A stretch of 64,000 bases of DNA. Source: Myxococcales bacterium. GTDB taxonomy: Bacteria > Myxococcota_A > Polyangia > Polyangiales > Houyiibacteriaceae. Position numbers and translations under genes: made by a program. The notes beneath the pieces are model-generated. The model was not told the DNA's origin, did not search any database, and saw only the letters and a program-made list of their open reading frames with translations. The stretch covers positions 1 to 64,000 of the forward strand of contig JAHEEE010000008.1 of the NCBI GenBank assembly GCA_024640845.1, given 5' to 3'. Below are positions 1-64,000 of this stretch, in pieces. The first letter of the stretch is position 1. Each line of letters starts with the position of its first letter.

Positions 1-1
1 C

Positions 2-355
2 CTCGAGATGTACAACAACATCATTTTGAACATCAACTACAGTCACATGGGCTCGAGTCAAAACCCGGCCGAGCACAAGCTCGACTACAATCTGTTTGGG
101 ATGATCAACAGCGGAGAGTACTCGGCGAACAGCCACGACCTCGTGGGTGACCCTCAGTTCAGCGGGATCCCGATGAGTGGGAACGCCGCGGACCACAAGG
201 GCAGCAACCTCACGCTCGAGGATTTCGTCCCCAACGCGAGCGGTGCAATCGATACCGGTACGACGCCAAGCGGTATTTCCGCGCGCGACGTAAAGGGCCG
301 AATCCGGCCCGAGGGCAATGCCTGGGACCGCGGGCCCTTTGAGACCTCGCGCTAG
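2..355 (+). CDS. Right-handed beta-helix repeat protein, C-terminal fragment (5' end outside window)
   Basis: Only the last ~117 codons are present; the frame is open to the left edge, so the start is outside. The visible end has the tail usual for secreted parallel beta-helix (pectate-lyase-like) proteins: an Asn-rich coil (NNIILNINYS), then GAIDTG, then a D-x-G-R-x-R-P motif and a WDRGPFE ending. The beta-helix protein at 8668-10068 has an equivalent tail (AVDAG, then R-x-Y-D-I-G-A-Y-E), so two such proteins flank the polysaccharide genes. A role in binding or cleaving extracellular polysaccharide is inferred from fold and context; no catalytic residues can be judged from the fragment. It ends without a PEP/VPEID-CTERM-like tail, so it is not an obvious exosortase substrate. 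Confidence 0.7.
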   Translation, partial: LEMYNNIILNINYSHMGSSQNPAEHKLDYNLFGMINSGEYSANSHDLVGDPQFSGIPMSGNAADHKGSNLTLEDFVPNASGAIDTGTTPSGISARDVKGRIRPEGNAWDRGPFETSR

Positions 356-420
356 CCTGGCTTGGCTGTGAGCCGCTCGGTTCGTGTTCTAACTGGGGGT
401 AGTCCGAGTCGATCATTCGC

Positions 421-2049
421 TCACCAGAAGTTCCACTGGTCGAAAATCAATACGTATGCCGCAAGCAACCCATTGGTGACCGCGTGCGCAATGATGGCGT
501 CGCTAATCTGACCGCGCCGGTACTGGGCGCCCGCGTACAGCATCCCCGCGAAGATTCCAGCCAGCCAACGGCCGTGAAGCGCACCGAAGGCAATCGAGGA
601 AACGAGGAACGAGAGGAGCGTAAAACGCTGCGGAGATACGGCGGTGAAGTCGGAATCGATCAGTCGCCGCAGCAGGTAGCCGCGAAACGCAAGCTCTTCA
701 GAGATCGGAACGACCACGACCGATCCGAGCACCCTTGCAACGAGCCAGGCTGCCGCGGCGACCTTCGACATCTTGCCGAGAGTCTCCGGAATCAAGTCCA
801 CCGTTGCGGGATCGGGACTCGGCTCCAGCGCGACCCACAATACAAAGACCGCGAGCCCTAGCGCGATCGGCGTCCATGACCACGACCACCTGAGCTCCCT
901 GTAGTAGCGGCGGAACAACCACAATGGGATCAGTGGGGTGATCACGCGCAATGGATAGAGATAGTCGAAGTCCGCAGTGAACAAGGACGTCATGAGTGCG
1001 GCGCCGATGAGAAACAGGAGGGGAAGCAGGTATGCGCCCTCCGGGGTCATGAAGGTCTTGTTACCGCTCTCTCGGTCTCGGGCGAACCACCTCGAGCGTC
1101 GGCTGAGGGCGACAAGCCCGAGCGTGACCGCACAGAACAGGAGCCATCCTGCGGCCGAGTGAAAACCACCCTCGGCGACTTCCGGGGAGATCCAAGTCCC
1201 GACCGCGATCAACGCGGCGATTCGAAACCCGTTGGCAACCCAAATCGAGATCATGCCGATGGGGAGCAGAACCAGGGCATTCGGGAAGCGAAGCGACTTG
1301 CGGAACACGTACAGGTAAAAGCCCAGCATCACCGTGATCAGCCCAATGCCTTCATAACCTGAACATTGCCGATCGATGAAGACCGTGTACGAGGGGGTGC
1401 CGACGAACAGCTCTTCCGGACTGCCGACGACATCGTGGCCTGTGAGGGACAACAAGAAACCAACGACTTCGAGGGTCAGCCGGCTCATCGGCCGCCACAA
1501 TACTGAGGTCGCATATCCAGCGAGCAGCGCGACGATGCCGACGACCGTTCCGGTCAGGAGTGCCCTGGCTAGAGGCCTTCGAAGCGGACGGATCGCAGCT
1601 CGTGGAATCACGGCGGCTGCCAGTAAGAGCACGGAGACGACTGCCGACCCGAGCCAAAGGGCGATCCAGAGCCACGGATGATCGGAGCCGAGATTGGCGT
1701 TGAACACGAAGACGGTGACGGCCAATGACAACGCGTAGGTCGCCGCATGACCGGCCAGATACGGCCACATCTGTCGGGGCTCGCGAAATGCCGAGGACAT
1801 TTCCCTCTTCTCCGCGAGCGATAGGTTGCCGCCGATGAGAAAGGCCGCCGTCACGACCACGATGATCAGCGACATCGATTCTCCGACCCATCTGAAGGCA
1901 TCCGTATCCTTGGCAATCGGGAGTCGGTCGGAGTCGAAAACGAAGAGAGCTAGGACGTATTCGGCGATCAGAAGGCCTAGGGCGAGCAGCAATCGGCCGG
2001 TCGGCAGGCGTTCTGACGTACCCGTCGTTTGATCGGTGCCCGCCGTCAT
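421..2049 (-). CDS. xrtE: Exosortase E / CPBP-family protease fusion (VPEID-CTERM system type)
   Basis: A polytopic inner-membrane protein of 542 residues with two catalytic modules. The N-terminal exosortase part carries the expected triad: Cys229 in DRQCSGYEG, Arg276 in NGFRIA and His297 in GGFHSAAGW. The C-terminal part is a CPBP (Abi/CAAX-like) intramembrane metalloprotease with EE at 451-452 followed by FRGYLLRR, His492 in LHGRW and His522 in IIAHAVTNG. This two-part layout matches the exosortase E/protease family, which is expected to cut and re-anchor proteins with a VPEID-CTERM tail. The ATG overlaps the stop of the upstream PssE-like gene by 4 bp (ATGA), so it is last in the rfbF-pssD-pssE-xrtE operon. 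No protein with a matching C-terminal sorting tail is encoded in the window. Confidence 0.88.
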   Translation of the reverse strand: MTAGTDQTTGTSERLPTGRLLLALGLLIAEYVLALFVFDSDRLPIAKDTDAFRWVGESMSLIIVVVTAAFLIGGNLSLAEKREMSSAFREPRQMWPYLAGHAATYALSLAVTVFVFNANLGSDHPWLWIALWLGSAVVSVLLLAAAVIPRAAIRPLRRPLARALLTGTVVGIVALLAGYATSVLWRPMSRLTLEVVGFLLSLTGHDVVGSPEELFVGTPSYTVFIDRQCSGYEGIGLITVMLGFYLYVFRKSLRFPNALVLLPIGMISIWVANGFRIAALIAVGTWISPEVAEGGFHSAAGWLLFCAVTLGLVALSRRSRWFARDRESGNKTFMTPEGAYLLPLLFLIGAALMTSLFTADFDYLYPLRVITPLIPLWLFRRYYRELRWSWSWTPIALGLAVFVLWVALEPSPDPATVDLIPETLGKMSKVAAAAWLVARVLGSVVVVPISEELAFRGYLLRRLIDSDFTAVSPQRFTLLSFLVSSIAFGALHGRWLAGIFAGMLYAGAQYRRGQISDAIIAHAVTNGLLAAYVLIFDQWNFW

Positions 2050-2528
2050 CGGGTTTCGTCGATGGCGCGGCTTAGGAAATGGAGCAGTCGGGTGTACTCC
2101 TCGGTACGCCTTTGGGTTGGAGTCTTCATCTCGGTCAGCCGGTCGAGCAGAGCGGCGAGCTCCGCTTCATTTGCAGCCACGGCGACGCCGAGACCTTTAT
2201 CCAGTTGGTTCACCGTCGCCCATTGGTGATCATTGCGGTGCTCCCGAAGGTGAGCGCGCCGGGGCATGACTACGATGGGCTTTTGCAGCTCGAGTGCCGT
2301 CAGGATCGAGCCCATGCCGGCATGTGCGATGATCACGTCTGCCTCCCGGGCTTTGGCTTGGAACTCCGCGGGTGTCAGGAAGTACTTCCACTGGATGTGC
2401 TGCGGTGGGCTCGAGGAGTTTCCGATCTGCGCGAATACGTCCTCCCGTTGCTTTTCCCGTGCCCATTCGTCTACCGTATGAACGAGGCGATCGAACGGAA
2501 GCTGTCCTCCTACGGTCACGAGAATCAC
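2046..2528 (-). CDS. PssE/Alg13-like glycosyltransferase subunit
   Basis: About 160 residues resembling the C-terminal (nucleotide-sugar-binding) half of GT28/GT1-type glycosyltransferases, as in Alg13, PssE and Cps14G. It begins VILVTVGGQLPFDRLV and contains the HAGMGSI donor-site loop followed by PIVVMPRR. I chose the GTG at 2528 because family members start at the first beta strand and because this GTG overlaps the stop of the upstream PssD-like gene by 4 bp (GTGA); an ATG at 2579 would add 17 unlikely residues inside that gene. It should pair with the membrane-anchored PssD/Alg14-like protein to form one glycosyltransferase at the inner membrane, adding a sugar to a lipid-linked EPS repeat unit. 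The sugar transferred cannot be told from sequence. Confidence 0.85.
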   Translation of the reverse strand: MILVTVGGQLPFDRLVHTVDEWAREKQREDVFAQIGNSSSPPQHIQWKYFLTPAEFQAKAREADVIIAHAGMGSILTALELQKPIVVMPRRAHLREHRNDHQWATVNQLDKGLGVAVAANEAELAALLDRLTEMKTPTQRRTEEYTRLLHFLSRAIDETR

Positions 2529-2986
2529 AGTATCGAACCGTGATGTAAGGGGCCTGTCACTTGGGCAAGATGCGGCCACTGCGTGAGGACAATGTCCGCG
2601 AACCTTAGGGCGATTCGTCCGGACAAAGACATCTTCTCGGCGTTCGCGATGCTATCGACCCAGATGGTCTTGGCGCCCACCAGTCGTCCGAACACGATGC
2701 CGAAAAGCCCTGGCGCGGCTCCCGTGGAGATCACCACCTTGGGACGCGTCCTCATGACTCGGACGAGCATCTCGCTTGCCGACCAAAGCAAGCGGAGCGG
2801 TTTGCTTCGGTTGGCGTCGGTTACGACATAGAGTTCGCTGCCCGGCACGTCGGCCGCGTACGCAGGGTTGGTCGTCACGTAGGTTGTGATCTGCCCCTCG
2901 AACGCGGGTCGCAGTTGCATGAGCTGCTGCCAGTGGCCCCCGCCGGAAGCGACTGCCAAAACCCTCTTTTGCTCGACTCCATGCAT
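2525..2986 (-). CDS. PssD/Alg14-like glycosyltransferase subunit
   Basis: A 153-residue Alg14/PssD-family protein. The N-terminal strand and glycine loop (VLAVASGGGHWQQLMQL) is the family signature. An STGAAPG segment and a conserved hydrophobic stretch (LFGIVFGRLVGAKTIWVDS) follow. In characterised pairs, Alg14/PssD anchors and activates Alg13/PssE, and the two together form a split GT-B enzyme. The stop overlaps the GTG of the PssE-like gene by 4 bp, consistent with 1:1 synthesis. It lies 24 bp after rfbF in the same leftward operon, so a role in exopolysaccharide or O-antigen repeat-unit assembly is likely. Confidence 0.85.
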   Translation of the reverse strand: MHGVEQKRVLAVASGGGHWQQLMQLRPAFEGQITTYVTTNPAYAADVPGSELYVVTDANRSKPLRLLWSASEMLVRVMRTRPKVVISTGAAPGLFGIVFGRLVGAKTIWVDSIANAEKMSLSGRIALRFADIVLTQWPHLAQVTGPLHHGSIL

Positions 2987-3010
2987 CTCCGCGCCCGACA
3001 GAGAAGGGGC

Positions 3011-3787
3011 TTAGCCCGATTTCCAGATCCGCCAAGGTGGCGATCCGGAGTCCCAGAGCTCTTCCAGCCGCTTCTTATCTCGCAGTGTATCCATACACTG
3101 CCAGAACGACGTGTGCCGGTAGGCCATCAGCTGCCCATCGCGGGCCAGGCCAGACATTGGCTCGAGCTCCCACTGGGTTTCGTCTCCGTCGATGTAGTCG
3201 AAAATCTGTGGCTCGAGCACGAAGAAGGCCCCGTTGATCCAGCCTTCCTGGGTTTGGGGCTTCTCCGAGAACTCGACGACTCGGTCGCCGTCGAACTCGA
3301 TGTGCCCGAATCGTGCCGCAGGTCGGACAGCGGTCACAGTCGCAAGCTTCCCATGGGAGCGGTGAAACTCGACGAGCTTGGGTATATCGACGTCCGCGAC
3401 GCCATCGCCCCAGGTTAGCAGAAAGGTCTCGTTGCCCAAGTAGGGCTGGAGCCGCTTGATGCGACCGCCGGTCGCCGTATCGGCGCCGGTTTCAATCAGG
3501 TCGATCTTCCAGTTGGTGGCCTCGGCGCCGTGACGCTCAACTTCCGAGGTCCCCAAATTCACGCTGAGGCTGCCCTGGAGCGAGCAGAAGTCGACGAAGT
3601 ATTTCTTGATGTACTCACCCCGATAGCCGAGTGCGACCGCGAACTCGTCGAAGCCGTAGTGGCTATAAAGCTTCATGATGTGCCACAGGATCGGCATTCC
3701 GCCGATTTCGACCATCGGCTTTGGCTTCACTACCGTTTCTTCCGCCAGCCTAGTACCGACGCCGCCCGCCAAGATCGCCACCTTCAT
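3011..3787 (-). CDS. rfbF: Glucose-1-phosphate cytidylyltransferase
   Basis: A 258-residue nucleotidyltransferase making CDP-glucose from CTP and glucose-1-phosphate. The N-terminal signature is GGVGTRL followed by KPKPMVEIGG; MPILWHIMKLYSHYG and the LTWGDGVADVD metal/sugar-binding segment are typical of RfbF rather than of RmlA or GalU. Length matches the family (~257). It is the first gene of the leftward operon. CDP-glucose is normally the precursor of CDP-3,6-dideoxy- or branched-chain hexoses; no canonical CDP-glucose 4,6-dehydratase (rfbG) is present here, but the divergent operon supplies an SDR enzyme and three sugar-C-methyltransferase-like proteins that could act on the product. Confidence 0.93.
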   Translation of the reverse strand: MKVAILAGGVGTRLAEETVVKPKPMVEIGGMPILWHIMKLYSHYGFDEFAVALGYRGEYIKKYFVDFCSLQGSLSVNLGTSEVERHGAEATNWKIDLIETGADTATGGRIKRLQPYLGNETFLLTWGDGVADVDIPKLVEFHRSHGKLATVTAVRPAARFGHIEFDGDRVVEFSEKPQTQEGWINGAFFVLEPQIFDYIDGDETQWELEPMSGLARDGQLMAYRHTSFWQCMDTLRDKKRLEELWDSGSPPWRIWKSG

Positions 3788-4059
3788 ACGCGCACCAACT
3801 TCCTCTCCTGATGACCGTATCGGCCCCGAAGGGTCCAGGGCGTCAAATGCCCCACCGACAGCGTAGCGGGGCTCTCGGATAAATCAAAACGCGGCGCCCA
3901 CGAAAATAATGCCGAGTTGTTCGCCATCTCACCGCCTGAAGATGGCAGACGGCCCGCTCCTCTGGCACGTTGTTGAAAACCCCCCACACTCTACCCCAAA
4001 CTGTTGTCCTCGGTTGGGACCACGCCCTTCTGAGAACGCTTACGAGGAGCGATCGTGCA
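3788..4059. promoter_or_regulatory. Divergent intergenic region of the polysaccharide cluster
   Basis: About 270 bp between the divergent rfbF and epimerase genes, which must hold promoters for both operons. It is visibly more AT-rich in places (for example around 3880-3912 and 3970-4010) than the surrounding genes. An AGGAG Shine-Dalgarno (4045-4049) precedes the ATG at 4060. I do not see a convincing sigma-70 or sigma-54 promoter; a TGGCAC at 3963 lacks a correctly spaced GC element. No small ORF with good start signals was found. Confidence 0.4.
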
Positions 4060-5091
4060 ATGCGAGTTCTACTAACTGGTCACAAAGGCTATATCGGCAC
4101 CGTTCTAACGCCCATGCTGTTGGATGCGGGGCATGAAGTGCATGGCCTCGACTCCGACATCTTCTCACGCTGTACGTTCGGCGACGACCCCTTGCAGATA
4201 CCGGAAACGATCAAGGATATCCGCGACATCACGATCGAAGACGTCCAGGGGTTCGATGCGGTTCTTCATCTTGCCGGTCTGTCGAACGACCCGCTCGGTG
4301 ATCTAAACGCCGACTTGACCTACGAGATCAACCATCGAGCCTCGGTCCGGCTGGCCGCGCTCGCCAAAGAAGCTGGAGTGAAGCGCTATATCTTCTCTTC
4401 TTCGTGCAGTAACTACGGAGCAGGTGGCGACGACCTTCTGAACGAAGAGGGCGACCTGAACCCCGTGACGCCGTATGGCAAGTCGAAAGTGATGGTCGAG
4501 CAAGACGTGTCGAAGCTTGCTGACAACACGTTCTGCCCGCTCTATCTTCGCAACGCGACCGCCTACGGTGTTTCGCCGCGCCTCCGCTTCGATCTCGTGC
4601 TCAACAACCTCGTCGCGTGGGCATACACGACCGGTCAGGTACGCTTGAAGAGCGATGGGACGCCCTGGCGCCCAATCGTTCACATCGAAGACATCTCTCG
4701 AGCGTTCCTCGCGACGCTCCACGCACCAGCGGAGAAAGTCCACAATCGCGCTTTCAATGTCGGGGTGCCTGGCGAGAACTTCCGAATCCGCGAAATAGCC
4801 GAGATCGTGGGCGAAACGGTTCCTGACAGCGAGGTTACCTTCGCGCCTGACGCCTCGCCTGACAAACGCAACTATCGCGTCGACTGCACGTTCATTCAAC
4901 GGCAGGTCCCCGAGTATCAGCCGCAATGGAACGTGCGCAAAGGCGCGCAAGAGCTTTATGAGGCATACAAGGCGACGGGACTCACGCTCGAGGAGTTCGA
5001 AGGAAAGCGCTATAAGCGCATCGATCACGTACGGATGCTCATCGCGGACGGGATCATCGACGACTCATTGCGTCACATCAACAGGGACTAA
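4060..5091 (+). CDS. Extended SDR NAD-dependent epimerase/dehydratase
   Basis: A 343-residue nucleotide-sugar SDR. The cofactor loop GHKGYIG is at the extreme N-terminus. The catalytic Ser lies in FSSSCSNYG and the Tyr/Lys pair in TPYGKSK; the RPIVHIEDI substrate-domain motif is typical of extended SDRs. I chose the ATG at 4060 because an AGGAG lies 10 bp upstream and the Rossmann fold begins at once; an ATG at 3970 would add 30 residues with no fold. It starts the rightward operon and ends with TAA directly followed by the ATG of the next gene (TAAATG). Context (CDP-glucose synthesis plus C-methyltransferases) suggests epimerisation, dehydration or reduction of a branched NDP-sugar; the exact substrate is not determinable. 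Confidence 0.85.
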
Positions 5092-6357
5092 ATGCCGGAA
5101 CCAACTCGTAAGACGGAGCGCGCTCCCGGATTCACGATCGAGGGCTGCCGATCCTGCGGATCTTCGAAACTGACCTCGTTCCTGAATCTGGGCACTACGC
5201 CACTCGCGGATCGGCTCATGACCGAGGAGCAGCTGGACGAGGTCGAGCTCGTGGCCCCCCTCGACGTGGTCTTGTGCGAGGACTGCAGTCTCGTGCAGAT
5301 CACAGAAACGGTCGCACCGGAGGTTCTCTTCTGTCAGAACTATCCTTACTTCTCGTCGGTTTCGAAGGCCCTCATGGCGCACTTCGGCGACAGCGCGAAG
5401 CACCTCTTGGACACTCGCGACCTAGGGTCCGAGAGCCTGGTCATCGAAGCGGCGAGCAACGACGGGTACCTTCTCAAGCACTTCGTAGCCGCAGGCGTTC
5501 CCGTGCTCGGAATCGATCCGGCGGACGGCCCGGCCAAGAAGGCTGAAGAAGCCGGCGTGCCGACGATGAATACCTTCTTCACGAAGGAGCTCGCTCAAAG
5601 GCTTTATGACGAAGGCAAACGAGCAGACGTGTTTTTGGCGAACAACGTTCTCGCGCACGTCGCCGACCTCAATGGCTTCACGGCAGGTGTCGCTCGGCTG
5701 CTGAAAGACGACGGCGTGGCCGTCATCGAGTGTCCATATCTGCTCGATCTCATCGAGCACTGTGAGTTCGACACGATCTACCACCAGCACCTTTGCTATT
5801 TCTCGATCACGGCTTTGGTCAATCTGTTCCGACGGCATGGGCTGTCCCTGAACGAGGTCGTTCGCACCTCCATTCATGGAGGCTCGCTGCGACTCTTCAT
5901 CGAGAAGAAGGCGAATGTCGGTGAGTCCGTTACCTCGCTTCTCGACAAGGAAGCCGAGCTCGGTGTCGATGGTCTCGCCTACTACGAAACGTTCGCGTCG
6001 CGGGTAGAGCGTCTGAAAAAGGACCTCATCGCCGTGCTCGAGAGGTTCAAGTCCGAGGGGAAGACGATCTACGGATATGGTGCAGCAGCCAAAGGCTGTA
6101 CGCTTCTCTCGTATTGCGGCGTGGGCTCGCAATATCTCGACTGCATTCTGGACCTGAGCCCGATGAAACAAGGTCTTTATTTCACCGGAAATCGACTGAA
6201 GATCGAGCCGCCCGACAAGCTCCTCGAGGACCATCCGGACGCCGTGCTGGTCATCGCGTGGAACTTCGCGCAGGAGATCATGAAGCAACAGCAGGCTTAT
6301 CGAGACCAAGGGGGCACCTTCATCATTCCGGTGCCGGAGGTGAGGGTTGTCGAATGA
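5092..6357 (+). CDS. Sugar C-methyltransferase-like protein (zinc ribbon + SAM fold + C-terminal domain), copy 1
   Basis: A 421-residue class I SAM methyltransferase with the three-part layout of NDP-hexose 3-C-methyltransferases (TylC3/TcaB9 type). The N-terminal zinc-binding ribbon has a Cys pair in CRSCGSSK and a second in LCEDCSLVQ. The SAM-binding loop is in IEAASNDGYLLKHF, and a C-terminal Rossmann-like domain carries GYGAAAKGCTLLSY. A YHQHLCYFS segment matches the active-site His/Tyr region of the family. The start directly abuts the previous stop. Likely action is on a 4-keto-NDP-sugar for surface polysaccharide; the product is inferred. This copy is the most canonical of the three tandem paralogs. 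Confidence 0.85.
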   Translation: MPEPTRKTERAPGFTIEGCRSCGSSKLTSFLNLGTTPLADRLMTEEQLDEVELVAPLDVVLCEDCSLVQITETVAPEVLFCQNYPYFSSVSKALMAHFGDSAKHLLDTRDLGSESLVIEAASNDGYLLKHFVAAGVPVLGIDPADGPAKKAEEAGVPTMNTFFTKELAQRLYDEGKRADVFLANNVLAHVADLNGFTAGVARLLKDDGVAVIECPYLLDLIEHCEFDTIYHQHLCYFSITALVNLFRRHGLSLNEVVRTSIHGGSLRLFIEKKANVGESVTSLLDKEAELGVDGLAYYETFASRVERLKKDLIAVLERFKSEGKTIYGYGAAAKGCTLLSYCGVGSQYLDCILDLSPMKQGLYFTGNRLKIEPPDKLLEDHPDAVLVIAWNFAQEIMKQQQAYRDQGGTFIIPVPEVRVVE

Positions 6358-7541
6358 ACGAGAAAAGCACCTGCACTAGTTGCGGCTCTGCCGACCTGCG
6401 GGTGTTTCACCGCGCCGAGGGGGTGCCGGTGAACAGTTGTCTGTCCCTAGAAACCCGCGAGGAGGCCCTTGGGTTTCCGAGGGGAGACATCGCGCTTGCT
6501 TTTTGTCGGGACTGCGGCTTCATCTTCAATGCCGCATTCGATGAGTCCCTTCTCGAGTACTCGGAGCGCTACGATCCGACCCAAGCGTTTTCTGGCACCT
6601 TCAACCGGTGGCACTTGAAACTCGCTGAAACCCTCGTCGAACGGTACGGGCTCCGGGGCAAGCGCATCGTCGAAATCGGCTGCGGCAAGGGTGAGTTTCT
6701 CACAATGCTTTGCGAGCTAGGCGCAAACTCCGGGATTGGCTTTGATCCTGCTGTCGATCCCGAGCGTACGCGGGTGCCTGAACAGGGCGAGGCGGTATTC
6801 GTCCAAGATTTCTACTCCGAGAAATATGCCGACAGGAAGGGCGATTTCGTGTGTTGCAAGATGACGCTCGAGCACATCGCGCCCACCGCCGATTTCGTTG
6901 CAACCGTGCGACGCGCTGTCGGCGACGACCCAAATACCGTCGTGTTCTTTCAAGTGCCGGACGTTCTCCGAATCCTCGAGGAGCGCGCCTTTTGGGACAT
7001 CTACTACGAGCACTGCAATTACTTCAGCGCCGGCTCGCTTGCGCGTTTGTTTCGGCAGTCGGGGTTTTCGGTTCAGGCCGTTGGTCGCGATTACGACGAC
7101 CAGTATCTGATGATCGATTGCCGGCCAGCCGAAGCTGCCGCAACCACCGACGCCCTTGCCGAAGAGAAAGACATGCCCGAGCTTCGCCGACTCGTCGAGG
7201 AGTTCTCGAGCTTGCTCCCTCGGGCGCTCGAGGACTGGAGGTCCAAGATTCGTGACTTTCGAAGCGCGGGCAAACGGGTCGTCATATGGGGGGCCGGCTC
7301 GAAAGGCGTATCCTTCTTGACGACGCTTGGACTTGGTGAGAATGAGGTGGAGTTCGCCGTGGACATCAATCCGCACAGGCACGGACAGTTCATGGCTACG
7401 ACCGGTCAGGAGATCATTGGCCCGGACCGACTCACGAGAGACAACCCGGATGTCGTGATCATCATGAACCCGATCTACAAGCAAGAGATCCAGGCTGATC
7501 TCCGCAAGTTGGGTCTCGAGGCCGAAGTTCTCACTACATGA
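6354..7541 (+). CDS. Sugar C-methyltransferase-like protein, copy 2
   Basis: A 395-residue paralog of the preceding protein. Zinc-ribbon cysteines are in TCTSCGSAD and FCRDCGFIFN. The SAM motif is IVEIGCGKGEFL, a KMTLEHI segment follows, then YYEHCNYFSAGSL, and the C-terminal domain has VIWGAGSKG. The ATG at 6354 overlaps the upstream stop (ATGA) and begins right at the zinc ribbon, so the longer in-frame extension from 6114 is not used. The next gene overlaps its own stop by 4 bp. The ribbon and linker resemble copy 3 more than copy 1, so copies 2 and 3 look like a recent tandem duplication. It could methylate a sugar carbon, or the C-terminal domain could act on another group. Confidence 0.82.
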   Translation: MNEKSTCTSCGSADLRVFHRAEGVPVNSCLSLETREEALGFPRGDIALAFCRDCGFIFNAAFDESLLEYSERYDPTQAFSGTFNRWHLKLAETLVERYGLRGKRIVEIGCGKGEFLTMLCELGANSGIGFDPAVDPERTRVPEQGEAVFVQDFYSEKYADRKGDFVCCKMTLEHIAPTADFVATVRRAVGDDPNTVVFFQVPDVLRILEERAFWDIYYEHCNYFSAGSLARLFRQSGFSVQAVGRDYDDQYLMIDCRPAEAAATTDALAEEKDMPELRRLVEEFSSLLPRALEDWRSKIRDFRSAGKRVVIWGAGSKGVSFLTTLGLGENEVEFAVDINPHRHGQFMATTGQEIIGPDRLTRDNPDVVIIMNPIYKQEIQADLRKLGLEAEVLTT

Positions 7542-8671
7542 GCTGCCCCGTTTGCAAATCGGCTGACGTTCTCGACCTTGTCGACGTTGGCGACATGCCT
7601 ATCTTGTGCAACGAGCTCTGCCCGACCGAGGAGGTTGCGCGTGAGGTTCCGCTAGGCGCCATTCAGCTCTGCTTTTGTCGAAACTGCGGTCACGTCTTCA
7701 ACGGAGTCTTCGACGGAAGCAAGGTGGAGTACAGCCCGGACTACGAGAACTCGCTTCACTGCTCGGGCATGTTCCAGAGGTACGCCGACGACCTCGCGAC
7801 GCATCTGGTCGAGCGTTACGATCTTCGCAACAAGCGCGTGATAGAAGTTGGCTGTGGTCAGGGCGATTTTCTCAGCAGCCTTTGTGCGGCGGGCGACAAC
7901 ACCGGATTTGGCTTCGACCCGAGCTACCAGGGCGGGAACGACGATCCGCGCCTGACAATTCGCCCGCTAAGCTTCTCCGAGGTCGAAGGAAAGCTCGTGG
8001 GCGACCTCGTATGTTGTCGCCACGTACTGGAGCACATCGATGAGCCGACCAAGTTTCTTCGGGCGCTCGCGAGCAAGCTCGAGTCGGGAACGGCGGTGGT
8101 GTTCGAAGTCCCCAACGTGCTCTTCACGCTTCGGGACGGGGGCATCTGGGATATCATCTACGAACATTGCGGCTACTTCAGCCCAAGCTCGCTCCGCCAT
8201 GCTTTCCAGCTCGCGGGACTCGAAGTCCACGAGCTGGAGGAGAGCTTCAACGGCCAGTTCCTCGTCGTTCATGCGAAGGTGTCGGACACGGTCTTGACCG
8301 CGGCCTCGGAGGACGCGAGTCTCGAAGAGCTGGCCGCGAGCTTTGCCGACACCTATCGCGACAAGGTCAGCCAATGGCGGAAGGAACTTGGCGATGCACA
8401 CGCAGAGGGAGCCAGGGTGGTGGCCTGGGGTGCCGGTTCCAAAGGCAATACGTTCCTCAATCTCGTCGGCAAGGGCGTATCCGCGATAGTGGATATCAAC
8501 CCGAAGAAGCGCGGCAAGTTCGTAGCAGGGACCGGTCAGCCCATCGTAGCGCCCGAGCACCTAGTGGAGTATCCTCCCGCATTGGTGGTGATCATGAACC
8601 CGGCGTACGAAACCGAGATCGCAGCATCCCTCCGCAAGCTCGGGCTCGAGCCTCGTCTGCTCGTCGCATGA
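7538..8671 (+). CDS. Sugar C-methyltransferase-like protein, copy 3
   Basis: A 377-residue paralog with zinc-ribbon cysteines in CPVCKSAD and FCRNCGHVFN. SAM motif VIEVGCGQGDFL is followed by CCRHVLEHI, IIYEHCGYFSPSSL and a C-terminal VVAWGAGSKGN. It is clearly closer to copy 2 (same FCR[DN]CG..FN..FD ribbon, same ERYDLR/ERYGLR helix and GFGFDP/GIGFDP loop). The ATG overlaps the preceding stop by 4 bp and its TGA overlaps the ATG of the secreted beta-helix gene. Three successive members of one methyltransferase family imply that several positions, or several sugars, of one polysaccharide are modified; direct evidence for substrate is lacking. Confidence 0.82.
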   Translation: MSCPVCKSADVLDLVDVGDMPILCNELCPTEEVAREVPLGAIQLCFCRNCGHVFNGVFDGSKVEYSPDYENSLHCSGMFQRYADDLATHLVERYDLRNKRVIEVGCGQGDFLSSLCAAGDNTGFGFDPSYQGGNDDPRLTIRPLSFSEVEGKLVGDLVCCRHVLEHIDEPTKFLRALASKLESGTAVVFEVPNVLFTLRDGGIWDIIYEHCGYFSPSSLRHAFQLAGLEVHELEESFNGQFLVVHAKVSDTVLTAASEDASLEELAASFADTYRDKVSQWRKELGDAHAEGARVVAWGAGSKGNTFLNLVGKGVSAIVDINPKKRGKFVAGTGQPIVAPEHLVEYPPALVVIMNPAYETEIAASLRKLGLEPRLLVA

Positions 8672-10068
8672 GATGGTGGCTTGCACTCTGCTTGACGGGG
8701 CTGCTCGTGCCGGCGAGGGCGCTGGCAGCGGAGTTCTGGGTCGATCCGGTCCACGGCAAGACCGATGCCGATGGCAGCGCTTCATCTCCCTGGCGAAGCC
8801 TTCAGGAAGTCCTTGATCGGGGCTTGGTCGAGAGCCGGGGGTGGGAGTCCCTGCCCTACAAGGAAGGCGCCAAGCTCGTCGCCAAGAATGCAGGGGCGCC
8901 GATCGAGGCCGGCGATACGATCTATCTGCGCTCTGGTTACTATGGGGATCTCGAGATCGTTGGCTACTACAACGCAAGCGACATTCATGTAGTCGCGGAA
9001 CACGGTCACACGCCACGCTTCCGCAGCGTGCTTGTGCGAGCCGGTTCGCACTGGGTCTTCAGGGGTTTGCATGTCAGTCCGGAGTTCGCACCAAGCTATG
9101 AAGAGACCCTTCTTTTCCGAATAGAGTCGCACGGCTTTCACGGGCCAGTCAGCAACATCGTGGTCGAGGATTGCCACCTTCAGTCCGTCCAGGATTCTTC
9201 GAAATGGAGTCGGAAAGATTGGAACGAGCGCTCATGCGACGGCGTCCAAGCGCAAGGAAAGAACGTCACCGTAAGAAACAACGTGCTCAGGAACGTGAAC
9301 TTCGGGATCTCAGTCGATGCAGAGGACTCGCTGATCGAGGGCAACTTGGTCGAGAACTTCGCGGGAGACGGAATGCGAGGGTTCGGGGCGCGGTCAGTGT
9401 TTCAATACAACACCGTCAAGAATGCCTACGCCGTCAACGACAACCACGATGACGGCTTTCAATCTTGGTCTTTCGGGAAGGATGGGGTAGGCACTGGAGA
9501 GGTGGTTGGCATCGTGCTTCGCGGCAATACCTTCATCAATCACGAGGACCCGAATCAGCCCCACCGCGGCGCCCTGCAGGGCATCGGCTGTTTTGACGGC
9601 AGCTATGTCGGCTGGACCATTGAAAACAACGTGATCATCGTGGATCACGGGCACGGGATTACGCTATTGGGCGCACGGGATTCGCGGATCGTCAACAACA
9701 CGGTCGTCGATGCGCGCGCAGGAGGTCCAGGGCCGCCATGGATCATGATCGGGCCCCACAAAGACGGGACACCGTCCAAGGGAAACATCGTCCGCAACAA
9801 TCTAGCGGGAGCCATCAACATCGAAGGGCCAGGCACGGTGGCGGATCACAACCTGATCATTAGGGACAAAGCCAAGCTTTTCGAGAACGCGGGGCAGCAC
9901 GATCTGCATCTGAGAGCGGGTGCTCGTGCGGTCGATGCCGGAAGCTCCGCCGAAGCGCCCGACCTCGATCGGGATAAAGTGCCGAGGCCCTGGGGTAAAC
10001 GCTACGATATCGGAGCGTACGAGTATCACGACGAGAAACATGTCGATACGGCGTCCTCGGAGAAATGA
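8668..10068 (+). CDS. Secreted right-handed parallel beta-helix protein
   Basis: A 466-residue exported protein. Residues 1-20 are a signal peptide (MRWW, hydrophobic core, then ALA-A). The mature part starts with EFWVDP and a D-x-D-G-S-A-S-S-P-W segment typical of DUF1565-like/pectate-lyase-fold proteins. Asn-rich coils recur (NNVLRNVNFG, EGNLVENFAG, NNVIIVDHG, NNTVVDARAG), and the tail is AVDAG followed by RYDIGAYEY. I chose the ATG at 8668, which overlaps the preceding stop (ATGA) and begins the signal peptide. The fold often belongs to polysaccharide lyases, epimerases or adhesins. A role in trimming or binding the polymer made by the cluster is inferred from operon membership. Confidence 0.83.
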   Translation: MRWWLALCLTGLLVPARALAAEFWVDPVHGKTDADGSASSPWRSLQEVLDRGLVESRGWESLPYKEGAKLVAKNAGAPIEAGDTIYLRSGYYGDLEIVGYYNASDIHVVAEHGHTPRFRSVLVRAGSHWVFRGLHVSPEFAPSYEETLLFRIESHGFHGPVSNIVVEDCHLQSVQDSSKWSRKDWNERSCDGVQAQGKNVTVRNNVLRNVNFGISVDAEDSLIEGNLVENFAGDGMRGFGARSVFQYNTVKNAYAVNDNHDDGFQSWSFGKDGVGTGEVVGIVLRGNTFINHEDPNQPHRGALQGIGCFDGSYVGWTIENNVIIVDHGHGITLLGARDSRIVNNTVVDARAGGPGPPWIMIGPHKDGTPSKGNIVRNNLAGAINIEGPGTVADHNLIIRDKAKLFENAGQHDLHLRAGARAVDAGSSAEAPDLDRDKVPRPWGKRYDIGAYEYHDEKHVDTASSEK

Positions 10069-12320
10069 GACGGGTCTGGCTCGCTGTTCTCGTGTTTGCC
10101 TGCGCAGGCCTCGCAACGATCGCGTTTCTCCATATCCCAGACGACCAGCCCGCGCTGTTTCGGCCAATGCTGCTCCCCAGCGGGACCGCGGGCGATTGTA
10201 AGGCCGCGGGCGATCTAGACGGAGACGGCCTGCTCGACCTGGTCGTTGGCGGCAAGGGTGCCGGCGAGCCGCTAGCTTGGGTCCGCCATGGGACATGGGT
10301 CCGGCGACAAATCGCCGTTTCAGAGGAAGAGTTCTCCAACGACTGCGCCTTGGCCGATCTCAATGGCGATGGTTTCTTGGACATTGTTATTCCCGACGCC
10401 ACCGTCGAGCCGCACAACCTCTTCTGGTTCGAGAACCCCGGAGGAACCTCGGTGCTAGGCAGCTCCCACTGGACGCGCCACTCCATCGGCCAGACCGGAT
10501 CATGGTGCAAGGATGTTCGAGTGGTCGACGTCGACGGCGATGGCGCCCTCGACGTGGTCGCCAAACCGCAGTCGCGGCCCCCGCTCTTGTTTTTTGGCGA
10601 GGAGCATCACAACGCTTGGGCTCGCGTGGAAGTTGTTGCAGAGGGCTCGGGCCGCGAAGGGCTTGCGATCGGTGATCTCGACGGAGACGGCGACACCGAT
10701 CTAGTGACGCGGGGCGCGTGGGTCGAGAACCCCGGGGGGGGCAGCGCTCGCACCGCTGGGGCATGGGGCGTGCACCCCATCGGGGAGGCGCCTGAGGACT
10801 TCAAAGCCTTCGTTGCCGACATAGATGGAGATGGGGACCAGGACGTATTGTTCTCGAGCTCGGAGAGCACCGCTCCCATCGCCTGGTGGGAACAGACGCC
10901 CGGGGGGTGGAACCGCCATGTTGTCGCCCAGATGGCCTCTTCCGCTCATACTCTCTGGAGCGCCGACCTCGACCTGGATGGCGATCGGGATGTATTGGCT
11001 GCGGAGCTCGGGCGCCCCCGGTGGACTCTATATCGTAACGCCGATGGTCGTGGTGGAAGATGGCGGACCGAGGTATTCAACGTCGAACAGGGGTCGATTC
11101 ACAACGGGCTCGTCGCCGATCTCGACCAAGACGGGGACCTCGACCTCTTTGGCGCGGGGTTCACCGGTCAGCCCGCCACTGCGATGATCTGGTGGAATCA
11201 GCTCAATCCCAAACGCCTGCCTATCGGACCTTTCACCGCCATCGTAGTTACGCGCGCGCACGTGCGCGCACTAGGCAGCACGTTTATCGATCTCGACCAG
11301 GATGGTTTCGAGGACATCGCCGCAGGCCCGTACTGGTACCGCAATCCAAGAGGCGACATGATCGGGCCTTGGCAGCAGCGCGACCTGCCTCGCCCGGATG
11401 GTCGGCCGCTCGACGCCATTGCAACTATCCGCCGTGTCGGTCATGCGGCCAGCCTGGTTGCGATGACATCAGACGGAACGCTTTGGTGGCTCCGCCCCGA
11501 GAATGAGAACTTTCGAATTACCGAAGTGGGACGTCTTCCTGTCGCCGATCACGGCATCAGTACTCAAGGCGCCGAAGTCGCCCATTTGGCAAGAGAGGGT
11601 GAGATTGAGCTCGTCGTATCGAATGGTGGCGAAGCTGCCACGGACGTAGGAGTCTACGCGTTTCAAATCGTTTCCGAAGGACCGTGGCCCCGTAGGCGCC
11701 TCACGGATCGAACCTCGGACGAGGGCCTCGCGCTGGGCGACATCGATCGGGATGGAGATGTCGACCTCCTAGGGACGCGCGGCGATCGCGGCGAGGTCGA
11801 GTGGTACGAGAACCCGGGAGGGTTCGAGTCGGACTGGCTATCCCATCCGGTTGCCACACTGAGTGGGATCGGTTGGCTCGACCGCGTTCGCCTAGCAGAC
11901 GTCGATTGCGATGGCCGTCTCGACGTTGTGGTGACCGAGGAGAACGGGTCGGACGACGATGCACAAACCTACTGGTTGCAGCAACCGAAGCACCTTGGGC
12001 AGGCTGTCTGGCAAGCTCATCTCCTCGCAAGTCAAGGCTCGACCAATAGTCTCGATGTCGCCGACGTCGACCGCGATGGGGATCCGGACATCATCACCGG
12101 CGAGCATCGAGGAAGCCTGCGCGTGGTCGTATGGGAGAACACGAACTGCGGTGAGTTCCGGCGGAGACTCGTCGACAGTGGCAGGGAGAGCCACCTTGGC
12201 ACCAAGACAGTCGACCTCGACCATGACGGAGATCTCGATATCGTCAGCGTCGCATGGGACAACCCCTCGCGAATTCGTCTATGGCGGAACGACGCGGTTC
12301 CGCCCTCAGCAGGCGACTAG
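10065..12320 (+). CDS. FG-GAP/VCBS-repeat protein with 12 calcium-binding loops
   Basis: A 751-residue exported protein: an N-terminal hydrophobic segment (residues 3-22, signal peptide or anchor), then a series of integrin-alpha-like blades. I count 12 copies of a D-[LIV]-[DN]-x-D-G-x-x-D-[LIV] calcium-binding loop, beginning with DLDGDGLLDLV and ending with DLDHDGDLDIV, interspersed with WYRNP, WYENPGG and similar Trp-rich strands. This suggests one or two seven-bladed propellers stabilised by calcium. The ATG overlaps the preceding stop by 4 bp, making it last in the rightward operon; its 3' end overlaps the convergent P450 gene by 15 bp. Adhesion or matrix binding is likely; there is no visible catalytic domain or C-terminal sorting signal. 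Confidence 0.85.
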   Translation: MRRVWLAVLVFACAGLATIAFLHIPDDQPALFRPMLLPSGTAGDCKAAGDLDGDGLLDLVVGGKGAGEPLAWVRHGTWVRRQIAVSEEEFSNDCALADLNGDGFLDIVIPDATVEPHNLFWFENPGGTSVLGSSHWTRHSIGQTGSWCKDVRVVDVDGDGALDVVAKPQSRPPLLFFGEEHHNAWARVEVVAEGSGREGLAIGDLDGDGDTDLVTRGAWVENPGGGSARTAGAWGVHPIGEAPEDFKAFVADIDGDGDQDVLFSSSESTAPIAWWEQTPGGWNRHVVAQMASSAHTLWSADLDLDGDRDVLAAELGRPRWTLYRNADGRGGRWRTEVFNVEQGSIHNGLVADLDQDGDLDLFGAGFTGQPATAMIWWNQLNPKRLPIGPFTAIVVTRAHVRALGSTFIDLDQDGFEDIAAGPYWYRNPRGDMIGPWQQRDLPRPDGRPLDAIATIRRVGHAASLVAMTSDGTLWWLRPENENFRITEVGRLPVADHGISTQGAEVAHLAREGEIELVVSNGGEAATDVGVYAFQIVSEGPWPRRRLTDRTSDEGLALGDIDRDGDVDLLGTRGDRGEVEWYENPGGFESDWLSHPVATLSGIGWLDRVRLADVDCDGRLDVVVTEENGSDDDAQTYWLQQPKHLGQAVWQAHLLASQGSTNSLDVADVDRDGDPDIITGEHRGSLRVVVWENTNCGEFRRRLVDSGRESHLGTKTVDLDHDGDLDIVSVAWDNPSRIRLWRNDAVPPSAGD

Positions 12321-13670
12321 CCGAATCGGCAAGCTATCGAGCGGCCTCGTGAAGGGGAAGTGCTGGAGCTTGGCCGGGTAGTAGCCGGGCTTGGCGTACT
12401 CGATCCGATATTTGCTCAGGACTTGCCGGAAGGTGAGAAGGAACAGCATGCGGGCGAAGTGCATGCCGATGCACTTGTGGGCTCCGCCGCCGAATGGGAT
12501 CCACATGAAGTTGTGCTTCTTGTGTTCGGCTACTTCGTCGGAGAAGCGATAGGGGTCGAAGCGGTCGGGCTCTCGCCACCAATCCGGCAGGCGGTGGATG
12601 TAGTTGCCGGGCACGCAAACCATGGTGTCCGCGGGGATCCGGACGCCGCCGATCTCGCACTCCCGGATCGTGCGGCGGAGGAAGATCGGTACCGGCGGGT
12701 GCAATCGAATCGTCTCGTAAAAGACGCGGATGAGCCCATTCGTTTGGTGAAACACGGTCTCGAAGCTCAGCTCATCGGGCCACTCGCCGACCTCGGCCGC
12801 TAGATCGGACTGCAGCTCGGTGTCGTGGGCCAAGTGGTACGCGGCCATGGTCGATGCACTGGTCGTCGTGTCGTGGGCGGCCAACATCAAGAACACCATG
12901 TGGTCTGCGATGTCCTCGTCGGCGTAGTACTCGCCGTCCTCGTTCCTCTCTTTGCAGAAGTGCGCGAAGACGTCTTCGTCGTTCGAGGCGCGCTTCTTCT
13001 CGATGAGGTCCATGAAGAAACGCTTGAGGAATCGACGCCCCTCGAGGCCGCGGTGATAATCGAAGCCCGGCACGTCGAGGCGGACGATGCCGAGGGCGCC
13101 TTCCATCATGTCGACGAACGCTTTGCTGATCTTCGGGAGGTTGCGCTCCGTCTCGTCCACCCAGCAGAACACGTCGAAGGCGATGTCGAGCAGCAGACGC
13201 TTGATCTCGTCGTAGAACAACACGCTGTCCTGCGCCGCCCAGCGCTCCACCGTTTCGTCGACGATGACTTGGATCTTCTTTGCATACATGCGCATCGCAG
13301 GCGGCTTGAACGAGCTCTGCATGATGCCCCGATGGATGCGGTGCTCCTCGTAGTCGCGCATGACGAGGCCGCCCTGAAAGAAGTCCGCCATCACCGAGGC
13401 CCACCCCATCTTGATCGAGAAGTTCTTCTCGCGATCCATCAAGACGCGCTGCGCGTAGTCGGGGTGAAGGAGCAGCACGCACTTGTTGCCCGTGATCGAG
13501 ATGCGACTTACGGGTCCGTATTCTTGGTAGAAGTGCCCGAACAACGCCTGCGGATCACGCAGCATCTCGAGCGTTTTGCCGACGAACGGCCAACCGTACT
13601 CGCCACGCATGTGGCTGAGGTCGCGATTCGAAGGCCGCTGCTCGTAGGGAAGGTCGGAAACGGGGTGCAC
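12306..13670 (-). CDS. Cytochrome P450
   Basis: A 454-residue soluble P450. The I-helix oxygen-binding motif is AHDTTT (265-270), the K-helix E-x-x-R is ETIR (319-322), and the heme loop is FGGGAHKCIG with axial Cys400. The I-helix and heme loop recall bacterial CYP51/CYP120-like enzymes, but the substrate cannot be told; a lipid, sterol or terpenoid is plausible given the neighbourhood. The start is uncertain: an excellent AGGAGG (13671-13676) directly abuts the GTG at 13670 with no spacer, and the next ATG (13610) has no Shine-Dalgarno. An operator-like palindrome lies 5 bp beyond the AGGAGG. No ferredoxin or reductase gene is adjacent. Confidence 0.92.
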   Translation of the reverse strand: MHPVSDLPYEQRPSNRDLSHMRGEYGWPFVGKTLEMLRDPQALFGHFYQEYGPVSRISITGNKCVLLLHPDYAQRVLMDREKNFSIKMGWASVMADFFQGGLVMRDYEEHRIHRGIMQSSFKPPAMRMYAKKIQVIVDETVERWAAQDSVLFYDEIKRLLLDIAFDVFCWVDETERNLPKISKAFVDMMEGALGIVRLDVPGFDYHRGLEGRRFLKRFFMDLIEKKRASNDEDVFAHFCKERNEDGEYYADEDIADHMVFLMLAAHDTTTSASTMAAYHLAHDTELQSDLAAEVGEWPDELSFETVFHQTNGLIRVFYETIRLHPPVPIFLRRTIRECEIGGVRIPADTMVCVPGNYIHRLPDWWREPDRFDPYRFSDEVAEHKKHNFMWIPFGGGAHKCIGMHFARMLFLLTFRQVLSKYRIEYAKPGYYPAKLQHFPFTRPLDSLPIRLVAC

Positions 13671-13678
13671 CCTCCTAA

Positions 13679-13719
13679 TATACAGTCTGTAAAGTCCCCT
13701 TCAATTACCATTTGTAAAC
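13679..13719 (-). promoter_or_regulatory. Operator-like palindrome pair upstream of the P450
   Basis: Two related dyads lie in the AT-rich gap between the P450 and the divergent membrane-protein gene. The first is a perfect TACAG-T-CTGTA (13681-13691). The second is TTAC-CATTT-GTAA (13705-13717). Both fit TAC-N5-GTAA-type spacing and their centres are 25 bp apart. The first is only 5 bp from the P450 Shine-Dalgarno, so a bound repressor would block transcription. TetR-type repressors commonly use such sites; no TetR gene is in the window. Confidence 0.45.
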
Positions 13720-13756
13720 TTTCGTGCATCAGAGGGGCTACCCTTGGGCCAATCTC

Positions 13757-14188
13757 ATGACGCTTCTGCTTCTACAGGCGCTCTCCACGTTCGCGATGAC
13801 CGGGGTCATCTGGTTCGTGCAGCTGGTCCAGTACCCTTCGTTTGCGCGCGTCGATGCGGCGAGCTTCGGCGAGTTCCACGCGTTTCACTCGACCCGCATC
13901 ACGTTCATCGTTGGGCCGCTGATGATTCTCGAGGCGCTTTCGGCCGCCGCGCTCGTCTGGCGACCCGAGCGCGTCACCGGGTCTTGGGAAGTCTGGCTCG
14001 GCCTCGGCTTGGTGGCCTTGATTTGGGCATCGACCGCGCTCCTCCAAGTGCCCATGCATCAGCGCTTGGGCGGAGGGTTCGACGAGTCGGCGTGGCGATT
14101 CCTGTGCAACAGCAACTGGATTCGCACCCTGGCCTGGTCGCTCCGCGCAGTGCTCGTAGGTGTCTGGCTTCATCGGGCGCTCGCCTGA
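13757..14188 (+). CDS. Small integral membrane protein of unknown function (4 TM)
   Basis: About 143 residues with four predicted hydrophobic helices: residues ~2-24, ~48-68, ~77-97 and ~120-141. Conserved-looking features are FVQLVQYPSF after helix 1, a FHAFHSTRITF stretch before helix 2, and a QVPMHQRL loop. I do not recognise a named family with certainty; it resembles short DUF1772-like membrane proteins. I favour the ATG at 13757 at the start of helix 1; an upstream ATG at 13724 would add 11 hydrophilic residues. Neither start has a strong Shine-Dalgarno. It is divergent from the P450 and lies ~50 bp before the LysR gene. Confidence 0.65.
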   Translation: MTLLLLQALSTFAMTGVIWFVQLVQYPSFARVDAASFGEFHAFHSTRITFIVGPLMILEALSAAALVWRPERVTGSWEVWLGLGLVALIWASTALLQVPMHQRLGGGFDESAWRFLCNSNWIRTLAWSLRAVLVGVWLHRALA

Positions 14189-14206
14189 GCGGAGCGCTTG
14201 TGGCCC

Positions 14207-14221
14207 ATGAGTGGCGGTCAT
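14207..14221. promoter_or_regulatory. Candidate LysR box 1
   Basis: ATGA-N7-TCAT, which fits the T-N11-A dyad of LysR-type regulators. It lies just upstream of the LysR start at 14238 and recurs with the same spacing at 15212-15226 downstream of the LysR gene. Autoregulation is inferred. Confidence 0.4.
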
Positions 14222-14237
14222 ATCCTCAGCTCCATTC

Positions 14238-15203
14238 ATGAAAACGACGGACAGAGACGGCCCTGGGCTCCGGGCATCGCTCGAGGGTCTCGACCTCAAT
14301 CTATTGCTGACGCTCGACGTCCTGCTCGAGATCCGAAACGTGACCGCGACGGCCGAACGCGTCGGGGTGACCCAGTCCGCCGTCAGCCATCGACTCGCGC
14401 GCATTCGCGAGTTCTTCGACGACCCTTTGTTGGTGAGTGCGGGCGATGACTTGGTCCTCACGCCAAAGGCCGAAGCGCTCCAGGCGCCGCTTCGAGTTGC
14501 CCTTCGCGGGCTGCGTGACGCGCTCCTTCTCGATGAAGAGCTAGACCCCGCGACCGCGGAGCGAACCTTCGTTATCGCGGCAGCCGACCTCGCGGAGATC
14601 AGTCTATTGCCTCCGCTGCTGGCCCATCTGACACGCGTCGCTCCTGGGATGCGCATCCGAATGAAGGGGCGCGGATCCGTCACCGGCGCAGCCCTGGCTG
14701 AAGGGAAGGCCGACTTCGCGATTGCACCAAGAGAGGGGAGCGTTCCCGGTGTAGGTCTCGAGGACACGCGCGGCATTCGGCAGCGCATGCTCTTCTCCGA
14801 GGGATTTTCAGTCGTCGCGCGCCGAGATCACCCGCGCCTACGCGGCCGGCTGACGCTGAAGCGCTATTTGAGCGAGAGCCACGTGCTCGTAGCCCCCCAG
14901 GGTACGCCAGGCGGGCTCGTCGACGCGGTGCTTGCCAAGCAAGGCGCTCGCCGTCGCATCGCCGTGCAGGTCGCGAGCTTTTTGAGCGCGCCGTTTCTGG
15001 TTGCCGGCACGGACCACCTTTTGACCTGCCCCACGAGCTTAGCGACAGCGACAGCGAAGCCGCTTCGGCTCCGCGTTCTCAAACCGCCGATCGAGCTTCC
15101 GCAGACGAAGCTCTTTTTGTTCTGGCACGATCGAATGGATCGCGATGCCGCTCATCGATGGTTTCGCGAAACTCTGATCGAGTTGGTCGCCCAAAGCGGT
15201 TGA
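14238..15203 (+). CDS. LysR-family transcriptional regulator
   Basis: About 321 residues. The N-terminal winged helix-turn-helix spans roughly residues 10-70 (LDLNLLLTLDVLLEIRNVTATAERVGVTQ region, with the recognition helix in VTQSAVSHRLARIREFF). An effector-binding domain follows. The LDLNLL opening and the long helix resemble the NodD/NahR-like branch. I chose the ATG at 14238 because a T-N11-A box at 14207-14221 overlaps the alternative GTG at 14211. The regulated gene is unknown. A second copy of the box at 15212-15226 suggests that the downstream secreted protein is a target. Confidence 0.88.
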   Translation: MKTTDRDGPGLRASLEGLDLNLLLTLDVLLEIRNVTATAERVGVTQSAVSHRLARIREFFDDPLLVSAGDDLVLTPKAEALQAPLRVALRGLRDALLLDEELDPATAERTFVIAAADLAEISLLPPLLAHLTRVAPGMRIRMKGRGSVTGAALAEGKADFAIAPREGSVPGVGLEDTRGIRQRMLFSEGFSVVARRDHPRLRGRLTLKRYLSESHVLVAPQGTPGGLVDAVLAKQGARRRIAVQVASFLSAPFLVAGTDHLLTCPTSLATATAKPLRLRVLKPPIELPQTKLFLFWHDRMDRDAAHRWFRETLIELVAQSG

Positions 15204-15211
15204 TGGGCTGC

Positions 15212-15226
15212 ATGAGCGCCATTCAT
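15212..15226. promoter_or_regulatory. Candidate LysR box 2
   Basis: A second ATGA-N7-TCAT (T-N11-A) element, 75 bp upstream of the start of the secreted-protein gene at 15301 and 8 bp after the LysR stop codon. It agrees with box 1 at 11 of 15 positions. Confidence 0.4.
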
Positions 15227-15300
15227 GTCTGATATCGGAGCCATTCGCGACGCGGGGCCGATAGTTCGTGTGTTCAACCCCTGTCACGGAGATCAAGCCA

Positions 15301-15782
15301 TGCGACACTTCACTTTCATCAGTCTTGCTCTTGCCCTCACCGCCGCGACCCAACCCACCTCGGCGCTGGCGGACGACCAGCTCGACCTCACGCTCGAGCC
15401 GGACGCAGCGCCCGCATACAAGCTCAGCTACGAGGAGTACAGGCTCGAGGAGCTCGAGCGCACCTCCAAGCGCTCCCGCAACGCCTTGATCGGCACTTCC
15501 GCCGCGGCCGCCGTGGGTCTCCTCCTCGTGATTCCGGCCGCCAGCAGTCAATGCAGCTCGGTCGAGGTCGGTGGCGAAAGCGACTACCAGTGCACGAGCG
15601 CCGGCGACACCCTCCTGAAGGTTGGGTCGCCCTTGGTCATCGGAGGTCTCACAGGTGCCCTCGTCTCAGGCATCATCCTCGGTGTCCGCAAGGGGAAGAT
15701 GCGCAGGCTCAACGACAGTTTCCAGCCTACGAGGACCCGGGCCGTGCAATGGGAAGAGCGCAGCTCCCGATTCGTGTTCTAG
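15301..15782 (+). CDS. Secreted protein of unknown function with internal hydrophobic segments
   Basis: About 160 residues. Residues 1-23 form a signal peptide ending ALADD. Next comes an acidic/Tyr-rich stretch with heptad-like charges (SYEEYRLEELERTSKRSRN), then two hydrophobic glycine/alanine-rich segments (~59-80 and ~104-129) separated by a loop with two cysteines (SSQCSSVEV and YQCTSAG) that may form a disulfide. The C-terminus is basic. I chose the ATG at 15301, preceded by a GGAG; the upstream in-frame ATG at 15225 would overlap LysR box 2. No family recognised; an envelope role is inferred only from the export signal. Confidence 0.7.
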
Positions 15783-15823
15783 CCATCGCACCAAGCCTTC
15801 GAGGTTTCTGAACCCGATGCGCT

Positions 15824-17143
15824 ATGGTCCGCGTCATGGTGAAGAAGGCGACGCTGAAGCGAGTTCTGAAGCGCAAACCCGTCCTAGGGTGGGCCCTCTA
15901 TGACTGGGGCAACTCCGCCTTCGCGACCACGGTCATGGCGGGGCTCTTTCCAGTCTTCTACAGCGCGGTCACGCGGGACATCAGCGCGGAAGATTCGAGC
16001 TTCTACTTCAACCTGACGCTGGCGGCGGCGAGCGTCCTCATTGCGGTATCCGCTCCCATCCTCGGTGCGATCTCCGATCGGGGCGGTAGCCGCAAGAAGT
16101 TTCTGGTCTTCTTCGCGAGCCTCGGGATTCTCATGTCGGGCAGCCTCGCTTGGGTCCATGCGGGGCATTGGTGGATGGGGCTGGTGCTCTACGGGCTTGG
16201 TACGGTTGGGTTCTCCGGGGCCAACGTGTTTTACGACTCGATGCTCGTGGACGTCGCCGACGACGACGAGCTCGACCTCGTATCGGCGCTTGGCTACTCG
16301 GCTGGATACATCGGCGGTGGCCTTCTGTTCCTGGTGAACGTGCTGATGGTGCAGAAGCCCGAGTGGTTTGGCCTCGCTGGTGCGGGCGCTGCGGTCGAGG
16401 CCTCCTTCCTGAGCGTTGCGGTCTGGTGGGCGCTGTTCACCGTGCCGCTATTGCGTTGGGTCGAGGAGACGCCGACGCCGGATCAGGCACCGCCACTCGA
16501 AGCGGTGCGGCAGGGGATCGCGCAGCTTGTGGATACCCTCAAGGCGATCCGCAGCTTCAAGACGCTTCTCCTCTTCTTGGTCGCGTACTGGATCTATATC
16601 GATGGCGTCAACACAGTCATCAAGACCGCCGTGTTCTTCGGCGATCGCATTCTCGGCCTCGACCAAGGTGCGCTGATCACTGCGCTGCTACTCACCCAGT
16701 TCGTCGCTTTTCCGGCTGCACTTGCGTTCGGCGCGCTCGGTCAGCGCATAGGCCCCAAGCCATCGATCCTGATCGGTATCGGCGTCTACCTCGCAGCGTT
16801 GTTCTATGCGTGGCAGTTCCTCACGGACGAAGGCGACTTCTATCTCCTCGCCGTGGCGATCGGCTTGGTGCAGGGTGGGGTGCAAAGCCTCTCCCGCTCG
16901 CTTTATGCCCGTCTCGTGCCACCCTCGAAGTCCGCCGAGTTCTTCGGCTTCTTCAACATGGTCGGGAAGTTCGCGACGATTTTCGGGCCGCTTCTGATGG
17001 CGCTAACCCCGAAGCTCATCGTCGGGGCAACGGACAGAGACAGCATCATTTCGCTCTCGTTGCTGTTCGTCGTTGGTGGATTTCTGCTCAGCCGCGTTCG
17101 CGTGGAAGAGGGTGTCGAAACGGCGCGTCGCTTCGACGCATGA
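15824..17143 (+). CDS. MFS transporter, UMF1 (Atg22-like) family
   Basis: A 439-residue polytopic membrane protein. The N-terminus has the family hallmark W-A-L-Y-D-W-G-N-S-A-F-A-T followed by a VMAGLFPVFY helix, seen in UMF1 proteins related to yeast vacuolar amino-acid effluxer Atg22. Other family features are the long helix ISAPILGAISDRGG-type loop between TM2 and TM3 and the SRSLYARLVP segment near helix 10, with FFGFFNMVGKFATIFGP after it. Either the ATG at 15824 or the one at 15836 could be used. The substrate is unknown; amino acid or small-metabolite efflux is the usual guess. Confidence 0.85.
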   Translation: MVRVMVKKATLKRVLKRKPVLGWALYDWGNSAFATTVMAGLFPVFYSAVTRDISAEDSSFYFNLTLAAASVLIAVSAPILGAISDRGGSRKKFLVFFASLGILMSGSLAWVHAGHWWMGLVLYGLGTVGFSGANVFYDSMLVDVADDDELDLVSALGYSAGYIGGGLLFLVNVLMVQKPEWFGLAGAGAAVEASFLSVAVWWALFTVPLLRWVEETPTPDQAPPLEAVRQGIAQLVDTLKAIRSFKTLLLFLVAYWIYIDGVNTVIKTAVFFGDRILGLDQGALITALLLTQFVAFPAALAFGALGQRIGPKPSILIGIGVYLAALFYAWQFLTDEGDFYLLAVAIGLVQGGVQSLSRSLYARLVPPSKSAEFFGFFNMVGKFATIFGPLLMALTPKLIVGATDRDSIISLSLLFVVGGFLLSRVRVEEGVETARRFDA

Positions 17144-17156
17144 TGCCTTGGAACCA

Positions 17157-17795
17157 CTAGCTCGTTCCGAGGTCGTAGATCTCTCGGATCTTCGCGAGGA
17201 TGCTTTCGAACGGGATCTTGAGGTCGTGCAAAACCCCGTCGCTGATGTCGTACACCCAACCATGCACCTCGGGATACCCCTCGCTCAAGTACGTCTTCTG
17301 AACCACCGCTGTCTTGATCACGTTGATGGCCTGTTCCTGCACATTGAGCTCGATGAGACGTCGGTAGCGGGCTTCGTCATCCTCGATCGCATCCAACTCG
17401 TTCTGGTAGAGACGATAGACATCGCGAATTTCACGGAGCCAGCCGTTCAGGATGCCGAGGTCGGCGGCCTGCATCGCTGCCTTGACACCACCGCAGCCGT
17501 AGTGGCCGCACACGACGATGTGTTTTACGCTCAGATGAGCCACCGCGTACTCGATGACCGACTGCGCGTTGATGTCGGTGTTGACGACGAGATTGGCGAC
17601 GTTCCGGTGAACGAAGACTTCTCCCGGAATCAAGCCCATGATTTCGTTGGCGGGGACACGACTGTCGGCGCACCCGATGAAGAGGAAGTCGGGGTCTTGT
17701 CCGCCGGAGAGCCGCTTGAAGAAATCGGGATCCGCGTCTGTCTTCTCCGCGACCCATCGGCGATTGTTTTCGAAGACCTCATCGTAGCTCGGCAT
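17157..17795 (-). CDS. can: Beta-class carbonic anhydrase
   Basis: A 212-residue enzyme for reversible CO2 hydration. Zinc ligands and the catalytic dyad are visible: Cys42, Asp44 and Arg46 in CADSRVP, and His98 and Cys101 in HYGCGG. These match the plant/E. coli Can type. I chose the ATG at 17795 because the fold begins there (MPSYDEVFENNRRW); a longer open frame upstream to 17963 is basic, unlike the family, and runs into the divergent CorA gene. Its stop is 13 bp from the convergent UMF1 stop. It likely supplies bicarbonate for carboxylation reactions and pH balance. Confidence 0.94.
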   Translation of the reverse strand: MPSYDEVFENNRRWVAEKTDADPDFFKRLSGGQDPDFLFIGCADSRVPANEIMGLIPGEVFVHRNVANLVVNTDINAQSVIEYAVAHLSVKHIVVCGHYGCGGVKAAMQAADLGILNGWLREIRDVYRLYQNELDAIEDDEARYRRLIELNVQEQAINVIKTAVVQKTYLSEGYPEVHGWVYDISDGVLHDLKIPFESILAKIREIYDLGTS

Positions 17796-17896
17796 CGGTC
17801 CGATTATCGGCGTCTGAGGTCTCCCGTCTAGCCCCATCTCCTCTTGATGAGCACAAATTGCGGTCAAGCAGGCTCGGAGGCTACCCTCAGCGTGCA

Positions 17897-18859
17897 ATGG
17901 AAACCCTTTGTCATGAGCTTGGTCACGACGGACGCCTCTCCGCCGTTGCTCTGAGCGACGCACTCGGGCGCTGGCGCAGTGGGGACGGGGCGTTTTGGCT
18001 CGACCTCGAGGCGTATGATGAGACTTCGCTTCGAGCCCTCCTCACACAAATCGAGGTCAACGAGTTCCTGAAGAACCGATGTCTTCGTTCAGGCTTCACC
18101 ACCGTCGTGGTTTCCAGCCATCAAGGCACGTTCGTGAATGTGATGGTCTTTGCGGATCGGAGCTGTACCCGGAGGGTGCCTGTGAGCGCGCTTGCGCTGC
18201 GGAACCTCCTGATCACGATGAAGTCCGAGCCCATCGAGGAGCCGGTATCGATACCCGATGCCATCCAAAGCCTCGAGATGAGCGCGCTCAACACAGAGGC
18301 CGTCTTGTGCGCGGTTCTGTTCGAGCACGCGATGGTCACGGGACGCCAGGCACACGCACTTCGAGAAAGCGTTCTCGAGCTTGGGGAGCGCATGGATCGT
18401 GATGTCGAGAGCGTGAGCCCCGAAGAGCTCGAAGATCTCGTCCACTCGATTTTGCTCACCCTCGCGGTCGCCGACGAACAGGCCGAGGCATTCGCGCTCC
18501 TGCCCAACGCACGAAGCGATGGGTTCCACGCCACTGAGATCCAATCGTCGCTCGGCCTCTTGGACACCGGGGCGGCATCGACCGAACGTCTCGCGCGGCG
18601 CCTCGACGATCGAATGGAGAACCTGGTTCGCCGCAAGCAAGACTACAAGCAAGTGCTCCTCAATCGCAGAATCGCGATGCTCACGATTCTCTCCGCGATC
18701 TTCATGCCGCTGACCTTGCTCACTGGCATTTGGGGTATGAACTTCGAGCACATGCCCGAGCTCGATAACCCCTACGCTTACCCGGCGGCCCTCGGGCTCA
18801 TGGCGACGCTCGGCCTCGGCGGCGCTTGGGCGTTCTACAAGCGCGGCTGGTTCGGTTAG
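17897..18859 (+). CDS. CorA-family divalent cation transporter
   Basis: A 320-residue protein of CorA layout: a cytoplasmic alpha/beta domain (1-~140), a long helical stalk (~145-255), then two C-terminal transmembrane helices (~259-279 and ~295-314). The selectivity motif GMN is at 280-282 in GIWGMNFEHMPEL, and the C-terminus is basic (KRGWFG), as usual. The ATG at 17897 starts the domain; an upstream start at 17858 would add 13 basic residues. CorA proteins are pentameric Mg2+ (or Co2+/Ni2+/Zn2+) channels; which ion is carried here is not clear. It is divergent from the carbonic anhydrase across ~100 bp. Confidence 0.88.
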   Translation: METLCHELGHDGRLSAVALSDALGRWRSGDGAFWLDLEAYDETSLRALLTQIEVNEFLKNRCLRSGFTTVVVSSHQGTFVNVMVFADRSCTRRVPVSALALRNLLITMKSEPIEEPVSIPDAIQSLEMSALNTEAVLCAVLFEHAMVTGRQAHALRESVLELGERMDRDVESVSPEELEDLVHSILLTLAVADEQAEAFALLPNARSDGFHATEIQSSLGLLDTGAASTERLARRLDDRMENLVRRKQDYKQVLLNRRIAMLTILSAIFMPLTLLTGIWGMNFEHMPELDNPYAYPAALGLMATLGLGGAWAFYKRGWFG

Positions 18860-18895
18860 GCTTCAGCGAGTAGAGGATGCGAGAGAGCGAGCCGC

Positions 18896-20512
18896 ATGCA
18901 TGAGTACGACTACATCGTGGTGGGCTCGGGGTCGGCCGGTGCGATCATTGCCGCCCGTTTGGCGGAGGACCCGGGCACGACGGTGCTATTGCTCGAGGCT
19001 GGCGGCAGCGACCGCACGACTTTCGTTCGTAAGCCCGGGATGATCAGCCTCGTCCATCAGATCGAACCGCTCAAGAAGAAGCTGGATTGGGGCTTCCACA
19101 CCGTCCCGCAACAGAGCTTGAATGGCCGTCGTATCACTTTCACGCGCGGGAAGGTGGTCGGAGGATCGAGCTCCGTCAACGGCATGATCTATCTTCGGGG
19201 GAACAAACAGAACTACGATGACTGGGCGGCCCGGGGTTGTGAAGGATGGAGCTTTGCTGACGTCCTTCCCTTCTACAAGAAGCTCGAAGACCACCAGGAC
19301 GGAGAGAGCGAGTATCACGGTGAGGGCGGCCCTATTCGCGTGAGCCGTCATCCCGACGATGAGCTCAGCCCAGTTTCTATTGCGTTCCTCGACGCCGTTG
19401 CCGACGTCTGCGACGTCCCCATTCTCGATGATTTCAACGGCGCGAATCAAAACTGCGCGAGCATTCTCCAGATGTCGTGCGCGAGCGGAGCGCGGAGCGG
19501 AACCGGGGAGGGGTACGTGCAGCCAAGCCTTCTCAGGCCGAACTTCAGCCTCGAGATGCGGGCGCTAGTTCGGCGAGTGGTCATCGAAGGGGGCCGCGCG
19601 CTTGGCATCGAATACGAGCAGGGCGGACAGCAAGTGGTCGTGAAAGCCAATCGCGAAGTCATCCTGTCGGGAGGTGCGATAGGATCCCCACAGATCCTCA
19701 TGCTCTCGGGCATCGGTCCCGCCGACCATCTTCGCGAGCATGGAATCGACGTGGCGCTCGACCTGCCAGGCGTCGGGCAGAACTTACACGATCATCTCCT
19801 CGTACCCTTGGTGTACCGCTCACGCACCAGCCTTCACCGCGGCACGGCCGCACACTTCTTCGGTGGCATGATCAGGGAGTACATGCTGGGCGATAGCTGG
19901 TTTGGGCGAACGGTTTTCGAGGCATGCGCTTTCGTCAGGAGTCAGCCGGCAGCTCGTCTTCCCGACTTGCAGCTTCACACACTCCCTTGGGGCTACCCAG
20001 CACCGAACAGCGACGGCCCCGGGCGCCCCTACGTCGACCCAGGGTATTGTTTTTCGATCCTGCCGACTCTTCTTTACCCAAAGAGCCGAGGAGAGGTGCG
20101 GCTCGCCTCGGCCAACGCAGCGCATGCTCCGCTCATCGACCCCGCGTACCTGAGCGAGCCCGAGGACCTGCAGTTCTTTCTTCGCGCGATTCGGATCGTG
20201 CGCGAGATCTCAGCGCACCCTGTCCTTGGCGACCATCTAGCCGAAGAGCTCGAGCCAGGCGCCGATCGGGTGGGTGACGACGTGCTCATCGACGAGATCC
20301 GTCTCCGCGCCGGTACGGTCTACCACCCCGTCGGTACCTGCAAGATGGGCGTCGACGAGATGGCAGTCGTGGATCCTCGATTGCGCGTTCGTGGGATCGA
20401 AGGGCTACGCGTCGCCGACGCTTCGATCATGCCCGAAGTGACCGGTAGCAACACGAATGCGCCTAGCATGATGATCGGCGAACGGGCCGCTGCGTTGATT
20501 CAAAACGGATAG
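18896..20512 (+). CDS. GMC-family FAD-dependent oxidoreductase (choline/alcohol dehydrogenase type)
   Basis: A 538-residue flavoenzyme. The N-terminal Rossmann motif GSGSAGA is at residues 10-16, followed by the GMC signature region (GKVVGGSSSVNGMIYLRG) and the second signature (SGGAIGSPQILMLSGIG). The catalytic His is in YHPVGTCKMG near the C-terminus, and the end has GSNTNAPSMMIGERAA. It oxidises primary or secondary alcohols to aldehydes or ketones; choline, long-chain alcohols and polyols are all possible. The ATG at 18896 is preceded by a GAGAGAGCGA run. It is convergent with the PLP enzyme gene and overlaps it by 13 bp. Confidence 0.92.
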   Translation: MHEYDYIVVGSGSAGAIIAARLAEDPGTTVLLLEAGGSDRTTFVRKPGMISLVHQIEPLKKKLDWGFHTVPQQSLNGRRITFTRGKVVGGSSSVNGMIYLRGNKQNYDDWAARGCEGWSFADVLPFYKKLEDHQDGESEYHGEGGPIRVSRHPDDELSPVSIAFLDAVADVCDVPILDDFNGANQNCASILQMSCASGARSGTGEGYVQPSLLRPNFSLEMRALVRRVVIEGGRALGIEYEQGGQQVVVKANREVILSGGAIGSPQILMLSGIGPADHLREHGIDVALDLPGVGQNLHDHLLVPLVYRSRTSLHRGTAAHFFGGMIREYMLGDSWFGRTVFEACAFVRSQPAARLPDLQLHTLPWGYPAPNSDGPGRPYVDPGYCFSILPTLLYPKSRGEVRLASANAAHAPLIDPAYLSEPEDLQFFLRAIRIVREISAHPVLGDHLAEELEPGADRVGDDVLIDEIRLRAGTVYHPVGTCKMGVDEMAVVDPRLRVRGIEGLRVADASIMPEVTGSNTNAPSMMIGERAAALIQNG

Positions 20513-21924
20513 GCCTGAATCGTGTCGAGAGCCATGCTCATCAGCATGTGGATGGCTTCAGGCGAATCCATCGGAATTCCAGCGGCCCCGCCGCCGTAGA
20601 TTGCCGAGCTCTTCGGCTCGGAGCCTCGATTTCGGAGCGCGTAGGGCACCGCCTCGCCGAGGTCCGTCGCGAACGCGGCTGCAATTCCTTCCCGGGTCTG
20701 CGGCCGGGTCACACACATGTGAATCGCCGCTGGATGCTGTTGGCCGTTGAAACGCCAGCCTCGCGTCTTCATGAAATCGTTTACGTGATAGATGTTGAAC
20801 TCGTCCGATCGGAACGCGAAGCAGAAAGTAGGCTTGCCCATCAGCGAGAGCTCAGGGTGGCTCTTTACAGAGTCTTGCATTTCGAATGACGTCTCGAAGA
20901 TCTGCTTCGCATATCGGAGATATCCTTCCCGGCCGTATCGCACCATGGCAGCCCAAGTGGCCGCTATGAGCCCACCGGACCTGCTGCCCGCGAGCCCGTT
21001 CGAGGCATAGATGCCGCCCTGCCACATCGGCTCGATGTGATACTGGTGCTTGCGAAAAGACGTGTCCCGATAGAGCACGACCGACGTACCCTTGAGTCCA
21101 TAGCCGAATTTGTGGGTGTCCGCGGAGATCGAGGTGACGCCCGGAAGTCGGAAGTCGAACACGGGAATGTCGTAGCCGAGAGCCTCCCCCCAAGGGAGGA
21201 TGAAGCCGCCGAGACAGCCGTCGACGTGAAGGCCAATGCCGTGTTTCACAGCGAGGTTGGAAAGCTCTTCGATGGGGTCGATCGTCCCGTAGGGATAGTT
21301 CCCAGCGGAACCCACGAGCGCGATGGTGCGTTCGTCGATGTGGTCGCGCACGAAGTCCACATCCACGAGGGTCGTCGCCGGGTTCATTGGGGCGGTGATC
21401 ACGGCGATCCCGAGCAGATGGGCACCCTTTCGAAAAGCCGCATGCGCGGTCTCGGGAACGATGATGTTGGGCCGATCGATTCCGCGTTCGCCGCGCGCCT
21501 TGTCCCGGTAGACCAGGAGTGGGTTGATGATACTTTCCGTGCCGCCGAAACCGACCGCGCCGCATGCCTTGTGCTGCGAGTCGTGCTTCGTCACCGCGCT
21601 GCCGTGCAGCATGTCCACAGCCATCGCGATGATGTCCGACTCGAAGCGCGTCATGCTCGGGCAGATGTCTCGCTGAAGTGAGTTCACGTAGGAGAAGAGT
21701 GAGAACACCGAGTTCAAGAAGTCGTAGTGCTCGTGGTCGCCGCTGTACATCGTGCCTGAGCACCTGCCGTTCTCCCAAACTTGGTCTTCCTTTCTCGCGA
21801 TCGCGCGAAGCTCTTCCAGAATCGAATCCGTCGAACGTCCCTCTTCGGGAAACGTTCGGATCACCCCGTATTCGTCGGCGTACGGATAAAGGCCTTTCAT
21901 CAGCTCTTCGATCGTGTTGCTCAT
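20500..21924 (-). CDS. PLP-dependent sphingosine-1-phosphate lyase-like enzyme
   Basis: A 474-residue group II decarboxylase-fold enzyme of the sphingosine-1-phosphate lyase (SPL) branch. It shows GFGGTESI (PLP phosphate loop, ~126-132), His161 in ETAHAAF (stacks on the cofactor), Asp235 in HVDGCLGGF (pairs with the pyridine N) and the Schiff-base Lys272 in SADTHKFGYGLKG. There is no long N-terminal membrane helix, as in soluble bacterial SPLs. The family cleaves 2-amino-3-hydroxy-1-phosphates into an aldehyde and phosphoethanolamine. Its ATG overlaps the stop of the FGGY kinase by 4 bp (ATGA). A sphingoid-base or amino-polyol phosphate is the likely substrate. Confidence 0.88.
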   Translation of the reverse strand: MSNTIEELMKGLYPYADEYGVIRTFPEEGRSTDSILEELRAIARKEDQVWENGRCSGTMYSGDHEHYDFLNSVFSLFSYVNSLQRDICPSMTRFESDIIAMAVDMLHGSAVTKHDSQHKACGAVGFGGTESIINPLLVYRDKARGERGIDRPNIIVPETAHAAFRKGAHLLGIAVITAPMNPATTLVDVDFVRDHIDERTIALVGSAGNYPYGTIDPIEELSNLAVKHGIGLHVDGCLGGFILPWGEALGYDIPVFDFRLPGVTSISADTHKFGYGLKGTSVVLYRDTSFRKHQYHIEPMWQGGIYASNGLAGSRSGGLIAATWAAMVRYGREGYLRYAKQIFETSFEMQDSVKSHPELSLMGKPTFCFAFRSDEFNIYHVNDFMKTRGWRFNGQQHPAAIHMCVTRPQTREGIAAAFATDLGEAVPYALRNRGSEPKSSAIYGGGAAGIPMDSPEAIHMLMSMALDTIQAYPF

Positions 21925-23483
21925 GATTCGCTCCCAGCATTCAACGCGCGAAATACAGCACGGTTTCTTTTGAACACGCGGACGAACTGCGTGAACATCT
22001 CGTCATATAGGGCCGACACGCCTCCGCGCGGCTCATAAGTGGCGGCGATCGGGACCCGCGTCTCGATTTGGTCGAGCGGCAGCTCTCCGAGTTGATGAAA
22101 GCCGAGCATCGCAACCCCGCGGCTGACGGCGTACTCCGGGTCTGCGAGCTGCTCGACGGGTCGTTTGAAAACGTCGGCAAAGATCTGCGCCCAGGCGGAA
22201 GAAAGAGCGCCGCCCCCATAGAGCTTGATCCGAGATATGTCGCGCTTCGAGAAGCGCGCCACACGGTCTTGGACCCAACGTAGGTTGAACGCCACGCCTT
22301 CGAGCACCGCACGCGCGAGGTGTTCTCGGGTCGTGGTCAGTGAGAGGTTCAAGAACCCGCCGCGGACCTTTCCGTCCTCCGCGGGGGTGATCGAGCCCGT
22401 GAGCCAGGGTAAGAAGAGCACTCCGTCGCTACCGGGGGCGATGCCGGCAATGGCGCGTTCCAGGGCCGCGAATTTCTCTTCAAGGGCGTGGTCACCGAAT
22501 TCGTCGGTCGCGAAGACGAGACGCTCCAGAAAGTATTCGAGCGCACCGCCACCGATACCCGCCTCGGCCATCACGAAGTACCGATCGGGAATCGGGCAGG
22601 GCATGCTGACCAGCGAGTTGATGATGTCGGTCTTTTTGAAGTCTACGTGAGTGATACACACGGCCGTGGTCCCGATCGAGATCCCGGCATGATCACCCGA
22701 GAAGGCGTAGGCGCCGATGCCACCGGCTTGTGTGTCGTTGATGCCTGGGAACACACGCGTATCGCGAGACAGGCCGAGGCGCTCCGCGACCTCGGGGAGG
22801 AGTCGACCGATCGGCTCGTCGACTGGCACGAGCTCCGGAAGCTTCGCCTCGCCGACGCCCGACCACTTCACCAACGCGGGATGATAACCGGACCGTGATC
22901 GCCGATTGTCGGTAAGAAGAAACATGAAGCTCGAACACATGTTTGTCACGAGTCGCCCCGAGAGGCGCGCGGTCACGTAGTCCGTCGGTTCGAGAAACGC
23001 GGCGGTGCGCTCGTATACCTCGGGCCGCGCCAACTTGATGAAGCGCATGTGCGCCATCGAATCCGCTCCGGAAGGAAGTGGTGGGATGCCATGAATCTGG
23101 AGCCAGCGAAGCATCTGCCATGGGTTTGGTTTCATGCCCCGCCCACCGGGGAGCCGCGCAAGAAGTTCCGGGCTGCCCCGCTTGTCCATCCACAGCACCA
23201 TGTTGCCAACCGGCCGGCCATCCACGCCCACCGGCACGATCGACGAGTATTGGCTCGCGCATGCGACCCCGCGGATGACGCTGCGGTCCGAAATCGCGGC
23301 AAGCGCGTCGTCTGCAGCGCCGAGCACCGCATCCCAAACGAGCTCTGGGTCCTGCTCGGCCCCGTTGTCAGGCGTATGGATGGTCGGGACGGTGCGTCGG
23401 CCGATTCCGAGGAGCGACCCGTCGCGCGCGACGACCGCAGCCTTGACGTTCGTCGTTCCTAGATCGATGGCGAGAATTGGCAT
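21921..23483 (-). CDS. FGGY-family carbohydrate (polyol) kinase
   Basis: A 520-residue ATP-dependent sugar kinase. The N-terminal phosphate-1 motif is LAIDLGTTNVKA; the middle region has GINDTQAGGIGAY and ISIGTTAVC (phosphate 2), and the C-terminal domain has YGGGALSSAWAQIFADVF (adenosine/FGGY_C). I chose the ATG at 23483, where the ribonuclease-H-like fold begins; the open frame to 23612 adds 43 basic residues that do not fit the family. FGGY kinases phosphorylate xylulose, ribulose, glycerol, erythritol and similar compounds; the substrate here is unclear. The stop overlaps the start of the S1P-lyase-like gene by 4 bp, so the two products probably act in one pathway: kinase first, lyase second. 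Confidence 0.88.
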   Translation of the reverse strand: MPILAIDLGTTNVKAAVVARDGSLLGIGRRTVPTIHTPDNGAEQDPELVWDAVLGAADDALAAISDRSVIRGVACASQYSSIVPVGVDGRPVGNMVLWMDKRGSPELLARLPGGRGMKPNPWQMLRWLQIHGIPPLPSGADSMAHMRFIKLARPEVYERTAAFLEPTDYVTARLSGRLVTNMCSSFMFLLTDNRRSRSGYHPALVKWSGVGEAKLPELVPVDEPIGRLLPEVAERLGLSRDTRVFPGINDTQAGGIGAYAFSGDHAGISIGTTAVCITHVDFKKTDIINSLVSMPCPIPDRYFVMAEAGIGGGALEYFLERLVFATDEFGDHALEEKFAALERAIAGIAPGSDGVLFLPWLTGSITPAEDGKVRGGFLNLSLTTTREHLARAVLEGVAFNLRWVQDRVARFSKRDISRIKLYGGGALSSAWAQIFADVFKRPVEQLADPEYAVSRGVAMLGFHQLGELPLDQIETRVPIAATYEPRGGVSALYDEMFTQFVRVFKRNRAVFRALNAGSES

Positions 23484-23591
23484 CGCAGCAGCGCTTGGCC
23501 TGAGGGCCGTTGTAGACGAGAATCCGAGACGCGAAAAGCACCGAGTCGCAATACCTGCGCCCCGGATGCTGATCGGCGATACTCTGCTCCG

Positions 23592-25463
23592 ATGACAGCG
23601 AAGCGCGATCATGACCGGGTCGTAGTCCTCGGCGGCGCTTCGGGCGCCTGGGGTGACACTTCGTTTGCTGCGCCCCAGCTGCTCGATTCCGGCCGGTGCG
23701 ACTACATTCTCTTCGAGGCGCTGGCCGAGATCACGATGGCCATTCTGGCGCGAGCCCGCCTCCGAGATCCATCCCTAGGATACGCCACCGACGTGATCGA
23801 GATGATCGGCCGTGACTTGCAGCGCATCGTCGAGCAGCGCGTGCGTATCGTCACCAACGCCGGAGGCGTCAATCCCCGCGCTGCCGCGATCCGGCTCGAG
23901 CGAATCGCCTCCAAAGCGGGCGTATCGCTGCGCGTCGCCTGGGTCGAGGGCGACAACCTGGTAACGCGCATGGAGGAGCTCGCAGCGCTGGGGCTCAAGG
24001 AGATGAGCGACGGCTCGGCCCTGGTCTCAGCGCCGCTGAGCTTCAACGCCTACCTCGGAGCCAGACCGATTAGCGCGGCGTTAGATGCGGGCGCAAACGT
24101 CGTCATCACCGGTCGTTGCGTCGACTCGGCGCTCGCGCTCGGTCCGCTGATCCACGAGTTCGGCTGGGGCACCAAAGATCTCGACCAGCTTGCTCAGGGC
24201 AGCCTCGCAGGCCACTTGCTCGAGTGCGGACCTCAGTCCACCGGCGGCCTGCTCACCGATTGGGAGGACGTGCCGGTCTGGCATGACCTAGGTTATCCGC
24301 TCGCCGAGTGCCGCGAAGATGGGTCGTTCGTCCTCACCAAGCCGGAAGGGACGGGCGGGTTGGTCGACCTTCGGACCGTCTCGGAACAGCTCTTGTATGA
24401 AATCGGTGACCCTTCGGCATATTTGCTTCCCGACGTAACATGCGACTGGAGGTACGTGGATCTCTTGCAGGTGGGACCGGACCGGGTCGAGGTCACTGGA
24501 GCGCGCGGAGAGCCGCCGCCGCCTACGCTCAAGGCGTGCGCACAAGTCATCGATGGCTACAAGGTGCTGGGGTTGGTCTTCATCGGTGGGCGAGACGCGA
24601 CGAGAAAGGCCAAGCGCTTTGGGAGCGACTTCATCCGACGCGCGGAACGCCTCCTCGAGCGCGAAGGTTTCGGGCGGCTTCGAGACGTCGATATCGAGGT
24701 GCTCGGATCCGAGAGCACGTATGGGCCGCACTCTCGTGCCGAAGGTGTTCGAGAAGTCGTCGTCAAGGTCGCACTCCATCACGACAAGCGCGAGGCGCTT
24801 TCGGCGATCGTTCGGGAGCTAGGGTCGTTCGGCATGGCGGTGCCTGGCCTCACCGCCGGCGGCCGGGGCCTCCCGAAACCGACGCCACTCGTTCGTTTGA
24901 AATGCTATCTCATCCCCCGCAATCGATTTCATCCGACGATCCACATCGATGGGTCGACGCTGCACTGCGAAGAGCCGACCCTGCTGGGGCCCGAGCGCCG
25001 CAAGAAAGAAACGCCCGAAGAAGCGCCGCAGCCAATGGCATCGGAATTGGCGGCGGATGAATCAGTCGAGCTTCCGCTCATCGCGTTCGCTCATGCGCGG
25101 AGCGGCGACAAGGGCGACGACGCAAACATCGGTGTTCGCGCGCGCCATGCAGACTTCGTTCCGGTGATCCGCGCCGAGCTCACCGCACGACGAGTCGCCG
25201 CGTGGCTTGCCCATCGAGTGGAGGGATCCGTCGTTCGCTACGAGGTGCCTGGCGTTCACGCATTCAATTTCCTGCTGCACCATGCTCTCGGTGGTGGCGG
25301 GATTTCGTCTCTGCGCTTCGACCCACAGGGCAAAGCGTACGCCCAGCAACTGCTGGACATCCCGGTGCGTGTGCCGACGAGCTGGCTCGGTCACCCCGCC
25401 TTGATGGAGACTCCCGAGGTCGAGCAAGCTCGCGCACAGCGTGCACAGCGGTTAGTACATTGA
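23592..25463 (+). CDS. AtuA-family protein (DUF1446) with fused C-terminal AtuA-like ferredoxin-fold domain
   Basis: A 623-residue protein. The N-terminal ~450 residues are the DUF1446/AtuA domain (VVVLGGASGAWGDTSFAAPQLL, then YILFEALAEITMAIL and ITGRCVDSALALG). A linker with a charged, Pro-rich stretch (~475-500) leads to a ~110-residue C-terminal domain (AHARSGDKGDDANIGV, then ALGGGGISSLR) that in many genomes is a separate gene. AtuA belongs to the acyclic terpene utilisation operon of Pseudomonas, and its biochemical role is not well defined. The acyl-CoA carboxylase and hydratase genes usual in that operon are absent here. Its stop overlaps the TTG start of the following sulfotransferase. 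Confidence 0.85.
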   Translation: MTAKRDHDRVVVLGGASGAWGDTSFAAPQLLDSGRCDYILFEALAEITMAILARARLRDPSLGYATDVIEMIGRDLQRIVEQRVRIVTNAGGVNPRAAAIRLERIASKAGVSLRVAWVEGDNLVTRMEELAALGLKEMSDGSALVSAPLSFNAYLGARPISAALDAGANVVITGRCVDSALALGPLIHEFGWGTKDLDQLAQGSLAGHLLECGPQSTGGLLTDWEDVPVWHDLGYPLAECREDGSFVLTKPEGTGGLVDLRTVSEQLLYEIGDPSAYLLPDVTCDWRYVDLLQVGPDRVEVTGARGEPPPPTLKACAQVIDGYKVLGLVFIGGRDATRKAKRFGSDFIRRAERLLEREGFGRLRDVDIEVLGSESTYGPHSRAEGVREVVVKVALHHDKREALSAIVRELGSFGMAVPGLTAGGRGLPKPTPLVRLKCYLIPRNRFHPTIHIDGSTLHCEEPTLLGPERRKKETPEEAPQPMASELAADESVELPLIAFAHARSGDKGDDANIGVRARHADFVPVIRAELTARRVAAWLAHRVEGSVVRYEVPGVHAFNFLLHHALGGGGISSLRFDPQGKAYAQQLLDIPVRVPTSWLGHPALMETPEVEQARAQRAQRLVH

Positions 25464-26671
25464 GGAAATCACTCGGTCCCACGTTTCCTCTCTCGCTGCT
25501 GACCCGTGCGGCAGACCCAGTCCGGCACGGCTTGCTGCCGATCGATACCGAGCGCGTGATGAGATTCGCAGAGCGCATCAACGGCCTCCACGACTACGGG
25601 GGCGGTGACGTTCTAAATCGACTGGAAGAGACGGTGAGCTCGGTCCTCGAAGTCGACTGGAATGCGCTCGGCCGTTTCGGGCTTCGGTACATCTTGAACT
25701 GGCATCTCGGGAACCGGCTTCGACTCGTCGAGCTTCTGAAGCAGCGCCCGGATATTGCCCGGATCCCCATCGAGAGGCCGATCATCATCACCGGGCTTTT
25801 CCGCACGGGGACGACCTATCTCCACAACGTCCTGGCGGCAGATCCGAAGAGCCGTGCGGCGAGGACGTGGGAGCTCGCGCATCCGGTCGGCCGCAAGCGC
25901 GACTTGCTCGGTGACGAAAAATGGCGTCGATGGCGTGGCAGTCACGAGGTCGCAATGGACGAGATCATGATCCCCGAGCAAGCGGAAGCGCACAAAGTGA
26001 CCCTCGATGGTTGGGAGGAGGATTTTTTCCTCCTCGAGAACGACATGGCGATCATGAAGCTCTTCGTCGGCATGGGCGATTACCGATACGCCATGCGCAT
26101 GCTGGATTGGGACATGGTCGAGCCGTATCAGTGGCACAGAAAGCAGCTCCAGGTCCTGTGGACCCATCGCTCAGCGTCGCGCTGGCTCTTGAAGTGCCCA
26201 TGGCATCTCTGGAACTTGAAGGCATTGCTCACCGTCTATCCCGATGCGTCCGTCATTCAAACGCACCGAGGGCTCGTTGATACCGTTGGCTCCCAGTGCA
26301 GCTTGAGCGCCCGCATTGCATCGAAGTTCCAACGAAACCTCGACTTGCACGATGTCGGTCGGTTTTGGGTGGACTACTCGCGGATCGGCGTCGAGCGAGG
26401 TCTGGAGGCTAGGTCGGCATTTCCCGGCGCCAGGATCCATGACGTTCGTTTGAGCGACCTCAAGGCCCGACCCCTCGAAGTCATCGAGGGAATCTACGAG
26501 TACTGCGATCTGCCGTTCGACGACGAGCTCGCTGCCAAGCTGCGGGCTCGGATCAAGGACGTCCCCACTGCCCAGCTCGGCGAGCACGACTACGAAATAG
26601 CGGACTATGGCCTCACGGAGACCGAGATCCAGAACGCGTTCTCGGGTTATCGCAAGCGCTTCGGCGTCTAG
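25460..26671 (+). CDS. Sulfotransferase-family protein (PAPS-dependent type)
   Basis: About 403 residues. The PAPS 5'-phosphosulfate loop is in TGLFRTGTTYLHNVL (~111-125), the second PAPS contact is likely in HRGLVDTVGSQCSLS, and a downstream RLSDLKARPLEVIEGIYEY matches the family's RYEDL region. An N-terminal LLPIDTERVMRFAERINGLHDYG segment is typical of the mycobacterial-type group. No ATG precedes this segment; the best start is a TTG at 25460, whose TTGA overlaps the stop of the AtuA gene. An ATG at 25559 would truncate the conserved N-terminus. These enzymes sulfate lipids or glycolipids; the acceptor is unknown. It leads into the PlsC/PlsB genes in the same direction. Confidence 0.83.
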   Translation: MRKSLGPTFPLSLLTRAADPVRHGLLPIDTERVMRFAERINGLHDYGGGDVLNRLEETVSSVLEVDWNALGRFGLRYILNWHLGNRLRLVELLKQRPDIARIPIERPIIITGLFRTGTTYLHNVLAADPKSRAARTWELAHPVGRKRDLLGDEKWRRWRGSHEVAMDEIMIPEQAEAHKVTLDGWEEDFFLLENDMAIMKLFVGMGDYRYAMRMLDWDMVEPYQWHRKQLQVLWTHRSASRWLLKCPWHLWNLKALLTVYPDASVIQTHRGLVDTVGSQCSLSARIASKFQRNLDLHDVGRFWVDYSRIGVERGLEARSAFPGARIHDVRLSDLKARPLEVIEGIYEYCDLPFDDELAAKLRARIKDVPTAQLGEHDYEIADYGLTETEIQNAFSGYRKRFGV

Positions 26672-26714
26672 GGATCAAATCCGGTTCGAGTTGGGGTATG
26701 CTCGACGACCCCGC

Positions 26715-28151
26715 ATGGCGCTGCACGAGCAACTCACCCGCGAGATCCGCACAGGACCTAGAGGTCCCCGCGTGGGCGCGTTCTTCGATCTAGACCAAAC
26801 GCTCTTCGCGGGGTTCTCTGCGACCGCCTTCACCCGTGACCAGTTGTCTTCAGGCAGGCTCTCCCCGAAGGACTTGCTCGACTCCGCGCGAGCGACATTA
26901 TCGTTCACGCTGGGGCGAACGGGATTCTCTTCGTTCGTCACTGCGACCTCTGCCGTCTACCGAGGGATGAAAGAGAGCGTGCTCGAAGAGGCTGGCCGTC
27001 ACGCGTTCGAGAAGTATCTAGCCACCGAGATCTATCCCGAGTCCCGCGCGCTCGTGAAGGCGCATCAAGACGCGGGCCACACGGTTGCAATCATCACTTC
27101 GGCGACGCGCTACCAGGCCGACCCGGTTGCCGAGGAGCTCGGCATCGAGCACGTGCTCTGCACGCGCCTGGAGGTCGACGACGGTGTACTCACGGGCGGG
27201 GTTATCCGACCGACGTGCTTCGGTGAGGGGAAGGCCGACGCCGCGCGAAGCCTGACTGCCAAATACGATCTCGACCTCGACCAGAGCTACTTCTACTCCG
27301 ACAGTCATGAGGACCTGCCTCTCTTCGACATCGTTGGTCGCCCCCGCCCACTCAACCCGACTCGCCGGCTCGCTCAGATCGCCAAGGAACGGCAATGGCC
27401 CGTGCGGCGCTTCACGAGCCGTGGGACGCCGACCGTCGGCGATGTCGTTCGGACCGGTCTGATCTACGGTGCGCTCGCTCCGTCGGTCGTCTTCGGCCTC
27501 GGCGCGGGCCTTCTCAACAGCTCCAAGCGCGAAGCATTCAACGTAATGGGCTCGGTTTGGGGCGACGTGGCCACGTCGGCGGCCGGGATCGATCTCCGCG
27601 TGAAGGGTGAAGAGTACTTGTGGTCGCATCGCCCAGCTGTGTTCATCTTCAACCACCAGAGCGGTCTCGAGCTGGTCCTTCTGCTCAAGATGCTTCGGCG
27701 CGACTTCACGGGGATTGCCAAGGAAGAGCTTCGCCACAATCCGATCTTCGGTCCGCTCTTTCAGGCGGCCGGCGTAGTCTTTGTCGACCGCACGAACACG
27801 GCGAAAGCAATCGAAGCGCTCGAGCCGGCGGTCGAGGCGCTCAAACAGGGTCGTTCGCTCATCATCGCGCCGGAAGGGACGCGCTCGAAGACTCCGTCGG
27901 TCGGACCCTTCAAGAAGGGAGCGTTCCGGTTGGCGATGCAAGCGGGAGTGCCCATCGTACCCATCGTGTTTCGCAACGTGCTGGATGCGCTTCCCAAGGG
28001 GGCAGCAATCGTTCGACCTGCGGTCGTCGAAGCCGTGGCGCTCCCCCCGATTGAGACGTCGTCGTGGACCTTGGACACGCTGGAAGCCGAGATCGAAGCC
28101 ATTCGTTCCCAGTACGTCGAGATCCTCGAGGAGTCAGGAGAACAATCCTAG
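26715..28151 (+). CDS. plsC: HAD-IB phosphatase / 1-acylglycerol-3-phosphate acyltransferase fusion (PlsC-like)
   Basis: A 478-residue two-domain protein. Residues ~18-235 are a HAD-IB (SerB-like) phosphatase with DLDQT at 25-29, a TSAT segment at 128-131 and SDSHED (195-200). Residues ~290-450 are an acyltransferase with NHQSGLE at 313-319 and PEGTR at 386-390. The acyltransferase catalytic motif reads H-x4-E (His314, Glu319) instead of the usual H-x4-D. The same fusion occurs in M. tuberculosis PlsC (Rv2483c), next to PlsB2 (Rv2482c), and here the PlsB gene follows after 2 bp. I chose the ATG at 26715. It would acylate lysophosphatidate, while the HAD domain could act on a phospholipid intermediate. 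Confidence 0.87.
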   Translation: MALHEQLTREIRTGPRGPRVGAFFDLDQTLFAGFSATAFTRDQLSSGRLSPKDLLDSARATLSFTLGRTGFSSFVTATSAVYRGMKESVLEEAGRHAFEKYLATEIYPESRALVKAHQDAGHTVAIITSATRYQADPVAEELGIEHVLCTRLEVDDGVLTGGVIRPTCFGEGKADAARSLTAKYDLDLDQSYFYSDSHEDLPLFDIVGRPRPLNPTRRLAQIAKERQWPVRRFTSRGTPTVGDVVRTGLIYGALAPSVVFGLGAGLLNSSKREAFNVMGSVWGDVATSAAGIDLRVKGEEYLWSHRPAVFIFNHQSGLELVLLLKMLRRDFTGIAKEELRHNPIFGPLFQAAGVVFVDRTNTAKAIEALEPAVEALKQGRSLIIAPEGTRSKTPSVGPFKKGAFRLAMQAGVPIVPIVFRNVLDALPKGAAIVRPAVVEAVALPPIETSSWTLDTLEAEIEAIRSQYVEILEESGEQS

Positions 28152-28153
28152 CC

Positions 28154-29944
28154 ATGGACGAGGTCATCCAAGAAATCCTGAAAGAACCACGATTTCAAGA
28201 AGGCCTCTCCTCTCTCGCATCGGAGCTCGGAAAGTCGCGCGATGAGGTCGAGCGTCTGGCCGTGCGGTCGTTCACCGAGATGATCGCACGGCATGACCCG
28301 GCGGCGGTCGCGGCGTACAAGGCGATCGGTGCACTCTTCTCGCGGCGTTATCGTGTCGACGTCGACCACGGAGGGTTGAATCGATTGAGAGAGCTCGACC
28401 GTGAGCATGCGCTCATTTGGCTGCCCTCTCACCGCTCCTACCTCGACATGTTCTACCTCGAGCAGGTTGCACAGGAAGCAGGCATTCACCCCGCCTTCGT
28501 TCTCGGTGGCGACAATCTCGACTTCTGGCCCATCGGTCCCATTCTCCGCCGAGCCGGTGTGCTCTACATTCGACGGGACACCCAGGACGACCCGGTGTAT
28601 CGCTTCGCGCTTCGTTCGTACCTCGGGCACATCGTCGCTACCGGCCAAAACCTGACCTGGTCGATCGAAGGCGGCCGTTCGCGCACCGGGAAACTCCGAC
28701 CTCCCCGATATGGCGCGCTTCGCTACGTCGTGGACGCCGTTCGGAATACCGACGGCCCCGATGCGATGGTCGTTCCGGTATCGGTGGTTTATGAACAGCT
28801 TGCGGAGGTCGCCGCGATGACGGCGGAAGCTTTGGGCGGGAGCAAGAAGCCCGAAGGCATCGGGTGGCTGCTGCGTTTCGCTCGTACACAGCCCGGCCGC
28901 GTAAGTACCGTTCGGATCGACTTCGGCGAACCGATCCCGATGCGCGAGCGGATCGCGCAGATCGAACGCGATCCGCGTGCCAACGGCCAGGAGGTCGAGC
29001 GCTTTGCCCTCGAGGTCTGTCACCGAATCAATCGGGTCACCCCTGCGATTCCGACTGCCGTCGTGACACTCGCTTTGCTCGGAGCCGAGCGCGCGCTGAC
29101 GCTCGACGAAACGGTCGAGGCGCTCGCCCCCATCATCGGCTATCTGAGCAGCCACCCGACCGCTCCTCACATGCTCGGCCCGGAGCTGAGAGACGCTGGT
29201 TGGGTCAGGGGCACGCTCGACCAACTGACCGATGCGGGGGTGTTGAACCGGTTCACCGCTGGCGATCAAACCGTCTGGTACATCGCCCCCGAGCAGCATC
29301 TCGTCGCCGCATTCTACCGGAATACGCTCATTCACCTCTTGGTGAACCGCTCCATCGCCGAGCTCGCGATGTTCATGGCGCGCGAGCACGCGACCGGGGA
29401 CCTGCGCGAATCGATTTGGAATCACGCGATCAGCTTGCGGCAGCTGCTCAAGTTCGACTTCTTCTTCGCGACGCGCGCCGAGTTCAGTGAGGAGCTGATT
29501 GCGGAGGTCTGTCTCATCGACCCCGCCTGGGAAGGCCGTCAGGTTCGCGAGCCGGTCGTCACACGGGCGCAGATCGATCTTTGGTTCGAGCGTAGCAAAC
29601 CCCACCTCGCGCACCTCATCCTCCGCCCTTTCTTCGACGCCTACCGCGTCGTGGCTGATCAACTCGTCCGTTGGCCGCACGATCGAGAGGTCGATCAGGA
29701 GATGCTCCTCGAACGCTGTCTCGGCTACGGTCAGCAACAGGTCCTTCAAGCGAAGCTTCACAGCGCCGAATCCGTGACACTCGAGCTCTTTCGCAACGCA
29801 CTCAAGCTTGCGGACAACAAGGGCCTTCTCGTGGGTAAGGGTCGCGATCTCCACGAAAGACGCAAAGCATTTGCGGACAACCTCCGCGCCATCATCGATG
29901 ATCTCGAGACGCTCAGCCGAATGCAGCGCGTGCACCCGTCTTGA
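28154..29944 (+). CDS. plsB: Glycerol-3-phosphate 1-O-acyltransferase (PlsB-like)
   Basis: A 596-residue acyltransferase. Block I is PSHRSYLD with His93 and Asp98 (H-x4-D). Block II-like GGDNLDFWPIG, block III LYIRRD and block IV WSIEGGRSRTGK follow, then a long helical C-terminal domain (~320-596). This is the bacterial PlsB/PlsB2 type, which transfers an acyl group from acyl-CoA/ACP to glycerol-3-phosphate, the first step of phospholipid and triacylglycerol synthesis. The ATG at 28154 is 2 bp after the plsC stop, so the two are in one operon and catalyse successive steps. Length is shorter than E. coli PlsB (~800) but typical for the PlsB2 type. Confidence 0.9.
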   Translation: MDEVIQEILKEPRFQEGLSSLASELGKSRDEVERLAVRSFTEMIARHDPAAVAAYKAIGALFSRRYRVDVDHGGLNRLRELDREHALIWLPSHRSYLDMFYLEQVAQEAGIHPAFVLGGDNLDFWPIGPILRRAGVLYIRRDTQDDPVYRFALRSYLGHIVATGQNLTWSIEGGRSRTGKLRPPRYGALRYVVDAVRNTDGPDAMVVPVSVVYEQLAEVAAMTAEALGGSKKPEGIGWLLRFARTQPGRVSTVRIDFGEPIPMRERIAQIERDPRANGQEVERFALEVCHRINRVTPAIPTAVVTLALLGAERALTLDETVEALAPIIGYLSSHPTAPHMLGPELRDAGWVRGTLDQLTDAGVLNRFTAGDQTVWYIAPEQHLVAAFYRNTLIHLLVNRSIAELAMFMAREHATGDLRESIWNHAISLRQLLKFDFFFATRAEFSEELIAEVCLIDPAWEGRQVREPVVTRAQIDLWFERSKPHLAHLILRPFFDAYRVVADQLVRWPHDREVDQEMLLERCLGYGQQQVLQAKLHSAESVTLELFRNALKLADNKGLLVGKGRDLHERRKAFADNLRAIIDDLETLSRMQRVHPS

Positions 29945-29949
29945 GCTGG

Positions 29950-31260
29950 TTACAGATCGAAGCGCTGACAGTAGCTCGAGAAGCGGTCGCGGATCGCTCG
30001 GGGGTCGAGACCGAATCCCTCGGCGCTGTGCAAGTGACGGGCGCCCGGGCGCAGTCGCTTCCGAATCATGTACTCGCTCATGGCGTGGCGAGCTTCTCCG
30101 CCGAGGCTCATGCCGAGCGTGTGATACGCGCTCGCGATCGTGCCGACGGGGTCACGGGCGAGGTCCGGCGCCCTCAGGTGTGCGACGCGTCCCGCGGGGA
30201 GCTGGTCGACTCGTTGCACCGCGGGCTCGAGCCCTTGCACCAAGTAGCTCGACCAAAGCTCCGCGCCGACCGCGTTCGCGTGGACATCGCTGCTGAAGAC
30301 CGAGCGCGCGTATGCGTACAAGCTGCAGATCGAGCTCAGCGTATCGACGGGATCCCGATGAATGAACACGAAGCGGGCGTCCGGAAACACCTCGAGAATC
30401 GCATCGACGAAGAACGTGTGGGTGGGGTCTTTGAGGACGAAACGCTTCCCGTACGGTCGCTGATGGTACGCGAGCTGCAACTGCCGTCGGTGATGACGGT
30501 AGGCGATCGTCGCGTCTTGCTCGAATAGCCAGTCCACGTACCCATTGACGCGGTACTGCACGTTGAGCTGCGGCGTTCGGAAGACATTGGTGAACATCCC
30601 GCGGCACTCGTCGGTCTGAAAGGCGTCCATCGGGTGAATCGCTTTGATGTTTGGAGACAAGATGTCGGCCATCTTCAGGAAGCGCGATAGTGTTCCCTGC
30701 GCTCGCGCCGGCCCTTCGGGTCGCGGTGTCGGATCAAAGCTTTCCCAATGAGGCAAGGTGCGATTGTCAGGATCCTCGCCAAGCAAGCGATGCAGAATCG
30801 TGGTCCCGCTGCGAAAGAGGCCGAGCACGAATAGCGGAGTGGGGAGCCGCGTGTGCACCACTTCAGGTTTGCGTCGGAGGGCTTGCTCGACGCGAAGGTG
30901 CGTGCTCGCCATACGCGTGCAGTCGAGCCAAGCTGCGATCTTGCCGATGAAGTTGAGCGCGGCGTCTTCATTGAGCGAACGCGTGAACGCATCCAAGGCG
31001 TCGCGTGTGTCTGGGGTCGGATCTCCTGCGTTAGGGTTTTGCCGCTGCGCGCGCTCCCACCAGATGTCCGAGCTAGGACGACCCACCGGTTCGAGCTCGC
31101 CTCCGATCGTGTTGATTGCGCGTACCCACCATGAGTGCGAGTCGTCGGCGTGTGTGAACTGCGGCACTAGCCTCTCGCGACGCGGCCGAGCTGCGATGGG
31201 TGCGGGCAACGGGAGGTCGAGGGCCACGGAGATGGGCGGGTGAGTGGATTCGCGGTTCAT
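29950..31260 (-). CDS. Sulfotransferase-family protein
   Basis: About 436 residues. The PAPS loop is VLGLFRSGTTILHRLLGEDP; a second contact is in FIHRDPVDTLSSICSLY. A YGKRFVLKDPTHTFFVDAIL stretch matches the acceptor/dimer region. It is related to, but clearly distinct from, the sulfotransferase at 25460-26671. I chose the ATG at 31260 because upstream codons to 31347 are basic and cysteine-rich and do not resemble the family. It is convergent with plsB (5 bp between stops) and divergent from a secreted-protein gene. Substrate unknown; association with acyltransferase genes suggests a lipid. Confidence 0.82.
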   Translation of the reverse strand: MNRESTHPPISVALDLPLPAPIAARPRRERLVPQFTHADDSHSWWVRAINTIGGELEPVGRPSSDIWWERAQRQNPNAGDPTPDTRDALDAFTRSLNEDAALNFIGKIAAWLDCTRMASTHLRVEQALRRKPEVVHTRLPTPLFVLGLFRSGTTILHRLLGEDPDNRTLPHWESFDPTPRPEGPARAQGTLSRFLKMADILSPNIKAIHPMDAFQTDECRGMFTNVFRTPQLNVQYRVNGYVDWLFEQDATIAYRHHRRQLQLAYHQRPYGKRFVLKDPTHTFFVDAILEVFPDARFVFIHRDPVDTLSSICSLYAYARSVFSSDVHANAVGAELWSSYLVQGLEPAVQRVDQLPAGRVAHLRAPDLARDPVGTIASAYHTLGMSLGGEARHAMSEYMIRKRLRPGARHLHSAEGFGLDPRAIRDRFSSYCQRFDL

Positions 31261-31371
31261 CCGAATTGGGCACGAACAAACCACGAATTGCAGCGCGCAA
31301 GTAGTTTTCTGCCTTTTCCGTTCCATGCGCGCGTGACCCGGCGGCATTCAGGGCGTAAAGTGAGCCCCACG

Positions 31372-31998
31372 ATGATGCTGCGAAGTCTCCATCGTGCCCT
31401 CTGTCTTCCGAGCCTTGCCGTGCTGCTGGGCGCTGCCTCGGCGTCCGCCGATGTGCCGTCTGGGGATGGAATCACGGTTTCGATCAACACACTTGGTAGC
31501 GTCGCCGAGTATCCGGCGCTCACTCGCGGCCAAGTCGTCCTCATCAACGCGCAGCGTCTCGTCGTAACTCAGGAACCACAGCCGCTCGCGGCGGTCGCCG
31601 ACGCTCCGCCGGATCCGCAGACGACCGAAGTCGAAGCCGACCGGCCTCTCGCGCCCAACAAGAGCGCGATCTGGGTGGCCGGGCACTGGATCTACGGCCC
31701 AACCGGTTTCTCGTGGGTCGCCGGCCGGTACATCGCACCGCGCGCTGGTCACGTGTTCGTGCCACCACGTTGGGCAGTCGAAGATGGGCAGCACCTCTTT
31801 TTCAATGGGTTCTTCGTTCCCCGGAACGTGTACGTTCGAAGTCACTTCAACCGCTACTACTACACGGGTGCTCCCAAGCGCGGCTCGCAGACTACGTATG
31901 GTCCGTACTGGCCGGTGGGTGCCCCTACGGGTGCGAACGACTCATTGACCAGCGTGCGCGCGCGCGATCCCTATTGGCCCATCGGCGCGCGCCGCTGA
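31372..31998 (+). CDS. Secreted YXWGXW-repeat-like envelope protein
   Basis: A 208-residue exported protein. A signal peptide (residues 1-~25) ends in ASASA-D. The middle contains W-x-A-G-H-W and W-V-A-G-R-Y repeats (AIWVAGHWIYGP, then FSWVAGRYIAP and FVPPRWAVED), typical of YXWGXW-repeat proteins of the cell envelope. The C-terminus is rich in Tyr/Arg and ends PYWPIGARR. Two adjacent ATGs (31372, 31375) are possible starts. No enzymatic motif is seen. A rho-independent-type hairpin follows the gene at 32015-32042. Confidence 0.75.
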   Translation: MMLRSLHRALCLPSLAVLLGAASASADVPSGDGITVSINTLGSVAEYPALTRGQVVLINAQRLVVTQEPQPLAAVADAPPDPQTTEVEADRPLAPNKSAIWVAGHWIYGPTGFSWVAGRYIAPRAGHVFVPPRWAVEDGQHLFFNGFFVPRNVYVRSHFNRYYYTGAPKRGSQTTYGPYWPVGAPTGANDSLTSVRARDPYWPIGARR

Positions 31999-32014
31999 CC
32001 CAAGAGCACGAACA

Positions 32015-32042
32015 AAGGGACGGCCCGAGAGGAGCGTCCCTT
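32015..32042. terminator. Bidirectional hairpin between convergent genes
   Basis: A perfect 8-bp stem AAGGGACG (32015-32022) / CGTCCCTT (32035-32042) with a 12-nt loop. It lies between the secreted-protein gene and the leftward porin gene. A mildly T-rich tail follows on the plus strand, and AAA precedes the stem (TTT for the minus strand). It probably serves both directions. Confidence 0.6.
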
Positions 32043-32061
32043 CGTTCGTCTTTGCTAGCTC

Positions 32062-33738
32062 CTAGATGAACATGTGCCACTGCATGATGAAGGAGTTGCC
32101 CTTGCGGCTTTCGACGGTTCCGCCGTTGTCCGCGTTATAGAAGATCGGCCGATTGCGATACTCGATGGTCACCTTGGCGTTGTGGCGGTGGATGAACAGG
32201 TTGAGGCCGACGCCCACGTGATGCATCCATTCTTCCAGCGCCTGGAAGCCCGAGCCCTGCCAGTTCACGTAGGGCTGAAACTTCAAATTTTTGGCGACGT
32301 GTCCGGGCATCATCACCCCGAACTCGGAGTACAGGCTGTGACCCGTGCCGATCATCGGATACTGGTTGCCAGTCCCGAGTGTCGTGGTTGAAGAGGTACC
32401 CGTGGCGGGGTTCGCGATCCCAACGAGGCGTAGGTTGTTCGGACCGTAGCTCTGATACTGATAGACCCCGTACCAGGTGACGGAACCGCCATCGTCGCCC
32501 CCGAATGGATGGTCGAGGAATAGGTCGGTCGAGCCGATCAGCACCGGCACGGCTTTGGAGGCGCCGGTGGCTTCGTCCGTCACGTACTGCGCTCCGTGGG
32601 GATGGGCGTAGCCTCCGAGGCCCCAGTTGAACACCTTCTTGGCCCCGAGGTAGGTCCCAACCGTGTAGGGGAGGACATTGGACTCCTCATCGAGGAACTG
32701 GAACATGAAGTAGGCCGCGTACGCCCATGCATTGGTGTAACGATAGTTCCCGGTCGCGCCAGCCGCGATCGGGGGGTTCAAATTCGTTGGCGGATCTCCA
32801 GTCGTGGCGCGTGCCGGCGTATCGACGTCAAACGGCGTAAACGGCCGGGTGACAGCGACGCGATAGTCGAAGAGCCCGAACTTTCCTTTCGCATAGATCC
32901 CGAATTGGCGTGCGAACTGGTCCTCCAGCTCGATCAATGGCCAGTTCATGATCGGGGCATCGAGGCTCATCAACGTGATGGTGCTCGCGTTGGTCTGGCG
33001 AGAGATGCCGTTCCAGTAAATCAGACCGCCGCCAAGGAAAAGGGCTTTGTTCCTGCTCAACTGGAACTCCACCCAGGCATCGTGGACGAAGATCTGCGGC
33101 TTCCGCGCATTCCGGAAGGTCTGGTTGTTGATGCCGAAGTGAAACAACAAAAACGTGCGCGGGAAGATCTGACCGAACATCAAGAAACGAGCGCGGCGGA
33201 TCAGGATGTCTTCGTACCAATCATTGGTGTCCCCCAATACCTCGCTGCCTGGGTTCAACTGAATCGCGCGGGACCAGATCTGAAGCCACGTGGCGATTCG
33301 AAAGTAGAGCGTCCCGTCGTCGTTGAGGCTCCACTGGAGCTTCTTTGCCTGTCCATCCGCTGACACGAGTCCCACACCGGTGCCCGGCACAGGCTCGGGC
33401 TCCGGCGCCAACTTGCGCCCCGCGAGCGCCATCTGGCGCTTCGCTTCCTCGAGGTCCCGCTCCGCCTGCTCAATCCTCCGCTGGGCCTCGTCGAGCTGCT
33501 GCTCGGTGAGCATCTCGTCCGTGACGCCCAGGTCGCTGTCGACTTCGGTCGTCGTCTCGAACGCGTCCACTTCCGTGGCGTCGTCCGCAGCGTCGATCGC
33601 CGTCTCGCCCGGCACTACAAGGACTTGTGCAGCCGCCCATGCTGGAACGAGACCAGCCATTGCAATCGCTGCGACGGCAGCTATCCAGGCGCACCTCGCA
33701 TGTTGCGGCTCACGGCCGCCTTTCAGTTCTTCCCTCAT
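32062..33738 (-). CDS. Outer-membrane porin with coiled-coil N-terminus (module-linked)
   Basis: A 558-residue outer-membrane beta-barrel. A signal peptide (cleavage near AWAAAQ) is followed by an acidic stretch, then a coiled coil (TEQQLDEAQRRIEQAERDLEEA region, ~78-110), then a phosphate-selective-porin-like barrel with alternating aromatic strands and a terminal aromatic/hydrophobic strand (QWHMFI). I chose the ATG at 33738: an AGGAGG at 33744-33749 is 5 nt upstream, whereas the GTG at 33741 is only 2 nt away. It is the last gene of the acsA-DUF4212-symporter-porin operon, so it likely passes small carboxylates across the outer membrane; this role is inferred. Confidence 0.82.
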   Translation of the reverse strand: MREELKGGREPQHARCAWIAAVAAIAMAGLVPAWAAAQVLVVPGETAIDAADDATEVDAFETTTEVDSDLGVTDEMLTEQQLDEAQRRIEQAERDLEEAKRQMALAGRKLAPEPEPVPGTGVGLVSADGQAKKLQWSLNDDGTLYFRIATWLQIWSRAIQLNPGSEVLGDTNDWYEDILIRRARFLMFGQIFPRTFLLFHFGINNQTFRNARKPQIFVHDAWVEFQLSRNKALFLGGGLIYWNGISRQTNASTITLMSLDAPIMNWPLIELEDQFARQFGIYAKGKFGLFDYRVAVTRPFTPFDVDTPARATTGDPPTNLNPPIAAGATGNYRYTNAWAYAAYFMFQFLDEESNVLPYTVGTYLGAKKVFNWGLGGYAHPHGAQYVTDEATGASKAVPVLIGSTDLFLDHPFGGDDGGSVTWYGVYQYQSYGPNNLRLVGIANPATGTSSTTTLGTGNQYPMIGTGHSLYSEFGVMMPGHVAKNLKFQPYVNWQGSGFQALEEWMHHVGVGLNLFIHRHNAKVTIEYRNRPIFYNADNGGTVESRKGNSFIMQWHMFI

Positions 33739-33768
33739 CACAACCTCCTCTCAGCTTCGACTCAGCCG

Positions 33769-35577
33769 CTAGTGCATGCCGGTAGGTGCTTTCGCTCCGA
33801 CGGGAACGCGGATGTGCTCCACCATCTCCTGAACTTCCTGGGGCGGCGGCGGCGTGAACCGACCCACCACGAGCGCAACGACGAAGTTGAGCAGCATGCC
33901 AAGTGCGCCGATGCCCTCAGGCGAGATGCCGAACCAGAACTGGTCTGGCGTGCCACCCATGAACTTGAAGTAGATGATGTACGCCGCGGTGAAGATGATC
34001 CCCGCGAGCATGCCGCTGATGACGCCCTCACGGTTGGCCTTCTTCGAGAAGATCCCGAGGATGATTGCCGGGAAGAACGACGAGCAAGCGAGTCCGAACG
34101 CGAACGCGACGACTTGCGCCACGAAGCCTGGTGGATTGATGCCGAAGTAGCCGGCGATCAAGACCGCGACGCCCGCCGCAACACGCGCGGCAAGGAGCTC
34201 CTGCTTCTCGGTGATCGACGGGACGAACACGCGTTTGAGCAGGTCGTGGCTGATCGACGTGCTGACGACGAGCAGCAGCCCGGCCGCCGTCGAGAGAGCG
34301 GCTGCCAACCCGCCTGCAGCGACCAATGCGATGACCCACGCGGGTAGCTGCGCGATCTCGGGGTTTGCGAGCACGATGATGTCTCTGTCCACGTAGAGCT
34401 CGTTATCGCTGTCGGGATTGGGATTGCTCACGACCCGCTCTCCGTGCGCGCCCCGCTGCTCCGTGAATTCCGGCTTGCCTGCCAGGGCGTTGCCCGCGAC
34501 GTACTGGACCTTGCCGTCGTCGTTCTTGTCGACCCATGCGAGGAGGCCGGTGTCCTCCCAAGTCTTGAACCACTGCGGAATCGACTTTTGTCCCTCGACC
34601 GAGGCGTAGCTCGCACCGCTGACCGCCTCGATCAGATTGGTGCGCGCGAACGCAGCGACGGCGGGAGCGGTCGTGTAGAGCAGGGCGATGAAGAAGAGCG
34701 CCCAGCCGACGCTGCGCCGTGCGTCACGCACCTTCGGCACGGTGTAGAACCGCACGATGACGTGCGGCAGCCCGGCTGTGCCGGCCATCAGCGCGCCCGT
34801 GATGCACAACACGTCCAGCATCGATTTGCTACCCGATGTGTACTCGGCAAAACCAAGCTCCGTGTTGAGCTGGTTGAGCTTGTCCATCAGCTTGATGCTT
34901 TCGCCACCGGAGATCTGCGACCCAATCTCACCGCCGAGCGAGGCACCGAACCCGATCTGTGGGATCAGATGGTCGGTGAGAAGAATGCTGATGAAGATCG
35001 CCGGAACCAGGTAGGCGAAGATCAGCACGCAGTACTGTGCCGCCTGGGTATAGGTGATTCCCTTCATTCCGCCGAGGACCGCGTAAAAGAAGACGATCGC
35101 CATCCCGATGGCGACACCGATGTTGATTTCGACCTCGAGGAAGCGGCTGAAGACGACGCCGACACCCCGCATCTGCCCTGCCACGTAGGTGAAGGAAACG
35201 AACACAGCGCAAAGGACGGCGACGATGCGGGCGCTGTTCGAGTAATAGCGGTCGCCGACGAAGTCGGGGACGGTGAACTTCCCGAACTTGCGGAGATATG
35301 GAGCAAGCAGGAGCGCCAACAGCACGTACCCGCCGGTCCATCCCATGAGATAAACGGCACCGTCGTACCCCATGAACGAGATCAAGCCCGCCATACTGAT
35401 GAACGACGCCGCGCTCATCCAGTCAGCGCCCGTTGCCATGCCGTTGACGACGGGATGCACCCCGCGTCCAGCGATGTAGAAATCACCTGTCGTGCTCGCT
35501 CGCGACCAGATAGCGATGCCGATGTAGAGCGCGAAAGTCGCACCAACGATGAGGAATGTCCAAGCCTGTACGTCCAT
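33769..35577 (-). CDS. Sodium:solute symporter, VC_2705 type (acetate-permease-like)
   Basis: A 602-residue SSS-family transporter resembling ActP and the VC_2705 subfamily that works with a DUF4212 small subunit. Features: TTGDFYIAGRGVHPVVNGMATGAD (TM1-2 loop), GVGVVFSRFLEV, VLGGMKGITYTQAAQY, and a C-terminal acidic/basic tail. An insertion at ~318-410 between transmembrane segments contains DKNDDGKV (350-357), an EF-hand-like D-x-N-D-D-G loop that could bind calcium in a periplasmic loop. It lies between DUF4212 and the porin and downstream of acsA, arguing for uptake of acetate or a similar short-chain acid with Na+. Confidence 0.88.
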   Translation of the reverse strand: MDVQAWTFLIVGATFALYIGIAIWSRASTTGDFYIAGRGVHPVVNGMATGADWMSAASFISMAGLISFMGYDGAVYLMGWTGGYVLLALLLAPYLRKFGKFTVPDFVGDRYYSNSARIVAVLCAVFVSFTYVAGQMRGVGVVFSRFLEVEINIGVAIGMAIVFFYAVLGGMKGITYTQAAQYCVLIFAYLVPAIFISILLTDHLIPQIGFGASLGGEIGSQISGGESIKLMDKLNQLNTELGFAEYTSGSKSMLDVLCITGALMAGTAGLPHVIVRFYTVPKVRDARRSVGWALFFIALLYTTAPAVAAFARTNLIEAVSGASYASVEGQKSIPQWFKTWEDTGLLAWVDKNDDGKVQYVAGNALAGKPEFTEQRGAHGERVVSNPNPDSDNELYVDRDIIVLANPEIAQLPAWVIALVAAGGLAAALSTAAGLLLVVSTSISHDLLKRVFVPSITEKQELLAARVAAGVAVLIAGYFGINPPGFVAQVVAFAFGLACSSFFPAIILGIFSKKANREGVISGMLAGIIFTAAYIIYFKFMGGTPDQFWFGISPEGIGALGMLLNFVVALVVGRFTPPPPQEVQEMVEHIRVPVGAKAPTGMH

Positions 35578-35604
35578 TGTTCTCTCCTTCTTCGACTCGA
35601 ACGA

Positions 35605-35901
35605 TTAGTCCTCGTGTACGTCAAACTCTCTATCGAGCTTGTTCATCAAACGTGTGTAGAGGAAGATCAGAACCACGAACACGTAGATCGAGCCCTGCTG
35701 CGCAAACCAGAAGCCGAGCTTGAAACCAGTGCCGGGGATCGTGTACTCGTCCAATGCGCCAACCCATAGGATCCCTGCGCCGTAGGAGACGACCCACCAG
35801 ACGGCCAGTAGGATTACTAAGAGCCGGAGGTTTCTCTTCCAGTAGCGATCGGCGACGTCTTGGGTGTGTCTCGCACTGCGCGCTTCTTCCGAATCAGTCA
35901 T
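35605..35901 (-). CDS. DUF4212 sodium:solute symporter small subunit
   Basis: A 98-residue protein with two transmembrane helices (~27-48 and ~66-86). It carries the family features: YWKRNLRLL in the first cytoplasmic segment, GAGILWV, a FKLGFWFAQQGSIYVFV second helix start, and a charged C-terminus (RLMNKLDREF). DUF4212 members are encoded next to VC_2705-type symporters and are thought to be their small subunit; here the symporter follows after 27 bp. It lies 30 bp after acsA in the same operon. Confidence 0.92.
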   Translation of the reverse strand: MTDSEEARSARHTQDVADRYWKRNLRLLVILLAVWWVVSYGAGILWVGALDEYTIPGTGFKLGFWFAQQGSIYVFVVLIFLYTRLMNKLDREFDVHED

Positions 35902-35931
35902 TGTTGCTCCTGTTTCTCCGCCTGCAGCGGC

Positions 35932-37848
35932 TCAGTCCTTTTTCAGTAGCGCCTCGACCACGGATGGGTCGGCGAGCGTCGAAATGTCTCCGAGTTGGTT
36001 TCCCTCGCCGGCAGCGATCTTGCGGAGGATTCGCCGCATGATCTTGCCCGAGCGCGTCTTCGGTAGGCCGCCTACGACCCGAATCTCGTCCGGCGTCGCA
36101 ATGGGACCAATCACCTGGCGCACCTGTTCTTTCAGAGCGCCCTGAAGCTCACCTGGCTCGTAGTCGCCGCCCGCGATGGGTACGACGAATGCGAAGATGC
36201 CCTGGCCCTTGATCTCGTGTGGGCAGGGTACGACCGCGGCTTCTGCGACAGCTTGGTGCGCGACGAGGGCGCTTTCGACCTCGGCGGTGCCCAGTCTGTG
36301 TCCGGACACGTTGATCACGTCATCGACGCGACCCGTGATCCAGTAGTAGCCATCCGCGTCACGCTTGCACCCGTCGCCGGTGAAGTAGTGGGGCGGGTAC
36401 TGCGAGAAGTAGGTCTCGAGGAAACGTTTGTGGTCGCCGTGGATCGTGCGCGCTTGCCCCGGCCAGGGGTGCTTGATGCAAAGGTAGCCGCTGACGTCGT
36501 TGCCCTCGATGACCTTGCCCTCTTGATCGACGAGGATCGGCTCGATGCCGAACAGTGGAAAAGTTGCAGAGCCGGGCTTGGTCGGCGTCGCATGTGGAAG
36601 CGGGCTAATCAAGATCCCGCCGGTTTCCGTTTGCCACCAAGTGTCGACGATTGGCACCTTTCCGTTGCCAACCACCTCGTTGTACCAATTCCAAACCTCG
36701 GGGTTGATGGGCTCGCCGACCGTGCCGAGGACGCGCAACGACTCGCGGCTCGAGCCCTTTACCGGCTCCGAGCCCTCTCGCATGAGGGCTCGGAGCGCGG
36801 TGGGCGAGGTGTAGAGCGTCGTCGCGCCGATGTCGTCGATGACGTTCCAGTACCTACTTGCGTCCGGGTATGTCGGGACCGATTCGAACATGACGGTGGT
36901 GACGCCGTTCGCCAGCGGTCCGTAGATGATGTAGCTGTGGCCGGTGATCCATCCGATGTCTGCGGCGCAGAAGTGAATGTCGTCCTCGGAGATGTCGAAG
37001 ACGTACTTGAAGGTCGATGCCACATAGGTGAGGTAGCCCGCGGTGGTGTGAACCAGACCCTTCGGCTTACCCGTCGACCCGGAGGTATAGAGAATGAAGA
37101 GAGGGTCTTCGGAGGCCATCCACTCCGAAGGGCAGGTGATGCGCTGTTGGGCGGTGGCTTCGTGCATCCAGATGTCGCGACCATGCTCCATTTTCGTTTC
37201 GGCGTCGGTGCGCTGGACGACCAGCACCTTCTCCACGACTCCGAGGCCCTCGACTGCGTCATCGGTGATTCTCTTGAGTGGAATTCGCTTCGAGCCGCGG
37301 AGACCCTCATTGGCAGTGACGACGACCTTCGCTTGTGCGTCGATGATGCGGTCACGGAGTGCGTCGGCACTGAACCCGCCGAATACGATCGAATGCACGG
37401 CACCGATTCGAGCGCAGGCGAGCATTGTATAGGCGAGCTCCGGGATCATCGGGAGATAGATGCAAACTCGATCGCCCTTTCGAACACCAAGCGATTTCAG
37501 AGTGTTTGCGACCCGCCCGACCTGAATTTTCAGCTCCGCGAAGGAGATGTGTTGATACTCGCCCGGTTCGTCCGCGACGAAGATGATCGCCGTCTTTTCC
37601 GGGTTCTTCGCCACGTGCCGGTCGACGCAGTTGACGGTGGCATTGAGTCGCCCTCCGCCGAACCAGACGAACTCGCCCGGTCCATGCTCTTCGAAGACGC
37701 TGTGCGGTTCGTAGAACCAATGCAGCTCTTTGCTCTGCGCCTTCCAATAGTCGAGGTTGTCGGTAAGGCTGTAGTGGTAGAGGGCCTGGTAGTCCTCCAT
37801 GTCAGCAATACGTCGTCTTGTATCGAGCGTCGGTTGTGAGAGTGTCAT
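35932..37848 (-). CDS. acsA: Acetyl-CoA synthetase
   Basis: A 638-residue AMP-forming ligase that activates acetate to acetyl-CoA through acetyl-AMP. It has the P-loop-like YTSGSTGKPKG, VDTWWQTETG (acetyl/ATP region), GRVDDVINVSGHR (hinge) and the C-terminal PKTRSGKIMRR with the Lys that is acetylated for regulation in known Acs enzymes. Length is typical (~650). A strong sigma-54 promoter (37883-37898) lies ~35 bp upstream of the ATG at 37848, and the regulator gene precedes it, so it is very likely activated by the neighbouring CbrB/NtrC-type regulator. It heads the acsA-DUF4212-symporter-porin operon. Confidence 0.96.
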   Translation of the reverse strand: MTLSQPTLDTRRRIADMEDYQALYHYSLTDNLDYWKAQSKELHWFYEPHSVFEEHGPGEFVWFGGGRLNATVNCVDRHVAKNPEKTAIIFVADEPGEYQHISFAELKIQVGRVANTLKSLGVRKGDRVCIYLPMIPELAYTMLACARIGAVHSIVFGGFSADALRDRIIDAQAKVVVTANEGLRGSKRIPLKRITDDAVEGLGVVEKVLVVQRTDAETKMEHGRDIWMHEATAQQRITCPSEWMASEDPLFILYTSGSTGKPKGLVHTTAGYLTYVASTFKYVFDISEDDIHFCAADIGWITGHSYIIYGPLANGVTTVMFESVPTYPDASRYWNVIDDIGATTLYTSPTALRALMREGSEPVKGSSRESLRVLGTVGEPINPEVWNWYNEVVGNGKVPIVDTWWQTETGGILISPLPHATPTKPGSATFPLFGIEPILVDQEGKVIEGNDVSGYLCIKHPWPGQARTIHGDHKRFLETYFSQYPPHYFTGDGCKRDADGYYWITGRVDDVINVSGHRLGTAEVESALVAHQAVAEAAVVPCPHEIKGQGIFAFVVPIAGGDYEPGELQGALKEQVRQVIGPIATPDEIRVVGGLPKTRSGKIMRRILRKIAAGEGNQLGDISTLADPSVVEALLKKD

Positions 37849-37882
37849 CGGTACACCTTACACAGGGGTCGCCGTGCGTAGA

Positions 37883-37898
37883 CGCAAGAGATGTACCA
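37883..37898 (-). promoter_or_regulatory. Sigma-54 (-24/-12) promoter of the acsA operon
   Basis: Read on the minus strand: TGGTAC-ATCTC-TTGCG. It matches the consensus TGGCAC-N5-TTGC[AT] with exact spacing between the GG and GC dinucleotides (10 bp). Predicted start of transcription is near 37872, leaving a ~24-nt leader before the acsA ATG at 37848. The gene directly upstream encodes a sigma-54-dependent activator, which fits. Confidence 0.82.
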
Positions 37899-37911
37899 AA
37901 GCCGATCGACG

Positions 37912-37998
37912 CGAAACGACTTCGAAACTTCGTCTAACGCGTCGCGGCAAGCGTTACGATTCGTAGCAAGACGCTACGCTTCGAAACGTTACCGAAAC
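37912..37998. promoter_or_regulatory. Repeated CGAAAC elements and an inverted repeat (candidate activator sites)
   Basis: Upstream of the sigma-54 promoter, CGAAAC occurs at 37912-37917, 37923-37928, 37982-37987 and 37993-37998; two of these are TTCGAAAC. Between them is an imperfect inverted repeat GTTACGA-T-TCGTAGC (37953-37967). Their position 15-115 bp upstream of the -24 element suits an enhancer-binding activator. Assignment to the neighbouring regulator is inferred. Confidence 0.45.
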
Positions 37999-38009
37999 AC
38001 CCAAGTCAC

Positions 38010-39344
38010 CTATTCGGGTGGTCTTGAGTCGCGTCGTGGAATGCCCATGCGTTGGCGGCGTTCCCAAAGCGTCTTGCGGCTGATGCCGAGCTTCTTCGCA
38101 AGCTCGGTCTCGCTGAGCTCATGCTGATGCGAAAGGACGAAGCGGCGAAGGTAGCCTTCGAGTGAAGGGTCCTCGCCAAAACCTTCAGGGTCAATTTCCT
38201 CGGGCGCATTCGAAGAGGGCAAGCCGAGCAGAGCTTCGGTGATCGGACCTGATTCGTGCAGGATCACCGCGCGCTCTATGGCATGTTGGAGCTCTCGCAC
38301 GTTCCCTGGCCACTTGTAGCGTTTCATCGCCGCGGCGGCGCTGTCGCCGAGCTCGAGCGGCGGCTTTCCAAGCTTCGCGGCGGCCCTCGCGAGGAACACT
38401 TCTGCAAGCGCCAAGATGTCGTCCACCCGCTCGCATAGGGGCGCCAGCTTGATTTCCATGACCTTGAGGCGGAAGTAGAGATCCGTCCGAAATTCCTGGT
38501 GTTCGACGAGCTTCGGGAGGTCGCGATGGGTCGCCGCAATCAGCCGGATGTCGACCGCCTCGGCCTTGCGGGCGCCGACGCGGCGGACCTCGCGCTGTTG
38601 TAGCATCCGCAGCAACCGGGCTTGCGCCGCCGAGGTGAGCTCACCGATCTCGTCGAGAAATAGCGTCCCCCCGTTTGCGGCGTGCACAAGCCCTTCTTGG
38701 CGGCTCAGTGCGCCAGTGAACGCGCCCTTCTCGTGCCCGAATAGCTCGGATTCGAGGAGTGTGTCGGGAATCGATGCACAGTTGACGGCCACGAACGCGC
38801 CGGTCCGCCCGCTATGGTTGTGTACCGCCCGCGCAATGAGCTCCTTGCCCGTGCCCGACTCACCAAGGATGAGCACCGTGGCTTCCGTTGGGGCGACCTT
38901 GCGGGCCCATCGCAGGGCTTCTCGCATCGGGCTCGATTCGGCGGCGACGATTTCGTATGGGTCGCCGACGCCGTCAGAGTCGCCGGTCCGGTTGAGCGCA
39001 TGGTGACGGAGCACCCGAGTGACGGCTGTGCTGAGCGCTTCGGGCTCGAACGGCTTGGAGAGATAGTCTGCCGCGCCGCGCTTCATCGCATCGACCGCAG
39101 CGCTCACGGAACCATACGCCGTCATCACGATCACGGGGATCTGCCCGACCCGCTCGATGAGCACGTCGCCGGTCTCGCCAGTCAATCTCACGTCCGTGAT
39201 CACGAGGTCGAAGGACTGCAGATGCTGCCTCTCCGCCTCCGGAACACCGCCGACGTCCACGACCTCGTGCCCGTCACGCGTGAGGATACGCTTGATCTCG
39301 GCTCGAATGACACGCTCGTCCTCCACCAAAAGGATCTTCGCCAC
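38010..39344 (-). CDS. NtrC/CbrB-type sigma-54-dependent response regulator
   Basis: A 444-residue three-domain activator. The receiver domain (1-~118) has the phosphoacceptor Asp51 in TDVRLTGE and Lys97 in LSKPFEP. The AAA+ domain has Walker A GESGTGKE (161-168), the sigma-54-contacting GAFTGA loop (207-212) and Walker B LFLDEIGE (~228-235). A Fis-type helix-turn-helix closes the protein (SETELAKKLGISRKTLWERRQRMG). It sits 40 bp after the SSS-domain sensor kinase gene, so it is the cognate regulator, as CbrB is to CbrA. The adjacent sigma-54 promoter of acsA is its obvious target. Confidence 0.92.
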   Translation of the reverse strand: MAKILLVEDERVIRAEIKRILTRDGHEVVDVGGVPEAERQHLQSFDLVITDVRLTGETGDVLIERVGQIPVIVMTAYGSVSAAVDAMKRGAADYLSKPFEPEALSTAVTRVLRHHALNRTGDSDGVGDPYEIVAAESSPMREALRWARKVAPTEATVLILGESGTGKELIARAVHNHSGRTGAFVAVNCASIPDTLLESELFGHEKGAFTGALSRQEGLVHAANGGTLFLDEIGELTSAAQARLLRMLQQREVRRVGARKAEAVDIRLIAATHRDLPKLVEHQEFRTDLYFRLKVMEIKLAPLCERVDDILALAEVFLARAAAKLGKPPLELGDSAAAAMKRYKWPGNVRELQHAIERAVILHESGPITEALLGLPSSNAPEEIDPEGFGEDPSLEGYLRRFVLSHQHELSETELAKKLGISRKTLWERRQRMGIPRRDSRPPE

Positions 39345-39384
39345 CGGTGATTAGTACCAAAGGATAGTAGCGTCCTTCAATCCC

Positions 39385-42249
39385 TCAATTTTCATAGGCT
39401 TTGAGGGTGACTGTGAAGCGGCTGCCTCGTGGGGAGCGCGGCTCGTGGGTGAGCGAGCCGCCGAAGCGCTCCACGATTTGGCGGGACAACGAGAGACCGA
39501 GACCCGTGCCCTGGCCATCGGGCTTGGTGGTGAAGAACGGCTCAAACACGCGCTCCCGAAGCTCCTCCGGGATCCCGGGCCCTTCATCGTCTACCTCGAC
39601 GCGGACCGTCCCATTGTCGAGACGTGTACGGACGTACACCGTCGCGCCCCTCGGGCATGCCTGGCGCGCGTTGTTGAGCAGGTTGACGAGGACTTGCGTC
39701 AGACCGTCGGGTGTAGCCATGGCAGGCCGGTCGGCGCTCAGGTCGAGATCGATGCGACAGCCTTCCATTTCGAGCTTGGCAAGCTCGACTGCGGCCTTCA
39801 CGACGCGCGCCACCGGAATGGCCTGCAACTCCACCGGCGTTTCGTCGCGTCGACTGAAAGCGAGCAAGCTCTGCACGATGCCGTGAATTCGCTTCGCTTC
39901 GTCGACGATGATCCCCAAGCGCTCGTGGGCATCCTCGGCGCCAGGGTCGCTAGCGAGATTCTTGGCGACCATGAGGATTCCCGTGAGCGGGTTCCCGACC
40001 TCGTGCGCGACGCCCGACGCGAGGGTACCGATCGACGAAAGCCGATCTTTGTGTGCCACGTGTCGCTCCAACTGGCGAAGCGCGGTAATGTCTTCGACCA
40101 CGAACACGCGCCCCTCCTCTGGCTCGCCCGGAATGATCGCGGTCTGCGCGCGAAGCTCTATCTTCCTGTCACCCAAGTCGTATTCACGCTCGATCGCCGA
40201 GCCGGACGGCTGATGCGCCAGCTCGTCGAACAGCGGCCACCACGGGCTCGGGATCTCGCACAATGGGTTGCCGCAGATGTCGTCTTCTTCGAGTCCCGAC
40301 ATGCGTTCGAGCTGAGCGTTCCAAACGACGACGTCTTCGTGGTCATCAACCGTGCAGACACCCACAGGGAGCTCCGACATGAGCAGCGACAAGTAACGGC
40401 GCGCGGCGTGGGCCGGCGACGGACGCTGCTCGGCTCCGAGGGAATCGAGCTCTCGAAACGCGCGGAGGCGTTCGGCGAGCGCGTCTGTTCGCATTGGTCG
40501 GCCACCCTGTACGTAGGTGCGCGCCGCGAGGGGGCCGATTCTTTCGCTGAGTCGCCCTTCGAGCTCGGTGATCAACCGCAGTAGCTCGGGGCGATCGCGC
40601 GGCGGCCAATATACGTCCGCGGCGGCTGCGGCCCCATAGATCTCGTCAATCGCGGTGCGTTTTCCGACGTACGATGTCAGGCGCTCGAGGAGGGCTTCAG
40701 CCGAATCGGGTACCTGCAGCAATCGAGTCACTCGGGGCTCGCGGCATGCCTCGGCGGCGTTGCGTTCCTCGGTGGAACGGGTGGTCAGTAGCGAGACGCC
40801 AACGAAGACGAACGCGTGGGCCGTGAAGCTAAGCCAGATGGTGGGGCCGCGCGCGGCGGGGTCCATGAAGCCAAACAACGCGTAGAGGCCGGAAACGTCG
40901 ACCTGGATCCCGAACAGCGGGGTTGCGGTGAGGACCGCCCAGGAGGCGGCCCCGACGATGAGGCCCCAGAGCACACCTTCTCGCGTCGCCCGCCGCCAAA
41001 AGAGAGTTCCGATCAGGCCGGGCAACAAGTGGGTGACTGCGAGGAACGACGCAAGGCCGAGGTCGACGAGCGATCGCGTGCGCGGAAGCGTGAAGTGGAT
41101 GAGCAACCCGGCCAGGATGACTGCGATGATCGTCGACCGGCGGAAGACCGCCCACCGGGTCAACAGCGACTGCGGCGACGGCAAGAGCAATGGCGGAACG
41201 AGATAGTGTGCCACCATGCCGCTCAGCGCGATCGAGGATACCAGAATCATCGCGCTCGCCGCGGACACCGCGCCCAGGAATGCGAGCACTTGAAGCAACG
41301 CGGAGCTCTGCACCGCAACCAACACATACACATCGGGGCTCATGCCCGGCGTTGCGAGCTCGCTTCCTGCCCACAGCAGAATCGGCACCGGGAGGTTGAT
41401 CGCAAATAGGTAGAGGGGGAGGGCCCAGCGGGCGGTCTTCAGGCTGCGCGGTCCCGGGCGCTGGACGAAAGCGACGAAGAACTGACGCGGCAAGAGAAAC
41501 GCCGCGCACATCGTGACGAACACGAGGGCGATCCAGCTTTCGCCCATCACCGGGCTGGTCATGTTCTCGATCAGCTCGGGATGCTGTTCGAGGTGTGCAC
41601 TGAGCCCTTGAAAGCCGCCGAAGACCGCGAATAGGGCGGCCGTCCCGACGACCAGAAGCGCGAACAGCTTGAAGACACTCTCGAAAGCGAGGATCGCGAT
41701 CAGGCCTGGCCGGTGAGCTCGCCCATCGGCGTAGCGAACACCCAGCACGGCCGCGAAAGCGCTCAGCAGAATCGCGTACACCGAGCCAAGCTCCTCGGTC
41801 GGTTGCTCCCCCACCAGGATGGCGGCGCCGCCCGCAACGGCGCGAAGCTGAAGCGCGATGTAAGGGAGTAAGCCGGCGACCATGAAGATCGAGACGGCTG
41901 CACCGAGCACTCGGCTCTGATAGCGGAAGGCGAAGAGGTCCGCGATGCTTCCGAGACGGTAACGGTCGACGAGCTCGGCGACGGGTGCCCACAAGATCGG
42001 GATCGCGATACACGACAGCGTCACCCCGAAATAGACCGCAAGGAAATCGTAACCCTCGGCGGCAGCGAAACCGACGCTTCCGAAGAGGGTCCAGGTGGTG
42101 GCGTACACGCCGAGCGCGAGCGCGTAGCTGAAACGGTTCCGCCCGAGCCTACCCCAGCGGGACGATCGCTCCACGATCTCGGAGCCGGCGATGTAGAGGC
42201 CCAGTAGGGCCGCCGCGAGGAAGAACAGGACGAAGTGATTAAGCTGCAT
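39385..42249 (-). CDS. Sensor histidine kinase with N-terminal sodium:solute symporter domain (CbrA/CrbS-like)
   Basis: A 954-residue membrane kinase. Residues 1-~490 form an SSS/SLC5-type transporter domain with about 13 helices (starts LNHFVLFFLAAALLGLYIAGS; RYRLGSIADLFAFRYQSR after helix 3). Residues ~510-605 form a linker of STAC-like position, ~615-725 a PAS domain (LPVGVCTVDDHEDVVVWNAQ), then HisKA with His749 in GVAHEVGNPL, and HATPase_c with NLLNNARQA, DDEGPGIP and GTGLGLSLS. Such kinases (CbrA, CrbS/MxtR) control carbon and acetate use. The ATG is inside the last codons of an unannotated 55-residue membrane-protein gene. It likely senses transport flux or substrate of the acetate/propionate module. 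Confidence 0.92.
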   Translation of the reverse strand: MQLNHFVLFFLAAALLGLYIAGSEIVERSSRWGRLGRNRFSYALALGVYATTWTLFGSVGFAAAEGYDFLAVYFGVTLSCIAIPILWAPVAELVDRYRLGSIADLFAFRYQSRVLGAAVSIFMVAGLLPYIALQLRAVAGGAAILVGEQPTEELGSVYAILLSAFAAVLGVRYADGRAHRPGLIAILAFESVFKLFALLVVGTAALFAVFGGFQGLSAHLEQHPELIENMTSPVMGESWIALVFVTMCAAFLLPRQFFVAFVQRPGPRSLKTARWALPLYLFAINLPVPILLWAGSELATPGMSPDVYVLVAVQSSALLQVLAFLGAVSAASAMILVSSIALSGMVAHYLVPPLLLPSPQSLLTRWAVFRRSTIIAVILAGLLIHFTLPRTRSLVDLGLASFLAVTHLLPGLIGTLFWRRATREGVLWGLIVGAASWAVLTATPLFGIQVDVSGLYALFGFMDPAARGPTIWLSFTAHAFVFVGVSLLTTRSTEERNAAEACREPRVTRLLQVPDSAEALLERLTSYVGKRTAIDEIYGAAAAADVYWPPRDRPELLRLITELEGRLSERIGPLAARTYVQGGRPMRTDALAERLRAFRELDSLGAEQRPSPAHAARRYLSLLMSELPVGVCTVDDHEDVVVWNAQLERMSGLEEDDICGNPLCEIPSPWWPLFDELAHQPSGSAIEREYDLGDRKIELRAQTAIIPGEPEEGRVFVVEDITALRQLERHVAHKDRLSSIGTLASGVAHEVGNPLTGILMVAKNLASDPGAEDAHERLGIIVDEAKRIHGIVQSLLAFSRRDETPVELQAIPVARVVKAAVELAKLEMEGCRIDLDLSADRPAMATPDGLTQVLVNLLNNARQACPRGATVYVRTRLDNGTVRVEVDDEGPGIPEELRERVFEPFFTTKPDGQGTGLGLSLSRQIVERFGGSLTHEPRSPRGSRFTVTLKAYEN

Positions 42250-42406
42250 TATCTCTGCGGTGAACCAGCGCGACCACTGCGATCATCGACAGCCAGAAGG
42301 CGAAGGGAGACCACCAGGTTTGGAGCCAGAGGGCGCGCACGGGCGTCGCAATCAGCACGATCGCGACGACGAAAAGGAGAAGTGCTCGCTCCTGCTCTCT
42401 GTTCAC
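42239..42406 (-). CDS. 55-residue two-helix membrane protein preceding the sensor kinase
   Basis: A short gene read on the minus strand from GTG at 42406 to TAA at 42239. The product opens MNREQERALLLFVVAIVLIA, has a first hydrophobic helix (~8-20), a Trp-rich loop (RALWLQTWWSPF), a second helix (~33-47) and the tail VHRRDNAA. The GTG directly follows the TAA of prpE (TAAGTG) and the 3' end overlaps the start of the sensor kinase by 11 bp, so translation of the three genes is tightly coupled. It recalls the small partner proteins (DUF3311, DUF4212) encoded beside SSS transporters; here the partner is an SSS-domain kinase. Function is unknown; a small subunit of the sensor's transporter domain is the working guess. 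Confidence 0.78.
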   Translation of the reverse strand: MNREQERALLLFVVAIVLIATPVRALWLQTWWSPFAFWLSMIAVVALVHRRDNAA

Positions 42407-44293
42407 TTAGGCGTATCCAATCGCCTGCAGACGTCCGGTGACCTCTTCGAGGACGATGGGATCGTCGATCGTCGCAGGCATCTTCCATTCGGAGCGGTCC
42501 GCGATCTTCTTCATCGTGCCGCGTAGGATCTTGCCGGAGCGTGTCTTCGGGAGGCGCTGGACGACGATCGCCGTCTTGAACGCCGCCACGGGACCGATCG
42601 CACTACGCACCATTTGGATGACCTCGGAAACGATGTCGTGTTGAGGCCGATCGACGCCCGCGTTCAACACCAAGAAACCGAGTGGGATCTCGCCTTTGAG
42701 TTGGTCGGCGACGCCGATGACGGCGCACTCGGCTACGTCGGGGTGTGCAGCGATGACCTCTTCCATGCCGCCAGTGGAAAGCCGATGTCCAGCGACGTTG
42801 ATGATGTCGTCGGTGCGCGACATGACGTAAACGTAACCGTCCTCGTCGATATAGCCTGCGTCCGCGGTCTTGTAGTAGCCCGGGAACTCCGTCATGTACG
42901 ACTGCAAGAAGCGCTCGTCGTCGTTCCACAGCGTTGGCAGCGAGCCGGGCGGAAGGGGAAGCTTCACCACCAGGGCCCCTGTCTTCCCAGCTTCCACCGG
43001 TCGGCAGGCCTCATCGACCACCTGTACGTCCCACCCAGGCACGGCGACCGTCGGCGACCCGTGCTTCACCGGAAGATGCTCGATTCCCAGGCAGTTGGCG
43101 CAGATCGCCCAGCCCGTTTCGGTCTGCCACCAGTGGTCGATCACCGGAACACCGAGCTTGTCTTCTGCCCACTTCAGAGTGTCGGGGTCGGACCGCTCGC
43201 CAGCCAGGAACAAGGAGCGGAGTGTGCTCAAGTCGTAGTTGCCGATCAGCGAGCCGGTGGGGTCTTCCTTCTTGATCGCGCGAAATGCGGTTGGTGCGGT
43301 GAACATGCAGTTGACACCGTGGTCTGAGATCACGCGCCAGAACGCGCCTGCATCGGGGGTTCCGACGGGCTTGCCCTCGTAGAGGATCGTAGTGTTTCCA
43401 TTGAGCAGAGGTCCGTAGACGATGTACGAGTGCCCGACGACCCAGCCCACGTCTGATGCGGCCCAATACACCTCGCCCGGTTGGACGCCGTATACGTTCC
43501 GCATCGTCCACTGAAGCGCCACCGCGTGACCGCCGTTGTCTCGAACGACTCCTTTGGGGATGCCGGTCGTCCCGGACGTATAGAGGATGTAGAGCGGATC
43601 GGTTGCTTCAACCGGGACGCAATCATGCGGCTTGGCCGCGGCCGTCGCGTCCTGCCAGGACGAGTCACGGCCTTCCAGCAATTCGCACTCGCAGGATTCC
43701 CGCTGACGTATGATGCAGGTGCGGGGCTTGTGCTTCGCCATGACGATCGCTTGGTCGAGCAGCGGCTTGTATTCGATGACCCGCGTGCCCTCGATGCCGC
43801 AGGAAGCGGATACGATCGTCTTCGGCTCGGCATCGTCGATGCGCGTCGCGAGCTCCTGCGGAGCAAAGCCCCCAAACACGACGGAATGAATGGCCCCCAA
43901 CCGTGCGCACGCGAGCATGGCGATTACCGCCTCCGGAATCATCGGCATGTAGATGAGAACCCGGTCGCCTTTTGTAACGCCGTCGGCAGCAAGTGCACCA
44001 GCAAAGAGCGCAACTTCGGCGCGCAATTGTCGATACGTATACGTGCGTCTCGTATGTGTGACCGCGCTGTCGTAGATGAGCGCAGCCTGATTGCCGCGCT
44101 TCTCCACATGGCGGTCCAGCGCGTTGTAGCAAGTGTTGAGCTTGGCCCCGGGGAACCATCGATAGAACGGCTTGTTCGAGTCATCGAGGACTCGATCCCA
44201 GCGCTCGATCCAATCGATGTCTTCAGCGACTTCACCCCAAAAGCCTTCTGGGTCCTGGAGTGAACGTTTCCTGATTTCTGTTGTTGATCCCAT
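42407..44293 (-). CDS. prpE: Propionyl-CoA synthetase (PrpE-type acyl-CoA synthetase)
   Basis: A 628-residue AMP-forming ligase closest to PrpE. It has YTSGTTGIPKG, IDHWWQTETGW, the hinge SRTDDIINVAGHR and the C-terminal PKTRSGKILRGTMKKIAD, with IDDP close to the end as in PrpE. I chose the ATG at 44293, preceded by GGAG; an in-frame upstream start at 44347 adds 18 residues without family support. It heads the leftward operon prpE-55aa-sensor kinase-regulator, so the regulator genes are co-expressed with propionate activation. It may also accept acetate or acrylate. Confidence 0.9.
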   Translation of the reverse strand: MGSTTEIRKRSLQDPEGFWGEVAEDIDWIERWDRVLDDSNKPFYRWFPGAKLNTCYNALDRHVEKRGNQAALIYDSAVTHTRRTYTYRQLRAEVALFAGALAADGVTKGDRVLIYMPMIPEAVIAMLACARLGAIHSVVFGGFAPQELATRIDDAEPKTIVSASCGIEGTRVIEYKPLLDQAIVMAKHKPRTCIIRQRESCECELLEGRDSSWQDATAAAKPHDCVPVEATDPLYILYTSGTTGIPKGVVRDNGGHAVALQWTMRNVYGVQPGEVYWAASDVGWVVGHSYIVYGPLLNGNTTILYEGKPVGTPDAGAFWRVISDHGVNCMFTAPTAFRAIKKEDPTGSLIGNYDLSTLRSLFLAGERSDPDTLKWAEDKLGVPVIDHWWQTETGWAICANCLGIEHLPVKHGSPTVAVPGWDVQVVDEACRPVEAGKTGALVVKLPLPPGSLPTLWNDDERFLQSYMTEFPGYYKTADAGYIDEDGYVYVMSRTDDIINVAGHRLSTGGMEEVIAAHPDVAECAVIGVADQLKGEIPLGFLVLNAGVDRPQHDIVSEVIQMVRSAIGPVAAFKTAIVVQRLPKTRSGKILRGTMKKIADRSEWKMPATIDDPIVLEEVTGRLQAIGYA

Positions 44294-44412
44294 GACGTCT
44301 TTCTCCGGCGCGGCAGAATACAGGCGCCCTGAAAGGAAAGCGAGCACGATCCGCGCGAGCGCGGGTTGACTTCGGCGGCGACATAGGCAGCATTCCTGCT
44401 GGAGAAATTGCG

Positions 44413-45294
44413 ATGAAGCCTGGAATTCCTTATCGATCGACCTTTCTCGCAGCCGTGGTTCTGTTTGCCTTCGGAGCCGCGTCGCTCGGTTGCAAAGCCG
44501 ACCAACTAAGCGCCCACGCCGCCAAGGTAGCCGTCCTCTACGACGAGCCGGTTGGTTGCGAAGACCTCGGCGTCGTCATCGGTATCGGGGGCGGCCTCAG
44601 CGGGGCTTATTCGAAGCCGAGCATCAATCAAGAGTCGGCCGAGAACGATGCGCGCAACAAGGCAGCCGAGCTCGGCGCAACACACATAGTGATGCACCCC
44701 GAGGAGCTGGAGCAGGGCGATGGCAGGGGACCCGACGAGAAAGACACCGAGTTCATGCTGGCTCACGGCTACGGGACCGGCTCCAACGTGAAGGTTGCAG
44801 CGACTGCGTACAAGTGCGCAACCGCGACGCCTGAGACGAAGACGGCCATTTCGATGCGTGCGAGGACCACCTTCATTCCGGTCGTCGCTCCCACGGTCAT
44901 CTCCCTTGCTCCGCTCGGTGCCTTGACGAGCATTCGTGTGTTCGGCCGAACCCCATTGCCTTCGGGCGGTGGGATGGGCGAAGACGAAGTGCTCGTGGTC
45001 GTCGATCAGACCGACATCGAACGGGTAACGGGCTCCCTGGAGCGAGTCGTCGAGGATCCGATGAAGTACATCCCCACGCACCGCATCGAGTTCACAGGCG
45101 AGCTCGGGGTGCAGTCGTTGCTCTACGGGTTTGGCTATTTGCAGTACGCAGGGGGGGTGTACCGTCTCACGGACGGCGACTTCGAAACGGTGTTGAGACT
45201 CCTGGACAAACCTGCCGCCTCAGAGGTGCAGAGCGAGCCGCCGGCCGAAGACCCGTCCGCTCCTGCTCCGCCTAGTGGTCAGGAAGCGCCCTGA
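44413..45294 (+). CDS. Outer-membrane lipoprotein with DUF4156-like domain
   Basis: A 293-residue lipoprotein. A signal peptide ends in a lipobox AASLG-Cys27. The N-terminal domain has PVGCEDLGVV and a stretch with RNKAAELGATHIV, the hallmark of DUF4156 (RcsF-like fold) proteins. A second alpha/beta region (~145-270) does not match a family I know; the C-terminus is Pro/Ala/Glu-rich (AEDPSAPAPPSGQEAP) and disordered. It is divergent from prpE with ~120 bp between. An envelope stress-sensing or structural role is possible but unsupported. Its 3' end overlaps the convergent hydrolase gene by 23 bp. Confidence 0.75.
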   Translation: MKPGIPYRSTFLAAVVLFAFGAASLGCKADQLSAHAAKVAVLYDEPVGCEDLGVVIGIGGGLSGAYSKPSINQESAENDARNKAAELGATHIVMHPEELEQGDGRGPDEKDTEFMLAHGYGTGSNVKVAATAYKCATATPETKTAISMRARTTFIPVVAPTVISLAPLGALTSIRVFGRTPLPSGGGMGEDEVLVVVDQTDIERVTGSLERVVEDPMKYIPTHRIEFTGELGVQSLLYGFGYLQYAGGVYRLTDGDFETVLRLLDKPAASEVQSEPPAEDPSAPAPPSGQEAP

Positions 45295-46291
45295 CGAACT
45301 CGCGCAGCCGAATGATGGCTCTGGGCATGTGAGGGATGAACCCCATGTGCGTGGTCGGGTACCAATAGATGGCCGGCTCGCCCCAGCGCCGCCACATCCT
45401 CCTCAGAACCTCCGCGTCGAAGAAGCGGTCTTTCTCTGCAGCGAACAGCAGAATGCGTTCCTTCGGGATGACGGGGAGAAGCTCATCCCATCCGATGCGC
45501 GTGAAGAACTCCCCGAACTCGCGCGGCGTCCACCCGAAGGCGACCAAATCCTTCCTCATCGCGCTCAACACCGGTGCGTCTCTCAACAGTGCGCCCATGT
45601 CCATGTGGGCGATGAATGGTGCTGCAAAATCGAACCTCGGCTCCAAGCAGGCGAGAATCGCGGAGAACGCACCACCGAGCGAAATGCCAGCGACGCCGAC
45701 CGGTGCCGGGGATTCGTCCAACATGATCGACAACAGGGTTCGCGCGTCGAGCAACGTCTGCCGCATCGCCTCGAGGCTTCGCACGACGTCAGCGCTCCAG
45801 AATCGTTCGCCGCCGTAGGCAGAGCTACGCGGGGTTCGGCGCCCGTGATAGGGCGGTTGCAGGTGTATGATCTCCATGTCGAGCGAGCGAGCCATACCAC
45901 TCAAGAGGGTGAGCTCCTCGACGATTGTCTCTGGCTGCATGTACCCGTGGATGTAGAGCAGGCGAGGGCGCCCCTCCGTGCCGCGAGGATGGATCCTTCG
46001 GGCATATACAGTCTGATACCGGCGGCTTCGCGCATGGTAGTGCTTGGCGAAGAGCGGCTCGATGGGCTCGTGCAGGGACGCAAAAAAAAGGTCCTCATTG
46101 TCGAACCCGGGGAGCGACCAGCGCCTGCGGGAGCGGAGCCGTGGGAGTCGGTTTGGCGCTGGGAACAGCTCGTCGCGGCCCAGACCGTCATATGCGCTGA
46201 GACGGTCCATCGTATTGTGCGGTCGCGATCGCAGCAGTTGCAGAGGCCGGACGAGCGCGCCCGCGAGGTCGTCGATATTGGGCAAAAACAC
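45272..46291 (-). CDS. Alpha/beta hydrolase-fold protein
   Basis: A 339-residue soluble alpha/beta hydrolase. The nucleophile elbow is GISLGGA, the oxyanion/HG region is YIHGYMQPE, and the late His is likely THMGF near the C-terminus, with Asp in AEKDRFF. The overall form (long N-terminal region, IHLQPPYHGRRTP, then the GISLGG elbow) resembles ABHD18-like serine hydrolases. The start is GTG at 46291, preceded by GAAGG; an ATG at 46210 (MDRLSAY) is possible. An esterase or lipase role is inferred; the substrate is not evident. Confidence 0.78.
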   Translation of the reverse strand: MFLPNIDDLAGALVRPLQLLRSRPHNTMDRLSAYDGLGRDELFPAPNRLPRLRSRRRWSLPGFDNEDLFFASLHEPIEPLFAKHYHARSRRYQTVYARRIHPRGTEGRPRLLYIHGYMQPETIVEELTLLSGMARSLDMEIIHLQPPYHGRRTPRSSAYGGERFWSADVVRSLEAMRQTLLDARTLLSIMLDESPAPVGVAGISLGGAFSAILACLEPRFDFAAPFIAHMDMGALLRDAPVLSAMRKDLVAFGWTPREFGEFFTRIGWDELLPVIPKERILLFAAEKDRFFDAEVLRRMWRRWGEPAIYWYPTTHMGFIPHMPRAIIRLREFVRALPDH

Positions 46292-46519
46292 CTTCCTTCA
46301 CCGGGGTCGTGATGATGCGCGCGCCGCAGCGCTGATGTCAATTCACCCGATGTCGGATGGATTGCTCGCCAGAGCATGACCATCTCGATCGAGGAGTGGC
46401 GCGAGCAGGGACGCTTCTCGGATCTCCTCGGGCGCAGGATCTTTCGAGGCGCCGGACGTAGTCGTCGACGCCTATCGTCGGTTCTTGCGGCAGCTCTAGG
46501 TTCGACCCAGACTCGGCAC

Positions 46520-47734
46520 GTGGCTGACGACGACACCCGCATCCTGCTCCTCGAGGGTATTCACGAAACCGCGATCGAGAGCTTCGCGGTTGCCGGTTAT
46601 TTCAACGTCGAACGGCTCTCGCATTCGCTGACGGGCCAGGATTTGCTCGACGCCATTGCGGAGGTCGACTACCTCGGGATTCGGTCTCGGACCCATCTCA
46701 GCGCCGAGGTGCTGAGCGCTGCGCCGAAGCTAAAATCGATCGGCTGCTTTTGCATCGGAACCAACCAGGTCGATTTGGACGTTGCCCGCCGAATGGGCGT
46801 TCCGGTGTTCAACGCGCCGTTTTCCAACACTCGCAGCGTGGCCGAGCTGGCCATCGCCGACATCATTCTATTGATGCGCGGGATTCCCGAGAAGGCAGCG
46901 CGTGCGCGGCGGGGCGAGTGGGCGAAAACGGCGGTACGAGCGTTCGAGGTGCGCGGCAAGCGTCTAGGGATCGTCGGCTACGGAAGGATCGGAAGCCAGC
47001 TCGGAATTCTAGCCGAGGGCCTCGGCATGCGGGTGCTCTACTACGACGTCGAGCACAAGCTGCCGCTGGGCAATGCAGCCCCGGTCAACAGCCTCGAAGA
47101 GTTACTTCAGGAAGCCGACGTCATTAGCCTGCATGTTCCCGAAACGCCGGTCACCCGCAACATGATCGACGCAGACGCTATTGCCTCGATGCAACCTGGG
47201 TCCCTGTTGATCAACGCAGCTCGCGGAACCGTGGTTGACATCGATGCACTGGCAGATGCGTTGGAGTCCGGCCACATCGGCGGCGCCGCCATCGATGTGT
47301 TTCCGGTCGAGCCCAAGTCGAACAAGGAGACTTTCGAATCTCCGCTACGTCGTTTCGACAACGTCATACTCACGCCTCATATCGGTGGGGCGACCGAGGA
47401 AGCGCAGACGAACATCGCTCGCGAGGTGGCTGCGAAGCTCATCAAATACAGCGCCAACGGCTCGACTCATTCCGCCGTGAATTTCCCGCAAGTTACGATC
47501 CCGGACCACGAGGACCGGCGTCGGTTGCTTCACATTCACAAGAACGAACCAGGGGTGATGCAGCAGATCAACCACGTGTTCTCGAGCCATGGGGTCAACA
47601 TCGCGGCACAGTACCTCGAGACTCAGGGTGATGTCGGCTTAGTCGTCATAGACATCGAGCTCGATGACGCCGGTCCGCTCATCGAAGAGCTCAAGTCGAT
47701 TCCGGCGACGATTCGGGTTCGGCTCCTGCACTAG
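46520..47734 (+). CDS. serA: D-3-phosphoglycerate dehydrogenase (E. coli SerA type, with ACT domain)
   Basis: A ~404-residue enzyme for the first step of serine synthesis (3-phosphoglycerate to 3-phosphohydroxypyruvate). The NAD-binding motif is GIVGYGRIGSQLG; catalytic Arg is in NAARGTVVD, Glu in the following helix and His in LTPHIGG. The C-terminal ACT domain (LLHIHKNEPGVMQQ, then NIAAQYLETQG) is the serine-feedback domain of E. coli SerA. The whole chain aligns with E. coli SerA from the GTG at 46520 (ILLLEGIHETAIESF). An upstream ATG at 46376 would add 48 residues that do not belong. The 3' end overlaps the convergent AI-2E transporter gene by 44 bp. Confidence 0.94.
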   Translation: MADDDTRILLLEGIHETAIESFAVAGYFNVERLSHSLTGQDLLDAIAEVDYLGIRSRTHLSAEVLSAAPKLKSIGCFCIGTNQVDLDVARRMGVPVFNAPFSNTRSVAELAIADIILLMRGIPEKAARARRGEWAKTAVRAFEVRGKRLGIVGYGRIGSQLGILAEGLGMRVLYYDVEHKLPLGNAAPVNSLEELLQEADVISLHVPETPVTRNMIDADAIASMQPGSLLINAARGTVVDIDALADALESGHIGGAAIDVFPVEPKSNKETFESPLRRFDNVILTPHIGGATEEAQTNIAREVAAKLIKYSANGSTHSAVNFPQVTIPDHEDRRRLLHIHKNEPGVMQQINHVFSSHGVNIAAQYLETQGDVGLVVIDIELDDAGPLIEELKSIPATIRVRLLH

Positions 47735-48818
47735 AAGCCTCCTCGAGGCCGCCCACCGAACCGTCGACCCAGGCCATGAAGACCGTGTAGCCGATCGACA
47801 ACACGACTGCGCCGACGAACAATCCGAGGATGCCGCTCGCTATGAAGCCGCCCAGCGACCCCATGAAGAGAACGAGCATCGGGGTCTTGGACCCGCGCCC
47901 CATCAGTAGTGGCTTGAGCACGTTGTCGCTGGCCCCGACCAGCATCGCCCAGATCGTGAACAGCACTGCAGAGGTCGTCGAGTCGACCGCAAACATGTAG
48001 AAGATGACCGGCAGCAGTACCAGCAGGGGTGGCAACTGCATGATCGCGAGAATCAGAATGAGAAGCGCCCAAAGGCCGGCGCCCGGCACGCCGGCGACGA
48101 GCATGCCGAGTCCCGCCAGCACCGACTGAATCAGCGCCACCCCGATCACTCCACGTATGACGCTTTGCACGCTCGCGCCGACGAGGTCGGTGAGCTCGGG
48201 ACCTCGCTCACCCGCGATGATGGTACCGACTTTACGGGCAGTGGCTACGCCACGCTCTCGAACGGGCAACAGCGCGCCGGCGATTACGATCGCCACGATG
48301 AACATGATGAGTCCCCAACCGAGGTTGCCCACCGTTGCCACCACCCAGAGCCCCGCGTCTTTGAGGTGAGGTGCGAGCTTCACCAGCACGGATTCGAGGT
48401 TCCGTGAAGCAGAGAGCCATGTGTCGTACACTCGTTCGCCCACGATCGGCCAGGTCGCTACGGAATCGGGCGGCGGCGGAACCGCGATGCTGTCCGGGCT
48501 GAAGCCGTCGGAGAGGTCGCCTGCAGTTTGCACCAAGCTCGTACCGAGAGCGACCGCAGGGAGAATCAGCGCGAGCAGAATCACTGCGACGAGAACGACC
48601 GCAGCCATCGTTTGTCTGCCGCCCAAGGCGGCGGAGAGTTTCTCGTACGGGGTGTGCAAGGCGATGGCGATGACGACGCCGCCAATCAGCGGGTTGATGA
48701 AGGGCTGCAGCACGCGCAGGCACAAGAACACGAGAAAAGCGAGGAGTGAGAGGCGAATCATGACTTGCATGAAACGCGCCTGGAATGCCTTGTCTTCGTC
48801 GCTGCTCGAATTCGCCAT
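47691..48818 (-). CDS. AI-2E family transporter (TqsA/YdiK-like)
   Basis: A 375-residue membrane protein with about eight helices. Family features: an N-terminal double helix (LLAFLVFLCLRVLQPFINPLIGG, then ALHTPYEKLSAAL), a periplasmic region (~100-160), a GVIGVALIQSVLAGLGM helix, and the C-terminal GSLGGFIASGILGLFVGAVVLS signature. Members export autoinducer-2, act as Na+/H+ antiporters or have unknown cargo. I chose the ATG at 48818 (MANSSSDED); the open frame upstream to 49010 is Arg-rich and runs into the divergent permease gene. It is convergent with serA. Confidence 0.88.
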   Translation of the reverse strand: MANSSSDEDKAFQARFMQVMIRLSLLAFLVFLCLRVLQPFINPLIGGVVIAIALHTPYEKLSAALGGRQTMAAVVLVAVILLALILPAVALGTSLVQTAGDLSDGFSPDSIAVPPPPDSVATWPIVGERVYDTWLSASRNLESVLVKLAPHLKDAGLWVVATVGNLGWGLIMFIVAIVIAGALLPVRERGVATARKVGTIIAGERGPELTDLVGASVQSVIRGVIGVALIQSVLAGLGMLVAGVPGAGLWALLILILAIMQLPPLLVLLPVIFYMFAVDSTTSAVLFTIWAMLVGASDNVLKPLLMGRGSKTPMLVLFMGSLGGFIASGILGLFVGAVVLSIGYTVFMAWVDGSVGGLEEASSAGAEPESSPEST

Positions 48819-48874
48819 TGTTGATATGCTCCGCCCGGCGAGCATACTCTGGGCGGTCCCGCTAGAGCCACCCG

Positions 48875-50164
48875 ATGACACGTCTGCAGGAACATTGCCA
48901 AGCCCGAAGGATCGACTTCTGGGGCGCCGTGGCCATCGGGGTTGGCGGCATGGTTGGAGGCGGGATCTTTGCAGTCTTGGGCCTGGCCTCGGGTCTCGCA
49001 GGTGGCGCAACCCCAGCCGCGTTTCTCGTAGCGGGGTTCGTCGCCCTGCTCACCGCGTATTCCTACGCAAAGCTCACGAACGCATATCCGAGTGACGGCG
49101 GTACGATCATATTCATCGATCGGGCTTTCGGCATCGATCTGTGTACCGGGGGCCTCAACAATCTCTTGTGGTTGAGCTACATCGTCACCCTCTCGCTCTA
49201 TTCCGTCGCCTTCGCGAACTATGCTGCCACGTTTTTCGGGGGCGATCAGCCTGCGCTGCTGCACCACGCGCTCATCAGCGCGGGCATCTTGATTCCGACA
49301 GTCGTGAACCTCGCTTCACCCGCGCTCGTCAGCAAGACCGAGATCGCGGTCGTTTGCATCAAGGTCGCCATCCTCGTCATCGTCATCGCGTTTGGTATCG
49401 GAAACATTGATGTGTCGCGACTGTCACCCGCGAAGTGGCAAGAACCGCTGGCCGTCGTCGGTGCTGGTATGCTGATCTTCGTCGCGTACGAAGGCTTCGA
49501 GCTGATCGCCAACACCGCGCCGAACGTGGAAAACCGCGAAACCGTGTTGCCGCGCGCCTACTACGCGTCAGTCGGGTTCGTGGTCGCTCTGTACATTACG
49601 ATCGCTGCCGTGACGGTCGGCACGCTCGATGCGGCGGCGATCCAGAGCGCTTCTGACTTCGCGCTCGCGGCAGCCGCTCGCGCGAGCCTCGGCGGCGTCG
49701 GCTTTACGTTGGTTGCGATTTCCGCCGTCCTCGCGACGTTCTCGGCCATCAACGCCACGCTTTATGGCTCCGCCCGGCTCGCCTCATCGATTGCCGCCGA
49801 AGGCGAGGGGCCGAAATTTCTCGAGAAGCGTGTCTGGAACCAGCCGGTCCCCGGACTCGTCCTCACCATGATCCTGGCGCTGATGCTCGCGAATCTCGCC
49901 GATTTGACTGCGATCTCCAGCATGGGCAGCGCAGGGTTCTTGGTGATCTTCGCGTTCGTCAACGCGGCCAACTTCGTCCGCTCGAAGGAGGCCAAGAGCA
50001 ACCGGCTGATCGCCGGACTCGGCGTTATTGCGTGTGTGGGCGCGTTGGCGGCGCTCGTCATTCACACCGCGCAGTCGGATTTTCGCCAGCTCTGGGTGCT
50101 TGCAGCCTTGGTCACAATCGGCTTCGTCGTCGAGGCGCTCTACCTCGCGGTCGAGAAGCGCTAG
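48875..50164 (+). CDS. APC-family amino acid permease
   Basis: A 429-residue transporter with 12 likely helices. The first helix carries the family motif GVGGMVGGGIFAVLG (GxGIF-type binding loop), followed by a FLVAGFVALLTAYSYAKL helix and FIDRAFG. TM6 includes FVAYEGFELIANTAPNV, typical of this branch. It imports or exchanges amino acids or polyamines; the substrate is not clear. It is divergent from the AI-2E transporter gene across ~56 bp; the SlyD gene follows after 37 bp. Confidence 0.88.
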   Translation: MTRLQEHCQARRIDFWGAVAIGVGGMVGGGIFAVLGLASGLAGGATPAAFLVAGFVALLTAYSYAKLTNAYPSDGGTIIFIDRAFGIDLCTGGLNNLLWLSYIVTLSLYSVAFANYAATFFGGDQPALLHHALISAGILIPTVVNLASPALVSKTEIAVVCIKVAILVIVIAFGIGNIDVSRLSPAKWQEPLAVVGAGMLIFVAYEGFELIANTAPNVENRETVLPRAYYASVGFVVALYITIAAVTVGTLDAAAIQSASDFALAAAARASLGGVGFTLVAISAVLATFSAINATLYGSARLASSIAAEGEGPKFLEKRVWNQPVPGLVLTMILALMLANLADLTAISSMGSAGFLVIFAFVNAANFVRSKEAKSNRLIAGLGVIACVGALAALVIHTAQSDFRQLWVLAALVTIGFVVEALYLAVEKR

Positions 50165-50201
50165 CGCCGCGTGCCAAGTGTGCCATGTTCGACTCAACGC
50201 C

Positions 50202-50690
50202 ATGACCGACAAGATCACAGCAAACAAGGTCGTCACGCTCGCCTATATCCTGCGAGACGACTCCGGTGAAATCATCGATCGCTCGAGCGATGGCAGCCCG
50301 CTTCTGTACCTTCACGGCGCGATGAACATCGTGCCCGGCCTCGAGGAACAGCTGGAAGGTGTTGCGCAGGGCGAGACGATCAAGGCCACCGTGTCCCCAG
50401 AGAAGGGCTATGGGCCCCGCATCGGTGAGGCGCAGGAGGTCCCTCGAAGCCTCTTTCCTGGCGACGCGGAGCTTGCCGCTGGCATGCAAGTCGTCGCGCA
50501 CGACGATCAAGGCCGACAGATTCCGTTCTTCATTACGGGCATCACCGAAGAAACGGTCACGGTCGATCCCAACCATCCCCTCGCAGGCGAGACACTGCAC
50601 TTCGAGGTGACGGTGGAGTCACTCAGGGATGCCACCGACGAAGAGGTGGAGCACGGCCATCCGCACGGGGCAGGCGGACACCACCACTGA
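50202..50690 (+). CDS. slyD: FKBP-type peptidyl-prolyl isomerase, SlyD-like
   Basis: A 162-residue cytoplasmic prolyl isomerase/chaperone. The FKBP domain starts VVTLAYILRDDSGEIID with LLYLHGAMNIVPGLE (FKBP core), an inserted IF chaperone domain (~76-125) follows, and the C-terminus is a His-rich metal-binding tail (HGHPHGAGGHHH), shorter than in E. coli SlyD. Ni2+/Zn2+ binding by the tail is likely. The ATG at 50202 is used; a longer frame upstream overlaps the permease gene in another frame. Its stop lies 10 bp from the convergent porin stop. Confidence 0.93.
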   Translation: MTDKITANKVVTLAYILRDDSGEIIDRSSDGSPLLYLHGAMNIVPGLEEQLEGVAQGETIKATVSPEKGYGPRIGEAQEVPRSLFPGDAELAAGMQVVAHDDQGRQIPFFITGITEETVTVDPNHPLAGETLHFEVTVESLRDATDEEVEHGHPHGAGGHHH

Positions 50691-50700
50691 GTCTGCGGGG

Positions 50701-52317
50701 CTAGAACAGCAGTTGTAGCTGCAGGTTGAACCGGAACCCGTTGGCACGACCGGTGTTCCACAGCTGCTGCAACCATGCTGTCTCGGCGACTACTTTGAGG
50801 CTGTTGCCGATGACGTACGACGTTCCTGCAAAGGCGAGCTCCTGGTTCGTGGTCTGATCGCCGTTTCGCCCGTACTGCTCCATCGCTTGTGCGGGATCCG
50901 TCGCGTTGGCGATCTGGGCCTGCCCGTAGCTCCGCGCGTCACTGCGCAACCACGGCGTGATGTACGTCGTGCTAAAACGAATCGCGAGGCCCCACCGGAG
51001 ATTGAAGCGGTAACCCGTCTCCGCCATGAACCCGAGCGGGCCGAAGAGAATCTTGCCTCCCTCCCACGGCTTGTACCAAGCCGCGTAGGCAATCACGTTG
51101 ATGTGAAAGCCGCTGATCTTTCCGAGCCACTCGGCGGAAAGGCGAAGTCCGAGGTCTTCGGTGGCGACAGGACGTGCGTCCCAAGCGATGCCTGTGCCGA
51201 CGCTATGGCGCAAGGATCGAGTGCGGAGCACGTCGCTGTTGCTGTCCGTATTGATCTCTCCGAAGTTGCGCGCGACCCGGCCTGCAATGAGCGGAGCAAA
51301 CGTGTTCACGATCTCTCCATCGCCGAAGCTCGACGGGTTCTGCGGGACGTTGCCGTAGACCTCGACGATGCCAACCGCGTGGGAAGCGCGGGCATTCACT
51401 CCCGTAAACACTCCAAGTGCGTATTCCAAGCCGAGAAAGCCGCCTCTTGCAAGCATTTCACCCCCAACTTGGCGTTCTGACCCGAACATGCGGGTCGTAG
51501 AGGCCCAGTCGACGAACGCAAGCGCGGCGAACGACTGCGCGCGATAGCGATCGTACGGGATCTTGAATTGACCGATTCGGAAGTTCGCGAACTTGAACCG
51601 GGTGAACGCGAACCAAAGGTCGATCAGCTCGAACGCGCTCGGGGTGAGATTGATCTGAAAACGGCTTTGAATGCGCCCCTCGATGAAGAAGCTCGAGAGC
51701 GTCAAGCGGATCCGGCGGAATTCCAGGGTCTCGCTGTTCTCGCTCGGGAAGCCTCCTGTCGGGAACTGCTGGTCGTACTCGAACTGCATTTGCGTCGCCA
51801 AGCCGATGCCAATCCAGTCTTCGGTCTTGCCGACCTTGATGCGCACCGGTCCGAGTCGTGTCGGGAGCCTGCGGTCATCGGGCGCCTCGCCGCTCGCTTC
51901 ATCGAGGCCGGTCGTGCTTGGCTCAGCCGCCAGCGAGTCGCTGGCGCTGCTCTCAGCCGCCTCCGAGGTGACCGCCCCGCTTTCTCGGGCGACCTTCAGG
52001 GTTCCTTTACGCTGCTGTTCCTGCTCGCTCTCTTTCGCGAGCTGCGCCTCGATGCAATCGAGGTCGCACTCGTCCGGGTTCTCGACGACCGGTGGCACTT
52101 CATCGGTCGGGGCGGGGTCGGTGAGGGTTGGCTCCCCGCCGAGTTGCTCGTTGTCGGCGAGCTGCCCATCACGCTTGACGAAGGGCTCGCGCTCCCTTCT
52201 TGGCTTCGACTCGGTAGCGCCGGCATCCGGATCCTGCGTCCCCGCGTCCTGTGCATGGGCGCCGGACGCGCCCCCGAGCGCGAGAACCAGAAGGACCGAG
52301 AGTGCTCGGAAGCGCAT
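50701..52317 (-). CDS. Outer-membrane porin (phosphate-selective porin O/P-like)
   Basis: A 538-residue exported protein. Signal peptide ends AHA-QD. Residues ~24-150 are a long low-complexity acidic region with a cysteine pair (DECDLDCIEAQ), then a barrel domain (~155-538) with IRIKVG-type strands, FRRIRLTLSSFFIEGRIQS and FRIGQFKIPYDRYR, typical of OprP/OprO-like porins, and a C-terminal aromatic strand (FNLQLQLLF). It is not in an operon with transport genes, so its cargo is unknown. It differs from the porin at 32062-33738 in the N-terminal region, which there is coiled coil. Confidence 0.8.
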   Translation of the reverse strand: MRFRALSVLLVLALGGASGAHAQDAGTQDPDAGATESKPRREREPFVKRDGQLADNEQLGGEPTLTDPAPTDEVPPVVENPDECDLDCIEAQLAKESEQEQQRKGTLKVARESGAVTSEAAESSASDSLAAEPSTTGLDEASGEAPDDRRLPTRLGPVRIKVGKTEDWIGIGLATQMQFEYDQQFPTGGFPSENSETLEFRRIRLTLSSFFIEGRIQSRFQINLTPSAFELIDLWFAFTRFKFANFRIGQFKIPYDRYRAQSFAALAFVDWASTTRMFGSERQVGGEMLARGGFLGLEYALGVFTGVNARASHAVGIVEVYGNVPQNPSSFGDGEIVNTFAPLIAGRVARNFGEINTDSNSDVLRTRSLRHSVGTGIAWDARPVATEDLGLRLSAEWLGKISGFHINVIAYAAWYKPWEGGKILFGPLGFMAETGYRFNLRWGLAIRFSTTYITPWLRSDARSYGQAQIANATDPAQAMEQYGRNGDQTTNQELAFAGTSYVIGNSLKVVAETAWLQQLWNTGRANGFRFNLQLQLLF

Positions 52318-52445
52318 TCGCTGAAGGATGCCAGCCAGCAGGGCGACCGACTAGTTTTCAGGCGTCTCCATCTCGATTACACCGCATGCCTGATCGGACG
52401 TGGCCGGCTTGGCGCCGTACGGATGTCCGTTGACGGGAGACGCGG

Positions 52446-52901
52446 CTATTTGCCGAGGCGATGTTTCAAGATCGCGGGCAGGCTGCGACCGAGTTGGGCG
52501 ATGAGCGACAACCAGCTGAACCGATCCACCCACTCGACCACACGGCCGCCCCGGACACGGAATTCCCCTTGGACCGGCAGGCTCATCTTCACACCGCCGC
52601 CTTCGAAGATGTCGATCCGATCCGTATAGACCACGCCATCGCCCCGCTCGTGGATGTCCGCGTACTGCACCTCGAATCGGGTGGCGTCGCCAAACATCCC
52701 TCGGAGCGCCCTCTCGAACTGGCGTTTGTTCCGGGAGGTCGTCCACGGGTAGTTGACCCAGCGAATGTCTTCGCCCGCGAGCGCGATGGCCGCGTCGTAG
52801 TCCAGGCGCTCGAGGGCCGAGACGAACGCTTCGACGACCTCCTTCGCCGACCTCGTGGTGCCCGACGCGGTGGCCGTGGTGGAGCTGTTGGACAATGTCA
52901 T
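52446..52901 (-). CDS. Limonene-1,2-epoxide hydrolase-like (SnoaL/NTF2-fold) protein
   Basis: About 151 residues with the NTF2-like fold of limonene-epoxide hydrolases. Features: VVEAFVSALERLDYDAAIALAGEDIRW-type first helices, a DRIDIFEGGG segment and FRVRGGRVVEWVDRFSW with Arg and Asp in positions comparable to the LEH Asp-Arg-Asp catalytic set. Function as an epoxide hydrolase is plausible but other NTF2-like roles are possible. I chose the ATG at 52901 (MTLSNSS); an in-frame ATG at 53009 overlaps the start of the divergent patatin gene. Confidence 0.75.
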   Translation of the reverse strand: MTLSNSSTTATASGTTRSAKEVVEAFVSALERLDYDAAIALAGEDIRWVNYPWTTSRNKRQFERALRGMFGDATRFEVQYADIHERGDGVVYTDRIDIFEGGGVKMSLPVQGEFRVRGGRVVEWVDRFSWLSLIAQLGRSLPAILKHRLGK

Positions 52902-53007
52902 GGCATGAATATAGAGCGCGAGTAGTTGCGCCGCCAGGCGCGGCGCCGCGACGAGCATGCGAGTGAGGTTCTCAAGACGCGGCCGTTCGTGGTAGTGAAC
53001 GTGGTCC

Positions 53008-54231
53008 ATGAAAACCCGACCCTGCTCCTCGCGCGCGCGCGTGCTGCTCTTCCCAATCCTCGCCTTCACTCTTGTCGTCGCCACCGCCTGCGCTCACGTT
53101 CCCGAGAGAAATCCGTTGCCGCCCGAGGGCGCCGATGCCGCGACGGTTCTTGGGATCCCTCGCGTCCGAATGTGGGGCGACGCGCCACCGAAGTGGGAAC
53201 ACGAATGGCTCACTCGGACGGAGCGGGAGATGAAAGATCGCTACCCCGGTGTCTATGGCAAACCCCGGACCTACCTCGCGATCTCAGGTGGGGGCGAAAA
53301 CGGCGCCTTCGCCGCCGGTGTCTTGCTCGGTTGGACGGCGGCTGGCAATCGGCCCGAGTTCAGCATGGTCACCGGAGTGAGCGCTGGAGCGCTGGTCGCC
53401 CCGTTCGCGTTCCTCGGGCCCGAGTACGATCATGTCCTCCGCCTCGTGTCTGCGAACCTCGAGGCAGACGACGTGTACGAAGAGCGCCGCTTGCTCCAAG
53501 CGATTCGCAGCGACGCGATGGCCAAGACCGAGCCGCTCCAAGCCTTGATCGCCAAGTATGTCGATCAAGAGGTCATGGAGAAGATCGCGGCGGCGTATCG
53601 GGACGGCCGCGGCCTCAACATCGGGACGGCAAACCTCGATTCCATGAGACCCGTGATCTGGCGCATTGGCGCCATCGCGAATAGCGGTCACCCAGACGCG
53701 CTCAAGCTGATTCGCCAGATCCTTTTGGCATCCGCGTCGATCCCCGGTGGGTTTCCACCTGTGCTCATCCCCGTCGAGTACGAGGGGGAGACGTACGACG
53801 AGCTTCACGTCGATGGGGGCGCCGCCTCCCAGGTCTTCCTCTATCCCCTTGGACTCGACCTCGAGGAGGTTCACCGGCGCCTCGCGGCCCCCGGCCCCGC
53901 GAAGGCCTATATCATTCGGAATTCACGCCTCGATCCGATGTACGAACAAGTGCGAAACAAGCTGTTCCCCCTCGCCGGCCGATCGGTGGAGTCTCTCGTG
54001 CGGACCCAGGGCATTGGCGACATCTATCGAATTTTTCTCCAAGCGTGCCGCGACAGGCTCGACTTCAATCTCGCCTACATCCCTTCGGACTTCTCCGAGA
54101 AGCCGAAAGGGGAGTTCGACGTCGCCTACATGAAGAAGCTATTCGACTTCGCGTACGAACGCGCCTCGGCGGGTTATCCTTGGGAAAAGATGCCGCCCGA
54201 GCTCCAGGCGGCCCCCATTCGCTGCAACTAG
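53008..54231 (+). CDS. Patatin-like phospholipase, lipoprotein
   Basis: A 407-residue lipid-anchored hydrolase. The signal peptide ends with lipobox VATA-Cys28. The patatin domain has the glycine-rich oxyanion loop SGGGENGAF (93-101), the nucleophile elbow GVSAG with Ser125, and the catalytic Asp in HVDGGAA. This Ser-Asp dyad is intact, so lipase/phospholipase activity in the envelope is likely. The ATG at 53008 is adjacent to the divergent LEH-like gene. No partner gene is evident; the rhodanese lipoprotein follows after ~46 bp. Confidence 0.9.
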   Translation: MKTRPCSSRARVLLFPILAFTLVVATACAHVPERNPLPPEGADAATVLGIPRVRMWGDAPPKWEHEWLTRTEREMKDRYPGVYGKPRTYLAISGGGENGAFAAGVLLGWTAAGNRPEFSMVTGVSAGALVAPFAFLGPEYDHVLRLVSANLEADDVYEERRLLQAIRSDAMAKTEPLQALIAKYVDQEVMEKIAAAYRDGRGLNIGTANLDSMRPVIWRIGAIANSGHPDALKLIRQILLASASIPGGFPPVLIPVEYEGETYDELHVDGGAASQVFLYPLGLDLEEVHRRLAAPGPAKAYIIRNSRLDPMYEQVRNKLFPLAGRSVESLVRTQGIGDIYRIFLQACRDRLDFNLAYIPSDFSEKPKGEFDVAYMKKLFDFAYERASAGYPWEKMPPELQAAPIRCN

Positions 54232-54277
54232 CGCCCCGTGGGCTTGCTTGCGTCCCAGCCAGCTTTAGACTCGCTGA

Positions 54278-54718
54278 ATGCGTATACTTCTCCTCTCCCT
54301 TGCCCTTTCCGTCCTCCTGGTCGCTTGCAAGGACGCGAGCCCCGCCGCCGCCAACGAAGCCAACGAAGCCAAGGAAGCGCCCGCCGAGATTCCCGAGATC
54401 TCAGTGGAGGACGCCGACAAGGCCATTCAGGCAGGGGCGGTTGCTGTCGATGCCAACTCCGCAAGCACGCGAGAGAAGAATGGCACTGTTCCAGGGGCCA
54501 TCATCCTCACCTCTTCATACAAGTACGACCTCGCGCAGCTCCCGGAGGACAAGAGCAAAGACCTGATCTTCTATTGCTCGAACACCAATTGCACCGCGTC
54601 TGACTCCGCGGCCGAGCGTGCTTCGACGCATGGCTACGAGAAAGTTCACGTGATGCGAGAGGGCATCAAGGGCTGGAAAGACGCGGGCAAACCGACCGCT
54701 GCTTATCCGCAGAGCTGA
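54278..54718 (+). CDS. Rhodanese-like lipoprotein
   Basis: A 146-residue lipoprotein. A short signal peptide ends in LLVA-Cys17, then an Ala/Glu/Asn-rich linker (~20-38), then a rhodanese-like domain (~40-143). The catalytic loop is FYCSNTNCTAS with Cys100 as the likely sulfur-carrying cysteine, and VMREGIKGWKDAG is the usual last helix. It would act in the periplasm or outer membrane, perhaps as a sulfur or cyanide-handling enzyme. The last bases are close to the convergent mpl stop (3 bp apart). Confidence 0.88.
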   Translation: MRILLLSLALSVLLVACKDASPAAANEANEAKEAPAEIPEISVEDADKAIQAGAVAVDANSASTREKNGTVPGAIILTSSYKYDLAQLPEDKSKDLIFYCSNTNCTASDSAAERASTHGYEKVHVMREGIKGWKDAGKPTAAYPQS

Positions 54719-54721
54719 ATT

Positions 54722-56125
54722 TCAGCGCTCGCCCATCAAGGCCAATAAAATTCGATCGGGTGCTTCCTCGAATCGTCCGTTGGACATCACGACGATCGTA
54801 TCACCGGGCCTCGCGACCGCAGCCGCTGCCTGGACCACTTCGTCGACGCTCGAGCAGGCACACGCTTGACGACCTCTCGCGCGAATCGCCTCGGCGATCG
54901 CCTCGATGTCGAGCCTCTCATCTGACGAGACCTCGCTTCGACCGACCGGCGCAATGATCGATACGTCTGCTGGCGCGAACGCGTCGGGGTAGAGCTCTTG
55001 ATGCAAGCGCCGCGATGCGGTCGCGCTCCGCGGTTCGAATACGGCGATCACTCGTCCGTCCACGCGCTCTCGAAAACCGGCCAGCGTCTCTTTCACCGCC
55101 GTCGGGTGGTGGGCGAAGTCGTCGTAGACATGGATGCCGCGTGTGATCCCCACGAGCTCCTGCCGTCGCTTGCTTCCTCGAAACCCGGGGAGGGCAGCGA
55201 TCAATTGGTCGAGGGGCGCTCCCGCGGCTTCGCTTGCCATCGCGAGTGCAGCCACGGTGTTGCGCGCGTTGTGTTTGCCGATCAGAGGCAGCGTCGCCCG
55301 GCCGCAAAGCGACCCACCTCCGAAGAGATCCATCGAGCCTCCGGGGGCGAGCATGCCGAGCCACATTGGCTGGATGTCACCGCAGTCGTCGCCATCGATT
55401 GCATAGAATCGCACCTGACATTCTGCCGTTTTCGCGACTTCGCGTACATTGGGGTCCCCCGCCCAGGCAAACAACCAGCCGCCCGCTGGGATTTGCGCCA
55501 CGAACTTTCGGAAAGCATCGAGATAGATCTCTTCGTTGGGGTAGATGTCGACGTGGTCATATTCGATCGAGGTGACGATCGCGCTGTCGGGGAGGTAGTG
55601 CCAGAACTTGGGCGTCTTTTCGAAGAATGCGCTGTCGTACTCGTCTCCCTCGATCACGAAAGGCGCGCCTTCGCTACCGAGGCGCGAGCTTCTATCGAAG
55701 TTCGAGGGGATACCGCCAATGAAGAAGCCGGCATCGATACCAACCGAGCGAAGCAAGTACGCGGTGAGTGTCGAAGTGGTGGTCTTCCCATGGGTGCCAG
55801 CCACCACGAATGGCCTCCGCGTCGAGAGCACTTCGGTTTGGAGCGCTTCCGGCATGGAGATCGTTCGCATGCCGCGCGACATCGCTTCTTGCGCCTCCAC
55901 GTTGTCCCGCCGACATACGTTTCCGACGACCACCAGGTCGGGATTCGTGTCCAGGTTCTGCGCGTTCCATCCCTCGAGACACTCGACACCGATTTCCCGC
56001 AAATAGGGTCCCACAGGTGGGTCGAACGCGGTGTCGCTGCCGCTCACGCGATGTCCGCGCTCCGCGAAAAGCGCGGCAAGCGCACTCATTCCCGTGCCTC
56101 CAATGCCGATCAAGTGAATGTGCAT
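54722..56125 (-). CDS. mpl: UDP-MurNAc:L-alanyl-gamma-D-glutamyl-meso-DAP ligase
   Basis: A 467-residue Mur-ligase-family enzyme that reattaches recycled murein tripeptide to UDP-MurNAc. It begins HIHLIGIGGTGMSALAALF, has the ATP-binding GTHGKTTTST, an IEGDEYDSAFF segment typical of Mpl, and NARNTVAALAM. The C-terminal domain has YDDFAHHPTAVKETL. I use the ATG at 56125, which lines up with E. coli Mpl's N-terminus; an ATG at 56137 would add four residues. Mpl indicates peptidoglycan recycling in a Gram-negative cell. Confidence 0.94.
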   Translation of the reverse strand: MHIHLIGIGGTGMSALAALFAERGHRVSGSDTAFDPPVGPYLREIGVECLEGWNAQNLDTNPDLVVVGNVCRRDNVEAQEAMSRGMRTISMPEALQTEVLSTRRPFVVAGTHGKTTTSTLTAYLLRSVGIDAGFFIGGIPSNFDRSSRLGSEGAPFVIEGDEYDSAFFEKTPKFWHYLPDSAIVTSIEYDHVDIYPNEEIYLDAFRKFVAQIPAGGWLFAWAGDPNVREVAKTAECQVRFYAIDGDDCGDIQPMWLGMLAPGGSMDLFGGGSLCGRATLPLIGKHNARNTVAALAMASEAAGAPLDQLIAALPGFRGSKRRQELVGITRGIHVYDDFAHHPTAVKETLAGFRERVDGRVIAVFEPRSATASRRLHQELYPDAFAPADVSIIAPVGRSEVSSDERLDIEAIAEAIRARGRQACACSSVDEVVQAAAAVARPGDTIVVMSNGRFEEAPDRILLALMGER

Positions 56126-56171
56126 ACGGGATTCCATGAGTGGGAATTAAGCAGCAATATTGCGGTGAGTG

Positions 56172-56199
56172 TTGACAGCGTCACGTCTGGGCCCATTAT
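56172..56199 (+). promoter_or_regulatory. Candidate sigma-70 promoter of the 49-residue ORF
   Basis: A perfect TTGACA (56172-56177), a 16-bp spacer and a 4/6 -10 hexamer CATTAT (56194-56199). Transcription would begin near 56206, almost at the GTG at 56209. Confidence 0.35.
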
Positions 56200-56208
56200 G
56201 AGAGGAAC

Positions 56209-56358
56209 GTGGCGCAAAAGACGAAAAAGCTTTCCGAACGCGTTCAAGAAGTGCTGGACACCTTGGTCGATGCCGTGGAGAGCCTCCTCACCCCGCCACC
56301 TGCGCTCGTTCCGGTTCGCGTGAGACAGCCTCGGTTGCCGACGAAGCGGCGCCGCTGA
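56209..56358 (+). CDS. 49-residue basic protein of unknown function
   Basis: A short ORF from GTG at 56209 to TGA at 56356-56358. The product starts MAQKTKKLSERVQEVLDTL, continues as an amphipathic helix to ~residue 27, then has a Pro-rich stretch (LTPPPALVPV) and a basic tail (RQPRLPTKRRR). AGAGGA at 56201-56206 could act as a Shine-Dalgarno. The codon pattern is G/C-rich at third positions, as in real genes here. It fills the gap between divergent mpl and the Mo-oxidoreductase gene. No family recognised; the basic tail would suit binding to nucleic acid, membrane or a partner protein. Confidence 0.55.
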   Translation: MAQKTKKLSERVQEVLDTLVDAVESLLTPPPALVPVRVRQPRLPTKRRR

Positions 56359-56371
56359 GTACGGATGTGCT

Positions 56372-58549
56372 CTACTCGGCCGCAGCAACTTGTGCGGCTG
56401 GTGCGACCTTCACGGGAACTCCGCTGAACGCAGCGTTGCCGCTCACGTCGAGCGATTGCTCATCGGTGAGATCGTTGACGCTCACGCCCGAGTGTCTCGT
56501 CGCGACACGAAGCTGCACGCCGTCGCGACCGTGACCAAAGCCATGGGGCAAACTGACGACCCCTGGCATCATGTCGTCCGTGACCTCCGCCGGCGCGCTC
56601 ACCTGCCCGACCCGGGAGCTGATACTGACCTTGTCGCCGTCGCTCACGCCGATGCGTGCCGCGTCGTCCGGGTGAATCATCAACGTACAACGCTCTTTAC
56701 CTTTCATGAGGCGAGCGGCGTTATGCATCCAAGAGTTGTTGCTGCGTAGGTGTCGCCGGCCGATCAAGAGCAATTGCCCCCCGTCGGTGTTCGGGGCGTA
56801 CCGCGCTTGTAGACGGTCGAGGTCCTCGACCAATAGGTCCGGCGCCAAGTCGATCGGACCATGTGCCTCCGGAATGCGATCCGGGAACGTCGATTGGAGC
56901 GGTCCGAGATCGAAGCCCTGAGGATTCTTCCGGAGCTTGGCGAGCGAGAGGCCTGGGCTCAGTGGATTGAATCGTTTGCCGTACGGCCCGAGGCGAAGAC
57001 CGAGGTCGAGCACGCGTTCGGGTCCGGCCTTCTTCGAAGCAACCGCAGTCAAGTACTGCTTGCTCAGCTTGCCGTGGCGTTGCGCTGCGAGACGGCAAGT
57101 CAGCTCGGTGAGGATCTCCCAGTCATCGAGCCGTCCATCTTCCTGTGGGAAGGGTGGTGGGGAGTACTTCGCCACGTTCCGAACGGCCGTCAGGTAGAGC
57201 GCAAGGTCGTAGTGGCTGCGTTCGATGGGAGACACCGGCGGCAAAATGATGTCGGCGTGCCGGCTCGTTTCGTTGATGAAGAAATCGATCGAGACGCAGA
57301 AATCGAGTGACGCAAATGCGCTGTCGAGTTGCCTGCCGTTCGGCGTCGAGAGCACGGGGTTGCCTGCGAGCATGATCATCGCTCGAATTTGCCCCTCCCC
57401 TTCAGTGAGGATCTCCTCCGCAATTACGGCGCTCGGGAGCTCTCCCCCAAACTCGGGGAGGCCGCGAACCCGACTTCGCCAACGCCCAAAGGAACCGCGT
57501 CCGGCGCCGAACCCACCCGCTGCATTCAACACGTCGATCGCGGGCGTCGAAAACATCGAGCCCCCGGGCTCGTCGAGGTTGCCGGTCACCGCATTGATGA
57601 CGTTGATCAGCCACATGCAGAGGGAACCGAACTCCTGCGTCGACGCCCCCATTCGGCCGTAGAGCACGCCTTTGGGGGCCTGGCGAAGCTCGCGTGCAAA
57701 CCGCTTGACGGTCTCCGCTGGGATGCCGGTGATCGCTTCGGTTTGTGTGGGAGGGTAGCCCTTCGCGATCTCCAGGATCCGGTCGAGGTTCTTTACGCTC
57801 CCCGCGAGTCGCCCGAGGTCGACCCCGGCAGCGCACACCTCGTGCAGTAGGCCCAACAGAAAAAGCGCGTCGGTGCCCGGACGGATGAACACGTGCTCGT
57901 CCGCGATTCTAGCCGTCTCGGTGCGTCGCGGGTCGATGACGACGACTTTGCCGCCGCGCTCGCTGATTCCTTCGAGGCGCTTCTTGATCCCGGGGCCCGC
58001 CATGATGCTCCCGTTCGACGCGAGAGGGTTCGCGCCGAGAATCATCATGAAATCCGTTCGGTCGACGTCCGGCACCGGGAACAACAGCTGGTGACCGAAC
58101 ATGAAGTACGAGGTCATCATCAGCGGCAGTTGATCGCACGACGTTGCCGAAAACCGATTCTTCGAGCCGAGCGCTCGAAGGAACGGGGGACCGAAAACCA
58201 TCGTGCCGAAGTTGTGCGCGTTCGGATTTCCGAGGTAGACGCCAACGGAATTTCGGCCGTGATCCTCTTGAATCCGGTGGATCCGGGCGACCACCTCCTC
58301 GAACGCCTCTTCCCAGGAGATCGGGTCCCAGCGGTCGCCGCTCCGTCGCATCGGCTGCTTGAGGCGATCGGGGTCGTCGTAGAGGTCCTTGAGGGCCGTT
58401 GCTTTCGGACAGATGTGGCCGCGGCTGAAGACGTCGTTCTTGTCGCCCCGGACGGACAGGACCTCTTTGCCCTCGATCTCGACTTCGACGCCGCACATCG
58501 ATTCGCAGAGGTTGCAGGTGCGGTAGTGGGTGATGCGCTTGCGAGCCAT
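56372..58549 (-). CDS. Molybdopterin-dependent oxidoreductase (formate-dehydrogenase-like family)
   Basis: A 725-residue Mo/W-bis-MGD enzyme. An N-terminal [4Fe-4S] site is formed by Cys12, Cys15, Cys19 and Cys47 (CNLCESMCG and HICPKA). SATSCDQLP follows with Cys138, a possible Mo ligand. The body has ILGANPLASNGS, GGKVVVIDPRRTETA, PGTDALFLLGLLHEV, and a C-terminal dinucleotide-binding domain (~585-725, with RSNNSWMHN). It lacks a Tat signal, so it is cytoplasmic. No NAD, quinone or ferredoxin subunit is encoded nearby, so its electron partner is unknown. Such orphan enzymes are often called formate dehydrogenase or thiosulfate/nitrate reductase without proof. Confidence 0.9.
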   Translation of the reverse strand: MARKRITHYRTCNLCESMCGVEVEIEGKEVLSVRGDKNDVFSRGHICPKATALKDLYDDPDRLKQPMRRSGDRWDPISWEEAFEEVVARIHRIQEDHGRNSVGVYLGNPNAHNFGTMVFGPPFLRALGSKNRFSATSCDQLPLMMTSYFMFGHQLLFPVPDVDRTDFMMILGANPLASNGSIMAGPGIKKRLEGISERGGKVVVIDPRRTETARIADEHVFIRPGTDALFLLGLLHEVCAAGVDLGRLAGSVKNLDRILEIAKGYPPTQTEAITGIPAETVKRFARELRQAPKGVLYGRMGASTQEFGSLCMWLINVINAVTGNLDEPGGSMFSTPAIDVLNAAGGFGAGRGSFGRWRSRVRGLPEFGGELPSAVIAEEILTEGEGQIRAMIMLAGNPVLSTPNGRQLDSAFASLDFCVSIDFFINETSRHADIILPPVSPIERSHYDLALYLTAVRNVAKYSPPPFPQEDGRLDDWEILTELTCRLAAQRHGKLSKQYLTAVASKKAGPERVLDLGLRLGPYGKRFNPLSPGLSLAKLRKNPQGFDLGPLQSTFPDRIPEAHGPIDLAPDLLVEDLDRLQARYAPNTDGGQLLLIGRRHLRSNNSWMHNAARLMKGKERCTLMIHPDDAARIGVSDGDKVSISSRVGQVSAPAEVTDDMMPGVVSLPHGFGHGRDGVQLRVATRHSGVSVNDLTDEQSLDVSGNAAFSGVPVKVAPAAQVAAAE

Positions 58550-58596
58550 CGGGCGAATATAGCCGACTTCGCACTCGAGCGTAGGTGATGCTGCCG

Positions 58597-60816
58597 TCAG
58601 GCCCTCACGAAGACGAAGGAATCGCCATCGCAGTCGATTGTGATCGTGTCGCCAGCCGTGAATTCCCGGCGGAGCAGGGCTTCCGCGAGAGGGTCTTGCA
58701 CCTCCCTTACGAGGACCCGCTTCAAGGGGCGGGCGCCGAACGCGGGCTCGTAACCCAGCTCGATCAGTCGCGATTTTGCGCTCTCGGATAACACGAGCTC
58801 GATCCCTTGCGGTTCGAGGAGCGCCCGCAGTTGCCGCAGTTGGATTTCGAGAATCGCGGCTAGCTCGTCCTTGCCGAGCCGGTCGAAGATCAGAACCTCG
58901 TCGACCCGATTTAGGAACTCCGGGCGAAAGTAATCTCGCAGGCGCTCTTCGATCTCTTCGCGCAGGTCGTCATCGGAGCCGCCGTGATCGAGGATTAGCT
59001 CGCTACCGACGTTCGAAGTCATGATGATCACCGCGTCGCGAAAGTGCGCAACACGTCCCCGAGAGTCGGTCAGCCTTCCGTCTTCGAGCACCTGCAGCAA
59101 GATGTTGAAGACATCTGGATGCGCTTTTTCTACTTCGTCGAAGAGGATCACCGAGTACGGCCGCTGCCGGACCGCTTCCGTGAGGAAGCCTCCCGCCTCG
59201 CTGTCGACGTACCCCGGCGGCGCACCGAGGAGGCGCGCGACCATGTGCTTCTCCATGAACTCGCTCATGTCGAGCCGTGTCAGCGCTGCCTCGTCGTCAA
59301 ACAAGAACTCGGCAAGCGCCTTGGCGAGCTCGGTCTTTCCGACACCCGTGGGACCGAGAAAGAGAAACGAGCCGATCGGTCTCTTGGGATCACGAAGCCC
59401 AACACGCCCGCGGCGCACCGCCTTGCTCAGCGCGTTGACCGCGTGGTCTTGGCCGACGACCCTTCTGCGAAGCCGAGCCTCCATGTCGAGCAGCTTTTCG
59501 GCCTCCTCCTCCATCATCTTGGCGGCCGGCACCCCGGTCCAAAGCGACACGACCTCGGCTACGTCCTCCGGGCCCACCGACTCGCCGGGCTCCTCGCCGC
59601 CGAGTCCGAGCTGTACGCGGGCGGCGCTCTCGTCGATCAGGTCGATGGCGCTCTTCGGCAACTCCCGACCGGCAAGGTATCGGCGCGCGAAACGCACGGC
59701 CGCCTCGACTGCAGATTGCGAGATGCGAACCCCGTGCGCGTCTTCAAACCGGGGCTTGACCCCGAGGAGAATTGCGATGGCTTCTTCTGGCGAAGGCGGT
59801 TGGATTTGGATCGGGACGAATCGCCGCGACAGAGAGCTCGCTTCGTCGTTGATGGTACGGAGCTGGTCCGGCGTGCATCGGCCGAGCGCGCGCACCTCAC
59901 CTCGGCTCAGCGCGTTTGCAAGCATGTCCCCAGCTCCTCCTTTGGTTTGCAGGAACGTCGCTAGGTCGGGGAGGAACAAGATGACCCTGCCTCCCGAGTC
60001 GCGAACAGCGTCGAGGATCGCACGCATGCGTTCTTCCAGCTCGCCTCGCAGGCGTGTGCCCGCCACGAGGGCCCCCGAGTCAAGCGCGATGATACGCCGG
60101 TCTGCAAGCATGGCGGGTACGTCCCCGGCAGCGATTCGGGATGCGAGCGCCTCGACGAGCGCCGTACGTCCGGTTCCGTTGTCGCCGACGAGCAAGGGAT
60201 TGTTTTCCTCTCGCCGCGCAAGCACTTGCAGCATGCGTCGAATCTCGTCTTCACGTCCCACGAACGGATCGAACTCCCCTTCCGCGGCCATGCGCGTGAG
60301 GTCGCGCCCGTACTCTTCGAGCACTCCGTCCGCCGCCGCGTTTCGTCTCGCTTTTCCTTTCTCATTCACGGGGTCCGCCTTGGTCAAGGCCTCACGAAGG
60401 ATGGCGCTGCTGACGCCGACCATGCGAAGCACCCTTTGAACTGGCCCCTCGGGCTCTTGCGCGCAGGCGAGTAAGAGGTTCTGCACGCTTACAGGCGCTC
60501 CGCCGTGGCGAGTTGCTTCGAGCTCGGCCCGCGACAACAGCTCGAGAAAACGCGCAGACAGATACGATTCGGTCTTCGCATCGGAAGCTCGCAATCGGCG
60601 CAGGGCCCATTCGGATTCGACCAGGACGTCGGTCGGGTCGACTCCCGAGTCGCGCAGGGCCGCTTGCGTCGCATCCGAGCGGTCGACGAGCTCGTACCAG
60701 AGGTGAATTGGCTCGACCTCCGGGTGCCGGCGGTCGTCGGCAAGCTGTTGTGCTCCGGCGACATAGCGTCGAGCGTCCGCGTCGTACGCGTCCAACCGGA
60801 GGGTGACCTGCTTCAA
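58597..60816 (-). CDS. ClpB-like AAA+ protein with degenerate first ATPase domain and no middle coiled coil
   Basis: About 739 residues. Clp N domain ~1-145. D1 (~165-400) has Walker A GDNGTGRT (211-218; the essential Lys is Arg217), a Walker B reading ILFLPDL (279-285; the usual Asp-Glu is Pro-Asp) and LSRRF for the LERRF arginine-finger region: probably not an active ATPase. D2 (~450-739) is intact and ClpB-like: GPTGVGKT (488-495), VILFDEVEKA (556-565), MTSNVGS. Only ~25 residues join D1 and D2, so the ClpB M-domain is missing, and there is no ClpP-binding IGF loop. TTG at 60816 overlaps the DUF1844 stop (TTGA). Likely a specialised unfoldase/disaggregase. Confidence 0.85.
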   Translation of the reverse strand: MKQVTLRLDAYDADARRYVAGAQQLADDRRHPEVEPIHLWYELVDRSDATQAALRDSGVDPTDVLVESEWALRRLRASDAKTESYLSARFLELLSRAELEATRHGGAPVSVQNLLLACAQEPEGPVQRVLRMVGVSSAILREALTKADPVNEKGKARRNAAADGVLEEYGRDLTRMAAEGEFDPFVGREDEIRRMLQVLARREENNPLLVGDNGTGRTALVEALASRIAAGDVPAMLADRRIIALDSGALVAGTRLRGELEERMRAILDAVRDSGGRVILFLPDLATFLQTKGGAGDMLANALSRGEVRALGRCTPDQLRTINDEASSLSRRFVPIQIQPPSPEEAIAILLGVKPRFEDAHGVRISQSAVEAAVRFARRYLAGRELPKSAIDLIDESAARVQLGLGGEEPGESVGPEDVAEVVSLWTGVPAAKMMEEEAEKLLDMEARLRRRVVGQDHAVNALSKAVRRGRVGLRDPKRPIGSFLFLGPTGVGKTELAKALAEFLFDDEAALTRLDMSEFMEKHMVARLLGAPPGYVDSEAGGFLTEAVRQRPYSVILFDEVEKAHPDVFNILLQVLEDGRLTDSRGRVAHFRDAVIIMTSNVGSELILDHGGSDDDLREEIEERLRDYFRPEFLNRVDEVLIFDRLGKDELAAILEIQLRQLRALLEPQGIELVLSESAKSRLIELGYEPAFGARPLKRVLVREVQDPLAEALLRREFTAGDTITIDCDGDSFVFVRA

Positions 60817-61091
60817 GCCTTCTTGTCCGCTTCTTTCTTCGCCGCAACGAAGCGCAGTCGCAGGTCGTAGAGGACCTCGCCAATGAGACGCTCTTCCTCT
60901 CCGGTGAGGTTGCCTTTGGTCTTCTCTTCGAGAAGCGCGATGCAATCGATCGATTGCTTCGCATGCGCGAGATTGACGGTCGTGTCCTCAGAACCCGAAA
61001 GCTCGCCGAGATTCATCAGCGCCGATGTGCTCAACGACAACACGAAGGTGTTGAAATCGATGCCCGGGGGCGTGCTGTCTTCCTCACCCAT
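60813..61091 (-). CDS. DUF1844 protein
   Basis: A 92-residue protein with the DUF1844 layout: FNTFVLSLSTSALMNLGE at the start, an amphipathic middle (NLAHAKQSIDCIALLEEKTKGNLT) and a charged C-terminal helix ending KKEADKKA. Function is unknown; the family is common in deltaproteobacterial, acidobacterial and planctomycete genomes. The ATG is 5 bp after the stop of the 59-residue gene, and its TGA overlaps the TTG of the ClpB-like gene by 4 bp. The three form one operon, so a shared function is likely. Confidence 0.87.
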   Translation of the reverse strand: MGEEDSTPPGIDFNTFVLSLSTSALMNLGELSGSEDTTVNLAHAKQSIDCIALLEEKTKGNLTGEEERLIGEVLYDLRLRFVAAKKEADKKA

Positions 61092-61096
61092 GGGAT

Positions 61097-61276
61097 CTAC
61101 TCCAGCGGCGCATCGTCGCTCGAGTCATTGGGCTCGACTTCAACGCGCTCGTATGCGCCCTCTTGGTCCGGAAGGTCGGCCAGGTGTCGCTCGTATTGCT
61201 CTTTCGTGACCAAGCCCTTCGTGATGTTGCGTTCCACGATCCGCTTGTCGACTACCTTGTCTCCCAGAGTTACCAT
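61097..61276 (-). CDS. 59-residue conserved-looking small protein
   Basis: A short gene from ATG at 61276 to TAG at 61097-61099. The product starts MVTLGDKVVDKRIVERNITK, continues GLVTKEQYERHLADLPD, and ends in an acidic tail (VEPNDSSDDAPLE). The VERNI-x-KGL-x-x-x-x-YE pattern gives a helical, strongly charged protein; I recall similar short ORFs beside DUF1844 genes in myxobacteria, but cannot verify. It is the first gene of the operon with DUF1844 and the ClpB-like gene. There is no good Shine-Dalgarno; a promoter -10 lies 7 bp before the ATG. Confidence 0.72.
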   Translation of the reverse strand: MVTLGDKVVDKRIVERNITKGLVTKEQYERHLADLPDQEGAYERVEVEPNDSSDDAPLE

Positions 61277-61283
61277 GGGCCGG

Positions 61284-61311
61284 AGTGTAAATTCGGGCTA
61301 CCGACTGTCAA
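61284..61311 (-). promoter_or_regulatory. Candidate sigma-70 promoter of the 59aa-DUF1844-Clp operon (leaderless?)
   Basis: Minus strand TTGACA (61311-61306), 16-bp spacer, TACACT (61289-61284). The -10 element ends 7 bp before the ATG at 61276, which would give an mRNA with little or no leader; the absence of a Shine-Dalgarno agrees. Confidence 0.5.
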
Positions 61312-61320
61312 ATCCCCCCT

Positions 61321-61369
61321 GGGGGTGTGACTTCTCCGCGAGCCGGCTGCACCGAAGGTTGACACCCCC
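61321..61369. repeat. Inverted repeat GGGGGTGT / ACACCCCC between divergent AAA+ operons
   Basis: GGGGGTGT (61321-61328) and ACACCCCC (61362-61369), 33 bp apart, form perfect 8-bp arms in the gap between the 59-residue gene and the Ycf46-like gene. The first arm is itself preceded by CCCCCC (61313-61318). It could be an operator for co-regulation or a hairpin. Confidence 0.35.
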
Positions 61370-61393
61370 TCGGCGACCTCCGATCCTGAAACC

Positions 61394-62899
61394 GTGCTTA
61401 GGGGGGTGCCGCCGTCCGCGGATCAGCTGCGCGAGCTCGAGATCTTGATTCGCGCGCATCATCCACTCTTGTTGGTGGATACGGTCGAGGAGGAGCGTCT
61501 CCACGTGCTGCTCGAGCACGCGGCGGAGCACACTGGGTTGCCCTTGTTCTCGTGGAACCAAGTCGACGGCCTTCGACGTGAGTTGCCGGACCCCGGCCAG
61601 ACCCCGGAGAGCGGGCCGCCTCAAAAGGCGCTTTCGTTCATCGAGCGATCGAATCTCGAGGCGATCTTTCATCTCCGCGGACTGGGCCCGTACCTTCACG
61701 AACCCGTCGTCGTCGCGCAGATCAAGAGCGTTCATAAGAAATATTTCGGGCATCGCGGTGCTCTCGTGGTGTCGGGCAGCGACCTCGATTTGCCCCCCGC
61801 GCTCGAGCACTTGTTCACGCCATTGAAACTCGAGGCGCCTTCGCCGGAGGCGTACCACGCTTTCGTGCAGGCGGTGTTGAGGGATTTGGCGAACCGCCTT
61901 CACATCGAGGTCAAACTTTCGAGTGTCGATGTCTCGCAGTTGTTAGCGGCGCTCCACGGGCTCACCTTTTTCGAGGTGCGGAAGATCATCACGCAAGCAG
62001 TGATTGAAGATGGCGTCCTAGGGCGAGAGGACCTCGCCGCCGTACTGCAGGCCAAGCGCCAGATCATCGAGCGCTCCGGCGTTCTCGAGTACTTCCCGCA
62101 CGAGCACGACATGGGCGACGTTGCGGGTCTCCGACATCTCAAAGACTGGCTCCGAAAACGTCAGGCCGCGTTCGAGGATCCGGGACGAGCCAAGGCGTAT
62201 GGCCTGTCACCCCCCAAGGGCCTCTTGCTGATCGGGGTGCAGGGATGCGGCAAGAGCTTGTGCGCAAAGGCCGTCGCCGCCGAGTGGAAGCTCCCCCTCA
62301 TCCGGCTCGACCCTTCGAATCTCTACAACCGATACGTCGGCGAGACGGAAAAGAATCTGAGGCGCGCAATCAAGCTCGCGGAGCAGATGGCGCCCGTCGT
62401 CCTGTGGATCGACGAGATCGAGAAATCGTTGTCCCAGGAAGACGCCAACGGCGGACCGGCCCAGCGGCTATTCGGCACGTTTCTCGCCTGGCTCCAGGAC
62501 AAGAAGGAGAACGTCTTCGTGATCGCCACCGCCAACGACATCTCGAAGCTCCCGCCCGAGTTGATGCGCAAGGGCCGGTTTGACGAGATCTTCTTCGTCG
62601 ACCTCCCGCAGGAAGAGGCCCGCAAGCGGATCCTGGAGATACACTTGGAGAGGCGCAAACGTGATCCGGCGAAGTTCGACATCGCGCGGCTCGTCGAGCG
62701 GACCAAAGGGTTCAGTGGCGCCGAGATCGAGCAGGCGGTCGTGTCCTCGCTCTACACGGCGTTCTCTCGCGAGGAGGACCTTACTACCGAGGCGCTCGTC
62801 GAGGAAATCGAGCTGACCAAGCCGCTCTCGGTAACGATGGCCGAACGCATCGCGGCGCTCCGGGATTGGGCCAAGGATCGGGCGGTCTTCGCGGGCTAG
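61394..62899 (+). CDS. AAA+ ATPase, Ycf46-like
   Basis: A ~501-residue protein with a long N-terminal regulatory part (~1-235) and one AAA+ domain (~240-440): Walker A GVQGCGKS, Walker B VVLWIDEIEKSL, sensor-1 FVIATAND and an arginine-rich MRKGRFDEIF. This arrangement matches cyanobacterial/plastid Ycf46 proteins, of which a role in CO2/photosynthetic regulation is known only in cyanobacteria. The start is GTG at 61394 or GTG at 61406; neither has a well-spaced Shine-Dalgarno. It is divergent from the ClpB-like operon across ~118 bp and convergent with DUF2505. Confidence 0.85.
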   Translation: MLRGVPPSADQLRELEILIRAHHPLLLVDTVEEERLHVLLEHAAEHTGLPLFSWNQVDGLRRELPDPGQTPESGPPQKALSFIERSNLEAIFHLRGLGPYLHEPVVVAQIKSVHKKYFGHRGALVVSGSDLDLPPALEHLFTPLKLEAPSPEAYHAFVQAVLRDLANRLHIEVKLSSVDVSQLLAALHGLTFFEVRKIITQAVIEDGVLGREDLAAVLQAKRQIIERSGVLEYFPHEHDMGDVAGLRHLKDWLRKRQAAFEDPGRAKAYGLSPPKGLLLIGVQGCGKSLCAKAVAAEWKLPLIRLDPSNLYNRYVGETEKNLRRAIKLAEQMAPVVLWIDEIEKSLSQEDANGGPAQRLFGTFLAWLQDKKENVFVIATANDISKLPPELMRKGRFDEIFFVDLPQEEARKRILEIHLERRKRDPAKFDIARLVERTKGFSGAEIEQAVVSSLYTAFSREEDLTTEALVEEIELTKPLSVTMAERIAALRDWAKDRAVFAG

Positions 62900-62902
62900 C
62901 CC

Positions 62903-63388
62903 TCAACCGGCGGCGTTCAGCTCGCGCTGGTTGTACTCGTGCTCGTCGCGCATGCCCTCGGCTGTGGTCTTCGCCACGAACTCCTCCAGCTTCTTGCGGA
63001 TGAGCGGAACCTTCGCGGTGACCTCGAACTCGATGTCGTACGTGCAGCCGGTCCCGTTCGGGGAGATCGTGATGTTGGAGTCGATCTTGCCTGGGGTTCC
63101 GAGGATATCGATGTGCGCCTTGCAGGTCTTCTTGTCACCTGCATCACGCCATTCGCGGCGCTCGACGATGGTGTTGGTAGAGCTGAAGAGCTTCTTGGCA
63201 AAGCCGGGTAGGTCGCTCTCGATCTCTCGCGTCGACGTGATGGTCTTCGTGCCACCTGCCTCGTCGACCTGGATCTTGATGTTCATCTCGCCCATCGCTT
63301 CGCTGCGCTTCTTGATGACCTCCGGGTCGGTCACGAAGCGGTACACCGTGTCGATGTCTTGTGTGTAGTTGATCGTCAGATGCGGCAT
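62903..63388 (-). CDS. DUF2505 (SRPBCC-like) protein
   Basis: A 161-residue protein of the DUF2505 family, related to START/SRPBCC lipid-binding folds. It begins MPHLTINYTQDIDTVYRFVTDPE, has alternating strands with a KTITSTREIESDLPGF centre, and a long C-terminal helix (KVPLIRKKLEEFVAKTTAEGM). No catalytic residues are seen; binding of a lipid or hydrophobic ligand is inferred from fold. It lies 4 bp from the convergent Ycf46-like stop and 57 bp from mgtE. Confidence 0.82.
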   Translation of the reverse strand: MPHLTINYTQDIDTVYRFVTDPEVIKKRSEAMGEMNIKIQVDEAGGTKTITSTREIESDLPGFAKKLFSSTNTIVERREWRDAGDKKTCKAHIDILGTPGKIDSNITISPNGTGCTYDIEFEVTAKVPLIRKKLEEFVAKTTAEGMRDEHEYNQRELNAAG

Positions 63389-63445
63389 CTACCAGCTCCC
63401 CTTGCGAGCCGAGAGCCTAACACGGATGCCGCCAAGATCGAGACG

Positions 63446-64000
63446 CTAGACGCCGAAGAAGGTGTGCAGAATGACCTGGGCAACCGCGAAGTAGACGATG
63501 AGTCCGAGCACATCGACGACCGAGGCGATGAAGGGGGTTGATGACACCGCGGGATCCAGCCCCACGCGTCGAATCAAAAGTGGCAGCAGCGACCCGATCA
63601 TGGTGCTCAAGGTGACGATGGCGAGAATACTGGTACCGATCGCCGTCGCCATGGCGAGCGGCTCCACCGTTTCACCGGCGAACCAGCCGCGGACAAAGCC
63701 AATGAGCCCGAGCGCGATCCCGAGAGAGAGGCCGATCAAGAGCTCGCGGCCCAGCACTTTGCCCCAGTCGGACGGTTTGAGCTCGCCGACGGCCATGGCG
63801 CGGATCACCAAGGTCGAGGATTGCGACCCCGCGTTACCCCCTGATGCGATGATCAGCGGAATGAAGAGCACGAGCTCGACGGTCGCATCCAAGATGGCTT
63901 TGTTCTTTTGAATCACGGTCGCCGTGAGGAGTTGCGCAACGAACAAGAGCACGAGCCATGAGCCGCGCTTCCACACGAACTCGGCCCAGCCCGTCTGGAA
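63446..64000 (-). CDS. mgtE: Magnesium transporter MgtE, C-terminal membrane domain (5' end outside window)
   Basis: The last ~184 codons of an MgtE-type Mg2+ channel; the frame is open to the right edge, so the cytoplasmic N and CBS domains lie outside. The visible transmembrane part has the family signature: LFIPLIIASGGNAGSQSSTLVIRAMA (TM2-3), the GRELLIGLSLGIALGLIGF helix, and DPAVSSTPFIASVVDVLGLIVYF, where the Asp residue lines the Mg2+ pathway in known MgtE. It adds a second likely Mg2+ route besides the CorA-type gene at 17897. Confidence 0.92.
   Translation of the reverse strand, partial: FQTGWAEFVWKRGSWLVLLFVAQLLTATVIQKNKAILDATVELVLFIPLIIASGGNAGSQSSTLVIRAMAVGELKPSDWGKVLGRELLIGLSLGIALGLIGFVRGWFAGETVEPLAMATAIGTSILAIVTLSTMIGSLLPLLIRRVGLDPAVSSTPFIASVVDVLGLIVYFAVAQVILHTFFGV

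Follow-up and report, generated by a model that had tools for sequence, protein, structure and literature searches.

A CbrX-like small membrane protein gene upstream of a CbrA-like sensor kinase in Myxococcota

The short open reading frame (ORF) between a prpE-like gene and a sensor kinase gene in the window (the whole 64,000-nt stretch of DNA that was analysed) is a true protein-coding gene, and judged by sequence homology its product belongs to the CbrX family. The explanation that best accounts for all data together, and which we consider very probable, is that it encodes a CbrX-family subunit of a CbrA-like kinase, with coupled translation of the two genes, packing of the peptide on the SLC5 domain, and a role in a sigma-54 dependent carboxylate circuit. 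The small ORF and the adjoining genes are located as follows:

42407..44347, minus strand: propionate/acetate--CoA ligase-like (prpE-like) gene; its stop abuts the start of the small ORF, and this order is kept in the genus
42239..42406, minus strand: gene with a GTG start for a CbrX-like membrane protein of 55 aa with two helices
42239..42249, minus strand: 11-nt overlap of small ORF and kinase gene (kinase ATG at 42249), kept in 9 of 9 genomes of the genus
39385..42249, minus strand: CbrA-like SLC5-STAC sensor histidine kinase (954 aa), assigned by Pfam and by alignment to 10ed_A

The small ORF starts with the GTG at 42406, its stop ends at 42239, and the 55-aa product is VNREQERALLLFVVAIVLIATPVRALWLQTWWSPFAFWLSMIAVVALVHRRDNAA. 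A first-pass annotation of this DNA had proposed a two-helix ORF of 55 residues without giving the strand, and an AlphaFold2 model agrees with this proposal, showing a hairpin of two helices (residues 3-27 and 33-54) at moderate confidence (pLDDT 74.5, pTM 0.41). It had also placed the GTG directly at the prpE stop and the 3′ end 11 bp into the kinase gene; both positions are exact, with a gap of 0 nt to the prpE-like stop, which ends at 42407. The prpE-like gene is probably part of the same operon. A Foldseek search with the model of the small ORF gave no match, which is uninformative, since a peptide of this length is too short to be matched decisively by its fold.

Open frames of this size can also arise by chance in GC-rich DNA, and the shortness of the ORF, its GTG start in the window genome and long open frames on the opposite strand would be compatible with such an origin. 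Conservation of the ORF refutes this reading, for which we see virtually no room. Nine congeneric genomes share the length of 55 aa and the 11-nt overlap without exception, and the start codon is ATG in eight of the nine and GTG in the window. Variable columns fall on codon positions 1/2/3 in the numbers 17/7/45, and dN/dS is 0.10 in frame (0.05 for the kinase) but above 2 in both shifted frames. The frame contains no stops, and related kinases also have the ORF upstream; these are the two points on which the first-pass annotation had let its proposal depend. Homology to an experimentally observed protein, as described below, also speaks against a chance frame. As a baseline for the gene arrangement we used 136 genes of at least 250 aa from the window and 14 Myxococcota loci. 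Of these genes, 15 are preceded by an abutting two-helix ORF (45-95 aa): 11 encode SLC5 kinases and three encode SSS transporters, whose partners are of the DUF4212 or DUF485-like kind, while the remaining case is spurious.

The family assignment is based on a profile of 24 Myxococcota sequences, none of them from Pseudomonas, that was searched against 177,635 PDB sequences. CbrX of P. putida (10ed chain X) was the best match with an E value of 1.3e-5, while the next match had a value of 0.21. The single sequence of the small ORF also ranked 10ed_X at the top, though weakly (E 0.01). A profile that already contained CbrX reached 9e-16 against 10ed_X, but was discarded as circular in favour of the CbrX-free profile. 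The conserved positions of the CbrX-like peptide are P22, R24, W27, W38 and R50, with the motifs P-x-R-x-x-W and WWxPF, and the P/R/W positions are kept across kinases that share merely about 35-47% identity. In the PDB sequence set, chain X of 10ed carries the label "MFS transporter", which could mislead annotation of the CbrX family.

Small two-helix proteins also accompany SSS transporters, and one such pair is encoded downstream, with the symporter at a distance of about 4 kb:

35605..35901, minus strand: gene for the small DUF4212 protein that accompanies the SSS symporter; no kinship to the CbrX-like ORF
33769..35577, minus strand: SSS (SLC5) symporter (PF00474)

The first-pass annotation had pointed to a kinship with the partners DUF3311 and DUF4212, and the size and two-helix shape of the small ORF, together with the SSS symporter nearby, could suggest that it serves this symporter (as a DUF3311, DUF4212 or DUF485 type partner) and not the kinase. 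A DUF4212 partner for this symporter is already encoded immediately upstream of it, however. The small ORF adjoins the kinase even at loci without a detected SSS gene in the vicinity (L086, for example), and in the phylum and class samples it gave no strong match in any genome without a kinase. The kinship itself was not borne out: profile comparison gave probabilities below 1% for all three families, namely 0.7% for DUF4212, 0.5% for DUF3311 and 0.2% for DUF485 (YjcH), with no Pfam match to PF13937, PF11755 or PF04341, respectively, and a search against Pfam and NCBIfam revealed nothing above noise. We regard a partner of the symporter as very unlikely.

The kinase has, by domain search and alignment, the CbrA-like make-up of SLC5, STAC, PAS, HisKA and HATPase domains. 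PAS, HisKA and HATPase were assigned by Pfam, while the SLC5/STAC part (residues ~1-590) was assigned by the alignment to P. putida CbrA (10ed_A; E 8e-93, residues 19-586). Foldseek assigned an SLC5 fold to this domain, with the complexes of human SGLT1/SGLT2 with MAP17 as best matches. Lys196 at the Na2 site of CbrA corresponds to K194 and is invariant among the aligned kinases. We compared the histidine pocket of CbrA (Y51, S53, W55, A56, F71, Y75, K196, F248, F406), and six of the nine residues are identical in the window kinase. Since S53, A56 and F248 are replaced by T, a ligand other than histidine is plausible. An assignment as histidine sensor was considered but not favoured, as the neighbouring genes suggest carboxylates and the pocket has these three exchanges.

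Single-sequence searches detected the small ORF in all nine kinase-bearing congeners and in 0 of the 10 without a kinase. One kinase-lacking congener (G014) gave a weak match (E 0.035) inside a frame of 606 codons, which was counted as noise. Scanning of contigs with a single kinase query picked up merely four congeners. At the level of the phylum (377 genomes; profile search, E 1e-4), the small gene was found in 10 of 12 genomes with the kinase and in 0 of 365 others (Fisher p 5e-18), and in the class sample 20 of the 25 genomes with a kinase gave strong matches, compared with 0 of 264 others. Thus no strong match without a kinase was seen in the phylum and class samples of Myxococcota. Because most positive genomes contributed to the profile, the informative part of these counts is the empty negatives together with genome G532, which was held out of the profile and has the small gene with an 11-nt overlap to the kinase. 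CbrX-family two-helix ORFs end near the kinase start for nearly all Myxococcota SLC5 kinases examined; upstream of the kinase of G309 no CbrX-like ORF was found. In congener G013 (L033/L082) the kinase match stops at residue 897 and no response regulator adjoins the kinase, unlike in other congeners for which downstream sequence is available. Two loci (L046 and L049, from G427 and G416) encode a long D/R/G-rich low-complexity repeat tail of varying length after helix two.

Outside Myxococcota, a plasmid of Amphritea (Oceanospirillales) has the same gene order with an 11-nt overlap and a sigma-54 regulator. A diverged two-helix ORF is present at plasmid kinases of Cupriavidus, Azoarcus, Paracoccus and Neorhizobium, and the profile of these diverged ORFs matched the Myxococcota profile with 92% probability (E 8e-7). 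These comparisons show that the CbrX-like partner also exists outside the Pseudomonas family, with remoter relatives in beta- and alphaproteobacteria. Ten plasmid kinases, among them RpuS of S. fredii, have no CbrX-like ORF upstream. On the Azoarcus plasmid pAZKH (L065), the annotated kinase start (locus position 2193) falls within the SLC5 match, whose own start is at about 2001 or earlier, and the annotated kinase probably lacks the first helices. The first-pass annotation considered the small ORF as unannotated and widely missed, which is partly right: the equivalent ORF carries the PGAP label "hypothetical protein" in Amphritea, Paracoccus and Azoarcus, while cbrX of P. putida is annotated, as PP5704 (PMC6591292). 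The Myxococcota CbrX-like profile could name many such "hypothetical protein" genes.

In P. putida, cbrX was described in 2019 as a gene with a 17-nt overlap and translational coupling to cbrA (PMC6591292). A cryo-EM study from 2026 showed that CbrX forms a hairpin which lies against TM3 and TM8 of the CbrA SLC5 domain (PDB 10ed; PMC13022988). This complex of homologous proteins supports the first-pass view of a small partner coupled to an SLC5-domain sensor, and also means that the idea of a small subunit had already been published. It was nevertheless conceivable that the small ORF is a leader whose translation is needed for the start of the kinase, with the peptide sequence being irrelevant. 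The conserved 11-nt overlap fits this reading, as does the finding that a frame-restored peptide of different sequence maintained CbrA expression and levels in P. putida (PMC6591292). In addition, P. putida grew on histidine without CbrX, whose role the cryo-EM study described as unresolved (PMC13022988). In Myxococcota, selection at the amino acid level over diverged kinases, as seen from the dN/dS of 0.10 and the conserved P/R/W positions, argues against coupling as the only function. The structure, in which CbrA carries bound CbrX, points the same way; coupling could still occur alongside. We consider a pure leader function improbable, and the purifying selection suggests that the peptide itself matters.

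The phylogeny of the kinases adds to this picture. The tree comprises 40 SLC5 domains and one symporter; its root is unsure and the sample uneven, the proteobacterial members being mainly plasmid-borne. Kinases with a CbrX-like ORF lie on one side of a branch supported 98/95, kinases without any small ORF lie on one side of another branch (99/96), and those with a diverged ORF fall between the two groups. The simplest reading, given the unsure root and the uneven sample, is a single loss of the small ORF in the CrbS/RpuS-like branch. We lean slightly towards the view that the CbrX-type subunit is an ancient and general part of SLC5-STAC kinases in Myxococcota and several proteobacterial classes, that it was lost once in CrbS/RpuS, and that it has a conserved function as a protein (e.g., holding the SLC5 dimer or coupling transporter to kinase) instead of being a coupling leader of Pseudomonas only.

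Downstream of the kinase, the genes and sites that may form the output of the system are:

38010..39344, minus strand: CbrB/NtrC-type response regulator (Pfam Response_reg, Sigma54_activat, HTH_8)
37962..37978, minus strand: palindrome CGTAGC-N5-GCTACG, in a conserved block upstream of the promoter in five congeners
37884..37898, minus strand: sigma-54 −24/−12 promoter-like site (TGGTAC-N5-TTGC) at a distance of 50 nt from the start of acs, shared by all 5 congeners examined
35932..37848, minus strand: acetyl-CoA synthetase-like gene (acs), AMP-ligase family by similarity, first gene of the putative target operon
32062-37848, minus strand: putative acs-DUF4212-SSS-porin operon, adjoining the two-component genes

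The distance between the response regulator gene and the acs-DUF4212-SSS-porin genes is 161 nt. The order kinase, regulator, acs/SSS is found repeatedly within the genus, and variants of it occur in other Myxococcota. Versions of the operon are present at loci L084, L085, L088, L090 and L091, and in the equivalent region of L087 (G132) a DUF485 (YjcH-like) partner precedes the SSS gene in place of DUF4212. The palindrome is a candidate binding site for the response regulator and, together with the sigma-54 site, a probable target of the CbrB-like regulator. The genus and a few relatives have the sigma-54 site; a search of the regions preceding acs or porin in the distant loci L087, L088, L090 and L091 did not reveal such a promoter. 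Gene order and these sites suggest a sigma-54 system that responds to carboxylates and drives the adjacent acs-DUF4212-symporter operon.

We propose the following model. The CbrA-like SLC5-STAC sensor kinase would have a small subunit of the CbrX family, encoded by the ORF, and both are probably made by coupled translation, because the stop of the small ORF and the start of the kinase overlap by 11 nt, with cbrXA of P. putida as precedent. By homology to the CbrX-CbrA complex, the peptide is probably embedded in the membrane as a helical hairpin whose two ends face the cytoplasm, lying against the SLC5 domain as CbrX does on TM3/TM8, and it most likely stabilises or orients this domain, perhaps at a dimer interface. 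The SLC5 domain may bind or transport a small metabolite and pass its state through STAC to the kinase, as proposed for CbrXA. The kinase would then phosphorylate the sigma-54 response regulator encoded next, which, as suggested by synteny and the conserved site, may activate the acs-DUF4212-SSS operon from the −24/−12 promoter. The neighbouring genes suggest a short-chain carboxylate as the likely cue, with the sensor turning on carboxylate uptake and activation. That kinase and peptide work as a transporter-like complex is plausible. A signalling role of the peptide is unproven even in P. putida, since CbrA levels were kept with the altered peptide and CbrX is dispensable for growth on histidine.

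The small-subunit idea is thus known for Pseudomonas, and the new part is the occurrence of CbrX-like genes outside this group. A review from 2022 described CbrAB as unique to Pseudomonadaceae (PMC8871633), and in the literature on CbrX and CbrAB we did not find a wider distribution of CbrX-like genes, which could still have been published. As the family occurs outside Pseudomonadaceae and is absent from one supported branch of the kinases, it offers a natural comparison of transporter-kinases with and without the subunit. Purifying selection on the wider family speaks for a function of the peptide itself.

Several known systems can be compared to the locus. MAP17 (PDZK1IP1) of human SGLT1/SGLT2 is also a small membrane protein bound to an SLC5 protein, but this is an analogy only: MAP17 has one transmembrane helix and is eukaryotic, unlike the bacterial small ORF. 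The DUF4212, DUF3311 and DUF485 (YjcH) partners resemble the small ORF as two-helix proteins encoded beside an SLC5-type protein, but they accompany transporters and not kinases, and have no detectable sequence kinship to it. CrbS/CrbR and RpuS/RpuR share with the window system an SLC5-STAC kinase that governs carboxylate use (acetate via acs, pyruvate via MctP); the related kinases sampled form a separate branch and have no small ORF upstream, and CrbR and RpuR are LuxR-type regulators, unlike the sigma-54 NtrC-type regulator of the window. The closest likeness is to CbrX of P. putida, a two-helix peptide of similar length (55-58 aa) with detectable sequence homology, whose gene also lies just upstream of and overlaps an SLC5-STAC kinase gene that is followed by an NtrC-type sigma-54 response regulator. 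The two systems belong to different phyla and the overlap is 17 nt in P. putida and 11 nt here; in the window the small ORF probably shares an operon with a prpE-like gene, and the putative neighbouring target is acs-DUF4212-SSS, where P. putida has crcZ.
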